The notes under the pieces were generated by a model. The model was not told the origin of the DNA. It made no database searches and was given only the letters and a program-made list of their open reading frames with translations. Shown piece after piece: positions 1 through 64,000 of a stretch of 64,000 bases of DNA (the stretch's first letter is position 1; each line of letters begins with the position of its first letter). Made by a program: the position numbers and the translations under genes. Where the stretch lies: positions 1 to 64,000 of the forward strand of contig NZ_SRPE01000012.1 in the NCBI RefSeq assembly GCF_004785645.1. Direction: 5' to 3'. This DNA is from Empedobacter tilapiae (GTDB taxonomy: Bacteria; Bacteroidota; Bacteroidia; Flavobacteriales; Weeksellaceae).

Positions 1-1
1 T

Positions 2-241
2 CTTAAGAAGATTTTAAATCACCAAGATAAGTTGACTAGAAGCAAAACAGTTTCTTTTACAGAAAAAAAAGATCAAATAAACGAAAGACAATCGCTGATT
101 TTAAAACTTCGATGTGAGGGAAAACAATCGTTTACAACCATTGCTAAGACATTAGAACTTTCTCAGAAAGAAGTACACAATGAATTTATAGTCGCTTATA
201 AATTCACTCAACAAAATAAAGCTCAATCCCTAAACTATTGA
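2..241 (+). CDS. Sigma-factor-like protein, C-terminal fragment (region 4 helix-turn-helix)
   Basis: The reading frame is open from the first bases of the window, so this is the 3' end of a gene that begins upstream. The visible ~79 residues contain ERQSLILKLRCEGK, then TTIAKTLELSQKEVHN, then a short helix. This has the spacing of a sigma-70 region 4 helix-turn-helix, which normally contacts the -35 element and RNA polymerase. Its stop TGA (239-241) overlaps the ATG of the next gene (TGATG), which suggests translational coupling. The next gene encodes a Cas12f/TnpB-type remnant, and ECF sigma factors linked to nuclease-dead Cas12f are known in Bacteroidota. A different HTH protein, such as a transposon regulator, is possible because regions 2 and 3 lie outside the window. 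Confidence 0.55.
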   Translation, partial: LKKILNHQDKLTRSKTVSFTEKKDQINERQSLILKLRCEGKQSFTTIAKTLELSQKEVHNEFIVAYKFTQQNKAQSLNY

Positions 242-474
242 TGATGGAAAAATCTACTTTAATACTCACTCGAAAAATACGATTAATCGTTGATTTACCG
301 ATTGATTTTTGCATCAATAATAAAGCAGGAACGCTTATTTTATTGGATCAAGAAGAAAAGATGGAGCTAGCGAAAGATGAAGAATTTGTATTGAGGAATT
401 GGAGTTATTATGAACTGATGACTAAAATAAAATACAAAGCTGACAAAGCAGGAATTGAGCTTATTATAGCATAA
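241..474 (+). pseudogene. Internally deleted, nuclease-dead Cas12f/TnpB-family remnant (77 aa)
   Basis: The N-terminal ~18 residues (EKSTLILTRKIRLIVDLP) resemble the first strand of Cas12f/TnpB proteins. They run straight into IDFCINNKAGTLILLDQ and FVLRNWSYYELMTKIKYKA, which match the RuvC-II strand and following helix of that family (typically ...GxIxxEDL...W.YY.L...IKYKA...GIEV). The usual 300-400 residues between (REC lobe, RuvC-I) are absent. The catalytic Glu position of RuvC-II is Leu. The protein stops where the zinc finger and RuvC-III should start, so it cannot be a nuclease. The ATG at 241 overlaps the upstream sigma-like gene. It could be a decayed copy or a retained mini-protein; the family assignment rests on motif recognition only. 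Confidence 0.5.
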
Positions 475-485
475 ATTATAATTTT

Positions 486-579
486 GGAGGGTGATTGTAC
501 ACCCATAAGGTGAGGTTGATTACAAACACTCACTAAATGTAAACAACGTATACAACATTTTTATTCCATGTATAGATAG
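486..579 (+). ncRNA. Candidate guide-RNA scaffold downstream of the Cas12f-like remnant
   Basis: Three hairpins follow the stop codon directly. The first is GGGTG(489-493)/CACCC(500-504). The second is GTGAG(510-514)/CTCAC(529-533) with a nested TTG(516-518)/CAA(523-525). The third is AAATGT(535-540)/ACATTT(555-560), enclosing GTATACAAC. TnpB omega-RNAs and the guide RNAs of sigma-linked dead Cas12f are usually encoded just 3' of the protein gene. A short terminal repeat ending in ...CAAC before the guide is also familiar from Cas12f crRNAs. If this reading is right, the guide would start near 557. The boundaries, the guide and expression are inference; no target match was recognised by eye in this window. 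Confidence 0.35.
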
Positions 580-581
580 TA

Positions 582-625
582 GCAGGATACTCCCAACATA
601 AAGGCAGGATAAAGGGAACATAGTG
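582..625. repeat. Imperfect 22-bp tandem repeat, two copies
   Basis: GCAGGATA occurs at 582-589 and 604-611, and AACATA at 595-600 and 617-622, both exactly 22 bp apart. The central five bases differ (CTCCC-like versus AAGGG-like). A third GCAG begins at 626, again on the 22-bp period. The repeat lies in the putative non-coding RNA region. Its function is unknown; it could be a duplicated protein-binding site or RNA element. Confidence 0.55.
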
Positions 626-1018
626 GCAGTAGAATGTATGTAAACGATTTTTGTAGTTCGTGTGATCTAGAATAGTTGTTTTTTTACACCTTAAAACATT
701 CAATGACTGAAATTTATTATGATCATCGAAAATAAAAAAAAAAACTCAAGTCTTTAATCTTAATAAATACTCCCTAGATAAAAGCAGTTAACTATATTCA
801 AATTTTTGTATAAACTTAAAAATAAGATGAATTCAGGAGTAATAATATTCCTTTATTCATTAAAAATAAGTCAATCAGTTTTTATAGTATAATAAATAAC
901 TATTTAATTTACATTCTGTATAAAATAAATTGATTAACTGATAAAACAATTTGATTTTTAATTGATAAGACAAATTATTATATTTATGATATTTACAAAA
1001 CAAAAGTATTAAACATAA

Positions 1019-3250
<2,232 letters not shown>

Positions 3251-3267
3251 ATACACACATCATTAAA

Positions 3268-3306
3268 TAAAAAAAATGAGCATCACAAAGGATGCTCATT
3301 TTTTTT
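3268..3306. terminator. Bidirectional terminator between katG and tamL
   Basis: A perfect 10-bp stem AATGAGCATC (3275-3284) / GATGCTCATT (3291-3300) with a six-base loop. A T-run follows on the plus strand and an A-run precedes it, so it can stop katG and the converging tamL transcript. Confidence 0.9.
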
Positions 3307-3321
3307 ATTTTTGCTTTACAC

Positions 3322-5670
3322 TTAGAACGGATATCCAATCGCGATATTAAGGATTAAGTTATCTTTTCGCCATGCTTTGTCTCCAAAATCTATTTTATCA
3401 AAAGTCCAGCGGTCATTCTTTTCATAATATGGAACTCGAAGAGGTGTTGCTAAATCTAATCTTAATACTAAGATACTAAAATCAAGTCGTATTCCTAAAC
3501 CAGCTCCAACGGCTATTTCGCTCATGAAATCTTTTGAGAATTTTGCGCCTGGACGTGTTTCATCTTCGTTAATTAACCAAATATTTCCTGCATCAACAAA
3601 TAACGCAAGGTTAAGAAAACTGAATAATTTTTGTCTAAATTCTGCATTTACTTCTAATTTAATATCACCCGATTGATCAAAAAAGAAATTTGCATTTTGA
3701 TTGCGTGGATCATAACTTCCTGGTCCTAATGTTCGTGCTCTAAATGCACGAATACTGTTACTTCCTCCTACAAAAAATTGTTTGGAATAAGGAACAAACT
3801 CAGAGTTTCCATACGGATAGGCTATTCCTCCAATGAATCGTGTAGCGATTGATGATTTTTCTGAAAATTTGTGATAAAAACGGAAATCGTGCTCCATTTT
3901 TGAATATTGACTAAATGGTATTTTGAAAATTTCTTTTTCCTTATCTTTTTTCGCATTCGCACCTGTAATTAATCCTGTTAAATTTCCAGCCAAATCAATT
4001 AAACCTCGGTAATAGAATGTGCTTTTTCGAGGTAACATCGTTGTCGTGTAAGTGTACGAATATTGTGGTCCAAAAATTAATTGTTTGTCAACAACGCGTT
4101 TCAAACTTGGATTGATGATATTTCCAATTGAATCGTAAATCTTGCTATTGTATTCGTCTGTCACTTTTTCTGGAAATAATAAAGTCGCACTAAAAATCTT
4201 TAAATTATGTTCTTTCTGCGCATTCTCTTTCCATACATAACCAAAAGAAGTATTGAAATTGTGAAGCGTATATAATCTCGATCTGTTTTGATATTCGTAA
4301 CCAATCTCAATATTGGTTCTCGGTACAAACGCACTTGATGAGTGAAATTTGAAAGGCGCTACAATTCTTGGAATAGAAAGTTGCGTATTGAAACCAGCTC
4401 TAAAAATATTATTAGCATCTTTTTGTCCACCCAATTGCATATCAAACGCTCCATATAAAGCCATTTTAAGCTGTTCTGCTCCTTTGAAAATGTTTCGATG
4501 TGTCCAGTTTAAATTTAATTCACCACCACCATAACTAGCGGAATTTGTTCGTCCTAAAACTTCAAGTCGCAATGATTGAAATTCGCGTGGTGTTAAGGTA
4601 TAATATACATCAAATTTATTGTTAATAGAATCAGAGATCACAAAATCATTTTTCACAAATTTGAATACACCCAAATTAATTAATCTATTTAGTGTTAAGT
4701 TATGATCCGCTCGGTTATAAATTTCACCTGTTTTAAAATATAATGCACGATCAAAAACTTTTGGTTTAAAAATCTTTTTCGAATCGACCATGTAAAAACC
4801 ATTTTGCTCATATTTTGTTAAGGAATCATTTTCCATTGGCATTTTATACAAACCTTTACGCGCTTCTCGAATGTTATAATCAGGGAAAACAATTACTTTA
4901 TCAATGCTATATTGTTGTTTGGCTTGCTCTGGTGTCTTATCTTTTAACTTTACAAAAAGTTCGACATCTTGCTTATTGGTAACTGTACTATCCGCTTGCA
5001 CAATGATGTTATCGGGATGAAAATAATAGTAACCATTTTCTTTCAGACGCGCATCTATTCGTTCGCGTTCAGCTTTGATCACATCCAAATCGAAAGGTTG
5101 TTTATCTTTCAGTAAGGTATTTGCTTGCGTTTTTTTAATTTCCTTGTTGACCGCTAAAGTGGTATCTTTTGGGAAATTAACTTGGTTGATGTAATAACGT
5201 TTGCGCGGTTGTAATACATAATGTATTTCTGCTTTTTTGTTTTTACTTATTGTATCATCTTGTGCTTTGGCATTGAAATATCCTTTGTTTTCTGAATAAT
5301 TAACCAGAATTTTTTTATTGAATTCGATGTCTACATTACCCAATAAAACAGGTTTTTGTCCTACTTTATATTTTAACCAATATTTCAATCCTTTTTGTTT
5401 TTTCGGTTCACTTGTGATGTTGTAAATGTACAAGCGAGGACGAAGTCCAAAAAAGCTCGAATTAGGTTTTGGAATAATATTTTTTTCGAGATTATCTTTT
5501 AATTCAGCTTTATCAGTTTTACTCAACGAATCGCCTTCTATTGTTAATTTAGAACCTGTGTAAAGCATTTCACCATCTTTCAGAAAACGTGTATTGCTAC
5601 AAGAAGAAATCCCTAAAATTGAAATTGAACAAGCAATAAATTTGATATAGGTTAAAACTGATTTTTTCAT
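3322..5670 (-). CDS. tamL: BamA/TamA-family outer-membrane lipoprotein TamL
   Basis: The 782-residue protein has a lipoprotein signal peptide ending at C24 (LGISSC). POTRA-like repeats follow to about residue 350, then an Omp85-type 16-strand barrel that ends in Phe, as usual for barrel proteins. The barrel half carries the GGSNSIRAFRAR motif typical of the BamA/TamA lid loop. In Bacteroidota, lipidated TamA homologues (TamL) are coupled to TamB and take part in outer-membrane biogenesis. Here the tamL ATG overlaps the tamB stop by four bases (ATGA), so the two are co-translated from one message in the order tamB-tamL. The exact substrate is unknown. Confidence 0.9.
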   Translation of the reverse strand: MKKSVLTYIKFIACSISILGISSCSNTRFLKDGEMLYTGSKLTIEGDSLSKTDKAELKDNLEKNIIPKPNSSFFGLRPRLYIYNITSEPKKQKGLKYWLKYKVGQKPVLLGNVDIEFNKKILVNYSENKGYFNAKAQDDTISKNKKAEIHYVLQPRKRYYINQVNFPKDTTLAVNKEIKKTQANTLLKDKQPFDLDVIKAERERIDARLKENGYYYFHPDNIIVQADSTVTNKQDVELFVKLKDKTPEQAKQQYSIDKVIVFPDYNIREARKGLYKMPMENDSLTKYEQNGFYMVDSKKIFKPKVFDRALYFKTGEIYNRADHNLTLNRLINLGVFKFVKNDFVISDSINNKFDVYYTLTPREFQSLRLEVLGRTNSASYGGGELNLNWTHRNIFKGAEQLKMALYGAFDMQLGGQKDANNIFRAGFNTQLSIPRIVAPFKFHSSSAFVPRTNIEIGYEYQNRSRLYTLHNFNTSFGYVWKENAQKEHNLKIFSATLLFPEKVTDEYNSKIYDSIGNIINPSLKRVVDKQLIFGPQYSYTYTTTMLPRKSTFYYRGLIDLAGNLTGLITGANAKKDKEKEIFKIPFSQYSKMEHDFRFYHKFSEKSSIATRFIGGIAYPYGNSEFVPYSKQFFVGGSNSIRAFRARTLGPGSYDPRNQNANFFFDQSGDIKLEVNAEFRQKLFSFLNLALFVDAGNIWLINEDETRPGAKFSKDFMSEIAVGAGLGIRLDFSILVLRLDLATPLRVPYYEKNDRWTFDKIDFGDKAWRKDNLILNIAIGYPF

Positions 5671-8600
5671 GGTTTCACTTCTTGATTTTGAGTATTTCTA
5701 TTTGCTCTGTTCGTTCTATTTTTTCTTCTTTTCTCGAAAATTTCTTTGAATTTATCGTAATCTAATGTGATGATAAATCCAACACCTGTTTCTACAATTT
5801 GTCCTTGTAATGCGACTTGGTATTCATCTTTTCGATAAGCTCTTAACATGTATCGACCATCACGAGATAAGCTATAATCAATTGTAATATCACCCGCAAT
5901 ATTAGTCATGTTTTCATTTTCTCGTGCATCACCATCTAAACCAAAATTACTTCCAACCGAAACTTTCAATCGGTCGTTTAATAAACGTTTGCTCACAGCA
6001 ACATTCAGGTCAGTTCGTGTGTTTTTAGAGCCAGAAGAATAATCGTCTTGTGTGTCTAATCCCAAATCGATATCAATTCCTTGGATTAAATCATCCGCCA
6101 AATTATTCAACTGTTGTGACAAAATATTACTTACACTTTGTAGCGCCATTGTTTCTGCGGATACACTTGTTTTACTTTCGAACGGATTTTCGCCAATAAA
6201 ACGATTCAATAACAATAATGCAAAAACCTGTTTGTTCATTTCAGCTTCATCATTTTTCAACTGATCCAATTTCGATTGTGTATTTTCAATAACTGCAGTT
6301 GCAATGGACGGGTTGTCTTTATCCATTGAAATATTGAATTTAATATCAGGTTTTAATAACTCACCTTTCAAAATTAACTCGGTATTAAACGGAATTCGTT
6401 GTTTGTACATGTTCATTTCAGAAGAAGAATAGCCCGAAATTTGTTGTTCGATTAAATCAATAGGAGCGGCTTTTGTTTTGTAAATCGCCGTAATGTCTAA
6501 ATTGGCTGTAGTTGGCTCACCAGTCCATGTAATGGTACTTCCTTTCTGAATATCAAAACGACGTTTTAACAAGCTTACCGAAAGTTCGTACGCACCTTTT
6601 TCTACTTGATAAACGCCAACCAAAGTCATTTTTCCTGAAGGATCCATTCCGCCTGTTAATTCGGCTTCACCTTGTATTTCTACAAAATCTCCGTTGGCTT
6701 TGTCGATGATAATAGACGTTTTGGCTTCTTTACTGATTTCAATGTTTACACTTACATCCAAGCCTTTTATTTTAGATTCGGCTATTAATTCATCTGTTTT
6801 AATCGTTTCTTGAAGCGCCACTTGATCTTGATCGATGAACTCGACAATTCCTTCGCGCTCTTGTAAAGAAGGCGAGGATTGAGGTAAAACAAATGTAAAA
6901 TTCGTGTCATCAGTTACTGTTAAACTTCCGTTTACTTTCGGTAAATCTAAATCACCTTTTATCGTTAAGTTTGCATTGACAGCTAACTTTCCATACATAA
7001 TCGCATCGTTCGATTTTTCTGAATTTACGACATTGAAATCTCGTCCATTTGCTGTTAAATTGAAGGCAAAGTCACGGTAAGTTTCCGTTAAAATTTCTCC
7101 TCTTATCGTTAATGAATTGCCATCGTTGTCATTAATTTTGAATCGATTGAACTCAATTCCTTTGTTCGTGAAATCAATCGCGTCATCAATTTTTCTGAAA
7201 TTACTTCCTGTTTCAGCAATCGTTAAACCAACTTGATTAAATTTGACTTGACCTAAAATACTTGGTTTATCTACTGTTCCAGCGATTTTTAGATTTCCAG
7301 AAATATAACCTTCTGTGTCTTTGATTTGATTCATTGCAAATCCTTGTACCGATTTCATTTCTAATCGATTGATATCTAAAGCTAAATCAAACGCACTTTC
7401 TTTGGTATTATAATCTCCAAAAATCTTCATGTTGTTACTGTTTCCATCTAAGGTAACATCAGCGTTAATCATAGTTGGAGAAGTGTTTTTTACTTTTGCT
7501 ATAATATTTCCAATAGGATTTCCGAAAGCTTTTAAATCTGAAACGGTCAAATCAGCATTAAAGGTCATTTCTTTATTTAAATCTTTAATTTGAGCTGTTC
7601 CATTGATTGTTCCCTCGGCAGGTAAATCATCTTTTTTAATGATTTCTGCAATGGTTTCAATTTTGAGATCTTTGATAGTAATATTCAGCGGACTTGTTCC
7701 TTTTTCCGATTCAGATTGCAATAAAATTTGACTTCCATTGTTCATCAAACTGAAATTATGCGCGACAATTCCGTCTTTTCTCAACTGAATTAAATTTCCT
7801 TCACCAACTTGCCATTGATCGTAGTTTAAAACCAATCCATTCGGATTTAGACTAATTTCCGTTATATCATTCAGTGTTTTTAGATTTCCAGCCACCAAAA
7901 ATTGCGTCGCATCTTTCGCATCCTTTGTCGAAACATTATAATTGATGACATTATTTGTAATATCACCATTCAAATCAATTTTTTGTAATTGAAAACTTTC
8001 ACTTTTTAACGCATCCACATTCAACGAATACAACAAGGCTTCATTTTGGTTGGATAGTTTTAAAACTCCGTTGTTAATTGTATTTGTTCCGTACGTTAAA
8101 TTTGGGATTTTTCCATCAACATTGATTTGTTTTGAATCTGCATCATAAGTTGCGTCAAGTGTCATGGTTTCGAAACTTTTCAAATCTGGAACAAATCTTC
8201 GAATCAATTCATCATCTTTTATTTTTGCATTCAAAGTAAAGAATTGATGAGGTTCTATTTTTTCTTCTTTATTCGGTTTCTGAAATTCATAATATTGGTT
8301 AATAGTTGAAGTTAGCGAACCAAAAATTTGTGTCAATTTAAATTTTCCTTTCATATCCAAATCAGCCAATTGCGAAGTCAAATTAATACGATTAGAATCA
8401 GCAGTTGAAGTTGTAATTAAACTCACTTCTTGCATTGGAAAAACATCTTTTGTATTGGATAATGCAAAGTTTTTCAGGTACAAAGAACCATTTAAATAAT
8501 CTGGATTTAAATCAGCAAAATTGGCATCAATTTCTCCTGCAACAATCATCGGTTCGTTGTAAAAACCAAGTTTTTGAACATCTAATTTGACAATATTTCC

Positions 8601-10964
8601 GTTCAATTTTACATCAGATAAATCCTTTTTGTAAACGCCAGAAGCAGTCAAATTAAGATTCGCGTTTGGATCTTTTGAGAAAACATGCGCATCAAACGCT
8701 CCATGATTCACTTTTGCATCAAGTGTTATATTTTGATAAGTGTATTTGTTGTAATAAGCTGATGAAATAGTTCCTGAAAGTTTTGTAACCATTTTTTCAG
8801 GGTTGAAACTTGTTCCAATAGCGTTAATTTTTCCTGTTATTTTACCTAATTCGTTGTTGCTAATAAGTGTTCCAATATCCAAATTTTGTAGGTCTGCTTT
8901 GACATTATATTTCTCAGCATCCTTTTTTAGCATGTCCACAATTGCATCAATTTTAGCATTTCCCAACGTAGAATTGATAGCCAATTGTGTATTGATAATT
9001 TCGGTTGTTCCTTTCGCTTTTCCTTTGACAGAAAGATTTGAAGGAATTCTAATGTTATTTGGAATAGTATTTTTCGGAACTAAATTATAAATCGTTTTTG
9101 AAGATGTCGAAAAGTTTTTTATGTTCAAATCATAAAATAAATTCTTCGGATTCATCGCATTTTTAACTCTTCCAGAAGCCGAAAGTTGCAAATCATCTAA
9201 ACCAGAAACTTGTAAATTATTAATCAATAAATCGTTTACTTTTCCTTTTACATTGGTGTTAACACTCAGAATGGCGTTTGGATATTTGTCGAAAGGCGTC
9301 GTATTTCTAAGGGTTGGAGCAAGATTTAGAATATCTGAAAAACCAATTTTTGAGTTTTTGATATTCGCATTCACTAAAACATTTTCTGGATGAGAAGTTA
9401 ACTCATTAATCGTATTGTATCGCAAAATAACTTCGTCACGAAGAACAGTTCTTGGTGTTTGTAAATAAAGGTTTTTCAGATACGCTTGTGTGTCAGCGTA
9501 CAAGAAATCTGTTGTCAATTTCTGAATATTCAACCCTCTTGATTCCTTTATTTCAGCACTTTTTATTTGTCCAGCAAATGTGTTATTTTTCATTTCGAAA
9601 TCGCGCAAATCAAGATTTAATTTAGAAAAATCCAAATGATTAAAATCCATTCCTTGAGTAGTTCGACGTTCAGCGGTATTGTTGTATTTTACTTTTACAT
9701 TTTCTAATTTCGTTTCGTTCAAAACCAAATTCATTGGTGATGAAGTGGAAGATGAAGTGGAAGTAGAATTGTTCGAAGAAAGGAATAAATTCGCTTCAAT
9801 ATCAGCGTCTTTCAAAAGAATATTTTCGATGTCGAAAATTGAATTTTCAAGATCAAGTTTATTGACTTTCGTTTCGAATTCGTTTAAGTTAATTTTGACA
9901 AAAGTCTTCGAGTTTTCATCCCCATAATTAACTTTGATATCATTCAAATTAATCTTATTCACCCCAATTTGCAATGGAGTTTGTTTTGTATTTGGATCAA
10001 TTTTATCAACATTATTTTCTTTGATTTTATTAACCATTTTTTGATTAAAATCAACCAATAAACCATTCACTAAAATATCATCAACCGCATAAGAATTTTG
10101 TTGTAAATCAAGTTTTTTAACACGCGTTTTGAAATCTTTGAACTTTACTTTTGCAAACATTCCCGAAATATCATCGCCATAATCGACGTCAAAATTGGTT
10201 AAATTAATTCCATTCAACTCAATTTTCATTGGCTTTTGATCATTCAAAGAATCCACTTTTTCTTCTACTTTTTTCGCAACTTCTTTTACAATATCTTGTT
10301 TCAATTTTAGCTTTAAACCATCCAAATTAATATCGCCAATTCCATACGAATTTTGCTCTAAATCGAATTTTTTGACACGTGTATCAAACGAATTTAGATG
10401 AACTTTTATGTTATTTGCTGTTTGTTGATCATTGAACGAAACATTAATATCATTCAGTTTTATTTTATCTAACGAAATGATAAATGGCTTTGAAGGACTT
10501 TCATCTTTTTCATCTGTTGCAAAAGCATTGATAATATAATCGAAGTTGAATTTCCCATCTGGTTTACGGATAACGTTTGCGTGAACGCCACTCAAATCAA
10601 TAGATTTTATATCTGCTTTACTTTTGGTCAATTGCCAAATATCTAACCCAACGTCAAACTTTTTGACCGATAAAAGCGTGTCGACATCTTGTCCTTGTAA
10701 GTATAGATTTTCCATTACCAAACTGTTTGGGAAATCGACATAAACACGATCTAATTGTACTTTTGTATGTATTTTATTTTCGAGGTAATTGACTAGTTTA
10801 TTTTTTACAAAATTTTGTACAGCGGGAAATTGTAAACTAAAAATTGCAATTATCAATAACAAAATTATTGACAAGATAGAAATTGAAAAATATTTGAGTA
10901 TTTTTTTTAAGTTGAATTTCAATTGGTTAGATTTTATTCGTTTTGGATCGTGATTATATAACAA
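5667..10964 (-). CDS. tamB: Translocation/assembly module protein TamB
   Basis: The 1765-residue protein has one N-terminal membrane anchor (about residues 24-48). A very long beta-rich AsmA/TamB-like body follows, with repeated short blocks (for example the INLNDIKVNYGD-type units in the first 350 residues), and a C-terminal DUF490/TamB domain lies at about 1290-1720. TamB proteins span the periplasm and are thought to move lipid or help outer-membrane protein assembly with TamA/TamL. The only initiator that includes the charged N-terminus and anchor is TTG at 10964; the next Met lies far beyond the anchor. It overlaps tamL downstream. The N-terminal repeats are easily legible and suggest internal duplication. 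Confidence 0.92.
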   Translation of the reverse strand: MLYNHDPKRIKSNQLKFNLKKILKYFSISILSIILLLIIAIFSLQFPAVQNFVKNKLVNYLENKIHTKVQLDRVYVDFPNSLVMENLYLQGQDVDTLLSVKKFDVGLDIWQLTKSKADIKSIDLSGVHANVIRKPDGKFNFDYIINAFATDEKDESPSKPFIISLDKIKLNDINVSFNDQQTANNIKVHLNSFDTRVKKFDLEQNSYGIGDINLDGLKLKLKQDIVKEVAKKVEEKVDSLNDQKPMKIELNGINLTNFDVDYGDDISGMFAKVKFKDFKTRVKKLDLQQNSYAVDDILVNGLLVDFNQKMVNKIKENNVDKIDPNTKQTPLQIGVNKINLNDIKVNYGDENSKTFVKINLNEFETKVNKLDLENSIFDIENILLKDADIEANLFLSSNNSTSTSSSTSSPMNLVLNETKLENVKVKYNNTAERRTTQGMDFNHLDFSKLNLDLRDFEMKNNTFAGQIKSAEIKESRGLNIQKLTTDFLYADTQAYLKNLYLQTPRTVLRDEVILRYNTINELTSHPENVLVNANIKNSKIGFSDILNLAPTLRNTTPFDKYPNAILSVNTNVKGKVNDLLINNLQVSGLDDLQLSASGRVKNAMNPKNLFYDLNIKNFSTSSKTIYNLVPKNTIPNNIRIPSNLSVKGKAKGTTEIINTQLAINSTLGNAKIDAIVDMLKKDAEKYNVKADLQNLDIGTLISNNELGKITGKINAIGTSFNPEKMVTKLSGTISSAYYNKYTYQNITLDAKVNHGAFDAHVFSKDPNANLNLTASGVYKKDLSDVKLNGNIVKLDVQKLGFYNEPMIVAGEIDANFADLNPDYLNGSLYLKNFALSNTKDVFPMQEVSLITTSTADSNRINLTSQLADLDMKGKFKLTQIFGSLTSTINQYYEFQKPNKEEKIEPHQFFTLNAKIKDDELIRRFVPDLKSFETMTLDATYDADSKQINVDGKIPNLTYGTNTINNGVLKLSNQNEALLYSLNVDALKSESFQLQKIDLNGDITNNVINYNVSTKDAKDATQFLVAGNLKTLNDITEISLNPNGLVLNYDQWQVGEGNLIQLRKDGIVAHNFSLMNNGSQILLQSESEKGTSPLNITIKDLKIETIAEIIKKDDLPAEGTINGTAQIKDLNKEMTFNADLTVSDLKAFGNPIGNIIAKVKNTSPTMINADVTLDGNSNNMKIFGDYNTKESAFDLALDINRLEMKSVQGFAMNQIKDTEGYISGNLKIAGTVDKPSILGQVKFNQVGLTIAETGSNFRKIDDAIDFTNKGIEFNRFKINDNDGNSLTIRGEILTETYRDFAFNLTANGRDFNVVNSEKSNDAIMYGKLAVNANLTIKGDLDLPKVNGSLTVTDDTNFTFVLPQSSPSLQEREGIVEFIDQDQVALQETIKTDELIAESKIKGLDVSVNIEISKEAKTSIIIDKANGDFVEIQGEAELTGGMDPSGKMTLVGVYQVEKGAYELSVSLLKRRFDIQKGSTITWTGEPTTANLDITAIYKTKAAPIDLIEQQISGYSSSEMNMYKQRIPFNTELILKGELLKPDIKFNISMDKDNPSIATAVIENTQSKLDQLKNDEAEMNKQVFALLLLNRFIGENPFESKTSVSAETMALQSVSNILSQQLNNLADDLIQGIDIDLGLDTQDDYSSGSKNTRTDLNVAVSKRLLNDRLKVSVGSNFGLDGDARENENMTNIAGDITIDYSLSRDGRYMLRAYRKDEYQVALQGQIVETGVGFIITLDYDKFKEIFEKRRKNRTNRANRNTQNQEVKP

Positions 10965-11035
10965 TTTTCCTACAAGGATGATACCAAAAATATTGTTTTA
11001 TAATTACTTAATAAATGTTTTGAAGATAAATATTT

Positions 11036-12073
11036 TTACCTAACTAAATTACTTTTGAGTAAACTATTTTTGAATTGTTTTTCGTAGAAATAATAATCTT
11101 CTGAATCATCTGGCATTATATTTTGCAAGACAATCAAACTAACTTTTGATTTCGGAAAATAGATGTTTAAAGAAGAAAAACCATCACCTAAACCTGTATG
11201 TCCAACATAATTGACATTATTTTCGTTTACATTTCTGATGTTATATGCGTATCCTTGTGGTGTTTTTCCAAAAACATCGTGTTGCGAAAGAGTAGAAGGT
11301 GTTATCATAAGTTGATAAGTTTCCGGTTTTAAAATCTTGCCATTATGTAATAAATTATTCCATTTTGCTAAATTATTTGTAGTCGAAATTATTCCGTCAG
11401 CCGGTAATTCTTCTTCTGTAATCATTGTTTGATAATTGGGAACAAGCGAATCATTTCGGTAAAAGTATCCTTGTACTAATTGATGCTTTTCGGTTTTGGA
11501 ATAAACAAAAGTTTCATTCAATCCAATTTCTTTGAACAAATTTGTAGCCAATTCTCGGAATGTTTTATTGGTAACATTAGTCAAGATTTTGCCTAAAAGT
11601 ACATTCGAATAATTTCCATATTTGAACTCTGTTCCAGGTTTAAATAATAAAGGTTTTGTAATGTCTTTTATTCCATGCGTGTGATTCAGTAATTGATGTA
11701 CAGTAACAGAATCTGCCCAAGGTTGAGAGATTTCTGGTAAATAAGTTTTAATTGATTGTTGCAAATTGATATTTCCTTTTTCGGCTTCTTTCAAAATCAA
11801 AACTGACGTAAACAATTTCGAATTTGACATAATCTCAAATTGATTTGAGTTATTTAAAGCAATTTTATCTTCAAAATTCTTAAATCCGTGTACTTTTTCA
11901 TAAATCGTTTTACCATTTTTGGAAACGATCACAACTCCATTAAAAGGAAATGAATGTTTTGAATTGATAATTTTTTCGAAGTCGTGTTTTACTTGTGCAT
12001 TTTTTTGTGCAAAAATTGGTTGACAAACAAGATAAATTATTCCTAAAGTTAATATTTTTAGAAGAGTTTTCAT
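11036..12073 (-). CDS. Secreted serine hydrolase, beta-lactamase/PBP class C fold
   Basis: The 345-residue protein has a signal peptide ending near QPIFAQ (residue 23). The family motifs are in order: SxxK as SNSK within EIMSNSKLFTS, YxN as YSN within KYGNYSNVLLG, and HTG within GHTGLGDGFSS. This places it in Pfam Beta-lactamase (PF00144), which includes class C enzymes, D-aminopeptidases, esterases and regulators. The substrate cannot be told from the sequence, and nothing nearby suggests it is an ampC with an ampR regulator. It lies 71 bp upstream of tamB on the same strand with no terminator between, so read-through is possible. Confidence 0.85.
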   Translation of the reverse strand: MKTLLKILTLGIIYLVCQPIFAQKNAQVKHDFEKIINSKHSFPFNGVVIVSKNGKTIYEKVHGFKNFEDKIALNNSNQFEIMSNSKLFTSVLILKEAEKGNINLQQSIKTYLPEISQPWADSVTVHQLLNHTHGIKDITKPLLFKPGTEFKYGNYSNVLLGKILTNVTNKTFRELATNLFKEIGLNETFVYSKTEKHQLVQGYFYRNDSLVPNYQTMITEEELPADGIISTTNNLAKWNNLLHNGKILKPETYQLMITPSTLSQHDVFGKTPQGYAYNIRNVNENNVNYVGHTGLGDGFSSLNIYFPKSKVSLIVLQNIMPDDSEDYYFYEKQFKNSLLKSNLVR

Positions 12074-12162
12074 TTTTGTGTTTTGGTTGATGTAAAAGTA
12101 AAATATTATCTGTTTTGAAATTGATAATATTTTAAAATTCTCTTAAAACTTTTTAATTTTCA

Positions 12163-12194
12163 TTGGTGAAACCAATATTCTTTTATTAAATTTG
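12163..12194 (+). promoter_or_regulatory. Bacteroidota-type promoter (TTG-N21-TAAATTTG)
   Basis: TTG at 12163-12165 is followed 21 bp later by TAAATTTG at 12187-12194, matching the Flavobacteriia -33/-7 consensus TTG...TAnnTTTG. A TTG that could be taken as a start codon (12192-12194) lies inside the -7 box, so translation of the next gene must begin at ATG 12213. Confidence 0.7.
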
Positions 12195-12212
12195 AGTCAA
12201 ACAATAGAAGCT

Positions 12213-12539
12213 ATGAGAAGAATTTTTTTTGAAAAAGATAGCCACAAAGATTACTTATTTGTAATAATAGATCATGAAAGAGAATTAGATCAAATTTACA
12301 AAGTAGACAACTTCACAGATGAAACAGGTCGTGAGTATGTATATACTTTGATAGGAGAACGTAAAAAATTAACTTCAGATTTATTAAAGGATCATGTTGT
12401 TGCTCAAGAGAATGGAAGTTATATAGATTATAATGGAAACGGAATTGTTGAAGATCCACATTCTTATATAGAAAGTATTATTGATAATAGAGAGTTGAAT
12501 AGAGAACAAGAAATATTTGTTTATGTTCGAAATAAATAA
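12213..12539 (+). CDS. Hypothetical protein, 108 aa
   Basis: This small acidic, soluble protein has no signal peptide or membrane segment. A central stretch reads DYNGNGIVEDPHSYIE, with spaced Asp/Asn reminiscent of, but not matching, a calcium loop. I do not recognise the family. The start at ATG 12213 is preferred because the upstream in-frame TTG belongs to the promoter. It is a single-gene unit: a good promoter precedes it and a terminator follows 11 bp after the stop. Confidence 0.7.
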   Translation: MRRIFFEKDSHKDYLFVIIDHERELDQIYKVDNFTDETGREYVYTLIGERKKLTSDLLKDHVVAQENGSYIDYNGNGIVEDPHSYIESIIDNRELNREQEIFVYVRNK

Positions 12540-12549
12540 AATTTAGAAA

Positions 12550-12581
12550 AGGCTTTGAAGTTTTACTCAAAGCCTTTTTTT
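12550..12581. terminator. Bidirectional terminator
   Basis: Stem AGGCTTTGA (12550-12558) / TCAAAGCCT (12567-12575) followed by a T-run. It sits between two converging genes. Confidence 0.88.
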
Positions 12582-13647
12582 ATGAGATTTCAACTTGATT
12601 GAAAATTAATTTCTGAACAACTTCGTCTAATTCTTCTTTATGTTTTACAACATAATCATTTGCTACATCCAATAATGTTTTGATGTTACTATTGGAAACA
12701 TTTCCTAAATCCAATGCAGATTCTGGAATTTCTGGGTTGAAACGATAATAATTTTGTTGATATTTTGGTTTTAGTAAAGCATACATACTTCTCATTTCTT
12801 GATCGACCATATCTACACCAGTAGAAATAAATATGTCAACCAAAGGATCAACCCATTTCGATTTCGATATTCCACTTAAATGTTCATGCTTGTATGATTT
12901 TGCACGAGAGCCATTTCCAATAGAAATTATAATAAACTCTTGTAAAGTAGCAGTTCCATTAAATTTTAAATCATCTTTGAAATATTTACTGAAGTTTATT
13001 TTTTGAGTTTCTATAAAGCCTATAAAAGTAGGATTGTTTGCAAAAACTCCTCCATCAATACAACAAAACTCCTGATCTGCAAATGATTTTATTTTAGCTG
13101 GTTCAAAATATGTTGGAGCAGCAGATGAGGCACGACAAATGTCTTTGATATAAAAATTTCGGAAAGGAGAAATTCCATCAATTGAATTGAATATTTTTGG
13201 TTTCTGATGTTCTGTATCGTACGAAACAATTGCACAAGGTCGAATAAGATCTTTTAATTCGTTTTTTTCAAATACTATTTTTAATTGTTCTTCTAAAACA
13301 ATAGTTGCTAAATTATCTTTAAAAACACTTAAAGGATTATTAAGAATAGTCCAAAATGTTTTAGAAAAAATATTTTTTCCTTCGCCTAAATAAATATTAA
13401 GAGCATCTGTGATTGAATGTTTAGCTTTCCTTGGATTTTCTGTAGAAGGAGATAATAACAAAGAGGCAATTAAAGCTCCAGTGCTTGTACCAGCAATGAA
13501 ATCGACATAATCTCCAATTTTAGCATTTTCGTCATGAATTTCTTTTAATTTATCTTCTATGTATTTTAAAATTACACACGATATAATTCCTCGAATTCCT
13601 CCGCCATCCAAAGAAAGTAAGATAATTTTTTTCTCTTTAAATTCCAT
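12580..13647 (-). CDS. Patatin-like phospholipase
   Basis: The 355-residue soluble acyl hydrolase has the complete patatin signature: oxyanion loop DGGGIRG (residues 14-20), nucleophile elbow GTSTG with S55, and catalytic DGG with D198. Patatins cleave membrane phospholipids or other acyl esters. The length and cytoplasmic character resemble the CapV-type effectors of CBASS defence, but no nucleotidyltransferase or accessory gene is adjacent; the neighbours are a hypothetical protein and an AraC regulator. The gene is divergent from the AraC gene, so that regulator could control it. The physiological role is unknown. Confidence 0.9.
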   Translation of the reverse strand: MEFKEKKIILLSLDGGGIRGIISCVILKYIEDKLKEIHDENAKIGDYVDFIAGTSTGALIASLLLSPSTENPRKAKHSITDALNIYLGEGKNIFSKTFWTILNNPLSVFKDNLATIVLEEQLKIVFEKNELKDLIRPCAIVSYDTEHQKPKIFNSIDGISPFRNFYIKDICRASSAAPTYFEPAKIKSFADQEFCCIDGGVFANNPTFIGFIETQKINFSKYFKDDLKFNGTATLQEFIIISIGNGSRAKSYKHEHLSGISKSKWVDPLVDIFISTGVDMVDQEMRSMYALLKPKYQQNYYRFNPEIPESALDLGNVSNSNIKTLLDVANDYVVKHKEELDEVVQKLIFNQVEIS

Positions 13648-13735
13648 TTTTGATGTTCTGATTGCTTAAAGTTAAACTTTTCATTTCAAATATTCTCAAT
13701 TGTATCTATTTTTACAGTCAAGAATTCGCTCAATT

Positions 13736-14617
13736 ATGACAAAAAAACTGTTTCCTACATATGATATCTGTAATTTGAATACAGAAAAAAATAGTAATGA
13801 GTTGTTTTCTGTTGATCGGTTTAGAGGTTATGTTGATAGTAATCCACACTTGCAAGAAGTGCATAGCCACAACTATTACCACTTGGTTTATTTTACAGAA
13901 GGAAGCGGAGAGCATTTAATCGATTTTGAAAAATTTGATGCTAAATCGGGGACGATGTATTTTATGAAACCTGGACAAGTACATCAATGGTATTTTAAAG
14001 AAGAATATGATGGATTTGTTGTTAATTTTTCTGACAATTTTTTGGATTGGATCGGAATAAATTCTTCGTTGTTGCAACAGTTTAAGTTTTTACAATCTAT
14101 TTTGGTTCAAGATCATGTCGTAGAAATTTCTAAATATTTACGAGAAAGTGTAGCGAATGCTTTTGAGGAAATGATTATTGAAAATCAACAAAATAATCAA
14201 TTTTCAAATTTGAAGATAGGGTTTTATTTAATCAATATGTTGATTGATATCGATAGAAGTTTAAAATCATCAAATCATAATACAAATGATTATCAATCGC
14301 TGTTATTGAATAATTTTCAAGCATTAATTGAGCAAAATTTTAAGACAAAAAAATTACCAAAAGAATATGCTGAACTTCTTTACATAACACCTAACCATTT
14401 GAATGCTCTTTGTAAAGATGTTTTAGGAACATCAGCAGGCGAATTAATAAGAAGTCGTATTGTTTTAGAAGCAAAAAGATTGCTTGTGAATAAAGAAGTT
14501 TCTGTTACGGAAATAGCTTATTTACTAAATTTCCAAGATGCTTCTTATTTTGTGAAATTTTTCAAAAAATATACCAATTTTACTCCTGAACAGTTTAGAA
14601 AACAATATTATTCTTAA
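13736..14617 (+). CDS. AraC-family transcriptional regulator
   Basis: About 293 residues. The N-terminal half is a cupin-type sensing domain with the HSHNYYHLVYF and KPGQVHQWYF motifs. The C-terminal ~100 residues hold two helix-turn-helix motifs, the second reading VTEIAYLLNFQDASYFVKFFK and ending in the TPEQFRKQY tail usual for AraC proteins. I chose ATG 13736 (MTKKLF). An upstream TTG at 13700 would add residues that read through the likely promoter. It is divergent from the patatin gene, with about 90 bp between starts, so regulation of patatin or of itself is plausible. Confidence 0.9.
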   Translation: MTKKLFPTYDICNLNTEKNSNELFSVDRFRGYVDSNPHLQEVHSHNYYHLVYFTEGSGEHLIDFEKFDAKSGTMYFMKPGQVHQWYFKEEYDGFVVNFSDNFLDWIGINSSLLQQFKFLQSILVQDHVVEISKYLRESVANAFEEMIIENQQNNQFSNLKIGFYLINMLIDIDRSLKSSNHNTNDYQSLLLNNFQALIEQNFKTKKLPKEYAELLYITPNHLNALCKDVLGTSAGELIRSRIVLEAKRLLVNKEVSVTEIAYLLNFQDASYFVKFFKKYTNFTPEQFRKQYYS

Positions 14618-14631
14618 CTTTTAATATTCTT

Positions 14632-15066
14632 TTATTTGTTGGTATAATGAACTGAAATATTAAAATACACTTTTACAGGATTTCCGTTAACCAATGCAGG
14701 TTTTATTTTTGTTGAATTTTCTTTTTGTTCTCTGTTTATTCTATATAGAGTTTGAGTAGAGATTCGAGCTAATGTTTCGTTTCCTTGAGACGTTATATTG
14801 GTAAAATATCCATTTTCGTCAATAATAAAATTCAATTTTGCAAAATAATCACCAGATCCGTGCAATATTTTATCCAATGTCATTTTTGACAGTTTATCCG
14901 AAATCTCTTCGTTAAGTTTATTTTTAAAGCATTCTAAATAACTATTTGAATCATCTTCACAGCTTGGATAAACAGCAAATTCATCCACATTATTAGAATT
15001 GTAAATGTCTTGAGAAAAAGTGAAAACGGTAATCAATAAGGTAAAGAAGGTTAATAATTTTTTCAT
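14632..15066 (-). CDS. Secreted TonB C-terminal-domain-like protein
   Basis: 144 residues. The signal peptide ends at FTFSQ (about residue 19). The mature part starts with a short YPSCEDDSN...CFKNKL segment, which probably forms a disulfide. A domain ending in PALVNGNPVKVYFNISVHY follows, matching the last strands of TonB C-terminal domains (typically ...G.PV.V...IP..F). There is no N-terminal anchor or proline-rich linker, so it is not an energy transducer itself. Such free-standing domains are common in Flavobacteriia, and their role is unclear. Confidence 0.65.
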   Translation of the reverse strand: MKKLLTFFTLLITVFTFSQDIYNSNNVDEFAVYPSCEDDSNSYLECFKNKLNEEISDKLSKMTLDKILHGSGDYFAKLNFIIDENGYFTNITSQGNETLARISTQTLYRINREQKENSTKIKPALVNGNPVKVYFNISVHYTNK

Positions 15067-15181
15067 AAGTAGGTAGTTTAAATGTATATTAGTAAATCTT
15101 TATGAATTAATGATTTATATCAATCCGTAAATACTACCATAAATACCATAAATAGTGCCAAACTCTAGAGGAGGTATAGTG

Positions 15182-15189
15182 GTAAATTT
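15182..15189 (+). promoter_or_regulatory. Possible -7 box TAAATTTG upstream of ccoG
   Basis: It matches TAnnTTTG and lies 22 bp before the ATG at 15212. No TTG is seen at the normal -33 distance, so this is tentative. It argues against the longer GTG-initiated reading that starts upstream. Confidence 0.4.
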
Positions 15190-15211
15190 GTATACTAATA
15201 TCAAATGTAAT

Positions 15212-16666
15212 ATGAACGAGCTGAATAAAACTGCTTTTGAGGAAAATGTAGCTGAAGAAAATGAAAAGTTTAGAACAGAGGCTGCTACTTTTACGAAGTC
15301 AGGAACACGAAAATGGGTGTATGCTAAAAAACCATCAGGAAAATTTACGAACTATAGAACAATAGTAACAACAATATTATTAGTTCTGCTAGTTGTTATA
15401 CCTTTTATCAAGTTACCAAATGGTAATCCGTTGTTTAAATTTGATGTATTTAATACCAATTTTATTTTATTTGGGTATCCTTTTTTTACGACCGATTTCT
15501 TCTTATTAGCATTCGGAATGATTATTAGTGTTGTTTTTGTTATACTTTTTACATCTGTTTATGGACGACTTTTTTGTGGATGGGTTTGTCCTCAAACCAT
15601 ATTTTTAGAAGGAGTATTTAGAAGGATAGAATTTTTAATAGAAGGAGATCGAAATAAACAAATAAGACTTGATAAACAAGATTGGAATGAAGAAAAAATA
15701 TTGAAAAGAGGGGGGAAGTGGTTTGTTTTTTATATTATTTCTTTTTTAGCAACGAATATTCTTTTTTCATACATAATAGGAATGGATGTATTGATCCAAA
15801 TGTATAAAGATGGACCTGCTGAACATGGAGGAAAATTCTTTGGAATGTTTATTTTTAGTTGGTTATTTTATTTTGTTTTTGCTTGGTTTAGAGAACAAGT
15901 ATGTACATTGGTTTGTCCTTATGGTCGCCTACAAGGAGTTTTACTTGATAAAAAAACAATGCAAGTTTCTTATGATTATCTACGAGGAGAAGGAACAAAT
16001 GGACGAAGTAAATTTAGAAAAAACGAAGATAGAAAAGCTTTAGGAAAAGGAGATTGTATTGATTGTGGACAATGTATTGCAGTTTGTCCTACAGCGATTG
16101 ACATCAGAAATGGATCTCAGCTAGAATGTGTTAACTGTACAGCATGTATGGATGCGTGTGATGAGATTATGACAAAAATTAATTTACCAACAGGTTTAAT
16201 TAAATATGCATCAGAAGAGAATATAGCAGAAGGAAAACCATTTAGAATTAACGGACGTTCAATTGTATTTTCAATAATTTTAGTTTTGATGATTTCGGCT
16301 ATGGGAATTTTTATGTCAAAAAGAAGTGATGTTGAGATTAAATTTTTACAAGTTCCAGGAAAAGATTATGTTGTAGATGGTGATTATATAACTAATACAA
16401 TGCAATATAGTTTGATGAACAAAACAAACAAAACGTATAAATTGATTGTAAATGTCACAGAATTTAAAGGAGGTAAAACTGTCTTGTTAGTAGAACCAAA
16501 TAAATATATAGAAATAAATGAAGGAGAATTAAAGCAAGGTTTAATAGATATTAAAATTCCTAAAAGTGAGCTGAAATCATATAAAGTTCCAGTTATTTTA
16601 GAATTGAAAGATTTGAATGGTAAAACAATTGATCATTACACAATCAGCTTTATGGCACCATTCTAA
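15212..16666 (+). CDS. ccoG: Cytochrome c oxidase accessory protein CcoG (RdxA family)
   Basis: This 484-residue membrane ferredoxin is linked to copper reduction and cbb3 oxidase assembly. It has several membrane helices, with CxxxCP motifs in the membrane domain (LFCGWVCPQ and VCTLVCPYGRLQG). Two soluble 4Fe-4S motifs follow (CIDCGQCIAVCP and CVNCTACMDAC). The C-terminal periplasmic domain is immunoglobulin-like (about 390-484). The N-terminus MNELNK and the following KWVYAKKPSGK agree with flavobacterial CcoG. A longer frame from GTG 15155 or GTG 15179 exists, the latter with AGGAGG before it, but family alignment favours ATG 15212. No ccoNOP genes are in the window. Confidence 0.93.
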   Translation: MNELNKTAFEENVAEENEKFRTEAATFTKSGTRKWVYAKKPSGKFTNYRTIVTTILLVLLVVIPFIKLPNGNPLFKFDVFNTNFILFGYPFFTTDFFLLAFGMIISVVFVILFTSVYGRLFCGWVCPQTIFLEGVFRRIEFLIEGDRNKQIRLDKQDWNEEKILKRGGKWFVFYIISFLATNILFSYIIGMDVLIQMYKDGPAEHGGKFFGMFIFSWLFYFVFAWFREQVCTLVCPYGRLQGVLLDKKTMQVSYDYLRGEGTNGRSKFRKNEDRKALGKGDCIDCGQCIAVCPTAIDIRNGSQLECVNCTACMDACDEIMTKINLPTGLIKYASEENIAEGKPFRINGRSIVFSIILVLMISAMGIFMSKRSDVEIKFLQVPGKDYVVDGDYITNTMQYSLMNKTNKTYKLIVNVTEFKGGKTVLLVEPNKYIEINEGELKQGLIDIKIPKSELKSYKVPVILELKDLNGKTIDHYTISFMAPF

Positions 16667-16673
16667 ATTAAAT

Positions 16674-16707
16674 AAAAAAACGTCTTACTATGTAAGACGT
16701 TTTTTTA
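16674..16707. terminator. Bidirectional terminator after ccoG
   Basis: Stem AACGTCTTAC / GTAAGACGTT with a TAT loop, A-run before and T-run after. The converging regulator gene ends 30 bp further on. Confidence 0.9.
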
Positions 16708-16736
16708 TTTTAAAATTATTAGTTATAAAATAATAA

Positions 16737-17681
16737 CTAAATTTCATCTATCCATTTGTATAAATCAACATCTGAAGATATATTAAAAGATTTTCTAAGT
16801 CTACTTTTTCTAGTTTGAACGGTTCTAATAGCTAGATTGTTATATTCAGCAATATCTTTTGTTGTAAAACCTAATTTAAGAAGAGAGCAGAATTTAAACT
16901 CATCAGGAGTTATTTCAGGATTTATTCTTATGAGGTTATTGTAAAGTTCTGGAAATACAAGTTTAATTTTTGGGATGAAAGCTATATCATCTTTCATAGC
17001 TAGCTTTACGATGTCTTCTATAATAATATGTTGAGAGTCAACTTGATTTTTTCTTCTTAATTCTTTGATTATATTTTCGCTTCGTAGAGTTTGTTTATAT
17101 AGTACAGCAATTTTAAAGTGTTTTGATAAAATAAAATATGCAAAACAAATTATTCCTATAAATGTTTCTAGAAAAGTGAAAATCCTTTGATTTTTAGTAA
17201 ATTCATCGTTATTATTTTTTTCTATTGTAAATATTTTAAAATCAAAATGATGACTAACCATAAATAAGATTAAAACAAGCATGTATAATACAATGTTGTA
17301 TTTTACAGTGTTTTTTTCATTAAAGATAAATAATGAGGAGATTAAGATAACAAAATAATAGAGAGATATTCCATTTTCAAAACCTTTTGTAGTGGAGAAA
17401 AAAAATATAATAAATAATATGAAGACTAAGTTTAAAAACCATGTAAGTGGGTTAAACTGAATTTTAGTAAAGAAAAAGATAAGAAAATATATAGTTCCTA
17501 ACCCAATTAAGACAAAGAAATAAATAGTGTATCCAAAGTATAAATCGCGTATACCATTTATAAAAAATATCACACTAATCGCTAAAGAAAATAAATTCAT
17601 TCTCTGAAAATAGATTAACTCAAGCTCATCAATATCTTTTGGAATGTACCGATTAATAATATAATTCCATGTTTTTTTCAT
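16737..17681 (-). CDS. Membrane-bound LuxR-type regulator
   Basis: 314 residues. The first ~190 contain about six hydrophobic helices. A short linker (KELRRKNQVDSQ) leads to a C-terminal LuxR-like helix-turn-helix: ITPDEFKFCSLLKLGFTTKDIA, then LAIRTVQTRKSRLRK. This layout is common in Flavobacteriia, where the membrane part may sense an envelope signal and the HTH binds DNA at the membrane. It is preceded on the same strand, 230 bp away, by the gene for a secreted surface protein, which may be its target. The ligand is unknown. Confidence 0.75.
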   Translation of the reverse strand: MKKTWNYIINRYIPKDIDELELIYFQRMNLFSLAISVIFFINGIRDLYFGYTIYFFVLIGLGTIYFLIFFFTKIQFNPLTWFLNLVFILFIIFFFSTTKGFENGISLYYFVILISSLFIFNEKNTVKYNIVLYMLVLILFMVSHHFDFKIFTIEKNNNDEFTKNQRIFTFLETFIGIICFAYFILSKHFKIAVLYKQTLRSENIIKELRRKNQVDSQHIIIEDIVKLAMKDDIAFIPKIKLVFPELYNNLIRINPEITPDEFKFCSLLKLGFTTKDIAEYNNLAIRTVQTRKSRLRKSFNISSDVDLYKWIDEI

Positions 17682-17814
17682 TTTTTGTTGTTGATGTTTT
17701 TTATAAATTTAAGTAAAAAGAGGATGTTTTAATTGTATAAGTTTATTTTTTTGTGATTAAAATCATTTTTATTTAATTGTATTATTAAAAAAAAGATTTA
17801 TTATAGAGTGAAAT

Positions 17815-17850
17815 AAAATACCCATTGATAAATACCTTTATCAATGGGTT
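17815..17850 (-). terminator. Terminator-like stem after the surface-protein gene
   Basis: A 12-bp stem CCCATTGATAAA (17821-17832) / TTTATCAATGGG (17837-17848) with a TACC loop. The T-run on the minus strand is interrupted, so termination may be partial. Confidence 0.65.
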
Positions 17851-17913
17851 GAAAACACTATTTAGGTGAAAACTGAAGTTAAAGATTAAAGATGTTTAAT
17901 CATTTTTATTTTA

Positions 17914-19203
17914 TTAGAACATTCTAGTAATTCTACAAAACCATCTACGAACATTATCTGTGTCACTTGATGTATTCATATTATCAACAGTAAAAGACAT
18001 TTCTACTCTATACCATTTGTTACCTTCTAATATGAAGTCAAAGCTATAGCCTTCAGTAGCATTACCATATGCTAATGCTGTTCCAGGAGTAGAAGTCCCC
18101 ATAATCATGTTTTTTCCGTATCCTAAATACATTCCATTGTCTAGATTTTGATATCCACCAGGAGCAAGTATAACGTTAGCATCTCCACGACCTTCTATAG
18201 ATGTCATTCCCATCCACCAAAACTTTTGAGGTTTATTAGATACATTATAAACTCTTGGAATAATTGAAACAGGTCCAGTTGCATTTGAACTTGTGTAAGC
18301 TTGAGCATCAAATCTAAAAGTATCTTCAATAGTAGGCATTTCTTGATTTGGACCAAGAAAATCACTAAAAATCACATTTGCCCCATAAACATTTGCAGGA
18401 AGTTGTCCATCCCAGTATTCTGATTCACCACGAGCAAGTTCGTTTTTACCAACAGTAGCAAAACAAGATTGTCCAAGAAAATCAATATTGAAAGTAGCTT
18501 CTTCTGGAGAATTAGCACTAGGAGTTCCAGCTATTGTATATACTAATTGTCCTACTCCAAATTCTAAATCACCATGTTGTAATGTAGCAGTAAGTCCAGT
18601 AACACCAGTTGATTGAATAGGAGCTCCTGGAGAATAAGAACCTCCATTTCCACCAGAGTACGGTAAGATTAAAGTACCTACATAAGGCACTCCAGCTTCG
18701 TATTTTTTTGGATTAATATAAGCTAAGCTACAATCTAGTCTATTAATTGATGGAGAAATACTACTTCTTGTAGAAAATTTTACCCATTCAACTCCATTCC
18801 AATATAAATAACCTTCAGTAGTTAAACCTGCAGTACCTAAATTATAGATTAATAAACCTGTTGCTGGATTAGGTATAGTTATTATGTCTGTATTGCTTTC
18901 AAGAGCGACTTTAGGACCTAAAAATCCTTTTTTGTTTCCATTAGAAGCATTTGTTACATTGATATCTAAAATAGCAGATGGATCAGGTGAAATAGTTCCG
19001 ATACCAACACTTCCTGAAGATGTTATTATAAAATCATCAGAAGCTTGTAATCCATTAGGTATTCCAGTTTCTGGGTTTGTTGTTTCGGGCGTAGATTTAC
19101 CATCTACATTAAAAATTCCTTGAGGATTTGATGTATTAATACCTACTTGAGCATACGAACTACTAAAAATTAGTATTGTTAAGATAATAAATGATTTTCT
19201 CAT
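17914..19203 (-). CDS. Secreted surface protein of the QVGINTxNPQG type
   Basis: 429 residues. The signal peptide ends at SSYAQ (residue 19), followed by VGINTSNPQGIFNVDG and GSVGIGTISPDPSAILDI. These two short blocks are typical of long secreted proteins found in many copies in Chryseobacterium-like genomes, where they resemble the head segments of tail-fibre-like proteins. The rest is low-charge and Gly/Ser/Thr/Asn-rich, ending in a beta-rich C-terminal domain with FRFDAQAY and RWFCRITRMF. There is no type IX tail. Its function is unknown; surface exposure or adhesion is inference. The LuxR-type membrane regulator lies downstream. Confidence 0.7.
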   Translation of the reverse strand: MRKSFIILTILIFSSSYAQVGINTSNPQGIFNVDGKSTPETTNPETGIPNGLQASDDFIITSSGSVGIGTISPDPSAILDINVTNASNGNKKGFLGPKVALESNTDIITIPNPATGLLIYNLGTAGLTTEGYLYWNGVEWVKFSTRSSISPSINRLDCSLAYINPKKYEAGVPYVGTLILPYSGGNGGSYSPGAPIQSTGVTGLTATLQHGDLEFGVGQLVYTIAGTPSANSPEEATFNIDFLGQSCFATVGKNELARGESEYWDGQLPANVYGANVIFSDFLGPNQEMPTIEDTFRFDAQAYTSSNATGPVSIIPRVYNVSNKPQKFWWMGMTSIEGRGDANVILAPGGYQNLDNGMYLGYGKNMIMGTSTPGTALAYGNATEGYSFDFILEGNKWYRVEMSFTVDNMNTSSDTDNVRRWFCRITRMF

Positions 19204-19517
19204 TCTAATTTAAATATTTGGTTATTGTATTGATTAAAGTAAAAAAGAGTATAAATAATGAGTGTTTTAACTAATTTATTTTCAGTTATTTATTTCTTGT
19301 TTGCATTTGAATATTGGCGCAATTTAATACATTTTTGAAGTAATATTTTGAATAGTAGCTAAGATGATGTCTATGTAGTATGACAAAGTATTTTTGATGT
19401 AGTTAAACGTATATATAACGTATGTAATTTACAAGGTTTAAGAGAAGTGATAGAGTGTGTTTGGTATTTAAAAATTAGAAAAAGTAACCTTTTATATTCA
19501 ATATTTAATTTGCTTTT
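19204..19517. other. 314-bp AT-rich gap between two minus-strand genes
   Basis: No credible gene is seen. It should carry the promoter of the surface-protein gene at its left end. A short near-palindrome of alternating bases, ACGTATATATAACGT, lies near 19407-19421. No terminator hairpin is evident below the HopJ-family gene. Confidence 0.5.
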
Positions 19518-19841
19518 TTATTTTTTCTTTAAAACTTCATTTTCGAATTTAATTCCTTCCCAACCATTTAGCATAAATTGACGAATATTGTTATGATCTA
19601 CTCCTTTAGGATTCTCTAAAACAGATTGATAATGTTCAGCAAATAATTTTAATGTATCTTCTTTAGAAAAATCGTTCAATTTGGCAAAGGCAAATACTTT
19701 TGCGCTTCCTTGATTTTGATCTTTTGAATTTTCTTGATTTCCATTCAAAAAAGCAGAAGCAGTATAATTATAATTTTCTTCGATATAATTTATAACATCT
19801 ACAAAATTGGCTTCATTTAAGTTTAATTTTTCTAAAATCAT
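19518..19841 (-). CDS. HopJ-family protein
   Basis: The 107-residue protein matches the HopJ family (PF08888): FVDVINYIEENYNYTASAFLNG, then GSAKVFAFAKLNDFSKEDTLKLFAEHY, then GVDHNNIRQFMLNGWEGI. The family was named after a Pseudomonas type III effector, but it is widespread in free-living Bacteroidota and Proteobacteria that have no type III system. The effector label should therefore not be taken as function. It is cytoplasmic, without a signal peptide, and monocistronic. The role is unknown. Confidence 0.85.
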   Translation of the reverse strand: MILEKLNLNEANFVDVINYIEENYNYTASAFLNGNQENSKDQNQGSAKVFAFAKLNDFSKEDTLKLFAEHYQSVLENPKGVDHNNIRQFMLNGWEGIKFENEVLKKK

Positions 19842-19996
19842 ATTATCTTTTTTTCAAAAATATGAACTTATTTTTAATACAATAAATCATTTACTATGTT
19901 AATTTTTTTACTTGCTTAAATAGTTAACGAATGTTTAACAAAATACTGTAAATTAATTGATTAGATTTATGATTATTAACCAATAAAACTATTTTT

Positions 19997-20317
19997 ATGT
20001 TTGAAAGAAGGCAATTTAATTATGAAACTTCTAGTGTCGCACTTAGAGAGTTAGCAGAAAAAGGATATCAAGAAGATTTTAACTTGTTGGAAAGTGATTT
20101 AATTGATCATCCTCACGATTTTAAGATCATATATATATATCGCTACGAAGGAAATTCAAATCCTGAAGATGAATCAAGTGTTTATGGAATTGAGAAAATT
20201 TCGACAGGAGAGAAAGGTGTTTTGGTTGTAGGTAATTTAGGATTTGTTCAAACGAGTTTAGCTTCAATACTTATACAGTTGGAAATAGAAGGACGAGGAA
20301 CTATTCTGAAAAATTAA
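19997..20317 (+). CDS. Conserved small protein, paralogue of the gene at 30463-30771
   Basis: 106 residues, soluble and acidic. The core is [19 protein letters not shown]...GEKGVLVVGNL. The 102-residue product of 30463-30771 shares the same core ([19 protein letters not shown]...[11 protein letters not shown]) and the same overall layout, so they are paralogues about 10 kb apart. Homologues in Flavobacteriia are sometimes labelled phosphoribosylpyrophosphate synthetase, but nothing here resembles that enzyme. No function is assigned. It is monocistronic and ends at a bidirectional terminator. Confidence 0.75.
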   Translation: MFERRQFNYETSSVALRELAEKGYQEDFNLLESDLIDHPHDFKIIYIYRYEGNSNPEDESSVYGIEKISTGEKGVLVVGNLGFVQTSLASILIQLEIEGRGTILKN

Positions 20318-20360
20318 ATTCGAAGAGAATGTATAGACTACTAAATATTACCATAACAAA

Positions 20361-20400
20361 CTAAAAAGCGTTATCAAATGAAACTGATAACGCTTTTTAG
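20361..20400. terminator. Bidirectional terminator
   Basis: A 16-bp inverted repeat CTAAAAAGCGTTATCA (20361-20376) / TGATAACGCTTTTTAG (20385-20400), between converging genes. Confidence 0.88.
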
Positions 20401-20412
20401 TTGTGAAATATT

Positions 20413-20601
20413 TTACTTCTCTATTTCAAGCAATATTTTATATTCTTGAAAACGATGTTCGCGAATTGGACGAATAAAAGGTTCGGTTTTAAAATGTAAA
20501 AGTAAACATGGGCTTATATTTTTATATTTCGTTACGAATTCATAGGAAATCAATTCCCCATTTTTAATTCGTTGTTTTATTTTGTTATGATATGGATACA
20601 T
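20413..20601 (-). CDS. Conserved small protein, 62 aa
   Basis: The conserved-looking part begins MYPYHNKIKQRI and continues ISPCLLLHFKTEPFIRPIREHR. I recall similar ~60-residue proteins in Flavobacteriia without a known function. A longer frame starts 14 codons upstream at 20643, but TATCTTTG on the minus strand (plus-strand 20625-20632) matches a -7 box. That makes the ATG at 20601 the likelier start. It is a basic protein with no signal peptide. Confidence 0.6.
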   Translation of the reverse strand: MYPYHNKIKQRIKNGELISYEFVTKYKNISPCLLLHFKTEPFIRPIREHRFQEYKILLEIEK

Positions 20602-20624
20602 TTTGAATCTTAAATAATCATAAA

Positions 20625-20632
20625 CAAAGATA
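20625..20632 (-). promoter_or_regulatory. Possible -7 box TATCTTTG
   Basis: Read on the minus strand it matches TAnnTTTG and lies about 24 bp upstream of the ATG at 20601. No clear -33 TTG is seen. Confidence 0.4.
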
Positions 20633-20794
20633 TTGAAAAACATTAAAAATATTTAGAATCTTAAATCTTAAGCTCTGTAAATAGTCTATTACTTCAAAGG
20701 AATGATTTTTAATATTTCTTTTAAAAAATATAGATTTCATTAGAAAAAAATATTTTGTAAAAAAGGGCTTTCTAAATTAAAAAGAGATCACATT

Positions 20795-20840
20795 AAAAAA
20801 ACCACCAATTAAAGATGGCATCTTTAATTGGTGGTTTTTT
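20795..20840 (-). terminator. Terminator of the SPOR-domain gene
   Basis: A long stem AAAAAACCACCAATTAAAGA paired with its complement ending in TTTTTT, with a three-base GGC loop at 20817-20819. Confidence 0.9.
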
Positions 20841-20863
20841 AATAAGGAATTTGTTATCTAATT

Positions 20864-21352
20864 TTATTTAGCTTTTCTACATAAAACTTTAAAAGGTATA
20901 GAAAATGCGCTATTATATTTTGATTTCAAACGACGAATATCTTTAGAAGCAGAAGCTCTTGTGAAATAATCTCCTACTAAAACACGATAATCAGGAGAAT
21001 AATATACAGTTTGAGCAGACAAGTCAGGGTATGAACGCATAAACTCATTTCTTACTTTATCAGCATCTTTTCTGTCTTTAGAATAATAAATCTGGATTTT
21101 AAATCCATTAATTTGTGGATTTCCTGCACATGGATCACTTGATTGTACTGTAGCTTTTTTTTCCGTATTTTTTTTCACTGGAGTAGCGTATGTACAAGTA
21201 GCATCCTCTTTTGTTTTTAGTATTGTATTTATTCTACTATCAATCTCGATATTTAAAGTACCATTATTAATAAATTGAACAGTATCAATTTTATCTTGTG
21301 CAAAAATAAAAGTCGAAAAAGAGACAATGAATAAAAAGATAAATTTTTTCAT
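20864..21352 (-). CDS. Secreted SPOR-domain protein
   Basis: 162 residues. A signal peptide ends at FIFAQ (residue 19). A short linker with two Cys follows, then a SPOR domain (about 83-160: GFKIQIYYSKDRKDADKVRNE ... YRVLVGDYFTRASASKDIRRL). SPOR domains bind denuded peptidoglycan glycans enriched at division sites. There is no membrane anchor or enzymatic domain, so it is probably a periplasmic peptidoglycan-binding accessory. It is monocistronic. Confidence 0.85.
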   Translation of the reverse strand: MKKFIFLFIVSFSTFIFAQDKIDTVQFINNGTLNIEIDSRINTILKTKEDATCTYATPVKKNTEKKATVQSSDPCAGNPQINGFKIQIYYSKDRKDADKVRNEFMRSYPDLSAQTVYYSPDYRVLVGDYFTRASASKDIRRLKSKYNSAFSIPFKVLCRKAK

Positions 21353-21765
21353 AGGATGAAATTAATTTGTGCAAATATACTTCTTACAATTAAGTTATTA
21401 AATTTTATAGTCTTTTATTTTCCTACAACTAATATTGTTCCAATTTTTAAAATAAATTAAAAAAAGAATTTAGTTGAATATTATTGATTGACAATTTGAA
21501 AGAGTTTAAACTTTATATTTTTATATAGTTATGTTAAATGGGACTTTTTTTCAAGTTAATCATCTCTTATGTTGATTGAATAAATATTATTTATAGAGCT
21601 ATATTTTTTAACAATTAATTTAGAATTGTTTTAAATTAAGCTCAATGATAAAGTTCAGTATATAAACTTTATGATTTTGTTAAGTATTGAAGCTATTTTT
21701 GCTGTTGTTAAGTGTTCAAATAAAAACGAGTTAAAAGAAACAACGAACTGAGATTATTTAAGTAA
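21353..21765. other. 413-bp AT-rich leader upstream of the act operon
   Basis: No gene is visible. The region separates the divergent SPOR gene from actA and must hold the operon promoter. The best -7 candidate is TATTTTTG at 21694-21701. No riboswitch-like structure was recognised. Confidence 0.55.
21677..21701 (+). promoter_or_regulatory. Possible act operon promoter
   Basis: TTG (21677-21679) and TATTTTTG (21694-21701) match the -33 and -7 elements, but the 14-bp spacer is shorter than the usual 17-23. A 65-base leader would precede actA. Confidence 0.35.
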
Positions 21766-23184
21766 ATGAAGGCAAGATTTCTAAAAAGAATACGTTTATG
21801 GAGCTGCGCGATAATACTATCGACGTTCTCCCTAGCAAATGCCCAAGATGCAGGAAAAGGCTACGAGTTATTCGAGGCTAATTGTACTGCTTGTCACCAG
21901 ATTGATGGTAAATTAATTGGGCCGGAATTACGTGGTGTAGAGAAACGCGTACAAGAAGAAGCTGGACTTGGAAAAGAGTGGTTACACGCTTGGATTAAGG
22001 ACAATAAAGCTTTACGCGAATCTGGAGATGCATACGCAAACAAAATTTATGCTGATTACAATAACACTGAGATGTTAGCTTTCCCTAACTTATCAGATGG
22101 TGATATTGATGATATTTTAGCATATACTGCTGATCCTGATGGAGGGGTTAAAGCTTTTGAAGAAGCTAAAGCTGCTAAAAAGAAAGAAGCTGCTGCAAAG
22201 AAAGCTGCTGAAGCTGCACAAGGAGGTGGAGCTAATTCAGGAGTTATCGCAGTAGGTTTTGTTGTTTTAGCAACATTGTTATTGTGGATTTTAGTTCGCG
22301 TTAATGCGTTAGTAAAAGCTACATCTTCTGATAGAATTGGTCTAGATGAAGAAAAAATGGCATTCTCTTTCGCTAGCTTATTCCAAAAATACCAAAAAGT
22401 AGGTAATGTTCTAATTGCTGTTTTGGCTTTCTTTGCATTATATAATGTGTATTGGGGATTAATGGGAATTGGAGTTGATAAAGGTTATGAACCTGAACAA
22501 CCAATTTATTTTTCTCATAAAGTTCACGCAGGTGTACAAGGTATAGATTGTCAGTACTGTCACAGCTCTGCTAAATACGGTAAAGTGTCTGGAATTCCTT
22601 CTCCAAATGTATGTATGAACTGTCACAAAACAATCAAAGAATATAAAGGAGATTACTTCGAGGAAGAATTAATTACTTCTGGCAAATTCGCTGATGAAGA
22701 TGCAGTAAAAACATTCTATACTGGAGAAATTCAGAAAATGTACAAAGCTATTGGATGGAATCCTGAAACAAATAAATACGATGGTCCACAAAAACCAATC
22801 GAATGGGTACGTATCCATAATATGCCAGATTTCGTATTCTTTAGCCACGCGCAACACGTTGTAGCAGGAGAGAAAGCGATTAAGAAAGCGATTAAAGACG
22901 GAACTATTCCAAATGCTAAAGAGTTGAACATTGGGTCAGGAGATCAAGTTTGTTTCGCGTGTCACGGACGTGTTGATGAAATGAACGAAGTGAAAATGGC
23001 GAATGATTTTACAATGGGATGGTGTATCGAGTGTCACAGAACTACTGAGGTAGATATGGACAACGAGTATAACAAAGAATATTACGCAGAACTACACGAG
23101 AAATTGAAAAAACAGTACGGTGACGCAACTAAGATTACAGTTGATGCTATCGGAGGTTTAGAGTGTGGTAAATGTCATTATTAA
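21766..23184 (+). CDS. actA: Alternative complex III subunit A, monohaem plus pentahaem cytochrome
   Basis: 472 residues. The signal peptide ends at LANAQ. A monohaem cytochrome c domain (CTACH, residues 40-44) is followed by an Ala/Lys-rich linker and two membrane helices (about 160-176 and 210-232). A pentahaem domain follows with CQYCH, CMNCH, CFACH, CIECH and a final CGKCH. It is the multihaem subunit of alternative complex III, which oxidises menaquinol and passes electrons to cytochrome c or oxidase. The fusion of an N-terminal monohaem domain to ActA is seen in Bacteroidota. First gene of the act operon. Confidence 0.95.
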   Translation: MKARFLKRIRLWSCAIILSTFSLANAQDAGKGYELFEANCTACHQIDGKLIGPELRGVEKRVQEEAGLGKEWLHAWIKDNKALRESGDAYANKIYADYNNTEMLAFPNLSDGDIDDILAYTADPDGGVKAFEEAKAAKKKEAAAKKAAEAAQGGGANSGVIAVGFVVLATLLLWILVRVNALVKATSSDRIGLDEEKMAFSFASLFQKYQKVGNVLIAVLAFFALYNVYWGLMGIGVDKGYEPEQPIYFSHKVHAGVQGIDCQYCHSSAKYGKVSGIPSPNVCMNCHKTIKEYKGDYFEEELITSGKFADEDAVKTFYTGEIQKMYKAIGWNPETNKYDGPQKPIEWVRIHNMPDFVFFSHAQHVVAGEKAIKKAIKDGTIPNAKELNIGSGDQVCFACHGRVDEMNEVKMANDFTMGWCIECHRTTEVDMDNEYNKEYYAELHEKLKKQYGDATKITVDAIGGLECGKCHY

Positions 23185-23206
23185 TATAAAAAAGAGAGGA
23201 GTATAA

Positions 23207-26200
23207 ATGGCTTCGAAGAAAAATTACTGGAAAAGTTTTGAGGAGTTAACTGACAATACATTAAATGAAAAGTTAACTACCAATGAATTTGCAGAAGAAA
23301 TTCCTGTAGACAATTTCTTAGGGAATGATAACGCCATGGAGAATAGTCAAACTTCACGACGTGACTTTTTGAAGATTTTAGGGTTCAGTACAGCTGCTGT
23401 TACTTTAGCAGCTTGTGAAGCTCCAATCGTAAAATCTGTTCCTTATGTAGTGAAACCAGAAAACATTATGCCTGGTGTACCTACTTATTATGCATCTACA
23501 ATTTTTGATGGATACGATTATGCGAACGTATTAGTACGTACAAGAGAAGGTCGTCCTATTAGAATTGATGCAAACAAAGGCGCAAAATATTATGGTTCTA
23601 CAAATGCACGTGTTCAGGCGTCTGTATTATCATTATACGATTCTGATAAAATAAAATCACCTTTAACAAATGGTGGTGAAAACTTCAAAGCAACATCTTG
23701 GAAAGAAGTTGATGCACGTGTAACAAAAGCATTAGCATCAGTAGGAGGGAAAAAAGTAGTTATTTTAACTTCATCTTTACCTTCACCAACAACTAAAAAG
23801 TTGATTGCTGAGTTTGCAACAAAATATCCAACAACTCAACACGTTGTTTATGATGCAATTTCTTCTACGAATGCATTAGACGCAGCGCAAGAAGTTTACG
23901 GAAAAAGAGAAATCCCATTCTACGATCTTAAGAATGCTGAATTAGTTGTTTCTTTCAACGCAGATTTCTTAGGTGATTACAATGGTGGTGGAATGGAAGG
24001 TGATTATGGTGTTGCTCGTAAACCAGGAGCAAACATGATGCGTCACATCCAAGTAGAATCTGTTTTATCTTTAACAGGTGCAAATGCTGATACACGTTAT
24101 CCATTAAAACCAACTGATACTGAAAAAGTATTGGCTGAAGTTTATAATAAATTAGCAGGTGGATCAGCTTCATCTAAAGAAGCATTAGCTATTGCTGCTG
24201 AATTAACAGCAAAAGGTTCTAAAGCGGTTGTTATGGCAGATGGTTCGAAAGAAGCATACGCAATTGCATACGCAATTAACCAATTGTTAGGATCAGCTGC
24301 AGTTTCTGATAAAGCTGTTTTATTAAAAGAGTCTAACGATGCTGTATTTAATCAATTTGTTGCAGAAGCTAAAGCTGGACAAGTTGGGGTTTTATTAAAC
24401 TTCCAAACAAATCCAATTTATAATGCTAAAAATACAAAAGAAATTGAAGCAGCTTTCAAAAATATTGGACTTAAAGTTGGTTTAGTTGAAAAATTAGACG
24501 AAACTGCATCAGTAATGGACGTTATAGCTCCAGTTACTCACGGTTTAGAGTCTTGGAATGATTTCAATCCATTAACAGGTGTATATTCATTACAACAACC
24601 AACAATTCCACGTGTATTTGATTCTCGTCAATTCCAAGATTCATTAATCGCATGGATGACAGGAGTTACTAAAGTAACAGAAGTAGAAGATCCAAATGAT
24701 CCAATTATGGTGATGGCAGTTTCTGCAACTAAACAAAAAGTTTCTCCATATTATTTATATGTAAAACAAAACTGGGAATCAGCTATTTTACCAAAATTAG
24801 GTGTAGATTTCAACAAGGCATTATACAATGGTTATAATGAAGCTACTGAAACATCTGTATTTACTGCTAATACTGGTGTTGCTGCTGCAGCTGCTACAAA
24901 ATTAGCTGGTGCTAAAGCGACAGAATGGGAAATTCAATTCTATTCTAAAGCTGGTTTAGGAGATGGTACACAAGCAAACAATCCTTGGTTACAAGAATTA
25001 CCAGATCCAATTACACGTAACTCTTGGGATAACTATTTAACAGTTAACCCAAATGATGCGGAAAAATTAGGAATCAAAATTCAAGATAACTACAACGTTA
25101 CAAATGGAAGAATGCAATTTGACGGTGAGTATGTAAACTTAACTGTTAATGGAGTTGTTTTAGAAAACGTTCCAGTATTCATTCAACCAGGTCAAGCAAT
25201 CGGAACTGTAGGTTTAGCTTTTGGTTACGGTCGTACAAAAGCTGGTAAAGTTGCAAACAATGTTGGGGTTAACGCTTTCGCATTATATACGGGTAATGTA
25301 GGTGCATCTAACGTTAAGATCGAAAAATCTTCTCGTTCAGATAAACACGAATTTGCTAATATGCAACAGCAACCAACATTGATGGGACGTTATGAAATTG
25401 CAAGAGAAGTTTCTTTAGCAGATTTCATCAACACAGATCGTCAAGAATGGAATCCAGTTGCTAAAATGCCAACTTGGAGAGGAGATTCTCCAGTAGGAGA
25501 GGTTGACTTATGGGCTAGTTTTGATCGTTCTACAGGACCTCACTTCAATTTAACAATTGATATGAACTCTTGTACAGGATGTGGAGCGTGTGTGATTGCT
25601 TGTCAAGCAGAAAACAACGTACCAACTGTAGGTAAAGAGCAAATGCGTATGTCAAGAGATATGTATTGGTTAAGAATTGACCGTTACTACTCTGATGTTA
25701 CTTACAACGATCCGAATGGAAAATTAACTCAAAAAGTTGCGTTAGAATCTGATCCAGATAACGAACCACAACAATATACACGTTTAATTAAGCCAGAGGC
25801 TGAAAATCCAGATGTGATTTTCCAACCATTAATGTGTCAACACTGTAATCACGCTCCTTGTGAGACTGTGTGTCCAGTAGGTGCAACATCTCATGGTCGT
25901 CAAGGTCAAAACATGATGGCTTATAACCGTTGTGTTGGTACTCGTTATTGTGCAAATAACTGTCCTTACAAGGTACGTCGTTTCAACTGGTTTAACTGGG
26001 CGAATAATGACAAATACGACTTCCACATGAACAATGATTTAGGTCGTATGGTACTTAACCCAGATGTTGTTGTACGTACACGAGGAGTAATTGAGAAATG
26101 TTCATTCTGTATCCAACAAACTCAAGCTGCAATTTTAAAAGCTAAGAAAGAGAACAGAGTAGTTAAAGACGAAGAGTTTATGGCTGCTGCTGCTTGTGCT

Positions 26201-26368
26201 GCTGCTTGTGGAACAGGTGCGATGAAATTTGGAGATATCAATGATGATAAATCTGAAGTAAGAGCAGCATCGAAAGATAAACGTTCTTATGTTTTATTAG
26301 AAGAAATTGGTACAAAACCAAACGTTATCTATCAAGTAAAAGTTAGAAACAGAAAAGAACAAGCTTAA
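23207..26368 (+). CDS. actB: Alternative complex III subunit B, molybdopterin-like/iron-sulfur fusion
   Basis: 1053 residues. A twin-arginine motif SRRDFLK (R51, R52) leads to a hydrophobic stretch ending AACEAP (C70), so Tat export with possible lipidation. The body to about residue 760 is a molybdopterin-oxidoreductase fold. In ActB this fold is known to lack cofactor. The C-terminal NrfC-like part (about 785-1000) carries four Cys motifs: CTGCGACVIAC, CQHCNHAPCETVCP, CVGTRYCANNCP and CSFCIQQ. These bind the complex's iron-sulfur clusters. It lies 22 bp after actA. Confidence 0.95.
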   Translation: MASKKNYWKSFEELTDNTLNEKLTTNEFAEEIPVDNFLGNDNAMENSQTSRRDFLKILGFSTAAVTLAACEAPIVKSVPYVVKPENIMPGVPTYYASTIFDGYDYANVLVRTREGRPIRIDANKGAKYYGSTNARVQASVLSLYDSDKIKSPLTNGGENFKATSWKEVDARVTKALASVGGKKVVILTSSLPSPTTKKLIAEFATKYPTTQHVVYDAISSTNALDAAQEVYGKREIPFYDLKNAELVVSFNADFLGDYNGGGMEGDYGVARKPGANMMRHIQVESVLSLTGANADTRYPLKPTDTEKVLAEVYNKLAGGSASSKEALAIAAELTAKGSKAVVMADGSKEAYAIAYAINQLLGSAAVSDKAVLLKESNDAVFNQFVAEAKAGQVGVLLNFQTNPIYNAKNTKEIEAAFKNIGLKVGLVEKLDETASVMDVIAPVTHGLESWNDFNPLTGVYSLQQPTIPRVFDSRQFQDSLIAWMTGVTKVTEVEDPNDPIMVMAVSATKQKVSPYYLYVKQNWESAILPKLGVDFNKALYNGYNEATETSVFTANTGVAAAAATKLAGAKATEWEIQFYSKAGLGDGTQANNPWLQELPDPITRNSWDNYLTVNPNDAEKLGIKIQDNYNVTNGRMQFDGEYVNLTVNGVVLENVPVFIQPGQAIGTVGLAFGYGRTKAGKVANNVGVNAFALYTGNVGASNVKIEKSSRSDKHEFANMQQQPTLMGRYEIAREVSLADFINTDRQEWNPVAKMPTWRGDSPVGEVDLWASFDRSTGPHFNLTIDMNSCTGCGACVIACQAENNVPTVGKEQMRMSRDMYWLRIDRYYSDVTYNDPNGKLTQKVALESDPDNEPQQYTRLIKPEAENPDVIFQPLMCQHCNHAPCETVCPVGATSHGRQGQNMMAYNRCVGTRYCANNCPYKVRRFNWFNWANNDKYDFHMNNDLGRMVLNPDVVVRTRGVIEKCSFCIQQTQAAILKAKKENRVVKDEEFMAAAACAAACGTGAMKFGDINDDKSEVRAASKDKRSYVLLEEIGTKPNVIYQVKVRNRKEQA

Positions 26369-26402
26369 TTAAATTAGTAAAGAATTAATAAGGTAAACAA
26401 AT

Positions 26403-27806
26403 ATGTCACATTACGAATCACAGGTAAGAGAACCCCTTATTTTAGGACATAAAACCTACCACGATATCACAGTAGACATTGCTCGTCCAATTGAGACGCC
26501 AGCAAGTAAATTGTGGTGGACATGTTTCAGTATAGCAATGGTTGCTTTCATTTTCGGGATTGGAGCAATCGCATATACAGTTGGAACTGGTATTGGTGTA
26601 TGGGGATTGAATAGAACGATTAACTGGGGTTGGGATATCACCAACTTCGTATGGTGGGTAGGTATCGGTCACGCGGGTACATTAATCTCAGCCGTTTTAT
26701 TATTATTCCGTCAAAAATGGAGAATGTCGGTTAACCGTTCTGCGGAAGCCATGACAATCTTCGCCGTTGTACAGGCAGCGTTATTCCCTGTAATCCACAT
26801 GGGTCGTCCATGGTTAATGTATTGGGTATTCCCAATTCCTAACCAATTTGGATCTTTATGGCCTAACTTTAACTCACCATTATTATGGGACGTATTCGCG
26901 ATTTCTACGTATTTCTCTGTATCAACAGTTTTCTGGTTGATGGGATTAATTCCTGACTTCGCTATGATACGTGACCGTGCAACAAAACCATTCGCTAAGA
27001 AAATCTACGGAATCTTATCATTCGGATGGGGTGGTGGAGCAAAACACTGGCAACGTTTCGAAGAGTTATCTTTGGTATTAGCTGGTTTATGTACACCATT
27101 AGTATTCTCGGTACACACGATTGTATCTTTTGACTTCGCAACGTCAGTAATCAAAGGATGGCACTCAACAGTATATCCTCCATATTTCGTTGCCGGAGCT
27201 ATTTTCTCTGGTTTCGCTATGGTACAAACATTATTAAGTGTAATGCGTAAAGTTTTACACTACGAAGATTATATCACACGTAAACATATCGAGTACATGA
27301 ACATTGTAATCGTTGTTACAGGTGGTATGGTTGCAGTAGCTTACTTAACAGAGTTATGGATCGCTTGGTATTCAGGATCTCGTTACGAAGACTTTACATA
27401 CTTCTCTCCAGGAGCAGCAACAGGACCTTATTGGTGGGCATTCTGGGCGTTAATTATCTGTAACGTTTTAGTACCAGGATTATTATGGATTCGTCCAATT
27501 AGACGTTCATTCTTTTGGACATTCGTTATCTCTATCGTAGTTAACATCGGTATGTGGTTCGAGCGTTTTGATATTATTGTTATCAACTTAGCACGCGACT
27601 ACTTACCATCGAGCTGGACAATGTTTATGCCTTCATGGGTAGACGTAGGTATCTTCTTAGGTACTATGGGATTCTTTTCTGTGTTATACTTATTGTACGC
27701 ACGTACATTCCCAGTTATTTCACAATCTGAATTAAAAACTATTTTGAAATCATCAGGCGAAAGCTATAAAAAACATCATACTGAAGATGAGCATCACGAA
27801 CACTAA
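26403..27806 (+). CDS. actC: Alternative complex III subunit C, NrfD-like quinol-binding membrane protein
   Basis: 467 residues with about ten hydrophobic helices and a His-rich cytoplasmic tail (KKHHTEDEHHEH). It is a member of the NrfD/PsrC family and, with ActF, forms the membrane core that binds menaquinol. It opens with EPLILGHKTYHDIT, typical of ActC. Its 3' end overlaps actD by 20 bp, a tight overlap that suggests coupled translation. Confidence 0.94.
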   Translation: MSHYESQVREPLILGHKTYHDITVDIARPIETPASKLWWTCFSIAMVAFIFGIGAIAYTVGTGIGVWGLNRTINWGWDITNFVWWVGIGHAGTLISAVLLLFRQKWRMSVNRSAEAMTIFAVVQAALFPVIHMGRPWLMYWVFPIPNQFGSLWPNFNSPLLWDVFAISTYFSVSTVFWLMGLIPDFAMIRDRATKPFAKKIYGILSFGWGGGAKHWQRFEELSLVLAGLCTPLVFSVHTIVSFDFATSVIKGWHSTVYPPYFVAGAIFSGFAMVQTLLSVMRKVLHYEDYITRKHIEYMNIVIVVTGGMVAVAYLTELWIAWYSGSRYEDFTYFSPGAATGPYWWAFWALIICNVLVPGLLWIRPIRRSFFWTFVISIVVNIGMWFERFDIIVINLARDYLPSSWTMFMPSWVDVGIFLGTMGFFSVLYLLYARTFPVISQSELKTILKSSGESYKKHHTEDEHHEH

Positions 27807-28356
27807 AATCGTTTATGGTCTTTACGGAGACGATGATGATTTATTAAAAGCAGTAAAATCTATTCGTAAACAAGGTATTACGATAGACGAAGTATATACA
27901 CCTTTCCCTGTACACGGTTTAGATAAAGCGTTAGGATTAAAGAAAACTCGTATTTCTGATCTTGCTTTCTTTTACGGTGCATTTGGTACAACATTAGCAT
28001 CTTTGATGACATGGTTTATTATGAATCATGACTGGGCTCAAGATATTGGAGGTAAACCATCTTTTTCTTGGGGTGAGAATATGCCAGCTTTCGTACCTAT
28101 TATGTTCGAGTTGACAGTATTCTGTGCTGCGCACTTTATGTCATTAACATATTTAGTACGTAATAAAATGTATCCTGGTGCAAAAGCTAAAAACCCAGAT
28201 CCTCGTACAACAGATGATAAATTCTTAATAGAAATCAGAACTGCTGATGTTGAGAAAATCAAAAATGTATTTGTAGAAACTGGAGCTGAAGAAGTAACTG
28301 TAAAAGGTGATGTAGTCGTAGAATCAAGTGTTAACAATTTAGTACAAGAAGCATAA
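27787..28356 (+). CDS. actD: Alternative complex III subunit D (DUF3341)
   Basis: 189 residues. An N-terminal soluble domain (IVYGLYGDDDDLLKAVKSIR) precedes two membrane helices (about 58-76 and 97-118), and a soluble tail follows. It matches DUF3341, the ActD subunit of alternative complex III. It has no cofactor and its role is structural. The start lies within the end of actC, and the stop overlaps the actE ATG by one base (TAATG). Confidence 0.92.
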   Translation: MSITNTKIVYGLYGDDDDLLKAVKSIRKQGITIDEVYTPFPVHGLDKALGLKKTRISDLAFFYGAFGTTLASLMTWFIMNHDWAQDIGGKPSFSWGENMPAFVPIMFELTVFCAAHFMSLTYLVRNKMYPGAKAKNPDPRTTDDKFLIEIRTADVEKIKNVFVETGAEEVTVKGDVVVESSVNNLVQEA

Positions 28357-29033
28357 TGAAAAAGATAGCATTACTTATAGGATTAGGAAGTATTATCATC
28401 ACTTCTTGCTCTGATAAAAAACGTCACGCAAGTATTGTGTTTATGCCGGATATGTATTATCCAACAGCATATGATCCATACGAAAAAGCAACTTACGGTT
28501 ATCCTGAAGATAAAGAGAATTCTGAAGTTCCTGTAATGAGTAAAAATTACAATATGTCAGCATTAGAATCTGTAGATGGCGCTGTAGCAAGAACAGATGG
28601 TGATATTTTACCTTGGACTTTCAAAAATAATAACGCTGGTTATGCACAAGCGAAAGCTATAACAACTTCTCCTTTAAATGCAGGAAATAAAGCAGCTGAT
28701 TTAGAAAGAGGTAAATTATTGTATGGACAAAATTGTGCTGTATGTCATGGTGACGCTGGAGATGGACAAGGATCAATAGTAAAATCTAAAGCTTACTCTG
28801 GAGTTCCTACTTATGGAGAAAGAGATATTACAGTAGGTTCAGTTTATCATGTAATTATGTATGGAAAAAATGCGATGGGTTCTTACGCATCTCAATTAAC
28901 TCCTGCAGACCGTTGGAGAGTTGCTGAATATGTAATGAGTTTGAAAGGTGGTTCTGCTACTGCTGCTCCATCTGGAGAAGCAACTGCTGAAGCTAATCCT
29001 GCAACAGAAACTGAAACAGCAACTAATAAATAA
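28356..29033 (+). CDS. actE: Alternative complex III subunit E, monohaem lipoprotein cytochrome
   Basis: 225 residues. The lipobox IITSC puts the acylated Cys at residue 18. A haem c motif CAVCHGDAGDGQG lies mid-protein, with a probable Met ligand in GKNAMGSYASQL. The last ~25 residues are a low-complexity Ala/Thr/Glu tail. The protein would sit on the periplasmic face and accept electrons from ActA/ActB. It is coupled to actD. Confidence 0.94.
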   Translation: MKKIALLIGLGSIIITSCSDKKRHASIVFMPDMYYPTAYDPYEKATYGYPEDKENSEVPVMSKNYNMSALESVDGAVARTDGDILPWTFKNNNAGYAQAKAITTSPLNAGNKAADLERGKLLYGQNCAVCHGDAGDGQGSIVKSKAYSGVPTYGERDITVGSVYHVIMYGKNAMGSYASQLTPADRWRVAEYVMSLKGGSATAAPSGEATAEANPATETETATNK

Positions 29034-29051
29034 TAAAATAAGTTAATTATT

Positions 29052-30389
29052 ATGCAATATACATTTTCCCCAAGATTAAAAAATGCATCACTTATCTTAG
29101 CTGTTATAGGTGTTGTACTTTACGGGATAGGATTTTTCTTACATCAACAAGATGTTGCTAATTCAACTGAATATATTAACGGTTTGATTGAAGCTCACCC
29201 AACTCAATTTTTTGGTGACTACATTTCAGATTCTTATGCATCTATGAATACAGATCATGCTGGACACATGGAGCATTTGACAAATTTATTGAAAAACAGA
29301 CCTTGGGCTGCTTTCTATGTACCAGCTTATTTATCGTTTGGTATTGCGGCGTCTGCGTTGTTTTTCTTATGTATTCAATTCGTAGCTAACGCTGGTTGGT
29401 CTATGGTAGTATCTCGTGTTATGGAGGCTATCGCATCATTTTTACCAGTTGGTTCTGTACTTGTTGGTATTATCGTTTTAGGATCTTATTTTCACATGAA
29501 TCACTTATTCCACTGGATGGATGCTGATTTAATAAATCCTGATAGCGAGAAGTATGATATCTTCATGGCGAACAAAGCTCAACTTTGGTTAAGCCCTAAC
29601 TTCTGGTTAGTACGTTGTATTATTTACTTAGTAGTATTATCTTTAATGTTACCAGTAATTAAAAACGCAACACGCAAATTAGATGATACAAACGGAGACT
29701 TAAAAGTGTACGCTCAATTGTACAAAAAATCAGTAATTTACTTAGTGATTTTCGCAATTTGTTCTGCAGCATTTGCTTGGGATTTCGTGATGTCTTTAGA
29801 TCCACACTGGTTCTCTTCATTATTTATGTGGTACGGAATGGTTTCATATTTAGTTTCTGCGGTTTCTATTATGGCAATTATTTCTATCTATTTAAAAAGA
29901 AAGAATTCTTTACCATTATTCAATGACAACCATTTACATGATTTAACAAAATATATGTTTGGTTTCTCATTATTATGGTCATACTTATGGTTCTGTCAAT
30001 TCATGTTACAATGGTATGCAAACATTCCTGAGGAAGCTCAATACTTCCAACAACGTATGGCGCAATACCCATTATATTTCTGGATGTTGATTATTAACTT
30101 AGTAGCTCCATTCTTGATATTAATTTCATCAAGTATGAAACGTCGTTACCAAATCGTTTTCGTTATGGGATTCGTTATCATTTTTGGACACTACTGGGAT
30201 TTCTACAACCAAATTATGCCAGCAGCTGTTGGACCATTCCACAACTTCGGTTTAATGGAAATTGGAGCATTAGTTGGAATTGGAGGATTATTTACATTCG
30301 TAGTTATGAATGCAGTTTCTAAATTAAACTTAGAAGCAAAAGGTCATCCTTACTTCCACGAATCAAAAATTTATGAATATCCTTTCTAA
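29052..30389 (+). CDS. actF: Alternative complex III subunit F, NrfD-like membrane protein
   Basis: 445 residues with about ten transmembrane helices. It is the second NrfD-like core subunit. SYFHMNHLFHWMDADL and the Trp-rich helix pairs match the ActF quinol oxidoreductase family of Bacteroidota. It is the last gene of the operon: a strong palindromic terminator follows 22 bp after the stop. Genes for a cytochrome c oxidase, which often follow act in other phyla, are not here. Confidence 0.93.
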   Translation: MQYTFSPRLKNASLILAVIGVVLYGIGFFLHQQDVANSTEYINGLIEAHPTQFFGDYISDSYASMNTDHAGHMEHLTNLLKNRPWAAFYVPAYLSFGIAASALFFLCIQFVANAGWSMVVSRVMEAIASFLPVGSVLVGIIVLGSYFHMNHLFHWMDADLINPDSEKYDIFMANKAQLWLSPNFWLVRCIIYLVVLSLMLPVIKNATRKLDDTNGDLKVYAQLYKKSVIYLVIFAICSAAFAWDFVMSLDPHWFSSLFMWYGMVSYLVSAVSIMAIISIYLKRKNSLPLFNDNHLHDLTKYMFGFSLLWSYLWFCQFMLQWYANIPEEAQYFQQRMAQYPLYFWMLIINLVAPFLILISSSMKRRYQIVFVMGFVIIFGHYWDFYNQIMPAAVGPFHNFGLMEIGALVGIGGLFTFVVMNAVSKLNLEAKGHPYFHESKIYEYPF

Positions 30390-30411
30390 TCAGAAAGAAG
30401 TTATAAAACTT

Positions 30412-30444
30412 AAAAAGCTCGATGCAATTGCATCGAGCTTTTTT
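30412..30444. terminator. Bidirectional terminator after the act operon
   Basis: Stem AAGCTCGATGC / GCATCGAGCTT with an AATT loop (30426-30429), flanked by A- and T-runs. The converging small gene ends 19 bp beyond it. Confidence 0.92.
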
Positions 30445-30462
30445 ATATTTATTTAATAAATA

Positions 30463-30771
30463 TTACTGAATTGTTTTGCGCTTAATTTCTAAATTGACTA
30501 AGAAATGATCAACATCATCATCTGTAGATAAGTTTCCTACAACGTAAACACCTTTATCTCCGTTTTGGCTATTGATAATTCCATAAACAGAAGATTCATC
30601 ATCAGGATCAGACATGCCTTCGTAACGATAAATACAAACTATGTCAAAATTCTCAGGGTTTTGCTTTAATTGCTCTTTTTCGATATTATAGTCAATTGTG
30701 AACCCATTTTCATTTAACTCTGTTAAAGCCTCGTTAGTCGTTTTATAACGATATTGAATTTTTTCTTTCAT
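30463..30771 (-). CDS. Conserved small protein, paralogue of the gene at 19997-20317
   Basis: 102 residues. The core [19 protein letters not shown] and [11 protein letters not shown] are shared with the 19997-20317 product, with roughly half of the other positions conserved by eye. It is soluble and acidic, with no signal peptide. The function is unknown. It converges on the act operon terminator. Confidence 0.75.
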
Positions 30772-30864
30772 AATTTTGATTGTTTAACAATTGATTCTCA
30801 AATACTATTCCATTAAAGTTTTATTGAAAAAGAACAGATTATTTTTTTGGTAAGGTTCTTGTCT

Positions 30865-30879
30865 TACTCAGTAAGAATA
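30865..30879. promoter_or_regulatory. Inverted repeat just upstream of a small lipoprotein gene
   Basis: TCTTACT-C-AGTAAGA is a perfect 7+1+7 palindrome ending three bases before the first ATG of the next gene. It could be an operator or a leader hairpin covering the ribosome-binding region. Confidence 0.35.
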
Positions 30880-30881
30880 TA

Positions 30882-31187
30882 ATGAATGTGATTATGAAAT
30901 TAACAGTATTAAGAAAAATTAATCTAATAGCAATTTTTGCTCTTGCTGCTTTGTTTTTGACATCTTGTGATGGTTCAACTACAATTTATGGTATTGAACA
31001 TCAACATAGAAATAAGAAGAAGTATAAAAAACAGCGATATGATAATAACCATAGAAATTTACCTCCAGGGCAACATAAAAAGGTTCATGGTGAAAAATCT
31101 GCAAAAAGATATGCTCCTGGACAACAAAAAAAACATGATAATAAGTATTATAAAGAGAAAAACCATCATAAACATCATGATGATTAA
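30882..31187 (+). CDS. Small His/Lys-rich lipoprotein
   Basis: 101 residues (97 if translation starts at the second Met, MKLTVL, 12 bp later). The lipobox is FLTSC. The mature part is extremely basic and His-rich, with two related blocks, LPPGQHKKVHG and YAPGQQKKHDN, and an HHKHHDD tail. Similar flavobacterial proteins are sometimes labelled quinol oxidase subunit 4, without support in this sequence. The His-rich tail could bind metal, which is inference. It is monocistronic. Confidence 0.7.
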   Translation: MNVIMKLTVLRKINLIAIFALAALFLTSCDGSTTIYGIEHQHRNKKKYKKQRYDNNHRNLPPGQHKKVHGEKSAKRYAPGQQKKHDNKYYKEKNHHKHHDD

Positions 31188-31190
31188 ATA

Positions 31191-31229
31191 AAAAAAGGGA
31201 TTGAAGATATTATCTTCAATCCCTTTTTT
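31191..31229. terminator. Bidirectional terminator
   Basis: Stem AAAAGGGATTGAAGA paired with TCTTCAATCCCTTTT around 31208-31212, with flanking A- and T-runs. Confidence 0.88.
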
Positions 31230-31251
31230 TATATCTATCTAAAAAATCGTT

Positions 31252-31752
31252 TTATTCTACAACTTCCATTTCTACGTTTAATGTTCCAGAATTTGTAGAA
31301 CCTATAGAAGAAAACGCTGCTTTACTTAAATCTAATAATCTTGATTTTGTATGCGGTCCTCTGTCATTTATTTTTACAACTACTGATTTTCCGTTATTTG
31401 TGTTTGTAACTTTTACTTTTGTACCAAATGGTAAAGTTTTATGAGCAGCAGTAAAGTTATTTTTATTATATAATTCACCACTTGAAGTCTTTTTTCCATG
31501 GAATTTATCTGCATACCACGAGACGATTCCACTTATTTTATTTCCTGCTTTTTCAACAATTTCTGCAACAGTTGTATTATCTACTTCATTAAAATCTGAA
31601 ACTTTTTTTAATAAGTTAGATTTTATATTTTTAGTATACATTGAAACTGGTAAAGGTAATGGACTAACTGTTGAAAAATTTGATTTTCCTTTTGCATGAG
31701 CTATAGGAATAATCATCAGCATTACTAATAATGTTAAAAAATTCTTTGTCAT
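31252..31752 (-). CDS. rlpA: RlpA-family septal ring lytic transglycosylase-like protein
   Basis: 166 residues. A signal peptide ends at PIAHA (residue 20). A C-terminal double-psi beta-barrel (about 78-166) has GIVSWYADKFHGKKTSSGE, AAHKTLPFGTKVKVTN and VKINDRGPH. The latter carries the Asp that is catalytic in RlpA enzymes. No SPOR domain is present, unlike Escherichia coli RlpA. The protein probably cleaves or binds peptidoglycan in the periplasm. The assignment to the family is firm; enzymatic activity is inferred. Confidence 0.88.
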   Translation of the reverse strand: MTKNFLTLLVMLMIIPIAHAKGKSNFSTVSPLPLPVSMYTKNIKSNLLKKVSDFNEVDNTTVAEIVEKAGNKISGIVSWYADKFHGKKTSSGELYNKNNFTAAHKTLPFGTKVKVTNTNNGKSVVVKINDRGPHTKSRLLDLSKAAFSSIGSTNSGTLNVEMEVVE

Positions 31753-31999
31753 TCTTTAGTTTTTTCTGAATCTTTATCTAAAATAAGCATTATAGAAATT
31801 ATTTAGATAGGAATAGTCTTTTTTGATAGTTTTATAATAAGAATATACATCTAAACCTTTATGTCTAGTAATATTAAGAACGATTGTTAATGATAAGTTA
31901 AAAAAATAAAGACTTATTAAAAATTTTAAGAAATAAGAATGATATTTATTTAATACATAGAATATCAGGTTGTTATATGTTTATTAAAAAAAAGTTAAA

Positions 32000-33946
32000 T
32001 TAAATAACACGATTAAGATGTTGATTTAAGATATTTTTTAAACCAGTAAAATGTATTATTTGTTGAAGAATTTGATTATTCTCTTCAGTAGTTAATTCTG
32101 TTTTTTTTGTTTGTAGCATTAACTCTTTTATCACGTTATCAATGTAAATAATTTTGAATCGGAGTAAAACATCAAATAAATCTTTGTGAACAAATTCCTC
32201 TTTCTTTTTAATATTAATCCCTTGTTTGACAGTCCAGTTTTCACTTAAACTGTGTTTTTCTAACATCATTTCCGATGCAAGATTGACAATTTCAGGATTT
32301 GTTAAACGAGAAAAATAAGTACCTGTGCGTAATTCGTCATTTTCTAAACCAATTTTTACGTCTTCTAATATTGTTTGAAAAAGTGGATTACTTAAACTTA
32401 AATCGTTTTCTTCAAATTGAGAAATGATTTCCTGATTGACTGTTGTTTTATATAGTTCGTTGTTTTCATTTTTTAAATCAACTTCTAAATCACCAAATTG
32501 CATGATTAACTTGATAATTTCATTTTCAACAGTTTGCTGAACATTTATAATTTCTTTTGTTGAAGGAACAATTGAAATATTCGTTTTATTTGTTCTGGAA
32601 TTATCCGAAATATGGGATATAGTTGAAGTCGATTTGTCTCCAGATTTTTGAAGTTGTGCCAACTCTTTAAACAAAACTTCTTCTCGAATTTCCATTATTT
32701 TAGAAGTTTCAGCAATGTAAACTTCTTGTTTGATGATATTCGGAATAAGTGAAATCGATTTTACAATTTCTCGAATTAATTCAGCTTTTTTGATTGGATC
32801 ATTCTTTGCATCTTCCAACAAAACATTTGCTTTAAAACGAATAAAGTCAGTAGCATTATCTTTAATATATGCTTCGATTTCTGTTGTAGAATGTTTTTTA
32901 GCAAAAGAATCAGGATCTTCTCCTTCTGGTAACAAAAGAACTTTAACGTTCATTTCTTGTTCCAAAATCATATCAATACCACGAAAAGAAGCTTTAATTC
33001 CAGCATTATCACCATCATACATGACAGTAATATTTTCAGTTAAACGTTTTATTAAACGGATTTGTTCATTTGTAAGCGCTGTTCCAGAACTTGCAACAAC
33101 ATTCTGTATCCCCGATTGATGAAGAGATAAAACGTCAGTATAACCTTCAACCAAAAAACATTGATCGGCTTTTGTAATATGTTGTTTCGCCTGAAATAAT
33201 CCGTAAAGGGTTTTACTTTTATGATAAATTTTATTTTCAGGAGAATTTAGATATTTAGCAGCTTTTGCATCATTTCGCAAAATTCGCCCACCAAAACCTA
33301 ATGTTCTACCTGAAAAACTATAAATAGGAAACATAACACGCTCGCGAAACTTGTCATATTTCTTATTATCTTCTTTGAAAGTTGCTAAACCAGCTTCTTC
33401 TATCAATTCTTTGGAATAACCATTTTTTATAGCATATTCTGCTAAAGCATCCCATTGTTTTGGAGAATAACCAAGTTCAAATTTTTCGATAGTTTCTTTG
33501 GTAAAACCACGTTCACGGAAATAACTTAAACCAATTAAATTTCCTTCTTCCGAATTATGTAATTGATTAATAAAAAATTTCTTTGCAAAATCAGTTAATA
33601 TATATAAACTTTCTCTATCTTTTTCTTCTTGCTGTTGCTCAAAAGTATATTCACGATCTTCTTCAATTTCTATATTGTATCGTTTAGCTAACCAACGTAA
33701 AGCTTCTGGGTAAGTGAATTGTTCTACTTCCATTAAAAAAGTAACAACATTTCCTCCTCGTCCAGATGAAAAATCTTTCCAAATTTGTTTAGCAGGTGAA
33801 ACAACAAAAGAAGGTGTCTTTTCATTACCAAAAGGAGATAGCCCTTTTAAGCTAGAACCAGCACGTTTTAAAGTAACAAAATCACCAACAACTTCTTCTA
33901 CACGGGCGGTTTCGAAGATTATATCTATTGTTCTTTGAGAAATCAA
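32000..33946 (-). CDS. dnaG: DNA primase DnaG with degenerate zinc-binding domain
   Basis: The 648-residue primase makes RNA primers at the replication fork. The TOPRIM core is complete: EGYTDVLSLHQ and YDGDNAGIKAS. The N-terminal CHC2-type domain keeps its fold motifs (NEKTPSFVVSP), but all four usual ligands are changed. CPFH reads SPFG (S37, G40), and KCFGC reads KDFSS (D58, S61). The C-terminal helicase-binding region is present. The gene is single and apparently essential, so a metal-free domain is likely functional here. ATG 33946 is the start. Confidence 0.95.
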   Translation of the reverse strand: MISQRTIDIIFETARVEEVVGDFVTLKRAGSSLKGLSPFGNEKTPSFVVSPAKQIWKDFSSGRGGNVVTFLMEVEQFTYPEALRWLAKRYNIEIEEDREYTFEQQQEEKDRESLYILTDFAKKFFINQLHNSEEGNLIGLSYFRERGFTKETIEKFELGYSPKQWDALAEYAIKNGYSKELIEEAGLATFKEDNKKYDKFRERVMFPIYSFSGRTLGFGGRILRNDAKAAKYLNSPENKIYHKSKTLYGLFQAKQHITKADQCFLVEGYTDVLSLHQSGIQNVVASSGTALTNEQIRLIKRLTENITVMYDGDNAGIKASFRGIDMILEQEMNVKVLLLPEGEDPDSFAKKHSTTEIEAYIKDNATDFIRFKANVLLEDAKNDPIKKAELIREIVKSISLIPNIIKQEVYIAETSKIMEIREEVLFKELAQLQKSGDKSTSTISHISDNSRTNKTNISIVPSTKEIINVQQTVENEIIKLIMQFGDLEVDLKNENNELYKTTVNQEIISQFEENDLSLSNPLFQTILEDVKIGLENDELRTGTYFSRLTNPEIVNLASEMMLEKHSLSENWTVKQGINIKKKEEFVHKDLFDVLLRFKIIYIDNVIKELMLQTKKTELTTEENNQILQQIIHFTGLKNILNQHLNRVI

Positions 33947-34110
33947 ACTGAATTATTTTTTGAGAATTTTATAAATAAATTATTTATCAAAATTAAAACA
34001 AATTCTTAATATCAATTCATCTTTTCAAAACCTTTATTGAAAACCTTTAAACAAATTAGAAAATTGGTATGATATTAGCATATTAGCTAGAAACTTGAAA
34101 TTAAATTTTT

Positions 34111-34893
34111 ATGAAATCAACAATTTTAAAAATATCTTTTGCTGCGATTTTAGCAACAGGTTTTTTATCGTCTTGTTCTACTGTAAGTAACGTGATTGAA
34201 AATAATGAAAACACAAATAACAACTCAATTTTAGGAAAATGGGAGTTGAGTCAAATTAATTTTATGAAGGCTGCATCTATTGCAGAAGCTTATCCAATGG
34301 GAGCACCTTATTTAAATTTTATTTCTAATAGTATGTTAAATGCTTCAGACGGTTGTAATACTTTGAATGGAGGGATAACAATTTCTGGAAATGAAATAAC
34401 TTTTGGAAACATGATGTCTACAATGAAAGCTTGTCAAAATGTAGAAGATTCTAATTTCAGTTCAAAATTAAATGGAAAATTAAAATATTCTATTTCAGAT
34501 AATAAATTATTATTAATCCAAGGTGATATTGTGATTATGACTTTTGTACGTCCTGGTACCTTAGCAGGTTCTTGGGAATTAGAAGAATTTATTGGTAAAG
34601 ATAGAAGTGCAAAATCATTAGATGATCGTTTTCCAAATCAAAAACCTACATTAACATTCCAAAATAACAAAGTCTCTGGTAATGATGGATGTAATAATTT
34701 AACTGGAGGATATTTAGCAGTAGGTAATTCGTTGACTGTGAAAAATATTGCAACTACGCGTATGGCTTGTCAAGGAGTAGATTCTGATGCTTTTGGAGAA
34801 CGTTTTAATAATGTAAACAAATATGAAATTAAAGACGGAAAATTAATATTGTTTGCAAATGATGTTAAAACAATGGTTTTCAAGAAAAAATAA
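34111..34893 (+). CDS. Lipoprotein with two META/HslJ domains
   Basis: 260 residues. The lipobox is LSSC (C22). Two tandem META domains (about 40-145 and 150-258) each contain the family core: DGCNTLNGGITISG ... TMKACQN and DGCNNLTGGYLAVG ... TRMACQG. The second also has LAGSWELEEF. Each domain holds a conserved Cys pair that probably forms a disulfide. META/HslJ proteins are linked to heat and antibiotic stress in enterobacteria; here the role is unknown. It is monocistronic, divergent from dnaG. Confidence 0.88.
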   Translation: MKSTILKISFAAILATGFLSSCSTVSNVIENNENTNNNSILGKWELSQINFMKAASIAEAYPMGAPYLNFISNSMLNASDGCNTLNGGITISGNEITFGNMMSTMKACQNVEDSNFSSKLNGKLKYSISDNKLLLIQGDIVIMTFVRPGTLAGSWELEEFIGKDRSAKSLDDRFPNQKPTLTFQNNKVSGNDGCNNLTGGYLAVGNSLTVKNIATTRMACQGVDSDAFGERFNNVNKYEIKDGKLILFANDVKTMVFKKK

Positions 34894-34916
34894 TGAAATT
34901 CAAATCATAAATCATT

Positions 34917-34946
34917 AAAGCTGTCATTTTTTGACAGCTTTTTTAT
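34917..34946 (+). terminator. Terminator of the META lipoprotein gene
   Basis: Stem AAAGCTGTCA (34917-34926) / TGACAGCTTT (34932-34941) plus T-run. Confidence 0.88.
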
Positions 34947-34981
34947 TTTTATATTTGTATACTTTTTAAAAGGAGAGAAAG

Positions 34982-35908
34982 ATGAAATTTCCACAAACAC
35001 ATCAATTAAAAGATATAGCATCAATTATAGATGCGAAATTTATTGGAAACGAAAATTTTCCAGTCGAAGGAATCAATGAAATTCACCGAGTAGAAGCGGG
35101 AGATATTGTTTTTGTTGATCATCCAAAATATTATGATAAAGCGTTACAATCAAATGCAACAATTGTTTTGATTAACAAAGAAGTTGATTGTCCCGAAGGA
35201 AAAGCTTTGTTGATTTCTGATGATCCTTTTCGTGATTTTGTCAAAATTGGACAACATTTTATGGCATTTGAAGCTGCTACAAAACAAATTTCTGATTCAG
35301 CTGAAATAGGTGAAGGAACAATTATTCAGCCAGGTGCATTTATCGGAAATCATGTGAAAATTGGGAAAAATTGTGTGATTCATTCTAATGTTTCAATCAA
35401 TGATTATGCAATTATCGGTGATAATGTAATTATTCGTTCAGGAACGGTTTTAGGTGCTGATGCATTTTATTACAAAAACCGAGAGACTGGTTTTGATCGT
35501 TTAAAATCTGTCGGAAATGTTATCATTGAAAATAATGTAGAAATTGGTGCAAATTGTACGATAGATAGAGGAGTTTCTGCATCTACAATTATTGGAGAAG
35601 GAACAATTATGGATAATTTAATTCAGATTGGTCATGATACAATTATTGGTAAAAAATGTTTGATTGCTTCACAAGTCGGAATTGCTGGTTGTGTAAACGT
35701 AGAAGATGAAGTTTCTATTTGGGGACAAGTTGGAATTACGAGTGGTGTAACAATTGGTACAAAAGCAGTATTGTTAGCACAAGCTGGAATTAGTAAATCT
35801 TTAGAAGGAGGTAAAACATATTTTGGTTATCCAGCAGAAGAAGCAAGAGGTTTGTATAAAAAAATGGCTGTTACAGAATTAATGGTTCGTGATTATAGAA
35901 AAAAATAA
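34982..35908 (+). CDS. lpxD: LpxD-type UDP-3-O-acylglucosamine N-acyltransferase
   Basis: 308 residues. The N-terminal LpxD uridine-binding domain (about 1-95) is followed by a left-handed beta-helix of hexapeptide repeats (about 100-260), such as IGEGTIIQPGAFIGNHVKIG. The probable catalytic His is in QIGHDTIIG. The enzyme adds the amide-linked acyl chain in lipid A synthesis. Flavobacteriia often have two LpxD-like genes, one in the lpxC-fabZ cluster and one near sucD. This one matches the second context and is shorter than typical LpxD. AGGAGAG precedes the ATG. Confidence 0.88.
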   Translation: MKFPQTHQLKDIASIIDAKFIGNENFPVEGINEIHRVEAGDIVFVDHPKYYDKALQSNATIVLINKEVDCPEGKALLISDDPFRDFVKIGQHFMAFEAATKQISDSAEIGEGTIIQPGAFIGNHVKIGKNCVIHSNVSINDYAIIGDNVIIRSGTVLGADAFYYKNRETGFDRLKSVGNVIIENNVEIGANCTIDRGVSASTIIGEGTIMDNLIQIGHDTIIGKKCLIASQVGIAGCVNVEDEVSIWGQVGITSGVTIGTKAVLLAQAGISKSLEGGKTYFGYPAEEARGLYKKMAVTELMVRDYRKK

Positions 35909-35927
35909 TTTATAGAGAGAATAAGAT

Positions 35928-35954
35928 AAAAGCTGAGCTATGCTCAGCTTTTTT
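35928..35954 (+). terminator. Terminator of lpxD
   Basis: Stem AAAAGCTGAGC / GCTCAGCTTTT with a TAT loop. Confidence 0.9.
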
Positions 35955-36045
35955 ATGATAAATATCTTATGCTTTTTTGTCCTATTAAAATAAAGGCTTA
36001 GTGTATTTTTTACATTGAATATTTTTTAAAATGCAAAAGTCCTTT

Positions 36046-36053
36046 TATATTTG
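36046..36053 (+). promoter_or_regulatory. -7 box TATATTTG of sucD
   Basis: It matches TAnnTTTG, 18 bp before ATG 36072. It contains the TTG that could otherwise be read as an upstream start (36051). The -33 element is not clear. Confidence 0.5.
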
Positions 36054-36071
36054 TGTAAATTAAAAATCACA

Positions 36072-36941
36072 ATGTCTGTATTAGTAAACAAAGATTCAAA
36101 AATAATCGTTCAAGGATTCACAGGGAAAGAAGGAACTTTTCATGCTGAACAAATGATTGAATATGGAACTCAAGTAGTAGGTGGTGTAACTCCAGGAAAA
36201 GGAGGACAAACTCACTTAGGATTACCAATTTTTAACACAGTTAAAGATGCTGTAGATCAGGCAGGAGCTGATGTTTCTATTATTTTTGTTCCACCAGCAT
36301 TCGCTGCGGACGCTGTAATGGAAGCTGCAGAGGCAGGTATTAAAGTTATTATCTGTATCACAGAAGGTATTCCGGTAGAAGATATGGTAAAAGTACAAGC
36401 GTATGTTGATCAAAGAGATGTAACATTAATAGGACCTAACTGTCCAGGTGTTATTACTTCTGAGGAAGCTAAAGTAGGTATTATGCCAGGATTTATTTTC
36501 AAAAAAGGTAAAGTTGGTATTGTTTCTAAATCAGGAACTTTAACTTACGAAGCTGCTGACCAAGTAGTAAAAGCTGGTTACGGAATTTCTACAGCAATCG
36601 GAATTGGTGGAGATCCAATTATCGGAACTACAACTAAAGAAGCTGTTGAATTATTTATGAATGATCCAGAAACGGAGTGTATCGTTATGATTGGTGAAAT
36701 TGGTGGACAATTAGAAGCTGAGGCTGCTCGTTGGATTAAAGCGAATGGAACTAAACCAGTTGTAGGATTTATCGCAGGTCAAACTGCACCAAAAGGTCGT
36801 ACAATGGGACATGCTGGAGCTATCGTAGGTGGAGCTGATGATACAGCACAAGCTAAAATGGCAATTATGGAAGAATGTGGAATCCACGTTGTTGCATCTC
36901 CTGCTGATATCGGAGCTACAGTTGCAAAAGTTTTAGGATAA
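36072..36941 (+). CDS. sucD: Succinyl-CoA ligase alpha subunit
   Basis: 289 residues. It has the Rossmann CoA-binding domain ([18 protein letters not shown]) and the ligase domain with the phosphorylated His in GHAGAIVGG. With SucC it converts succinyl-CoA to succinate with formation of a nucleoside triphosphate in the TCA cycle. The beta-subunit gene is not adjacent, as is usual in Flavobacteriia. The start at ATG 36072 ([10 protein letters not shown]) is set by the family and by the promoter overlap upstream. Confidence 0.96.
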
Positions 36942-36964
36942 GAATATTCTTAATCAAAAATAGT

Positions 36965-36994
36965 AAAGGAACTCAAATTTGAGTTCCTTTTTTT
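36965..36994. terminator. Terminator of sucD (bidirectional)
   Basis: Palindrome AAAGGAACTCA-AATT-TGAGTTCCTTT followed by T-run; a minus-strand gene converges on it. Confidence 0.9.
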
Positions 36995-37000
36995 ATTCTC

Positions 37001-37267
37001 TTATTCAAACCAATATTTACTCATTTCTGTTAAGAAAATTGGGTCATTAATGGGAAAACTGTCGTCAATAATAGAATCTATTCCACATTTTGGACAAACT
37101 GCAGTTTCATCTTTTCCTTCTATTTCTTCAAAATATTCTTTAATTTCAGCGGTAGAGAAAATTTCTTCACAACAAAAACATGCACAACCATTTGTATTCA
37201 ATATTTTTGATTTATTAAATATAGATTCTCGATGGGCTTGTTTTAAAAAATCAATTGTATATTTCAT
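37001..37267 (-). CDS. Small zinc-ribbon-like protein
   Basis: 88 residues with two Cys pairs: CACFCCEEIF and VCPKCGIDSII, a spacing typical of a zinc ribbon. Similar small cytoplasmic proteins occur in Firmicutes and Bacteroidota without known function. It lies 5 bp after the DUF4240 gene on the same strand, so they form a two-gene unit. Confidence 0.75.
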   Translation of the reverse strand: MKYTIDFLKQAHRESIFNKSKILNTNGCACFCCEEIFSTAEIKEYFEEIEGKDETAVCPKCGIDSIIDDSFPINDPIFLTEMSKYWFE

Positions 37268-37272
37268 ATTAT

Positions 37273-37932
37273 TTACAAAAACTCATCTTCATCATCAAAA
37301 TCATCCTCCATTTCGTCATCGTCTGGAGAATAATCTTCGATAAAAACTTTGAATAATCTTGGACAAATAATTTGTAAATTTATTAAATTCTCATCATCCC
37401 AATCAAAATCAGGTTTTGGAGATTTTTCGGTAAAAAATTTAAAATATTCTTTGTCTACAAAGTCAATAATTTTGTGTTGAAATTTATGGTAAAAAACAGT
37501 GTCAGCGATCAAATGAAACTCTTCAAATTCATATAAATCATCTTCGTTGAAACCTTCATTAAAATAATCTGCTAAATTATCAGGATTTAAAATTGCTTTT
37601 TCAAATAATTCTTGTCCTTGCGAGATAATCCAATTCTTAAAATAGAAAAAATGTTTAGGATCTGTATCATCATTCATTATGCAAGCTGCACACCATATTT
37701 CAGGAGAATGTAAAGAATATGAATAAAACTCTAATCGCAATTGAAAACCAATAATATCTTCTGCAGTTAAATTTTCGAGTTCCTGAATCAAAGCTGTTTC
37801 TTGATCTTGTAAATTATTTGCATTTAATAAAGAATTTTCAATAATCAACCAAAATAAATCCTCTTCTAGCATACGTGAAATACGATCAGAAGGAAGAGTG
37901 GAAGAATTGAATAAATCATCTAAAAAATCCAT
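37273..37932 (-). CDS. DUF4240-domain protein
   Basis: 219 residues. The DUF4240 core lies at about 25-140: EDLFWLIIENSL, LWCAA-like IWCAACIMND, then FFYFKNWIISQGQELFEKAI and NPDNLADY. The C-terminal third is very acidic (DDDEMEDDFDDEDE). It is soluble. Members of this family occur among toxin-immunity and unknown proteins; no function is assigned. First gene of a unit with the zinc-ribbon protein. Confidence 0.75.
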   Translation of the reverse strand: MDFLDDLFNSSTLPSDRISRMLEEDLFWLIIENSLLNANNLQDQETALIQELENLTAEDIIGFQLRLEFYSYSLHSPEIWCAACIMNDDTDPKHFFYFKNWIISQGQELFEKAILNPDNLADYFNEGFNEDDLYEFEEFHLIADTVFYHKFQHKIIDFVDKEYFKFFTEKSPKPDFDWDDENLINLQIICPRLFKVFIEDYSPDDDEMEDDFDDEDEFL

Positions 37933-38124
37933 ATTTCTACTTTTTAGTTTTTATTTAGTTGGTTTTGATTTACTGAAACTTGTCTAACGTTTTATTTCTT
38001 AAACATTTAATTTATAAAACATTTTAACAAAATCTTTTTATAATTTATAAATAAAATATGATGAAACCTATCAAATTTTAAACTATTTACAATTTTTAAG
38101 GTAATTATTTGATTTTGTTTAAAC

Positions 38125-38160
38125 TAAAAAAGTCTAATTCGAAGTAGAATTAGACTTTTA
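38125..38160. terminator. Terminator downstream of the beta-lactamase gene (copy 1 of a duplicated hairpin)
   Basis: AAAAAGTCTAATTC / GAATTAGACTTTT with a six-base loop gaagta. The stem is identical to that of the hairpin at 39115-39152 on the other side of the gene. Confidence 0.88.
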
Positions 38161-38178
38161 GTGTTGTGAATGAAATTA

Positions 38179-39063
38179 TTATTTGTTGTAATAATTCCAA
38201 ACAGCTTTTGTAATATCAGCAATTACTTTTTCAGTTTCAGTTCTTTCTTCTGTTATATTTTTCAAATAAATAGATAAAATAATTGGTTGATGATTAATAG
38301 GTTTTATTATTCCAATATCATTCATCGCAACTCTTAGATTTTGGTTATTTGTATCACTAATTCCTGTTCTGTGAGCTAACTCTGTGTTTGTAGGTAACCC
38401 AGCTTTCATCCAAGTTAAACCTCTGGATGTTTCTACCATAAGTTGATATAAATAGGTTGTAGAAGTTTTTTTGAGTACTTTATTCGAATAAAATTTCTCA
38501 AGTAATTTTGTGGTAGCATTTGCGGAAGTTGTATTGAGATATAAATTATCCCAAGTCTGCATTTCTTTCTCATTTACTTTTATAACAAAATCTTTAATTC
38601 CTTGATTATTAATAAAATTTTGAACAGTTTTAGTTCCGCCAATAATCTTTAAAAGTATATCACAACCATTATTATCGCTATGAGAAACTGTATATCTTAA
38701 AAGTTGGTCAAGTGTTAGATACATATTTCCTTCTGGATTATCTTCAAGAATTGGACTCCAAGTATTAGGTAATAAATCTTCTTTTTTTATAAAAAATTGT
38801 TGATTAAGTTGTAATTTATTTTGATCAACTTCATGTAAAACAGCCAATGCAATATGAAATTTAAACACACTCATCATTGGCATCATTTGGTTTCCGTTGA
38901 TACTTAAGGTGTCTTTATTTTTAAGATTTTTTAATGAAATACCTGCTGTTAAATTTTTTGAAGAAATAATTTGATTGATTTCTGTTCTTAAACTTTCAAT
39001 GGATTGAGCATTTAAACAAAAACCTAAAAGGATAAATAGGAAAGAAAAAATCAGTTTATTCAT
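38179..39063 (-). CDS. Class A beta-lactamase, subclass A2 (PER/VEB/CGA/CME-like)
   Basis: 294 residues. A signal peptide ends at CLNAQ (residue 20). The serine beta-lactamase motifs are in place: SVFK (S65, K68), SDN (129-131), an omega-loop Glu in VNEKEM (E165) and RTG (232-234) where most members have KTG. MMSVFKFHIALAVL, YTVSHSDNNGCDILL and IGGTKTVQNF are typical of the extended-spectrum subclass A2 of Bacteroidota. The enzyme would hydrolyse penicillins and probably cephalosporins; the spectrum cannot be read from the sequence. The start is ATG 39063; a frame beginning 8 codons earlier lacks a sensible signal peptide. No regulator or mobile element adjoins it. Confidence 0.92.
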   Translation of the reverse strand: MNKLIFSFLFILLGFCLNAQSIESLRTEINQIISSKNLTAGISLKNLKNKDTLSINGNQMMPMMSVFKFHIALAVLHEVDQNKLQLNQQFFIKKEDLLPNTWSPILEDNPEGNMYLTLDQLLRYTVSHSDNNGCDILLKIIGGTKTVQNFINNQGIKDFVIKVNEKEMQTWDNLYLNTTSANATTKLLEKFYSNKVLKKTSTTYLYQLMVETSRGLTWMKAGLPTNTELAHRTGISDTNNQNLRVAMNDIGIIKPINHQPIILSIYLKNITEERTETEKVIADITKAVWNYYNK

Positions 39064-39114
39064 AGTTGTGATTAATATTTTGACCAAATTAGTTAATTAT
39101 TTAAATTTGATCAA

Positions 39115-39152
39115 ACTAAAAAAGTCTAATTCGGAGAGGAATTAGACTTTTT
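39115..39152. terminator. Terminator-like hairpin upstream of the beta-lactamase gene (copy 2)
   Basis: AAAAAGTCTAATTC / GAATTAGACTTTTT with loop ggagag. It serves the minus-strand gene at 39159-39530 and duplicates the hairpin at 38125-38160, including the AAACTA lead-in. Confidence 0.88.
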
Positions 39153-39158
39153 GATATA

Positions 39159-39530
39159 TTACTGCCACTTTTTGTTTAGAGTATAATTTTCGGGAATTTC
39201 TGAAATTTCATGCCCTAATTTATTCCATATTTCAATATATATAATTTTGTTATGGATAATTGAAGTACTTATTTCACAAAGTAAATTTTTATCTTTATTG
39301 ATTAATTCTAAGGCATCGAATAATAATTCATCTTGACTTATATTTTTATTAAATGATTCCATTTCTAAATTAGAATTTTTATGATTTAGATTAATGTAAC
39401 ATCCATTTGAGGTATATTCAATATTAAGAATAGAAATATTTTCAAGGTATTTTATAATACTAGATTTAGAATATTCTGTTTCTAATAATTTGATTGATAC
39501 ATCAATCATAAAATCTTTTAAATTATTCAT
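39159..39530 (-). CDS. Hypothetical protein, 123 aa
   Basis: A soluble acidic protein, Ile/Asn/Glu-rich, with no signal peptide or recognisable domain. It lies 8 bp after the glutathionylspermidine-synthase-like gene on the same strand and ends at a terminator, so it may be the last gene of that unit. I do not recognise the family. Its higher AT content and Asn/Ile richness compared with its upstream neighbour hint at recent gain, but this is weak. Confidence 0.55.
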   Translation of the reverse strand: MNNLKDFMIDVSIKLLETEYSKSSIIKYLENISILNIEYTSNGCYINLNHKNSNLEMESFNKNISQDELLFDALELINKDKNLLCEISTSIIHNKIIYIEIWNKLGHEISEIPENYTLNKKWQ

Positions 39531-39538
39531 AATTTAAA

Positions 39539-40675
39539 TTACTCAATAACATGCGGAACAAAACGACTTTTATCAGTTGTAATAAATTGGTCACTTTCGC
39601 GGAATGTAATTCCACACGATTCTTGTCCAATAATCCAACTTCCGATAATGGTATAACCCGTTTCTTCGTGATGTAAATTAGCCAATGCTTGATAAATAAA
39701 ACCTTCTTCGCCATATTCGCCAGAAGTTTGTTCAGAAATAGTTCCGTTTTTTACAACTTCTACATTTGCTCCTTCACGCGATAACAATGGTTTTTTGACA
39801 TAATTTTTCATCTCTTTTGGTGAATCTGTATAAGCTTCTAACAACAGCGGATGATTTGGATATAATTCCCACAAAATTGGCAAAATAGCTTTGTTTGAAA
39901 GGATCATTTTCCAAGCTGGTTCTATCCAATTTGCGTTGATTTCATCATTTTTGATGTTGTAGGCAAACAACTCGTTCACCATCCATTCCAACGGATAAAG
40001 CTTGAAAATATCTGTAATTGGTTCTTCTTCTAAATCAACAAAATTGACATTATTCCAACCGATTTCGTCGACGTAAATTAATTTGGTATTAATTCCGGCT
40101 TGTATTGCGCAATCTCTGATATATTCGATATTTGTCAAATCTTCTAACGATTCTCTCACACAAGAAAAATGCAAGGTTTCACCTTTCAAATAAGGTTTTA
40201 ACATTTTCCATGTTTCAATTAATTTATCGTGAACAGAATTGAATTGATCTTTCGTTTCTCCAAAATAATTTTCCATCCAAAGCCATTGTACAACACCACA
40301 TTCGAACAACGAAGTTGGCGTATCAGCATTGAATTCTAACATTTTTAATTGATCATTATCATAAGCAAAATCAAAACGTCCATAAATACTTGGCGCATCA
40401 TTTTCCCATGTATCAATCAAATAAGGTTGAATAAATTTTGGAATTTTAAATTCGTCCAAACGATTATTTTGAATCACATGTTCCACAGCATTCAAGCACA
40501 TTTCCCACAATTCGTTTGTCGCTTCAAAGATTTTATCTGCTTCTTTTTCTGAAATTGAATAATAATAATCTTCTACCCAATAGGTTTGTTTATTTTCGTC
40601 TGTATGATAGCCAAAGCCGATATTTTCTAACCTTTCTTGCCAGTTTTCGTCCGCTTTTATTCTTTTTAATTGCAT
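39539..40675 (-). CDS. Glutathionylspermidine synthase-like ATP-grasp ligase (YgiC/YjfC family)
   Basis: 378 residues matching the C-terminal synthetase domain of glutathionylspermidine synthase (PF03738). Visible motifs are YGRFDFAYD, LEFNADTPTSLFE, WELYPNHPLLLEA, VKKPLLSREGANV and IGSWIIGQESCGI. These form the ATP-grasp nucleotide and Mg sites. There is no amidase domain, as in YgiC/YjfC, whose substrate is unknown. The preceding lipoprotein has a YgiB-like tail, so the pair mirrors the enterobacterial ygiB-ygiC arrangement. Confidence 0.88.
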   Translation of the reverse strand: MQLKRIKADENWQERLENIGFGYHTDENKQTYWVEDYYYSISEKEADKIFEATNELWEMCLNAVEHVIQNNRLDEFKIPKFIQPYLIDTWENDAPSIYGRFDFAYDNDQLKMLEFNADTPTSLFECGVVQWLWMENYFGETKDQFNSVHDKLIETWKMLKPYLKGETLHFSCVRESLEDLTNIEYIRDCAIQAGINTKLIYVDEIGWNNVNFVDLEEEPITDIFKLYPLEWMVNELFAYNIKNDEINANWIEPAWKMILSNKAILPILWELYPNHPLLLEAYTDSPKEMKNYVKKPLLSREGANVEVVKNGTISEQTSGEYGEEGFIYQALANLHHEETGYTIIGSWIIGQESCGITFRESDQFITTDKSRFVPHVIE

Positions 40676-40684
40676 AAAATTAGT

Positions 40685-41074
40685 TTAAGATGAAACTGAA
40701 CGAGAAGAAGCAGATTTTCCGAATCCACCGCGAACAGTTTGACTTTTATACGCTTGCGCTTTTGCTGCGTTTGTTCCGACATTAGATTGTTGATGCAAAC
40801 CTTGACTTGCATAGCCCATTCCGCCACCAGTTAAGCTACGAAAAGCCATAAACCAAAGTAACGAACTTCCCATTCCGCCATGATGCGAACTACTAGAATT
40901 CGAGGAATAATTTGACGTAACATCTGTGTAAGGCGCAGTAGAATCTGCACGCATATATACCTTTTGCGCATTATTTGTAATGGGCGCTTCTTCACGATTC
41001 ATACACGAACTAAGAACCGAAGAAATTAACACTAAAGTCACTACTTTACTTGCTCTTTTTTCTCTTTTATTCAT
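40685..41074 (-). CDS. YgiB-like lipoprotein
   Basis: 129 residues. The lipobox is LSSC (about residue 24). The mature part is Ser/Gly-rich, with SSSSHHGGMGSSLLWFM and a C-terminal TVRGGFGKSASSRS. This resembles the RGGFG tail of YgiB (DUF1190) proteins. It lies 9 bp upstream of the YgiC-like ligase gene and 6 bp after another lipoprotein gene. The envelope location plus a cytoplasmic ligase partner suggests a conserved module of unknown purpose. Confidence 0.65.
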   Translation of the reverse strand: MNKREKRASKVVTLVLISSVLSSCMNREEAPITNNAQKVYMRADSTAPYTDVTSNYSSNSSSSHHGGMGSSLLWFMAFRSLTGGGMGYASQGLHQQSNVGTNAAKAQAYKSQTVRGGFGKSASSRSVSS

Positions 41075-41080
41075 GATAGA

Positions 41081-41359
41081 TTATTGAATAGTTACGTAAA
41101 TAGGAATTTTGGTAGAATCGGTAGGTGTATATTGTTTGTGCGTAATCAACGTATCTACTTTTTCTGCAATCATCAAATCGTTTGCCCAAATTTTTTGTTT
41201 GGTAATATGTAAAACTGAATCGCCTTTTGTTTCGGTTGTTAAAACAACTTCACGAGCAGATTTTTTATCAATTTGTTCTAAATTCTGATTTTCGTTTTGA
41301 TTAGATTGACACGCAAAAAAAGTTGTCAATGGTAGTGTTATTAAAAGTATTTTTTTCAT
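41081..41359 (-). CDS. Small lipoprotein, 92 aa
   Basis: The lipobox is TTFFAC (C17), followed by an Asn/Gln/Glu-rich spacer and a short beta-rich domain. No family is recognised. It is the first gene of the three- or four-gene unit with the YgiB-like lipoprotein and the ATP-grasp ligase. Confidence 0.65.
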   Translation of the reverse strand: MKKILLITLPLTTFFACQSNQNENQNLEQIDKKSAREVVLTTETKGDSVLHITKQKIWANDLMIAEKVDTLITHKQYTPTDSTKIPIYVTIQ

Positions 41360-41395
41360 GTTTCTTAGACTTCTAACAAAGTTACATTATTTCAC

Positions 41396-41436
41396 AAAAA
41401 AAGCACAATTCAGAAATTCTGAATTATGCTTTTTAA
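41396..41436 (-). terminator. Terminator of the CoA-transferase gene
   Basis: An 18-bp stem AAAAAGCACAATTCAGAA (41398-41415) / TTCTGAATTATGCTTTTT (41417-41434), with one mismatch and a very short loop. Confidence 0.8.
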
Positions 41437-41463
41437 AAAAGTATAGTTTTATTATTTATTATT

Positions 41464-42975
41464 CTAATGATTCAAAACTAATAATTCTTCTTTTTTCATA
41501 GAACCTGTTTGTTTCAATCTTGTGTGCCAAGAGAACGCTTCTTCTAAGATATGTGGCGTTTGACCACCTCTTTCGGCACAAGCTCTTTCGAAATAAGATA
41601 ATAATTCTGCTTTATAATCTGGATGAACACAATTATTGATAATTTCGATGGCTCTTTCGCGTGGTGCTAAACCTCTCAAATCAGCTAAACCTTGCTCAGT
41701 TACAATAATATCTACATCATGTTCTGTATGATCTGTGTGAGAAACCATAGGAACGATAGAAGAAATATTACCACCTTTTGCGATAGAAGCTGTAACGAAG
41801 ATTGAGATAAATGCATTACGAGCAAAATCTCCAGAACCTCCAATACCGTTCATCATGTGTGTACCAGAAACGTGAGTTGAGTTTACGTTTCCATAAATAT
41901 CACACTCTAAAGATGTATTGATTCCAATAATTCCTAAACGACGAATAACTTCGGCAGAGTTAGAAATAGATTGCGGACGTAAAAGAATTTTTCCTTTATA
42001 ACTTTCGATATTTCCGATTACACGATCATAACATTCTTGTGAAACTGTCATAGAAGATGCCGAAGCAAATTTCATTTTTCCAGAATCGATTAAGTCAAAT
42101 GTAGAGTCTTGTAAAACTTCTGAATACATCACTAAATTTTCGAAATCAGAATGCTCTAAACCACCTAAAACTGCGTTAGCAACTTTACCAATACCACATT
42201 GTAATGGCATTAATGATTTTGTAAGACGACCTTCTTCAACTTCTTTCTCGAAGAATTTTACAATGTTTTCTGCAATTGCAGCTGTCGCTTCATCAGCTGG
42301 TTGAATGTCTCCAGGAGCATCTTGAATATCGTGAAAAACAATTCCAACAATTTTAGAAGGATCTACTTTTATTGTTTCTGTTCCAATTTTTGTATCACAA
42401 GAAGTGATGTTAATTGGAGTTCGTTTCCCGTATTCTTCTACACTATAAATATCGTGTATCCCTTTGATATTTGTAGGAATAGATGTATTAATCTCAATGA
42501 TTAATTTGTCTGCATTTGCAGCAATTTCTGCATTATTACCAATAGAAGTAGTAGGTACTAAAGAACCATCTTCTAAAATTTCAGCAACTTCTAAAACACC
42601 TAAATTAATTTTAAATTGTCCATCTAAAATATGTTCAGCTGTTTCTCCTAAATGCTGATCGATAAATAATATATTACCTGCATTTATATTTTTACGCATT
42701 ACAGTGTCAACTTGGAATGGTAAACGTTTTTTTAAAGCTCCGCTCTCTACTAAAGCAGCGTCTGTACCATGTCCTAATGAAGCTCCTGTGACTAAAGTGA
42801 TTTTTAAATTTTCAGATTTGGCACGCTCCGCAACAGCTTTTAATACAACTTTTGTATCGCCTCCTCTTGTAAAACCACTAGAACCTACAGTCATTCCATC
42901 TTCAAAAAATTTAGCAGATTCTTCTGCTGTCATTACTTTTGACTGTAAGTCAGTTAATTTTATTCTTTCCAACAT
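41464..42975 (-). CDS. Acetyl-CoA hydrolase/succinyl-CoA:acetate CoA-transferase family protein
   Basis: 503 residues, matching the Ach1/AarC/Cat1 family. GSSGFTRGGDTKVV is at the N-terminus. The probable catalytic Glu is in NLVMYSEVLQDS, and the CoA-binding loop is GIGGSGDFARNA. These enzymes move CoA between acetate and succinate (or hydrolyse acetyl-CoA) and can bypass succinyl-CoA ligase. It is divergent from an AraC regulator with about 195 bp between starts, so control by that regulator or by acetate-related signals is plausible. It is single and ends at a hairpin. Confidence 0.92.
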   Translation of the reverse strand: MLERIKLTDLQSKVMTAEESAKFFEDGMTVGSSGFTRGGDTKVVLKAVAERAKSENLKITLVTGASLGHGTDAALVESGALKKRLPFQVDTVMRKNINAGNILFIDQHLGETAEHILDGQFKINLGVLEVAEILEDGSLVPTTSIGNNAEIAANADKLIIEINTSIPTNIKGIHDIYSVEEYGKRTPINITSCDTKIGTETIKVDPSKIVGIVFHDIQDAPGDIQPADEATAAIAENIVKFFEKEVEEGRLTKSLMPLQCGIGKVANAVLGGLEHSDFENLVMYSEVLQDSTFDLIDSGKMKFASASSMTVSQECYDRVIGNIESYKGKILLRPQSISNSAEVIRRLGIIGINTSLECDIYGNVNSTHVSGTHMMNGIGGSGDFARNAFISIFVTASIAKGGNISSIVPMVSHTDHTEHDVDIIVTEQGLADLRGLAPRERAIEIINNCVHPDYKAELLSYFERACAERGGQTPHILEEAFSWHTRLKQTGSMKKEELLVLNH

Positions 42976-43170
42976 AATGCAACTTTTACTTTCTAATACT
43001 TTTCAATAATTGTACCCTTCTAATTAGAGGGAATTACAAATATTGGATTATTTAATAAAAAGTTAATATTAAAAATAGTCAAATAATTATTTATTCCAGA
43101 CACTTTTATTTGTGTATATAATACAATATATCAAATTAATTATTATATTAGTTCGCAGATTAAAGAAACT

Positions 43171-43992
43171 ATGAATATACATTTGGATAATAAGTTCGAA
43201 ACACGATACTACTTAACCGAAATAGATAAATTACCTACATCAATTTTCTGTTATCACAAGGAAATTTCGGAAGCATACGTAATAGAACATAAACATAATA
43301 AAGCACAATTTCTTTATTGTGAAGGAGGAATTGTTTATGTCAAAATAGGAAAAGATACCTTTTATTTACCAGCAAGACATTATATGTGGATACCTCCAAA
43401 TGTGGAACATAGTATACACCCAAATACACCAGAGGTCGTAATGAGGAATTTATATTTTCCTATCAATGAGAGTGATAATTCATTTTATAAAAAGGTAGGT
43501 ATTTATCCTGCAGATGGTTTACTATTAGAACTTTTGTTATTTTCTAATCAATGGAAAGGAGATATTATACCAGAGAATAGAAGCGAGTATATTATAGCAC
43601 AAGCTTTCAAAGAAATATTACCTAAAGTAAGTAAAAGTAGTTTGCGATTAGCTTTACCACTTCCACATGATGAACGTTTGAAAAAAATTGTTCAATTCTT
43701 AGATGATAATATGGATACTTCAATAACAATGAAGAAAATTACAGCTGAGTTTGGATTTTCAGAACGATCATTATCACGATTATTTCAAAAAGATTTAAAT
43801 ATGACATTCGTTCAATATTTTACAATTTTAAGAATGTTACGTGCATTACAATTGTTAATTGATAATACGTATTCAATCAGTGAAATTTCGACAATGGTTG
43901 GTTATAATAGTTTACCAACATTTAGTAATACATTCCAAAAAGTAATCGGTGTTCGCCCAACAGATTACTCAAAGAAAAAAGATATATTATAA
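43171..43992 (+). CDS. AraC-family transcriptional regulator
   Basis: 273 residues. The N-terminal cupin (about 25-90) includes HKHNKAQFLYCEGG and WIPPNVEHSIHP. The C-terminal HTH pair includes TMKKITAEFGFSERSLSRLF and SISEISTMVGYNSLPTFSNTF, ending RPTDYSKKK. It is 9 bp upstream of a hydrolase gene, forming an operon, and divergent from the CoA-transferase gene. Likely targets are these neighbours. Confidence 0.9.
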   Translation: MNIHLDNKFETRYYLTEIDKLPTSIFCYHKEISEAYVIEHKHNKAQFLYCEGGIVYVKIGKDTFYLPARHYMWIPPNVEHSIHPNTPEVVMRNLYFPINESDNSFYKKVGIYPADGLLLELLLFSNQWKGDIIPENRSEYIIAQAFKEILPKVSKSSLRLALPLPHDERLKKIVQFLDDNMDTSITMKKITAEFGFSERSLSRLFQKDLNMTFVQYFTILRMLRALQLLIDNTYSISEISTMVGYNSLPTFSNTFQKVIGVRPTDYSKKKDIL

Positions 43993-44001
43993 ATTTAAGG
44001 T

Positions 44002-44664
44002 ATGAAAATTTATCAAGTAAGTGGATTAGGTGCAAATGCAAATGCTTTTCGAAATCTACGCTTGGAACAAGATTTTGAGCAAGTTTATATTCCTTGGTTA
44101 GATCCAGAGAAAGATGAAACTTTGGCTCATTATGCCGAAAGATTATTAGATAAAATAAATCCCACAGAAGATTTTCTTTTGATGGGATTATCTTTTGGTG
44201 GAATAATTGTGCAGGAAATGAATCGTTTTATAAATCCGAAACATACATTTTTGATTTCTACGGTAAAGAATAGGGCAGAGCTTCCAAAGTTATTTCGATT
44301 TTCGGCTTCTATTAATGCTCACAAAATAATTCCGATGAGTTTTTTAACTTCAGACCGAACATTTTCGTATATGATGATGCGTAAATTATATTATACTGGT
44401 CGAGAGAAAGATAATATTGATGATATTTTTGAGTTTCGAAATGAAGAATATTTACGTTGGTCGATTCATAAGATTGTAAATTGGGAACATTCTATGGCTT
44501 ATCACGAAGATAATATTACGCATATTCATGGTACGAAAGATATTGTTTTTCCAATAGAATATATTAAAGATGCAATACAAATAGAAGGCGGAACGCACAT
44601 TATGGTAATGCAAAAACCAAAATTAGTGAGTGAAGAAATAAATAAAGTATTAATTACTTTATAA
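44002..44664 (+). CDS. Alpha/beta hydrolase
   Basis: 220 residues. The nucleophile elbow is GLSFGG, the acid lies in HGTKDIVFP and the His in EGGTHIMV, in the order and spacing of an alpha/beta hydrolase. There is no lid insertion or signal peptide. The substrate is unknown. It is co-transcribed with the AraC gene. Its stop codon lies at the edge of the terminator's 20-bp inverted repeat. Confidence 0.82.
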   Translation: MKIYQVSGLGANANAFRNLRLEQDFEQVYIPWLDPEKDETLAHYAERLLDKINPTEDFLLMGLSFGGIIVQEMNRFINPKHTFLISTVKNRAELPKLFRFSASINAHKIIPMSFLTSDRTFSYMMMRKLYYTGREKDNIDDIFEFRNEEYLRWSIHKIVNWEHSMAYHEDNITHIHGTKDIVFPIEYIKDAIQIEGGTHIMVMQKPKLVSEEINKVLITL

Positions 44665-44704
44665 ACTAAAAAAGCTTGAACATTTGTTCAAGCTTTTTTA
44701 GTTT
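44663..44704. terminator. Bidirectional terminator, 20-bp perfect inverted repeat
   Basis: AAACTAAAAAAGCTTGAACA (44663-44682) pairs perfectly with its complement at 44685-44704 around a TT loop. It overlaps the stop codons of both converging genes. Confidence 0.93.
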
Positions 44705-45413
44705 ATAATTCTTCTGTTGTATTTTCTTCTTCAAAATAACTTTTTTCTAAAGCGAAATTTTCAGCATTCATGACATCAAATTCGCCAATTTTTGTACGAC
44801 GAAGTGCTGTTAAATATCCACCTGAATTTATTGCTTTTCCAAAATCAAAAGCTAAAGAACGAATATAGGTTCCTTTACTGCAATTCACTTCAAAATCTAC
44901 AAAAGGTAAATTTATCTTCGTGATTTTAAAATCGTGAATCGTGATTTTACGTGCTTTACGTTCTATTTCTTGACCTTCTCGAGCTAATTCATACAAACGT
45001 TTTCCATCCACTTTTACAGCTGAATGCATTGGTGGAAATTGTTCAATCTCTCCTATAAATTGTTTCGTCGCTTCGTGAATGATTCCTTCTGTGATATGTT
45101 CAGTAGGAAAAGTTTGATATTCTTCCGATTCCAAATCATACGTTGGTGTTGTAACACCTAATTTGATTGTACCAGTATATGTTTTTTCTTGCGCCTGAAA
45201 TTCATCAATTCGTTTTGTCCATTTCCCTGTACAAACCAATAAAAGTCCAGTTGCTTTTGGATCTAAAGTACCAGCATGACCGACTTTTATTTTCTTTAAA
45301 TTATATGCTTTTCTAATGTTCCAACGAATCTTGTTCACAACATCAAAAGATGTCCAATCAAGAGGTTTATCAATCAAAAAAACGTGACCTTCTTGTATTT
45401 TTTCTACATTCAT
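44703..45413 (-). CDS. truB: tRNA pseudouridine-55 synthase TruB
   Basis: 236 residues. The catalytic motif is GHAGTLDPKATGLL, where the Asp is the nucleophile. The second motif is GTYIRSLAFDFG. It lacks the C-terminal PUA domain of longer TruB proteins, as usual in Bacteroidota. It modifies U55 of the tRNA T-loop. It is the last gene of the ftsX-DUF3098-uppP-truB unit, one base after the uppP stop. Confidence 0.95.
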   Translation of the reverse strand: MNVEKIQEGHVFLIDKPLDWTSFDVVNKIRWNIRKAYNLKKIKVGHAGTLDPKATGLLLVCTGKWTKRIDEFQAQEKTYTGTIKLGVTTPTYDLESEEYQTFPTEHITEGIIHEATKQFIGEIEQFPPMHSAVKVDGKRLYELAREGQEIERKARKITIHDFKITKINLPFVDFEVNCSKGTYIRSLAFDFGKAINSGGYLTALRRTKIGEFDVMNAENFALEKSYFEEENTTEEL

Positions 45414-45414
45414 C

Positions 45415-46299
45415 TTATTTGTGCTGAATCATTGTAGTTTCTACTGAAGCGGCATTATCTTTTTCTGCTTGTGTTGGAGAATTGTATGAGAAATAAATCA
45501 GTAAAATAATACCGATGATAATTCTGTACCAACCCCAAAATTTGAAACCGTATTTTGTTAAAACTGCGATAAATGTTTTTACAGCAATTAACGCCACAAT
45601 AAATGCGACAACATTTCCAATTACGAATAACATAATATGGTTTTGATCTTGCAAAATCATTTCGTAACCTTTCATAGGTGTTGCAGTATCTTCTCCCCAA
45701 GTTTTCACAAAAACAGAATAAACTGTAACCGCTAACATTGTCGGAACCGCTAAAAAGAATGAAAATTCTGCAGCTGCTTTACGCGATAAACCTTGCGTCA
45801 TACCACCAATAATAGAAGCGGCAGAACGAGAAGTTCCTGGCATCATCGCCAAACATTGCCAAAAACCAATAATAATTGCTTGTTTTAATGTAATGTCTTT
45901 TTCATCATTAATTTTAGGATTTTTGAACCATTTATCTACAAATAATAAAATGATTCCTCCGAAAACTAACATTCCAGAAATAGCAACTTGATTTCCTAAA
46001 ACAGCTTCGATTTTATCATCAAATAATTTTCCTAAAATAAGTGCAGGAACAACAGCACAAGCTAATTTGATATAAAAATTGAAATTGAAATTTTTGAAGT
46101 CAAAGAATTTTTTCCAATATAAAACTACTATTGATAAAATTGCTCCAAATTGTATCGAAACTTGAAACATTTTTAAGAATTCACTTTCTGGCATTCCCAT
46201 CAAAGCTGCTGTGAACCCCATATGTGCTGTAGAAGAAATTGGTAAATATTCGGTAAGGCCTTCTATAATAGCAATTATAATTGCTTGTAAAGTATTCAT
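45415..46299 (-). CDS. uppP: Undecaprenyl-diphosphate phosphatase UppP/BacA
   Basis: 294 residues with about eight membrane helices. The two active-site motifs are present: EGLTEYLPISSTAHM at the N-terminus and MMPGTSRSAASIIGG in the middle. The enzyme recycles the lipid carrier used for peptidoglycan and O-antigen synthesis, and its overproduction gives bacitracin resistance. Its ATG overlaps the stop of the DUF3098 gene by one base. Confidence 0.96.
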   Translation of the reverse strand: MNTLQAIIIAIIEGLTEYLPISSTAHMGFTAALMGMPESEFLKMFQVSIQFGAILSIVVLYWKKFFDFKNFNFNFYIKLACAVVPALILGKLFDDKIEAVLGNQVAISGMLVFGGIILLFVDKWFKNPKINDEKDITLKQAIIIGFWQCLAMMPGTSRSAASIIGGMTQGLSRKAAAEFSFFLAVPTMLAVTVYSVFVKTWGEDTATPMKGYEMILQDQNHIMLFVIGNVVAFIVALIAVKTFIAVLTKYGFKFWGWYRIIIGIILLIYFSYNSPTQAEKDNAASVETTMIQHK

Positions 46300-46601
46300 T
46301 ATTTTTCTTTATTCGGATTGATTAAAATGGCATAAATCTCTACAATGAAACCAACGACAACTAAAAATGGCGCTAATCTAATTCTACGAAAAGAATAGAT
46401 TTCGTCGTTCCAATAATTTGCATCCCATGTTCCATCTGGTCTTGTGTTTGCATCATGTCCTGTCATCAATAAAAATCCAAGACCAATTAGTGCAACACCA
46501 ATTGCCATGAAAATGTAATTTCTTTTTCCAAATAAAAAAGTAAAACCAGCATCATTTGTAGATGCTGATTTTTTTGTTGTATCGATAGAATTTGTTTTCA
46601 T
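46299..46601 (-). CDS. DUF3098 small membrane protein
   Basis: 100 residues with two hydrophobic helices (about 29-45 and 76-93). A loop between them contains GTWDANYWNDEIYSFRRI. It matches DUF3098, found in Bacteroidota almost always between ftsX and uppP. The function is unknown; the context suggests envelope or division. It overlaps its neighbours by one base on each side. Confidence 0.9.
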   Translation of the reverse strand: MKTNSIDTTKKSASTNDAGFTFLFGKRNYIFMAIGVALIGLGFLLMTGHDANTRPDGTWDANYWNDEIYSFRRIRLAPFLVVVGFIVEIYAILINPNKEK

Positions 46602-47494
46602 TAATAAAGTTGATCAGTTTTTAATCTTAAATAACGCCATGCCGCAAATAATGTACTGAATACGGCAATAACAACTCCAATCCCAATTAAGATAATAATA
46701 AGAGGAGTGAAGCTTGGGTTCCAAAGTACTAAACCAACTTTTGTTGCTAAAATGTACCATAAGAAACCTAATCCTACAGCTGCAATAAATGCTGCCAAGA
46801 AACCTAAAAGCGCAGCTTCTATCAAGAAAGGTTTTACAATGAAACGTCTACGCGCTCCAACTAATTGCATAGTTTTGATACTGAAACGTTTTGCATAAAT
46901 TTTCAGACGAATAGAGTTGTTGATTAATACGACAACGATTACCAAGAAGATAACAGCAAAAATCATAATCCAGAATGTAATTTTATTGATGCTGTGGTAA
47001 ATCGTTACCATCGCTTCTTTGTCACTTTTTACTTCGTCTACAATCGGATTTTTAGCCAATACCTTATTAATAGAATCAATTTGTTCAACAGATTGTATTA
47101 ATGCAGGATTCAATGTAATTTGAACTGATGCAGGGAAAATACTTTCTTCGAAGAAATCGCTACCATCTGTACCCAAATCTTTTTTCGCAATTTTAGCTGC
47201 ATCCTCTTTGCTGATATACTGTGTAGCTTCAACAAAAGGATACTTCACTTTCAACGAATCGATATAAGATTTCTGTAAATCAAGCTCCTTATCTTTTAAT
47301 TTTGGATCTTCGACATCTTTAAAATATGCCTCGATTTTTAACTCTCTTTTTAGATGTTCTGCGTAACTTTGTGCATTAATGACAATTAAGCCGAAAATAC
47401 CTAATAGAAATAAAACAAGCGAAATACTAATCACAACAGTGATGTTTGAAGATCGCAGTCTTTTTTTCTCAAATTTATCGTTCGTTTTTGACAT
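46601..47494 (-). CDS. ftsX: Cell-division ABC transporter permease FtsX
   Basis: 297 residues. It has an N-terminal helix (about 19-40), a periplasmic domain (about 50-165) and three further C-terminal helices, giving the FtsX four-helix layout with IYAKRFSIKTMQLVGARRRF between helices. With FtsE it activates peptidoglycan hydrolases at the septum. FtsE is not encoded here. First gene of the four-gene unit. Confidence 0.93.
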   Translation of the reverse strand: MSKTNDKFEKKRLRSSNITVVISISLVLFLLGIFGLIVINAQSYAEHLKRELKIEAYFKDVEDPKLKDKELDLQKSYIDSLKVKYPFVEATQYISKEDAAKIAKKDLGTDGSDFFEESIFPASVQITLNPALIQSVEQIDSINKVLAKNPIVDEVKSDKEAMVTIYHSINKITFWIMIFAVIFLVIVVVLINNSIRLKIYAKRFSIKTMQLVGARRRFIVKPFLIEAALLGFLAAFIAAVGLGFLWYILATKVGLVLWNPSFTPLIIILIGIGVVIAVFSTLFAAWRYLRLKTDQLY

Positions 47495-47600
47495 TTGGGT
47501 TAATTTTGGGGCTAAGATAAAAAAAACTTATTTCGCAAGAAAGATATTCCGTATATATTCTACGGTAAGTTGGTTAAAGAAAACTTAAAATTTAGAATTT

Positions 47601-48368
47601 TTGAAAGTAAAAGCTAAAAAACATTTAGGTCAGCATTTTTTGAATGACGAAAATATTGCACGAGACATCGCCGAAGGTTTAACTTGGGAAGGCTATGATC
47701 GTGTCTTAGAAATTGGTCCAGGAATGGGCGTGTTGACAAAATATATTTTACAAGCAAAGAAAAATATAGAGGTTGTGGAGATTGATACAGAATCAGTCGA
47801 ATATTTAAAAGAATATTATCAACCATTTTATCCAGGATTCAAAATTCATTCCGAAGATTTCTTAAAAATGGACTTTTCATCAAAGTTTGATGAACAAATT
47901 GCTATTTTAGGAAATTTTCCGTATAATATATCTTCGCAAATTATTTTTAAAGCTTTAGAAGAGCGTTACACCGTTCCCGAAGTTTGTGGAATGTTTCAGA
48001 AAGAAGTTGCAGAACGTATTGCATCAAAAAAAGGAACTAAAGATTATGGTATACTTTCTGTATTAGCTCAGGCTTATTATCATTGCGAGTATTTATTTAC
48101 AGTACCAGAACATGTTTTTACACCGCCACCAAAAGTGAAATCGGGTGTAATTATTATGAAACGCTACCGAACAGAAATTGAAGGAGTCGAACAAAAACGA
48201 TTTTTTCAAGTGGTAAAAGCTGGTTTTGGACAAAGAAGAAAAACACTTCGTAATTCGTTAAAAGCTTTGGGTATTCCTGAAGATTTAAACGATCACGATT
48301 TTTTGAATATGCGCGCAGAACAATTATCTGTCGAAGATTTTATTGAGTTAACGAAAAGAATGAAATAG
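47601..48368 (+). CDS. rsmA: 16S rRNA dimethyladenosine transferase RsmA/KsgA
   Basis: 255 residues. [12 protein letters not shown] opens the protein, the SAM-binding motif is [10 protein letters not shown], and the catalytic motif is NFPYNIS. It methylates two adenines near the 3' end of 16S rRNA. It must start at TTG 47601, because an in-frame stop lies five codons upstream and no ATG precedes the conserved N-terminus. Next is mgtE, 3 bp after the stop. Confidence 0.95.
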
Positions 48369-48371
48369 ATT

Positions 48372-49727
48372 ATGGAGATAAAAATTACAAAAGATTTTAT
48401 TGAGTTATTAAATGAAAGAATTGATGAACAAAATGCAAAAGAAGTTAAGGAGATGTTGCAAGATTTGCACCCCGCTGATATTGCAGAATTGTTTGATGAA
48501 CTTTCAACCAAAGAACAATCTTTTGTAATTGATTTGCTTGATAATGAGATTTCTGCAGATATTCTTCTTGAGTTAGAAGAGGATGATCGACGGAAGTTTC
48601 TGAAAACACTTACAGCTAAAGAAATCGCTGAAGATGTCATCAACGAGATGGATACTGATGACGCTGTTGATGTAATCAATGAACTTTCTGATGAAAAGAA
48701 AGATGAGGTAATTGCACAATTGGAAGACCAAGAACATGCTCGTGAAATTGTAGATCTTTTACGTTATGATGAAGATACTGCAGGTGGTTTGATGGGAAAA
48801 GAGCTGATTAAGGTAAATAAAGATTGGTCAGTAATTACTGCTGTTAAACAAATGAGAAAACAAGCTGAGGATTTTGAAGAAGTTTTTTCGATTTATGTAG
48901 TAGATGAAGATGATAAATTACTTGGAACTTTAAGTTTGAAGCGTTTATTGACAACTTCTGCTAAGACAAAAGTAGCTGATGTTTACAATGAGAAGATTCA
49001 ATATGTAAAGACCTATACAAAAGATATGGAAGTTGCGAAAGTAATCGAAAAATATGATTTGTATGAAGTTCCAGTTGTGGATGAATTAATGCGTTTGGTA
49101 GGTGTAATTACCGTGGATGATGTGATTGATGTAATTCGTGAAGAAGCCGAGGAAAACTATCAATTAGCAGCCGGAATTACCCAAAATGTAGATTCTGATG
49201 ATAATATCTTGAAATTGACTCGTGCTCGCTTACCTTGGCTTTTATTGGCTTTGGTTGGTAGTTTTGTGGCAGTTAATGTTTCGCAAAGTTTTAGCGATGC
49301 GATGAACTTGTATCCTCAATTGTTCTTTTTTACCCCACTTGTAGCTGCTATGGCAGGAAATGTAGGTGTGCAATCTTCTGCAATCATTGTACAAGGTTTG
49401 GCAAATAGTAATATCTCAGGTTCTATTTGGAAACGATTAGGAAAAGAAATGTTATTAGCATTGCTTAATAGTGCATTATTAGCAATGGTTTTACTATTAG
49501 CAACACATTTTCTGATGAGTACGAGTTATGAAATTTCTTCAACTATTGTATTAGCTTTAGTAATAGTTATGATTTTAGCAAGTTTGATAGGGACATTTAT
49601 TCCAATCATGCTGCATAAATATGGTGTTGATCCCGCAATTGCAACAGGTCCATTTATCACAACAAGTAATGATATCTTTGGGTTATTGATTTATTTTTCA
49701 ATTGCTAAAATTATTTTAGGATTTTAA
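48372..49727 (+). CDS. mgtE: Magnesium transporter MgtE
   Basis: 451 residues. An N-terminal MgtE domain of acidic helical repeats (about 10-130) leads to two CBS domains (about 135-260). These are followed by five membrane helices (about 280-450) with the pore signature MAGNVGVQSSAIIVQGL. The cytoplasmic domain senses Mg and gates the channel. It is adjacent to rsmA, a pairing common in Bacteroidota. Confidence 0.95.
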   Translation: MEIKITKDFIELLNERIDEQNAKEVKEMLQDLHPADIAELFDELSTKEQSFVIDLLDNEISADILLELEEDDRRKFLKTLTAKEIAEDVINEMDTDDAVDVINELSDEKKDEVIAQLEDQEHAREIVDLLRYDEDTAGGLMGKELIKVNKDWSVITAVKQMRKQAEDFEEVFSIYVVDEDDKLLGTLSLKRLLTTSAKTKVADVYNEKIQYVKTYTKDMEVAKVIEKYDLYEVPVVDELMRLVGVITVDDVIDVIREEAEENYQLAAGITQNVDSDDNILKLTRARLPWLLLALVGSFVAVNVSQSFSDAMNLYPQLFFFTPLVAAMAGNVGVQSSAIIVQGLANSNISGSIWKRLGKEMLLALLNSALLAMVLLLATHFLMSTSYEISSTIVLALVIVMILASLIGTFIPIMLHKYGVDPAIATGPFITTSNDIFGLLIYFSIAKIILGF

Positions 49728-49741
49728 AAAAAAATATAAAA

Positions 49742-50191
49742 ATGAACACGTTAAAGATAATAGGAATAGCGACTCAAACGTCTAACAATAATAGTCAAGC
49801 GATTGAAGATTTAGGAAAATTGTGGAGTCAATTTTTTGATGAGAATGTAATCGGTAAAATTCCAAATACAATAAGTTCAAATATTTATTCTGTTTATACA
49901 GATTATGAAAGTGATTTTAAAGGAAAATATACGACTATCATTGGTTTAGAAGTTTCTTCATTAGATGAAATTCCAGAAGGTATGGTTGGTCGAGAATTCG
50001 AGCCACAAATATTCAAAAAATATATTGCCACAGGAGAATTGCACGAAGCAGTTGGGAAAACTTGGACAGAAATTTGGAATGATGATGCAAATCTAAATCG
50101 TACGTATAAATATGATTACGAATTGTACACTGAAAAAGCTCAAAATCCTGCTGATGCCGAAATTGAGATTTATATTGGAGTGAAGCAATAG
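49742..50191 (+). CDS. GyrI-like effector-binding-domain protein
   Basis: 149 residues, one domain with the GyrI/AraC effector-binding layout: LWSQFFDENV, IYSVYTDYESDFKGKYTTIIGLEV, then EIWNDDANLNRTYKYDYELY and AEIEIYIGVKQ. Free-standing domains of this type bind hydrophobic or cationic small molecules, and some hydrolyse electrophilic drugs. There is no DNA-binding domain. It lies 14 bp after mgtE and could be co-transcribed. Confidence 0.8.
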   Translation: MNTLKIIGIATQTSNNNSQAIEDLGKLWSQFFDENVIGKIPNTISSNIYSVYTDYESDFKGKYTTIIGLEVSSLDEIPEGMVGREFEPQIFKKYIATGELHEAVGKTWTEIWNDDANLNRTYKYDYELYTEKAQNPADAEIEIYIGVKQ

Positions 50192-50225
50192 TATAATTTA
50201 CTTGTTGATTCTAACTTAAAAAGAG

Positions 50226-50633
50226 ATGAAAGAACCAAATCTGAGATTTGTAACTAATAAAGCAATAGAGGAATTAACAAAAGGTTTAAATCTTATATAT
50301 GATTTAGATGATTATCAGGATTGGGAATATATTGTAGGTAAGCCAGCAGATGTAGAAAAGTATATCAATTATTACAATTCTGAAATTAATGATGATTGTA
50401 AATTTGCATTGATGGAAATTATAATTCAAACGATTGAAGATCAGGAAAAGAAAAGTGATTTTTTGAAATATTTAGAAATTACACAAAAAATACTTTCCAT
50501 AAATTTCAAAATACATGAATATTCGATATTTTATTGGTGTTGTTTTGATAATGAAAATTTAGAAGATTGTTGGAAAGTAACTCCATATTTGAGAACTTTA
50601 TGGGAAAAAAATAGTATTAATAATATGAGCTGA
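50226..50633 (+). CDS. Hypothetical acidic protein, 135 aa
   Basis: A soluble, helical, acidic protein with DLDDYQDWEYIVGKPADVEKYINYYNSE and FYWCCFDNENLEDCW. The size, acidity and small-gene setting are reminiscent of immunity proteins, but I do not recognise the family and no toxin is adjacent. The 5' arm of the terminator stem begins inside the last codons. Confidence 0.6.
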   Translation: MKEPNLRFVTNKAIEELTKGLNLIYDLDDYQDWEYIVGKPADVEKYINYYNSEINDDCKFALMEIIIQTIEDQEKKSDFLKYLEITQKILSINFKIHEYSIFYWCCFDNENLEDCWKVTPYLRTLWEKNSINNMS

Positions 50634-50659
50634 AAGTTTTACTTTCAGCTCATTTTTTA
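50625..50659 (+). terminator. Terminator overlapping the end of the 135-aa gene
   Basis: Stem ATGAGCTGAAAGT (50625-50637) / ACTTTCAGCTCAT (50641-50653) with T-run. The first arm includes the stop codon at 50631-50633. Confidence 0.88.
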
Positions 50660-50958
50660 TTTTGGATATTTTGTAGAATTTCTATGTGTATTAAAAACTG
50701 CTTTAATAAGAATTATTTTTGTTGCTCATCTAAGGTGAAGAAAATAATATATGGAAACTTCTTTATTGGTTTGCCTCTAAACTTTTTGTAATAAACATTG
50801 TAAAAAGGATTTTGTCTAATCATTTCTACGTTTATTTCATAATCTTTCAAAAAGCTTTGCGCGACTTTTAGTGTTGCATTTTCCTTGTAATAAGTTATTG
50901 CTTCTCTAATATTTGCTTTTGCAATAGAAGAAATACTAACTTTATAATCCGTATTCAT
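50657..50958 (-). pseudogene. RelE/ParE-family toxin, frameshifted near the C-terminus
   Basis: The frame from 50958 gives 81 residues with a ParE/RelE pattern (IREAITYYKENATLKVAQSFLKDY, then NPFYNVYYKKFRGKPIKKFPY). It stops at 50713, just after DEQQK. Inserting one A in the A5 run near 50719-50723 restores IILIKAVFNTHRNSTKYPK, ending at 50657-50659, which is the expected last strand (typically AVFxTxxNPxKYP). So the gene carries a one-base deletion and has lost its C-terminal strand. It could be a true inactivation, a slippage-prone tract or a sequence error. The antitoxin gene overlaps it upstream by 17 bp. Confidence 0.8.
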
Positions 50959-51178
50959 TTTTAACTTCTGCTAAAAAATCCGCATTATTTTGGTATTGGC
51001 TTAAAGGTAAATTTTCTTGATTATCCAAAATTTCTTTTTGTTCTTCTATTAACTGAAATTCAGTTTCTTGATTATGTTTATAAGTCAAAAAATCAATATA
51101 ATGTTCAACAACTTCCAAAAGTGATTCAGGAAGTTGTTTCAATTTAGAATTCACTTGTTCAATAGTCGTTGCATTCAT
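50942..51178 (-). CDS. Antitoxin of the RelE/ParE pair
   Basis: 78 residues, acidic, with an N-terminal helical region (VNSKLKQLPESLLEVVEHYIDFLTY) like DUF2281-type antitoxins and a disordered C-terminus. That part normally wraps the toxin. It overlaps the toxin gene by 17 bp in antitoxin-first order. The frame is intact although the toxin is broken. Confidence 0.75.
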   Translation of the reverse strand: MNATTIEQVNSKLKQLPESLLEVVEHYIDFLTYKHNQETEFQLIEEQKEILDNQENLPLSQYQNNADFLAEVKNEYGL

Positions 51179-51268
51179 GATTATTAATTTTCAAAACAGT
51201 TGTCGTTCTAATAAAGTCACAAAAAGTATACCTTATTATATAATCAAGATTTTGTGTGATATTTCTAA

Positions 51269-52420
51269 TTATTTTTTCAATAAAATCTTAAACTCAGTTC
51301 CGATTTCTTTGGATGATTTGGCAACAAATATTTTTCCTTTGTGATAATCTTCAATAATTCGTTTTGCTAATGATAACCCCAATCCCCAACCACGTTTTTT
51401 GGTTGTAAAGCCAGGTTGAAAAATCTTTTTCTGTAATTTGGTCGGAATTCCAGAACCTGTATCAGCAATAGAAATTTCGACAAATTTACCTTTCGTTTTT
51501 ATATCGATATCCAAAACGCCTTTATTTTGCATTGCATCAGCTGCATTTTTCATCAAATTTTCGATTACCCAACTGTATAAAGAAGTGTTAAGATTGATAT
51601 TAAATTCTTCGACATCGGTAGCAAAATTTACTTCAATTCCTTTTGAAATGCGTTGCGAAATATAATCCACTGTTTGTTTGGAAGTTGAAATGATATCGGT
51701 TTGTTTGAGCTCAGAAGTAGAACCAATTTTCGAGAAACGTTCGGCTATATGTTTTAATCGATCTACATCTTTTTCAATTTCTATGACCGAAGTTTGATCG
51801 ATTTCTTCCAATTTCAATAATTCGACCCAACCCATTAAAGAAGAAAGTGGTGTTCCAATTTGATGAGCAGTTTCTTTCGCCATCCCAGCCCATAAATAAC
51901 TTTTTTCGGTGTCACGAATCGTTTTGAAATACCAATATGAAAATCCAAAAAACAGTAAAATCAGTAAAATAATGATGAGCGGATAATATTGTAATTGATT
52001 GAGAAGTTTTGAATTTTTGAAATAAACATAATTTTTAGTTCCGATTAACTCAACATCAATTGTTTGTTCGGATGATTTCATTTTGTTGACATATTTTTTT
52101 AATTGAACCGAATCTTTTACGATTGATTCATCAATGTTTTTAGTGTCTACAATAATGCCTTTTTCATCTACAAGTGCAACAGGAATAGATTTGTTATCTT
52201 CAATTAATTTGAACAAAAAATCTTGTGTTTTAGAATCTAAAAATTCAGATGAGCTAACCAATTCTAATGATCGTGCATAATTCTCTACACGTTTGTGTTC
52301 TTCACGTTTTAGTTCTTGTACAATTTTGTTGCTCGACCATATTGTAATGGCGAAAATCACAAATATTATGAAGAAGCCAATCCAACGTTTACTTATTTTT
52401 TTTGTTAGAAAATTTCTCAT
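51269..52420 (-). CDS. Sensor histidine kinase without an adjacent response regulator
   Basis: 383 residues. It has two membrane helices (about 13-30 and 143-163) with a ~110-residue extracytoplasmic domain, and the phosphoacceptor His is in KETAHQIGTPLSSL. The ATPase motifs are WVIENLMKNAADAM (N box), IADTGSGIP (G1) and GWGLGLSLAKRI (G2). HQIGTP is the Bacteroidota variant of the H box. No HAMP domain is evident and no response regulator gene lies nearby, so the partner is encoded elsewhere. The signal is unknown. Confidence 0.9.
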   Translation of the reverse strand: MRNFLTKKISKRWIGFFIIFVIFAITIWSSNKIVQELKREEHKRVENYARSLELVSSSEFLDSKTQDFLFKLIEDNKSIPVALVDEKGIIVDTKNIDESIVKDSVQLKKYVNKMKSSEQTIDVELIGTKNYVYFKNSKLLNQLQYYPLIIILLILLFFGFSYWYFKTIRDTEKSYLWAGMAKETAHQIGTPLSSLMGWVELLKLEEIDQTSVIEIEKDVDRLKHIAERFSKIGSTSELKQTDIISTSKQTVDYISQRISKGIEVNFATDVEEFNINLNTSLYSWVIENLMKNAADAMQNKGVLDIDIKTKGKFVEISIADTGSGIPTKLQKKIFQPGFTTKKRGWGLGLSLAKRIIEDYHKGKIFVAKSSKEIGTEFKILLKK

Positions 52421-52541
52421 CTAAATGTAAAATCTTTCTTAAATTTATATCAAATGTAATGATTATTTGATTATAATATATTTTTATGGCGAGATAAGAT
52501 AAATATGATGAAAGTAATTTTTTTTAAAGCCTTAAATAGTT

Positions 52542-52549
52542 TATTTTTG
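52542..52549 (+). promoter_or_regulatory. Possible -7 box TATTTTTG of sucA
   Basis: It matches TAnnTTTG, 28 bp before the sucA ATG. No TTG lies at the usual -33 distance. Confidence 0.4.
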
Positions 52550-52577
52550 TAGCTAAATCTCATAGAGAGTAAAATTT

Positions 52578-55361
52578 ATGGATCGTTTTTCGTTTTTAAA
52601 TGCCGCTCATTTAGAGTTTATAGGCGACTTATATGATCAATACGTCCAATATCCGGATAGTATTGAACCAAGTTGGAAAGCTTTTTTCCAAGGGTATGAC
52701 TTTGCAAATGCAACATATGATGGAGAGCCATTATTTGCACCGCAAGCAACATCTAATAGAGGTAGTCAAACACCACAAGCAGTTGTAAATCCTGCTGTTT
52801 CTAATCAAGTTCCAGACAATGTACAAAAAGAGTTTAAAGTAATCAATTTGATTGATGCTTACCGTACACGTGGACATTTGTTTACGAAGACTAACCCTGT
52901 TAGAGCACGTAGAATTTTTGAACCTTCATTAGACATCAAAAACTTTGGTTTGACTGATGCTGATTTAGGTTTGACATTTAATGCTGGTGAAATTTTAGGT
53001 ATTGGTGGACCAATCACTTTACGTGAAATCATTGGACACTTAGAAAACATGTACTGCGAATCTATAGGAATCGAGTATATGTATGTAAGAGAACCTCAAA
53101 GAATTAATTGGATCCAGAATTGGTTAAACCAAAATTTGAATCAACCAAAATTATCTAAGGAGGAGAAAGAGCGTGTATTAGAAAAATTGAATGAAGCAAC
53201 TGCTTTTGAAAACTTTATGCACACGAAATATGTTGGACAAAAACGTTTCTCAGTAGAAGGAAATGAATCTTTGATTCCTGCTTTGGATACATTGATTAAT
53301 CGTTCTGCAGATCACGGCGTACAAGAGGTTATCGTAGGGATGGCTCACCGTGGACGTTTGAATGTTTTGGCTAACATTTTTGGAAAATCATATTCTCAAA
53401 TCTTTTCTGAATTCGAAGGAAAAGCTTTTGATACAGATTTAATGGCTGGTGATGTTAAATATCACATGGGATCATCTAATCAAATTAAAGCATTGAATGG
53501 AAAAGAAATTTTAATCAATTTAGCACCAAATCCATCTCACTTAGAAACTGTAGATGCAGTTGTAGAAGGAATTACACGTGCAAAAGCTGAGGAAGATTAC
53601 AAAGATGATTATTCTAAAATTATTCCAATCTTAATTCATGGTGATGCTGCTGTAGCTGGACAAGGAATCGTTTACGAGGTTGTTCAAATGGCAGGATTAG
53701 ACGGATACAAAACAGGTGGTACAGTACACGTTGTGGTAAATAACCAAATCGGATTTACAACAAACTATTTAGATGCACGTACATCTACATATTGTACAGA
53801 TGTTGCAAAAGTAACATTGTCTCCTGTAATGCATGTAAATTCTGATGATGTAGAGGCTGTAGTTCACGCTTTCCGTTTCGCAGCAGATTATCGTGCAGAA
53901 TTCGGTTCTGATGTATTCATCGATTTATTAGGATACCGTAAATATGGACATAACGAAGGTGATGAACCAAAATTCACTCAACCTAAATTATATAATTTAA
54001 TCTCTAAACACCCAAATCCTCGTGAAATTTACAAGGATAAATTATTAAAAGAAGGTGTAATTGGAGAAGAAATCGTTAAACAAAAAGAAGCTGAATTTAA
54101 AGCTTTATTAGAAACGAATTTCGAAGCTTCTAAAGAAATTGAACGTAATCACATTTTCCCTTTTATGCCAGAAGAATGGGAAGGATTTGAAATTGCTGAT
54201 GATATAAAAGTTTTTGAGCAAGCAAATACTGCTTACGACGAAGCAAAATTGAAAGAAATTGCAAAAGCTGTTTCTACAGTTCCAGAAGGTAAAAAAATAA
54301 TCAAAAAAGTTTCTCGTTTAATTGAAGGACGTGGAAAAATGATTGAGGAAGATAAAATCGACTGGGGATTAGGAGAAGCTTTAGCTTTCGGTTCTATCTT
54401 AACAGATGGGCGTAACGTGCGTGTTTCTGGGGAAGATGTAGAACGCGGAACGTTCTCTCACCGTCATGCAGTTGTAAAAACTGAAGACACAGAAGAAGAA
54501 ATTATCTTATTAAACCATATTAATGAAGAGCAAGGTCAATTAAGAATCTACAACTCATTATTATCTGAATATGCAGTTTTAGGTTTCGATTATGGATATG
54601 CAATGGCAAATCCTAAAGCGTTAACTATTTGGGAAGCTCAATTTGGAGATTTCGTGAATGGAGCGCAAATCGTAATCGATCAATATATTTCTGCAGCAGA
54701 AGATAAATGGAAGTTGCAAAACGGTTTAGTAATGTTATTGCCTCATGGATACGAAGGGCAAGGAGCTGAGCACTCTTCAGCACGTTTAGAGCGTTTCTTA
54801 CAAATGTGTGCTGGTAACAATATGTTTGTTGCTAATATCACAACTCCAGCTAACTTCTTCCACGCATTAAGAAGACAGGTTGTAACAGATTACCGTAAAC
54901 CATTGGTTGTAATGTCACCAAAATCATTATTACGTCATCCATCAGCAGTATCATCATTAGCAGATTTTACAAATGGAGGTTTCCAAGAAATCATCGAAGA
55001 TGTTACAGTAGATGTGAAAAAAGTGAAAAAAGTAGTTTTCTGTTCAGGAAAAATCTACTACGATCTAGATAAAAAACGCCAAGAATTAGGAGATAAAGAA
55101 ACTGCAATTATTCGTTTAGAGCAATTATATCCTTTAAATGAAGAAAAAGTAGATGCTATCATCTCTAAATTTGGTAATGCTAAATTGATTTGGGCACAAG
55201 AAGAACCAGAAAATATGGGTTCATGGATGTATATCTTACGTAAGTTAAGAAAATATCCATTCGACGTAGTTTCTCCAGCAGAAAGTGCTGCAACAGCGCC
55301 AGGTTCAAGTAAACGTTGGGCTGCAATTTACGAAGATGTAATTAATAAAGTATTCAATTAA
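52578..55361 (+). CDS. sucA: 2-oxoglutarate dehydrogenase E1 component
   Basis: 927 residues. This thiamine-diphosphate enzyme decarboxylates 2-oxoglutarate. The start carries the E1o-specific DRFSFLNAAHLEFIGDLYDQ. Thiamine-site motifs include GMAHRGRLNVL, HGDAAVAGQGIVYEV and the Mg/ThDP region around GYRKYGHNEGDEP. The C-terminal half has QEEPENMGSW. It passes the succinyl group to the E2 lipoyl domain encoded 18 bp downstream. Confidence 0.97.
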   Translation: MDRFSFLNAAHLEFIGDLYDQYVQYPDSIEPSWKAFFQGYDFANATYDGEPLFAPQATSNRGSQTPQAVVNPAVSNQVPDNVQKEFKVINLIDAYRTRGHLFTKTNPVRARRIFEPSLDIKNFGLTDADLGLTFNAGEILGIGGPITLREIIGHLENMYCESIGIEYMYVREPQRINWIQNWLNQNLNQPKLSKEEKERVLEKLNEATAFENFMHTKYVGQKRFSVEGNESLIPALDTLINRSADHGVQEVIVGMAHRGRLNVLANIFGKSYSQIFSEFEGKAFDTDLMAGDVKYHMGSSNQIKALNGKEILINLAPNPSHLETVDAVVEGITRAKAEEDYKDDYSKIIPILIHGDAAVAGQGIVYEVVQMAGLDGYKTGGTVHVVVNNQIGFTTNYLDARTSTYCTDVAKVTLSPVMHVNSDDVEAVVHAFRFAADYRAEFGSDVFIDLLGYRKYGHNEGDEPKFTQPKLYNLISKHPNPREIYKDKLLKEGVIGEEIVKQKEAEFKALLETNFEASKEIERNHIFPFMPEEWEGFEIADDIKVFEQANTAYDEAKLKEIAKAVSTVPEGKKIIKKVSRLIEGRGKMIEEDKIDWGLGEALAFGSILTDGRNVRVSGEDVERGTFSHRHAVVKTEDTEEEIILLNHINEEQGQLRIYNSLLSEYAVLGFDYGYAMANPKALTIWEAQFGDFVNGAQIVIDQYISAAEDKWKLQNGLVMLLPHGYEGQGAEHSSARLERFLQMCAGNNMFVANITTPANFFHALRRQVVTDYRKPLVVMSPKSLLRHPSAVSSLADFTNGGFQEIIEDVTVDVKKVKKVVFCSGKIYYDLDKKRQELGDKETAIIRLEQLYPLNEEKVDAIISKFGNAKLIWAQEEPENMGSWMYILRKLRKYPFDVVSPAESAATAPGSSKRWAAIYEDVINKVFN

Positions 55362-55379
55362 AAAATAAAGCTAATAGAT

Positions 55380-56612
55380 ATGTTAGAAATGAAAGTCCCA
55401 TCACCAGGGGAATCAATCACAGAAGTAGAGATCGCTACGTGGTTAGTAAAAGACGGTGATTACGTAGAAAAAGACCAAGCAATTGCAGAGGTAGACTCAG
55501 ATAAAGCAACATTAGAATTACCAGCAGAAGAAAGTGGAATTATCACTTTGAAAGCGGAAGAAGGTGATGTTGTAGAAGTAGGACAGGTTGTTTGTCTTAT
55601 TGATACATCAGCTGCTAAACCAGAAGGAGGAAGTGCTCCAGCAGCAGAAGCACCAAAAGCTGAGGTTAAAGAAGAAGTAAAAGCTGCTCCAGCTCCAGTT
55701 GCTACACCAGCACCTGCTGCTCCAGCTGCAACTTACGCTACGGGAACTCCATCTCCAGCGGCTAAAAAAGTTTTAGATGAAAAAGGTATCGACGCTTCTC
55801 AAGTAAAAGGTTCAGGACGTGACGGACGTATCACTCAAGATGATGCAGCTCGTTTTACACCAGCAATGGGAACTTCTACTCAAGGAACTCGTGCTCAATC
55901 AGAGAAAAAATTATCATCATTACGTCGTAAAATTGCACAACGTTTAGTTTCTGTTAAAAATGAAACTGCAATGTTAACTACATTCAACGAAGTTGATATG
56001 TCTGCAATTTTTGCTTTACGTAACCAATATAAAGACGAATTCAAAGCTAAACACGGTGTTGGTTTAGGATTCATGTCTTTCTTTACAAAGGCAGTTACAC
56101 GCGCATTAGAGTTATACCCAGACGTAAACTCTATGATTGACGGTGACTACCAAGTAAAATTTGACTTTGCTGACATTTCTGTTGCAGTATCAGGACCAAA
56201 AGGTTTGATGGTACCAGTTGTTCGTAATGCAGAAAACTTAACTTTCCGTGGTGTTGAGCAATCTATCAAAGATTTAGCAATAAAAGTACGTGACGGAAAA
56301 ATTTCTGTTGATGAAATGACAGGAGGTACATTTACAATTACTAATGGTGGTGTATTTGGATCTATGATGTCTACACCAATTATTAACCCACCTCAATCAG
56401 GTATCTTAGGAATGCACAATATTGTTGAGCGCCCAGTTGTTAAAAACGGACAAATTGTTATTGCTCCAATGATGTATGTTGCTTTATCTTATGACCACCG
56501 TATCATCGACGGACGTGAATCTGTAGGATTCTTAGTTGCAGTTAAAGAAGCGGTAGAAGATCCATTAAATGTATTAATGGGAGGTGATGCTAAAAGAGCT
56601 TTAGAATTGTAA
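55380..56612 (+). CDS. sucB: 2-oxoglutarate dehydrogenase E2 component (dihydrolipoyl succinyltransferase)
   Basis: 410 residues. One lipoyl domain (1-75) has the modified Lys in [10 protein letters not shown] (K42). An Ala/Pro-rich linker precedes the E3-binding domain (about 122-158). The catalytic domain follows, with the His/Asp motif [11 protein letters not shown] near the end. It transfers succinyl to CoA. E3 is encoded elsewhere. It forms an operon with sucA and ends at a terminator. Confidence 0.97.
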
Positions 56613-56644
56613 TACAAGAAAACATTCTAACAATCCATAAATTG

Positions 56645-56672
56645 AAAGCCATTCGAAAGAATGGCTTTTTTT
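56645..56672 (+). terminator. Terminator of sucAB (copy 1 of a duplicated hairpin)
   Basis: AAAGCCATTC-GAAA-GAATGGCTTT plus T-run. The same stem and loop recur at 58173-58200. Confidence 0.92.
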
Positions 56673-56874
56673 GTTTTTTTTATATTGTAGTTTTTTATTA
56701 ATTGATTTAAAGAAATTCTGTTTATTTATTATATAATTTTTGTTGTTTATTCTTCTCGAAAATAGTGACTTATGTTTTTATTTTTGAGTAAGTTAAAATG
56801 CTAATTAATTACTTATTAATACTTATTGAAATAAAAATTAATTTTAAAGGTAATGAATTAACACTATTAAAATT

Positions 56875-58155
56875 ATGAAAAAAAATTATTTTATTGCATT
56901 ATCATTATTAATGCTTTTAGAATCAAATGCTCAAGTTTATGATGTTGGTACTTGGGCTCAGGTTACAGATATTTCTAATGATGGTGTCGCCGTAGGAAAT
57001 GCAGGAGGAGTAGTACATTTTAAATGGACAAAAGAAGCTGGTACTTTGGTTATTGGAGAAATAGCAGGTGATAATGATTATATTTCAGGAAACACAACGA
57101 TTTCTGCTGATGGAACATTGATCTCAGGGACAATGACAAATCCAAATACAGGAATTGATGAGATGGCGATATATGATGCTTCTACTCAAAAATGGGAGTA
57201 TTTAGGAGCAAGTGCAAATGGAAGTGACACCTCTTCTTGGGGAATGTCTAGTGATGGAAAAACAATTGTTGGACTAGGGTGGAAGTCTGCTTCTCAAGCG
57301 AACGGCATTGTTTGGAATAGAACCTCAGGAATGAGAAACTTAAGCTCTACTGTTACAGGTAAAAGTTCAAGATCAAACTCTGTTAATGGAGATGGAACTA
57401 TTATTGTTGGTTGGCAAGATGCTGAGAATGGTTTTAGAAAAGGTGTTTATTGGAAAAACGGAGAACAAACATTTATCAAAGATAAACAAGGTAATCTTGT
57501 AGGGGAAGCTTTAGCTGTGTCTGGTGACGGAAACATTATTGTTGGTTTCAACGAACCAGAAGCATATATTTATAATGTAACAACTAATACTTACACAGAA
57601 ATAGTTCATTCAGATCCAGATTATAACACGTCAATAGTAGCCATTTCTGATGACGGAAACACAGCGGTGGGTTATTGGAAACCTTGGTATGCTACAAATA
57701 CTGATGGTGAAGGTTTCATTTGGTTTAAAGATCGAGGAATTGTTAAAATTGATGATTATGTAAAAGAATTAGGATATGATAATAGAGGTTTCACATTTGT
57801 TTTGCCTACTGGAATATCTCCAAACGGAGAATATATAGGAGGTATTGGTATTAATTGGAATGAAATGGATCTTAAAGGTTTTGTTATCAAATTAGAAAAT
57901 TTAACTACATCAGAAATAGATGTTACTAAAAATTTAACTACGATTTCCCCAAATCCTGTTATTAATGAGTTGAAAATTAATGCAAAAGGAAAAGTGAATT
58001 CTGTTGAAGTATTTAATTTAGCTGGTCAAAAAGTTTGGGGTTCAGATCACATTGTTAATAATCAAGTAAGTTTAAAAGATTTAAATAAAGGAGTTTATAT
58101 CATTAAAATCTATACAGATTTTTCTAATGAATCAATAAAGTTTATTAAAAAATAG
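56875..58155 (+). CDS. Secreted HAF-repeat protein with type IX secretion tail
   Basis: 426 residues. A signal peptide ends at ESNAQ (residue 20). At least six repeats of the kind ISxDGxxxVGxxxxxxGFxW form a probable beta-propeller-like body: ISNDGVAVGN, MSSDGKTIVG, VNGDGTIIVG, VSGDGNIIVG, ISDDGNTAVG and ISPNGEYIGG. A C-terminal type A type IX sorting domain follows (about 350-426: ISPNPVINELKINAKG ... VFNLAGQKVW ... GVYIIKIYT). The protein should reach the cell surface or medium through T9SS. No enzymatic motif is seen. Confidence 0.85.
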   Translation: MKKNYFIALSLLMLLESNAQVYDVGTWAQVTDISNDGVAVGNAGGVVHFKWTKEAGTLVIGEIAGDNDYISGNTTISADGTLISGTMTNPNTGIDEMAIYDASTQKWEYLGASANGSDTSSWGMSSDGKTIVGLGWKSASQANGIVWNRTSGMRNLSSTVTGKSSRSNSVNGDGTIIVGWQDAENGFRKGVYWKNGEQTFIKDKQGNLVGEALAVSGDGNIIVGFNEPEAYIYNVTTNTYTEIVHSDPDYNTSIVAISDDGNTAVGYWKPWYATNTDGEGFIWFKDRGIVKIDDYVKELGYDNRGFTFVLPTGISPNGEYIGGIGINWNEMDLKGFVIKLENLTTSEIDVTKNLTTISPNPVINELKINAKGKVNSVEVFNLAGQKVWGSDHIVNNQVSLKDLNKGVYIIKIYTDFSNESIKFIKK

Positions 58156-58172
58156 ATGTTTAAAGATTAAAT

Positions 58173-58203
58173 AAAAAGCCATTCGAAAGAATGGCTTTTT
58201 TGA
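58173..58203. terminator. Terminator after the HAF-repeat gene (copy 2)
   Basis: AAAAAGCCATTC-GAAA-GAATGGCTTTTT, identical in stem and loop to the hairpin at 56645-56672. It is bidirectional with the converging outer-membrane barrel gene. Confidence 0.92.
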
Positions 58204-58217
58204 TTTTTACATTGAGA

Positions 58218-60545
58218 TTATCTAATCCTATTTTCTTCTTCATTTACTTTATTCTCTTTCAAGATAGTTTTATTTAATCGGCCAAAATTATATTTAATAC
58301 CAATTGATAGTTCTTGATAATCTACTAAAAATAAGTTTTTAGAGCTAATTTTATCATACTTCAATGTTTCGCTAAATTTCATTTGTTTTAATAAGTCATT
58401 GAAACGAATAGAAAAATCAAAGTTTTTGTATGATTTTGTCAATCCAAGATTAACGATAACTTGAGAATTTCGATCATAAATCCCTTCTATTCGTTTGCTT
58501 AACCAATATCCATCAACCATAAAATTGAAATCTTTTCCTAATTTGAAATTATGATTAGAGTATAAATAGATATATGGAACGGATTTTTTTAACAGAGCTT
58601 TTTCATCAAGAATTTTACTATAAATCATAGCTAAACTAATTTGTGTTGACCAAATTTTATATTCGAATGGAACATCCAAGCCAACAGAAATGTTTTTTTC
58701 TTTTTCAAAGTTAACCGTTGTAAATGTTGAAATATTTCTCACATCATCATAAATCAACGTATAACTCATCGGATTTTTACTTTGATAATACGTAACATTC
58801 ATATTCCATTTTTTTAATGAATAATTCGCAGAAAACATGTCGGTGTAAGTAGGTAAAATATTAAAATTCCCGCTGTATTCGATATAAGGACTTCCATACA
58901 AATTCCCAGAAGAAAGATTGCTGTAATTCGGTCTGTCAATCGTGCGTTTATAATAAATTGTTAACGCATTTTTATTCTCAAAAGTGTAATTAATTTCTGC
59001 ATTTGGAAACCAATCAATGTATTTTTTATCAATATCCGAAAGTTGTTTTATTTCATCAAAACCTTTAGAATTGGTCGTTTCTGTTCTTAATCCAATTTTA
59101 TAATTCCATTTTTCATAATTTTTAGTGTATTGCAAATAGGCGGAAAGATTTAGCTCTTTGAAATTATAAAGAAATTCTTCCGATGATCGTTGAGGAAAAA
59201 ACGTTTGATTAGTTGTTTCTGATTTTGCATGCGTAAAACGTCCTCCAACTTCAATTTTCTGATCAGATTCAAACTTTTTCTCTACATCAAATTTCCCTGC
59301 AAAAACCTTAAGACGATATTTTTGATAGCGCGATTGATTGTATTCGACATCATTTTCATTTATCTTATTGTAAAAATCATATGTCGTTCCTGTATTATAA
59401 ATCGTGTATTGTAAACCTGTTAAAATACTTGCATCAATTGACTTAATATTTTTGTTGTAATTCATCAAAGTATTCACAAAATTTCGATGATTTTCATTAT
59501 CATTTAACGTTAAAATAGATTGATTTTCGTTGTTTTCTGAATATTTTGTTTTGGTATCAATCAAACCTTTATCTTTTCTGAAATTCGAGTTAATAGCAAA
59601 CGAAAGATAATCTCCAGATTCATTTAATTCCTGAAAAAAGCTTGTGTTTACAAGAAAATGTGGACGCTTAGTTTGAGATTTTATGAAATAATTGGATTGA
59701 ATATTTTTGTCTTTTATTCGATAATCAAATCCATTTCCTTCCCACGGATTTAGTTGATTATAAGATGCACTCAGTTTAAATTCGCTTTTATTTTGACGAA
59801 TTTGAAAAGTCGAATTGAAATAATTATTAAACTTTCTTTTGAACGATAATGTTTCTTGTAAAGTTAGCTTTAAACCTTCTTTTTTACTTTTTCTAAGGCT
59901 TATTTTTATGACAGATTTTCCATTTGCTTCATATTTAGCAGAAGGATTTTTGATGATTTCAATCGATTTTATATCTTCAATTGCTAAACTTGAAATGGTA
60001 GAAAAATCAACTTGTTGATCGTCCAAATACAACAAAGGATTTCCTTTCCCAATAATTGTCAATGTTTCTTGATCTGCCCCCAACATGACATTTGGTAATT
60101 TTGAAAATAATTCTTTGGTTGTAGCAAGTTTATTAAAATTTGAATTGGTGACATCAATATTATAATTACCATTTTCTATTTTGAAAGTTTCCTTTTTTCC
60201 ATTGATTATAACTTCATCAATTTGTAAAGTTTCATCTTGTACAGTTTCATAAATGTTTAAATGAAATATTTTATTTTCGTTTAAATAAAAAGGTTCTTCA
60301 TCTTGAATTTTATTGTCATAAATAACTGAAATTGAATATATTTTTGGTGCTAAATTTTCAAAGTTAAATTCTGAATTTTCAATTTCAATTGTTTGAATAA
60401 CATTTTGAAATTCATCGTATAAAATAACTTTTGCGTGAATTGTTTTTGATTCATTCTCTGATGAAATATTTCCTGTAATTGAATATTTTTCTTGTGCAAA
60501 AGCAAAAGAACTAATCAAAATGAGAATTAATTGTAAAAATTTCAT
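58218..60545 (-). CDS. Outer-membrane beta-barrel protein (PF14905, TonB-receptor-like)
   Basis: 775 residues. The signal peptide ends at SFAFAQ. A carboxypeptidase-regulatory-like domain (about 20-110) precedes a plug-like domain with LFSKLPNVMLGADQETLTIIGKG and the SIEIIKNPSAKYEA motif. The large barrel (about 210-775) belongs to the Outer membrane beta-barrel family PF14905. No clear TonB box is visible. Its substrate is unknown. It is divergent from a TPR/AraC regulator with 124 bp between starts, a common arrangement for regulated transporters. Confidence 0.87.
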   Translation of the reverse strand: MKFLQLILILISSFAFAQEKYSITGNISSENESKTIHAKVILYDEFQNVIQTIEIENSEFNFENLAPKIYSISVIYDNKIQDEEPFYLNENKIFHLNIYETVQDETLQIDEVIINGKKETFKIENGNYNIDVTNSNFNKLATTKELFSKLPNVMLGADQETLTIIGKGNPLLYLDDQQVDFSTISSLAIEDIKSIEIIKNPSAKYEANGKSVIKISLRKSKKEGLKLTLQETLSFKRKFNNYFNSTFQIRQNKSEFKLSASYNQLNPWEGNGFDYRIKDKNIQSNYFIKSQTKRPHFLVNTSFFQELNESGDYLSFAINSNFRKDKGLIDTKTKYSENNENQSILTLNDNENHRNFVNTLMNYNKNIKSIDASILTGLQYTIYNTGTTYDFYNKINENDVEYNQSRYQKYRLKVFAGKFDVEKKFESDQKIEVGGRFTHAKSETTNQTFFPQRSSEEFLYNFKELNLSAYLQYTKNYEKWNYKIGLRTETTNSKGFDEIKQLSDIDKKYIDWFPNAEINYTFENKNALTIYYKRTIDRPNYSNLSSGNLYGSPYIEYSGNFNILPTYTDMFSANYSLKKWNMNVTYYQSKNPMSYTLIYDDVRNISTFTTVNFEKEKNISVGLDVPFEYKIWSTQISLAMIYSKILDEKALLKKSVPYIYLYSNHNFKLGKDFNFMVDGYWLSKRIEGIYDRNSQVIVNLGLTKSYKNFDFSIRFNDLLKQMKFSETLKYDKISSKNLFLVDYQELSIGIKYNFGRLNKTILKENKVNEEENRIR

Positions 60546-60669
60546 AATAAAATTGTGTTGATTATTGTTTTACTTACATCTAGAAGAAGTAAAATTTTTG
60601 TTTGAACAATTTTAATTTATATTTTTAAATGTTTTTTATGAACTTGGTGTCAAATGATAATTGTTTACA

Positions 60670-62238
60670 ATGTTATTCAAATTAAAGAAATACAGTATGT
60701 TACGTTTTATAATTTCAGGAAATAGATTTCTTAAATTTATCTTAATTATTTTATTCATATTCAGTTCAATAAATATGTTTGGAAAAACACAAAATGATAA
60801 AGCTGAATTTTTACGTAAAAAAAATAATGATTTGGTTGAAGAAAATCTTCGAATTATTGATTCTACGATTTCAACAGCTTATCGATTGAATGATAAAGTT
60901 GTTTTGAGTGAAGCTTATATCGAAAAAGGAAATTATTTTTTGGAGCAACGTAATTACAATAATGCATTGAAAAATTTTACAATTTCTAAACAGTTATCAA
61001 CCGAAATAAAAGATGATTATACATTTTATTCTTCTCTTGTTGGAATAGCAAAAACAAAGGAAAATCTGTATGAAATAAAGGAATCTATAGAATTGTATGA
61101 AGCTTCTTTACCATATTTCGAGAAATATAAACATCAGTCAAAATCGTTTAGTATTTACCTTTCTATTCTTGGGAAATTGTCTTATTTGTATAGCAAAACA
61201 AATCATCTGAACAAAAGCGATTATTACAACAAAATTGAGTTGTCTGAAACGGTTGATACATCAAATTATCAATATGCTTTGAAGAATAAAGGAATTATTG
61301 ATTTTTACAAAAAAGATTATAATTCGGCATTTAATACATTGAAAAAAGCACAACAAGCTTTCTGGAAGCAAAATGATATTAAATGGTATGTGATTTCAGA
61401 GCAATTTTTAGGTGAAATTTTATATCAACAAAAGCGAAATAAAGAAGCAATCCAATATTTTGAAAATGTTGTAGAATTCTCAAAACAATATAAAATTCTT
61501 GATGAAGAACTTCGACTTTCTTATGAACGAGTAGTTGAATATAATGAGAAGTATGGAAATAATCGAGATAAATTATTGTCTGTAAATAATTTATTGTCTT
61601 TTGATAGTTTATTTTACGTTGCAGATAAAACAGTTTTGAAACCGAATCTCGAAAAATATGAAAATACATTTCTAAAAACAGAACGAAATTTATTGAAAGA
61701 AAAGAATCAGAACTTTAAAAGAATTTCATTTTTTTGTTTAGTTGCAATTTTAATTTTTGGTGGAATTGTTTTTTATAAAATGAATCAAAAGCATCAAAAA
61801 AAGAAAGAATATTTACAAAAATGCATTGATGAAATAGCTATACTTGAAGTAGATATCAAGCAAGAAAATAAATTAGAAAAAACAAAATTTGAAGTTGAAA
61901 TTGATGAAGCGTTTGAACAGTGTTTGCAATTATTTGAAGAACAAAAGTTGTTTCTAAATCCAAAAATTTCGTTGAATGATTTGGTTATGGAATTGAATGC
62001 AAATCGAACAATTGTTTCAAATTATATTAATCGTTCTAGGTCTAAAAATTTTAATCAATATATTAATGAATTGAGAATTAATTATCTTTTGAAACGCATA
62101 GTTGATGAACCAAATCTAAAAAAATATACAATTGATGCTTTAGCAGAGGAAACAGGTTTTAATTCAAGAAAAACTTTTTCGGATGCATTTTTAGATTATA
62201 CAGGATTTCGACCTTCTAGTTTTATTAGAAATTTATAA
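60670..62238 (+). CDS. TPR-containing membrane AraC-type regulator
   Basis: About 522 residues. An N-terminal hydrophobic segment leads into tetratricopeptide-like repeats (about 45-320, for example EAYIEKGNYFLEQRNYNNALKNF). A membrane helix follows at about 355-372 (FFCLVAILIFGGIVFY), then a cytoplasmic AraC HTH domain (about 420-522) ending FRPSSFIRNL. The TPRs would be outside the membrane and relay a signal to DNA binding. The likely target is the divergent barrel gene. ATG 60670 and ATG 60697 are both possible starts. Confidence 0.85.
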   Translation: MLFKLKKYSMLRFIISGNRFLKFILIILFIFSSINMFGKTQNDKAEFLRKKNNDLVEENLRIIDSTISTAYRLNDKVVLSEAYIEKGNYFLEQRNYNNALKNFTISKQLSTEIKDDYTFYSSLVGIAKTKENLYEIKESIELYEASLPYFEKYKHQSKSFSIYLSILGKLSYLYSKTNHLNKSDYYNKIELSETVDTSNYQYALKNKGIIDFYKKDYNSAFNTLKKAQQAFWKQNDIKWYVISEQFLGEILYQQKRNKEAIQYFENVVEFSKQYKILDEELRLSYERVVEYNEKYGNNRDKLLSVNNLLSFDSLFYVADKTVLKPNLEKYENTFLKTERNLLKEKNQNFKRISFFCLVAILIFGGIVFYKMNQKHQKKKEYLQKCIDEIAILEVDIKQENKLEKTKFEVEIDEAFEQCLQLFEEQKLFLNPKISLNDLVMELNANRTIVSNYINRSRSKNFNQYINELRINYLLKRIVDEPNLKKYTIDALAEETGFNSRKTFSDAFLDYTGFRPSSFIRNL

Positions 62239-62276
62239 AACTAAAAAAACCGCTTTCATAGCGGTTTTTTTAGTTT
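62238..62276. terminator. Bidirectional terminator
   Basis: AAACTAAAAAAACCGCT (62238-62254) / AGCGGTTTTTTTAGTTT (62260-62276), loop TTCAT, between converging genes. Confidence 0.92.
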
Positions 62277-62877
62277 ATTTAAAAAAGTATGTTATTCCTA
62301 AAGTTAAAAATGAAGAGCGGTTTGTTCCATTATCCCATTTTTTAAAATCATAGGTATCAATTAATCCATATTGATATCTAAGATTAAATTCAATTTGTCT
62401 ATTAATTGAATATCCTCCTCCAATATTAAAGGCAAAATCAAATGATTTTGGGATATTGTTGTCACTTTCGGGTTCTCCATCATCAAATTTTTCTGATACT
62501 TTAAAGCCTAATTGAGGACCAGCTTCTAAAAAGAAATCTTTTCCTTGATCATCAAAATAATATTTGTACATTATAGGAATATTAATATAGTTTAAGAAAG
62601 CTTTGTATTTTTTTCCACCTTCTTTATATAAAGAATATTCTCCTTGATTTGTATATAATACTTCTGCTTGTAAATAATGATTTTCGTTTCGAGTAGTTAA
62701 CTGATACTTTGCAACAGCACCTCCTAAAAATCCAAATCTTTCCTTAGAAACTCCATGAACAATAGTTGTGTTACTAAGTCCAATACCACCTTTAACTCCA
62801 AATTCGATTTGAGCAAAAGAAAAAGTAGATAAACTTAAAAGAAATAAACTTAATAGATTGGTTTTTAAATTTTTCAT
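62275..62877 (-). CDS. Porin-family small outer-membrane beta-barrel protein
   Basis: 200 residues. The signal peptide ends at STFSFAQ. Alternating strands begin EFGVKGGIGLSN and end RSSFLTLGITYFFK, with a terminal aromatic pair as in outer-membrane proteins. It matches the PF13568-type eight-strand barrels of Bacteroidota. The ligand or role is unknown. It is monocistronic. Confidence 0.83.
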   Translation of the reverse strand: MKNLKTNLLSLFLLSLSTFSFAQIEFGVKGGIGLSNTTIVHGVSKERFGFLGGAVAKYQLTTRNENHYLQAEVLYTNQGEYSLYKEGGKKYKAFLNYINIPIMYKYYFDDQGKDFFLEAGPQLGFKVSEKFDDGEPESDNNIPKSFDFAFNIGGGYSINRQIEFNLRYQYGLIDTYDFKKWDNGTNRSSFLTLGITYFFK

Positions 62878-62935
62878 AAGTTATTGTATATTTTTAACAA
62901 AATTAAAGCTTTTTTTAATACAATTTTCATTTCAC

Positions 62936-62962
62936 AAAAAAAGCTCTTCATTTGAAGAGCTT
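62936..62962 (-). terminator. Terminator of the DUF4136 lipoprotein gene
   Basis: AAGCTCTTCA (62941-62950) / TGAAGAGCTT (62953-62962); the A-run at 62936-62942 gives a T-run on the minus strand. Confidence 0.85.
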
Positions 62963-62982
62963 ATTATATTATTTTTGAGAAT

Positions 62983-63513
62983 TTATTTTTTTGGTTGAGG
63001 TGGAAATTTAGCTAAAATTTCTTCAATAGCTTTCGGAATTCTTTCTGCTTTTGCGCTAATATTACTCAAATTAAGATCAGAACCAACACCTTGCCAAACC
63101 AATATATTACGTTTGTCATCAATTATGTCTATTACAATTGTTCCTGCTTGGTAAGAAGAAACACTATTTCCTCCGTAATATCCTCCATAGTAACCATAAG
63201 GACCGTAACCCCAATTATTGTTATTTACAGAAATTTGTTCTTTAGAGCTTGTTAATAAGTTAATTACTAAATCAGAATCAGAACTTACTTTTGTAAATCC
63301 TTTTAACGCCATTTGCGTATCAATTGCTTTAATTAATCTATTCTTATCCAAATCATTTACTTTCAGTTTGTCTAATCCTTTTTGATGAAAAGAATAAGTT
63401 TTATAAGCTGCAAAGTTTGTTGATCTGTCGTAATCTGTACTTACTTGAACTGTTCCACAACTTGTTACAAATAATGACAACAAAATTATAAAAGTAAAAT
63501 GTATAATTTTCAT
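62983..63513 (-). CDS. DUF4136 lipoprotein
   Basis: 176 residues. The lipobox is FVTSC (C19). The DUF4136 domain has VSTDYDRSTNFAAYKTYSF near the start, a Gly/Tyr-rich central loop (WGYGPYGYYGGYYGG), then TIVIDIIDDKRNILVWQGVG and RIPKAIEEILAKFPP. It is an outer-membrane-associated lipoprotein of unknown function. It is monocistronic. Confidence 0.88.
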   Translation of the reverse strand: MKIIHFTFIILLSLFVTSCGTVQVSTDYDRSTNFAAYKTYSFHQKGLDKLKVNDLDKNRLIKAIDTQMALKGFTKVSSDSDLVINLLTSSKEQISVNNNNWGYGPYGYYGGYYGGNSVSSYQAGTIVIDIIDDKRNILVWQGVGSDLNLSNISAKAERIPKAIEEILAKFPPQPKK

Positions 63514-63571
63514 GACCTTAATTTTTTTATTTAAAACTACAATTATTATTCCTAAATGTAAAAGTAAATTT

Positions 63572-63606
63572 AAAAAAAGAAGTTTGATATATTCAAGCTT
63601 CTTTTT
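63572..63606 (-). terminator. Terminator of the mtaB gene
   Basis: AAAAAGAAGTTTGA / TCAAGCTTCTTTTT with one wobble pair; the plus-strand A-run gives a T-run on the minus strand. Confidence 0.8.
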
Positions 63607-63623
63607 AACTAATATTTACAATT

Positions 63624-64000
63624 TTATTTTGCTAATTCTAACTCATGAATTTTGACTTCAACAATTCCATTGTGATTGATTCTTATCAAATCTACAATTT
63701 GTGTTTCATTTACTAATTCTGTATTAAAATCAGTTTGAACTTTTACATAATTCTCTGTAAAACCAAACATTTTTCCTTCTTTATTATCATGTTCCCACAA
63801 TACTTTTTGAGTAGAATTTAATTGAGATTGATAAAAAGCTTGACGTTTTTTCTCCGATAAAATACGTAACATTTTATTACGACGTTTACGTTCTCCTTGA
63901 TCAACAACTCCTTCAAATTCGATAGCTTCTGTATTATCTCTTTCCGAATAAGTAAATACATGTAAATAGCTAATTGGTAATTCGTTTAAGAAATTATATG
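63624..64000 (-). CDS. mtaB: tRNA t6A37 methylthiotransferase MtaB, C-terminal part
   Basis: The frame stays open to the right edge of the window, so only the last ~125 residues are visible. The edge shows ELPISYLHVFTYSERDNTEA, the end of the radical-SAM domain of MtaB/MiaB-type enzymes. It is followed by RNKMLRILSEKKRQAF and a C-terminal TRAM-like beta domain (ENYVKV ... IVDLIRINHNGIVEVKI). MtaB adds a methylthio group to t6A at tRNA position 37. The Fe-S cluster motifs lie outside the window. Confidence 0.88.
   Translation of the reverse strand, partial: YNFLNELPISYLHVFTYSERDNTEAIEFEGVVDQGERKRRNKMLRILSEKKRQAFYQSQLNSTQKVLWEHDNKEGKMFGFTENYVKVQTDFNTELVNETQIVDLIRINHNGIVEVKIHELELAK

What the first reader, a model, noticed from the sequence alone, without database searches (positions are those of the whole stretch)
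1..579. Sigma-factor region 4 fused by overlap to a nuclease-dead, internally deleted Cas12f-like ORF, followed by a structured RNA
Directly seen: an HTH of sigma region 4 type, a TGATG overlap, then a 77-codon frame. Its N-terminus looks like Cas12f/TnpB and its C-terminus like the RuvC-II helix (FVLRNWSYYELMTKIKYKA), with Leu at the catalytic Glu and a stop before the zinc finger. Hairpins follow. Known: in Bacteroidota, ECF sigma factors genetically linked to dead Cas12f and a guide RNA activate transcription at RNA-specified sites. Inference: this locus is a remnant or a minimal derivative of such an RNA-guided transcription system. If the short ORF is retained and expressed, it could be a sigma partner that has lost most of Cas12f.
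Basis: partly seen in the sequence, partly recalled or inferred. Interest (0 to 1): 0.9.

Follow-up and report, generated by a model that had tools for sequence, protein, structure and literature searches.

The report
Decayed RNA-guided transcription operon, intact guide
A bacterial gene-switch operon that uses an RNA guide to turn on genes has lost most of its guide-holding protein in this copy, but its guide RNA looks undamaged, and intact copies elsewhere in the same genome could still use it.

Summary
The window begins at a contig end inside an ECF sigma gene. Next comes a 76/77-codon ORF, an in-frame deletion (codons 20-308) of a 365-aa nuclease-dead Cas12f, then an intact guide-RNA scaffold (487-556). 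The same Empedobacter-group genome has four more copies (three intact, one with a stop codon). These proteins match the solved complex 9n9c-9n9q end to end (E=9.7e-175 and 1.7e-85), so this is the known sigmaE-dCas12f RNA-guided transcription family. The stop before the zinc finger is normal for the family; the visible HTH is an extra C-terminal one. The deletion was seen only in this genome. The 76-aa product has no confident fold. The scaffold shows no decay, but its guide has no other near match in the genome. Truncated copies that keep the dCas12f 3' end plus a scaffold recur: 6 of 7 partial copies among 197 family genomes, none N-terminal. Best reading: a dead effector gene beside a probably complete sigma gene and a guide RNA usable in trans. 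A new variant of a known kind.

The parts
2..241 (+). C-terminal 79 codons of an ECF sigma gene (extra C-terminal HTH); the 5' part lies beyond the contig start
   Evidence: identical to the C11 paralogue over all 243 nt before the ATG
241..474 (+). dCas12f remnant ORF (77 aa from ATG 241, 76 aa from ATG 244): codons 1-19 joined in frame to codons 309-365 of a 365-aa dCas12f; junction 300/301
487..556 (+). guide-RNA scaffold, three hairpins, ends ...ATACAAC
   Evidence: model R1, 86.8 bits
557..579 (+). guide segment ATTTTTATTCCATGTATAGATAG, identical to that of the C1 locus; its first 19 nt plus a 5'-G have no other match in the genome at <=3 mismatches. That the guide starts here is inferred from where conservation ends
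580..648 (+). tail of degenerate 11-bp units (AGGATAAAGGC-like) that follows 12 of the 19 scaffolds of the genus (my count) and also occurs alone
   Evidence: unit in a relative
691..737 (+). fragment of a dispersed intergenic repeat of the genus; judged unrelated to the system
1031..3250 (+). katG (catalase/peroxidase) downstream; no relative examined has dCas12f directly before katG
   Evidence: TIGR00198, 1217.7 bits

Best explanation
The left end of the window is one of five sigmaE-dCas12f-guide RNA operons of an Empedobacter-group genome. Shown: this copy has lost codons 20-308 of dCas12f in frame; it keeps the visible sigma end, the dCas12f start and 3' end, and an undamaged guide-RNA scaffold. 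Inferred from the solved relatives and recalled literature: in an intact operon dCas12f binds the scaffold RNA, the segment after ATACAAC base-pairs with DNA beside a 5'-G, and the sigma factor held by dCas12f brings RNA polymerase there. Inferred here: the 76-aa product cannot do this (most of the RNA-binding and RuvC parts are gone), so the gene is dead as an effector. The sigma protein and guide RNA can probably still be made, and the RNA could be loaded by the intact dCas12f copies (C1, C11, C26). Since its guide equals that of C1, its present effect would be one of dose, or none.
For: Five dCas12f and five sigma genes in the genome, two sigma genes being split by contig ends. End-to-end matches to 9n9c_A (E=9.7e-175) and 9n9q_C (E=1.7e-85). 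Window scaffold 86.8 bits against 72.4-90.4 for the 19 scaffolds found in the genus; helix 3 has compensatory changes in 34 sequences. At the three disrupted but scaffold-bearing dCas12f loci of the genus (G000:C4, G000:C14, G004:C28) scaffolds score 86.8, 84.9 and 90.0 bits. 6 of 7 partial dCas12f copies in 197 family genomes reach the 3' end and are followed by a scaffold; none is N-terminal. AF2 of the 76-aa product: mean pLDDT 70.4 for the best model, 48.0-70.4 over five.
Against: The guide has no near match elsewhere in the genome and does not match the putative target element, so it may be inactive. The deletion is in one genome only and may be recent, so an undamaged scaffold does not prove selection. 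The genome of one orphan scaffold (G121) has no full dCas12f. The idea that the 3' coding end is kept because it is part of the guide RNA found no support in synonymous sites. No expression data. The junction lies where C4 and C11 stop being identical, 299 nt from a contig end; I judge it real (0-1 nt of homology at the junction), but no reads were seen.
Confidence: 0.78

Rival explanations
1. Plain decay: the whole copy, guide RNA included, is a non-functional leftover of recent duplication and gene conversion and will be lost.
For: Guide duplicates that of C1; no target found; its best match to an upstream element is 12/18 without a 5'-G; only one genome has the deletion; own C14 and G004:C28 (E. 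falsenii Q1655 by its hit places) also carry broken copies.
Against: Scaffold fully intact; partial copies in the family keep the 3' end plus scaffold (6 of 7) rather than random parts.
Confidence: 0.4
2. The 76-aa product is a retained micro-dCas12f that binds sigma or the scaffold and modulates the intact systems.
For: Deletion is in frame; start, overlap with sigma and stop are kept; against C1 the retained codons differ at 4 synonymous and 1 nonsynonymous codon; the C-terminal helix (residues 55-69) is predicted with block pLDDT of about 71-85.
Against: An in-frame outcome has a 1 in 3 chance; no confident overall fold; not seen in any other of 197 family genomes; differences too few to test selection.
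Confidence: 0.06
3. Assembly artefact: the contig start was wrongly joined to the 3' end of a dCas12f.
For: Junction sits 300 nt from the contig end; C4 and C11 are identical over the first 299 nt, up to the junction.
Against: Homology at the junction is 0-1 nt and it holds a base found at that place in none of the four paralogues, which repeat collapse would not be expected to produce; the 3' part differs from every paralogue (174 nt: 169 identical to C1, 163 to C11, 162 to C26, 166 to C14), so a fifth gene end exists in any case.
Confidence: 0.07
4. An ordinary IS605 TnpB fragment unrelated to sigma.
For: NCBIfam guided_TnpB hit.
Against: Sigma gene overlaps the ORF; end-to-end match of paralogues to the sigma-bound dCas12f in PDB; no zinc-finger domain in the family.
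Confidence: 0.01

Closest known systems
sigmaE-dCas12f-guide RNA system with solved complex PDB 9n9c, 9n9m, 9n9o, 9n9q (publication recalled, not found in the held library)
   Same: Paralogues in this genome match both proteins end to end; same gene order; scaffold after the dCas12f stop; the Allomuricauda taeanensis locus L091 is in the same family
   Different: In the window copy dCas12f lacks codons 20-308; its guide is not of the common GCGTGGGCTC type
TldR, TnpB-derived RNA-guided repressors (PMC13418256: search listing and passages found by term, not the whole text)
   Same: RuvC-inactive TnpB kin used as RNA-guided transcription factor
   Different: The passages describe repression; the three occurrences of 'sigma' found there are a reagent brand, not a sigma factor
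Cas12f / TnpB nucleases (PDB 9nzo, 8hr5 and others)
   Same: Sequence similarity over residues ~85-362 of the full-length paralogue
   Different: In the 9nzo alignment the RuvC-I Asp column holds Ser; no zinc-finger end in the family here

Membership tests
sigmaE-dCas12f RNA-guided transcription operon | ECF sigma gene directly upstream and overlapping | tested here: met
   sigma C-terminus and TGATG overlap; two sigma 5' stubs at other contig ends would complete it
sigmaE-dCas12f RNA-guided transcription operon | full-length 365-aa dCas12f | tested here: not met
   window copy 76 aa, codons 20-308 missing; three of the four paralogues in the genome meet it
sigmaE-dCas12f RNA-guided transcription operon | inactive RuvC, no zinc-finger end | tested here: met
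   for the family: 9n9c_A end-to-end match and Ser at the RuvC-I Asp column of the 9nzo alignment; 364-366 codons in 46 picked genes. In the window copy the RuvC-I stretch is deleted altogether
sigmaE-dCas12f RNA-guided transcription operon | guide-RNA scaffold after the dCas12f stop | tested here: met
   window 487-556, R1 86.8 bits; the model was built with this sequence among 34
sigmaE-dCas12f RNA-guided transcription operon | guide matches a genomic site next to 5'-G | tested here: inconclusive
   only the two scaffold loci themselves at <=3 mismatches in 20 nt including the G; matches of shorter seeds were not searched
sigmaE-dCas12f RNA-guided transcription operon | RNA-guided recruitment of RNA polymerase | not testable with these tools
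   needs experiment
IS200/IS605 TnpB | C-terminal zinc-finger (TNB) domain and nuclease triad | tested here: not met
   Pfam TNB matched only 20 of 60 positions at E=0.058; no Pfam hit at E<=1 for two full paralogues
IS200/IS605 TnpB | TnpA transposase and transposon ends | not tested
   no search made for tnpA

The most novel reading that the evidence does not exclude
Guide RNAs of this system are separable genes that outlive their effector: partial copies keep the dCas12f 3' end plus scaffold and act in trans on intact sigma-dCas12f copies. In the window the same process left a sigma gene, a 76-aa micro-dCas12f and a guide RNA as one operon, and the micro-protein may still modulate sigma or compete for the RNA.
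Probability: 0.25. Interest if true: 0.7.

Novelty: new variant of a known kind. Interest (0 to 1): 0.5.

Why it matters
RNA-guided transcription by sigma and dCas12f is a newly described kind of gene control (recalled). Copies that lose the effector but keep the guide RNA would show how such guide RNAs multiply, change target and are shared between paralogues. The genome offers three intact effectors, one effector with a stop, one deleted effector and six scaffolds in one cell, a natural test bed for guide sharing.

Tried and rejected
1) Dispersed 47-bp element at 691-737 as a target: rejected, it belongs to a long intergenic repeat found at many places in the genus. 2) The 11-bp-unit tail as a target or attachment site: left open; it follows 12 of the 19 genus scaffolds and also stands alone near genes with TPR and HTH_18 domains and SusC clusters. 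3) Guide RNA overlapping the dCas12f 3' coding end, which would explain why that end is kept: synonymous-codon identity is only slightly higher there over all 1021 pairs (0.551 for the last 26 codons against 0.492 for codons 20-308; 31 of 340 windows are as high) and not higher in Empedobacter (0.692 against 0.728; 278 of 340 windows as high), so not supported. 4) Guide-target coevolution: 11 of 46 guides match the element of their own locus better than nearly all shuffles (p<=0.01), but of these 11 only one matches its own element better than every other element, so coevolution was not shown. 5) Rfam: no match for the upstream element; for the window's first 1030 bases only an unrelated chance hit at 241-328 (MIR159, E=0.81) and nothing at gathering score. 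6) Plasmids: no match; phages: two distant hits at 23-26% identity. 7) Papers: the sigma-dCas12f report was not found in the held library; what I say of it is recalled. 8) In one search the C11 row of difference counts is wrong (an index was overwritten); corrected, whose own last line (gap 538) is a failed look-up. The ~94-nt sigma gap is worked out from its other numbers and agrees (residues 1-148 and 181-259 present).

Full report
What is there. The window is contig C4 of a 27-contig, 3.71-Mb genome. Base 1 lies inside a sigma gene: frame 2-241 is the last 79 codons. TGATG joins it to ORF 241/244-474. A structured RNA follows at 487-556.

The short ORF is an internal deletion. The genome holds four other dCas12f loci: C1, C11 and C26 of 365 aa, and C14 with one stop after codon 62. 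The window product matches residues 1-19 and 309-365 of these, so 289 codons are missing in frame. The junction (300/301) has 0-1 nt of homology, and base 300 differs from all four paralogues. C4 and the end of C11 are identical over their first 299 nt, that is up to the junction. The retained 3' part (174 nt) differs from all paralogues (169, 163, 162 and 166 identical to C1, C11, C26 and C14), so a fifth gene end is real whatever the assembly did. The deletion was found in no other genome: 14 of the genus and 197 of the family, both counts including the own genome; the 55 loci show other partial copies, and in the five of them that I searched none keeps the start of the gene.

The sigma gene. 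Besides three complete sigma genes, the genome has two 5' stubs (residues 1-148) at the ends of C26 and C11 and two 3' stubs (181-259) at C4 and the other end of C11. The two 5' stubs share their last 299 nt; about 94 nt are missing between stub types (see Tried and rejected). So the window's sigma gene is probably complete, its first half being on C26 or C11.

Family. phmmer against PDB sequences: the C26 dCas12f matches 9n9c_A 'Nuclease-deactivated Cas12f' (365 aa) over residues 1-364, E=9.7e-175; the C1 sigma matches 9n9q_C 'RpoE' over 1-253, E=1.7e-85. The 46 coding regions that I picked and measured are 364-366 codons long, so the early stop is native. In the alignment with 9nzo the RuvC-I Asp column holds Ser. 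That this is the RNA-guided transcription system in which sigma and dCas12f activate genes beside a 5'-G is recalled; the report was not in the library.

Guide RNA. 34 scaffolds (the window's and 33 from 33 other loci of this genus and other Bacteroidota) align over 75 columns. The three-hairpin structure has 98.3% of cells paired and 5 pairs with changes on both sides, three of them in helix 3. Controls: 0 of 500 shuffles reach the paired percentage or the covariation score and 2 of 500 the count of such pairs, but 397 of 500 reach the number of further pair types. Model R1 finds 19 scaffolds in 7 of 14 genus genomes, the same 7 that have dCas12f; 6 are in the own genome (the search scored 150 of 838-1165 first-look candidates per genome). 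The window's scores 86.8 bits; the range in the genus is 72.4-90.4. In 56 searched sources R1 gives 100 matches at E<=0.1, the last few marginal; many loci have tandem scaffolds.

Guide and targets. The segment after ATACAAC differs between loci. A common type, GCGTGGGCTC-, matches at 14-16 of 18 bases, next to a 5'-G and on the same strand, a conserved ~120-nt hairpin element upstream of the sigma gene. In one search (96 of the 100 scaffolds; the four weakest left out) 9 had such a match of 14 or more at this element; the other matches of 14 or more were mostly sister scaffolds, with six scattered. In one search, 52 guides were given and 46 had an element at their own locus; 11 of the 46 matched it better than nearly all shuffles (p<=0.01), 35 did not. 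In the own genome six such elements lie upstream of a sigma gene (C1), two sigma stubs (C11, C26), two SusC genes (C6, C25; families) and a 129-aa gene without family hits on C12; the SusC genes start about 0.8 and 1.7 kb downstream, the sigma genes of this genome 1.0-2.5 kb. The C26b guide matches the C1 element at 14/18 (0 of 300 shuffles as good). This fits autoregulation plus SusC control but is a lead: own-locus preference was not seen. The window guide, identical to that of C1, matches none of them convincingly: best 12/18 at two elements, no 5'-G, 11 and 18 of 300 shuffles as good. It has no other match in the genome at 3 mismatches in 20. The C11 and C14 guides match none either.

Guide RNAs that outlive the effector. 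In the family search (whole protein as query, E<=1e-5) seven truncated copies appeared: G120, G154 (two), G121, G132:C7, G000:C4 and G000:C12. Not counted as truncated were G005, split by the record's origin, and G004:C28, a full-length copy with stops. Six of the seven reach the 3' end of the gene and have an R1 scaffold right after it; C12 (residues 292-322) has none. None is N-terminal; very short N-terminal pieces would not pass the threshold. Four of the five genomes of these six have a full copy; G121 has none. A second scan (55 loci) gave five more such remnants (L133, L134, L135, L138, L140), all with scaffolds and none with sigma in the held flanks; but its search patterns lie in the C-terminus, so it cannot show asymmetry, and the held flank before L140 is only 145 bases. 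Three of these five genomes have full copies in that list. In tandem arrays 12 of 42 later scaffolds are preceded by a remnant of the last codons, mostly from residue 340, all in Salegentibacter or Gramella records; 30 are not. The window copy is the only truncated one seen that keeps sigma and the dCas12f start.

Is the small protein doing anything? AF2 on 17 aligned sequences: mean pLDDT 70.4 for the best of five, 48.0 for the worst; only the C-terminal part is fairly confident. Against C1 the retained codons differ by 4 synonymous and 1 nonsynonymous change, too few for a test. An in-frame result has a 1 in 3 chance.

Site. katG is found in 13 of 14 genus genomes. Upstream homology with the relatives compared begins between window ~809 (G005) and ~975 (G003). 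By their coordinates none of the six relatives with dCas12f has it directly before katG; in G004 it is about 7.5 kb away on the same contig. Copies differ in place between species.

Verdict. Member by descent, with one defining feature lost. Most likely a dead effector gene beside a probably complete sigma gene and an intact guide RNA that paralogues could use.

Noticed in passing
L009:12690-12825 (-); L083:6097-6237; L177:1701-1830; L178:5873-6002 (-); L179:1920-2055: A ~120-nt hairpin element, without Rfam match, lies upstream of sigma-dCas12f operons in several genera and also of SusC genes; its 3' arm matches the common guide type next to a 5'-G.
   Followed up: partly
window 580-648; L074:8583 and 9527; L077:15374; L079:4568 (-); L009:8271 (-): Tail of 11-bp units (AGGATAAAGGC) that follows 12 of 19 genus scaffolds and also stands alone near TPR/HTH_18 genes and SusC clusters; function unknown.
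   Followed up: partly
window 691-737: Piece of a long dispersed intergenic repeat found many times in genomes of the genus.
   Followed up: partly
L118, L120, L125, L127 (about 6290-6900): Tandem scaffolds separated by copies of the last ~25 dCas12f codons, as if the duplicated unit were 3' coding end plus guide RNA.
   Followed up: partly
L011:4191-5288; L131:1963-3059: Further dCas12f genes with internal stops (G000:C14; E. falsenii Q1655, G004:C28) that still have intact scaffolds.
   Followed up: partly
L009:12944-13222; L178:6104-6406; L183:6933-7211 and others: Small HTH-type genes lie divergently beyond the upstream element at several sigma-dCas12f and SusC loci; only the L009 one was tested (HTH_3, E=2e-10).
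   Followed up: partly
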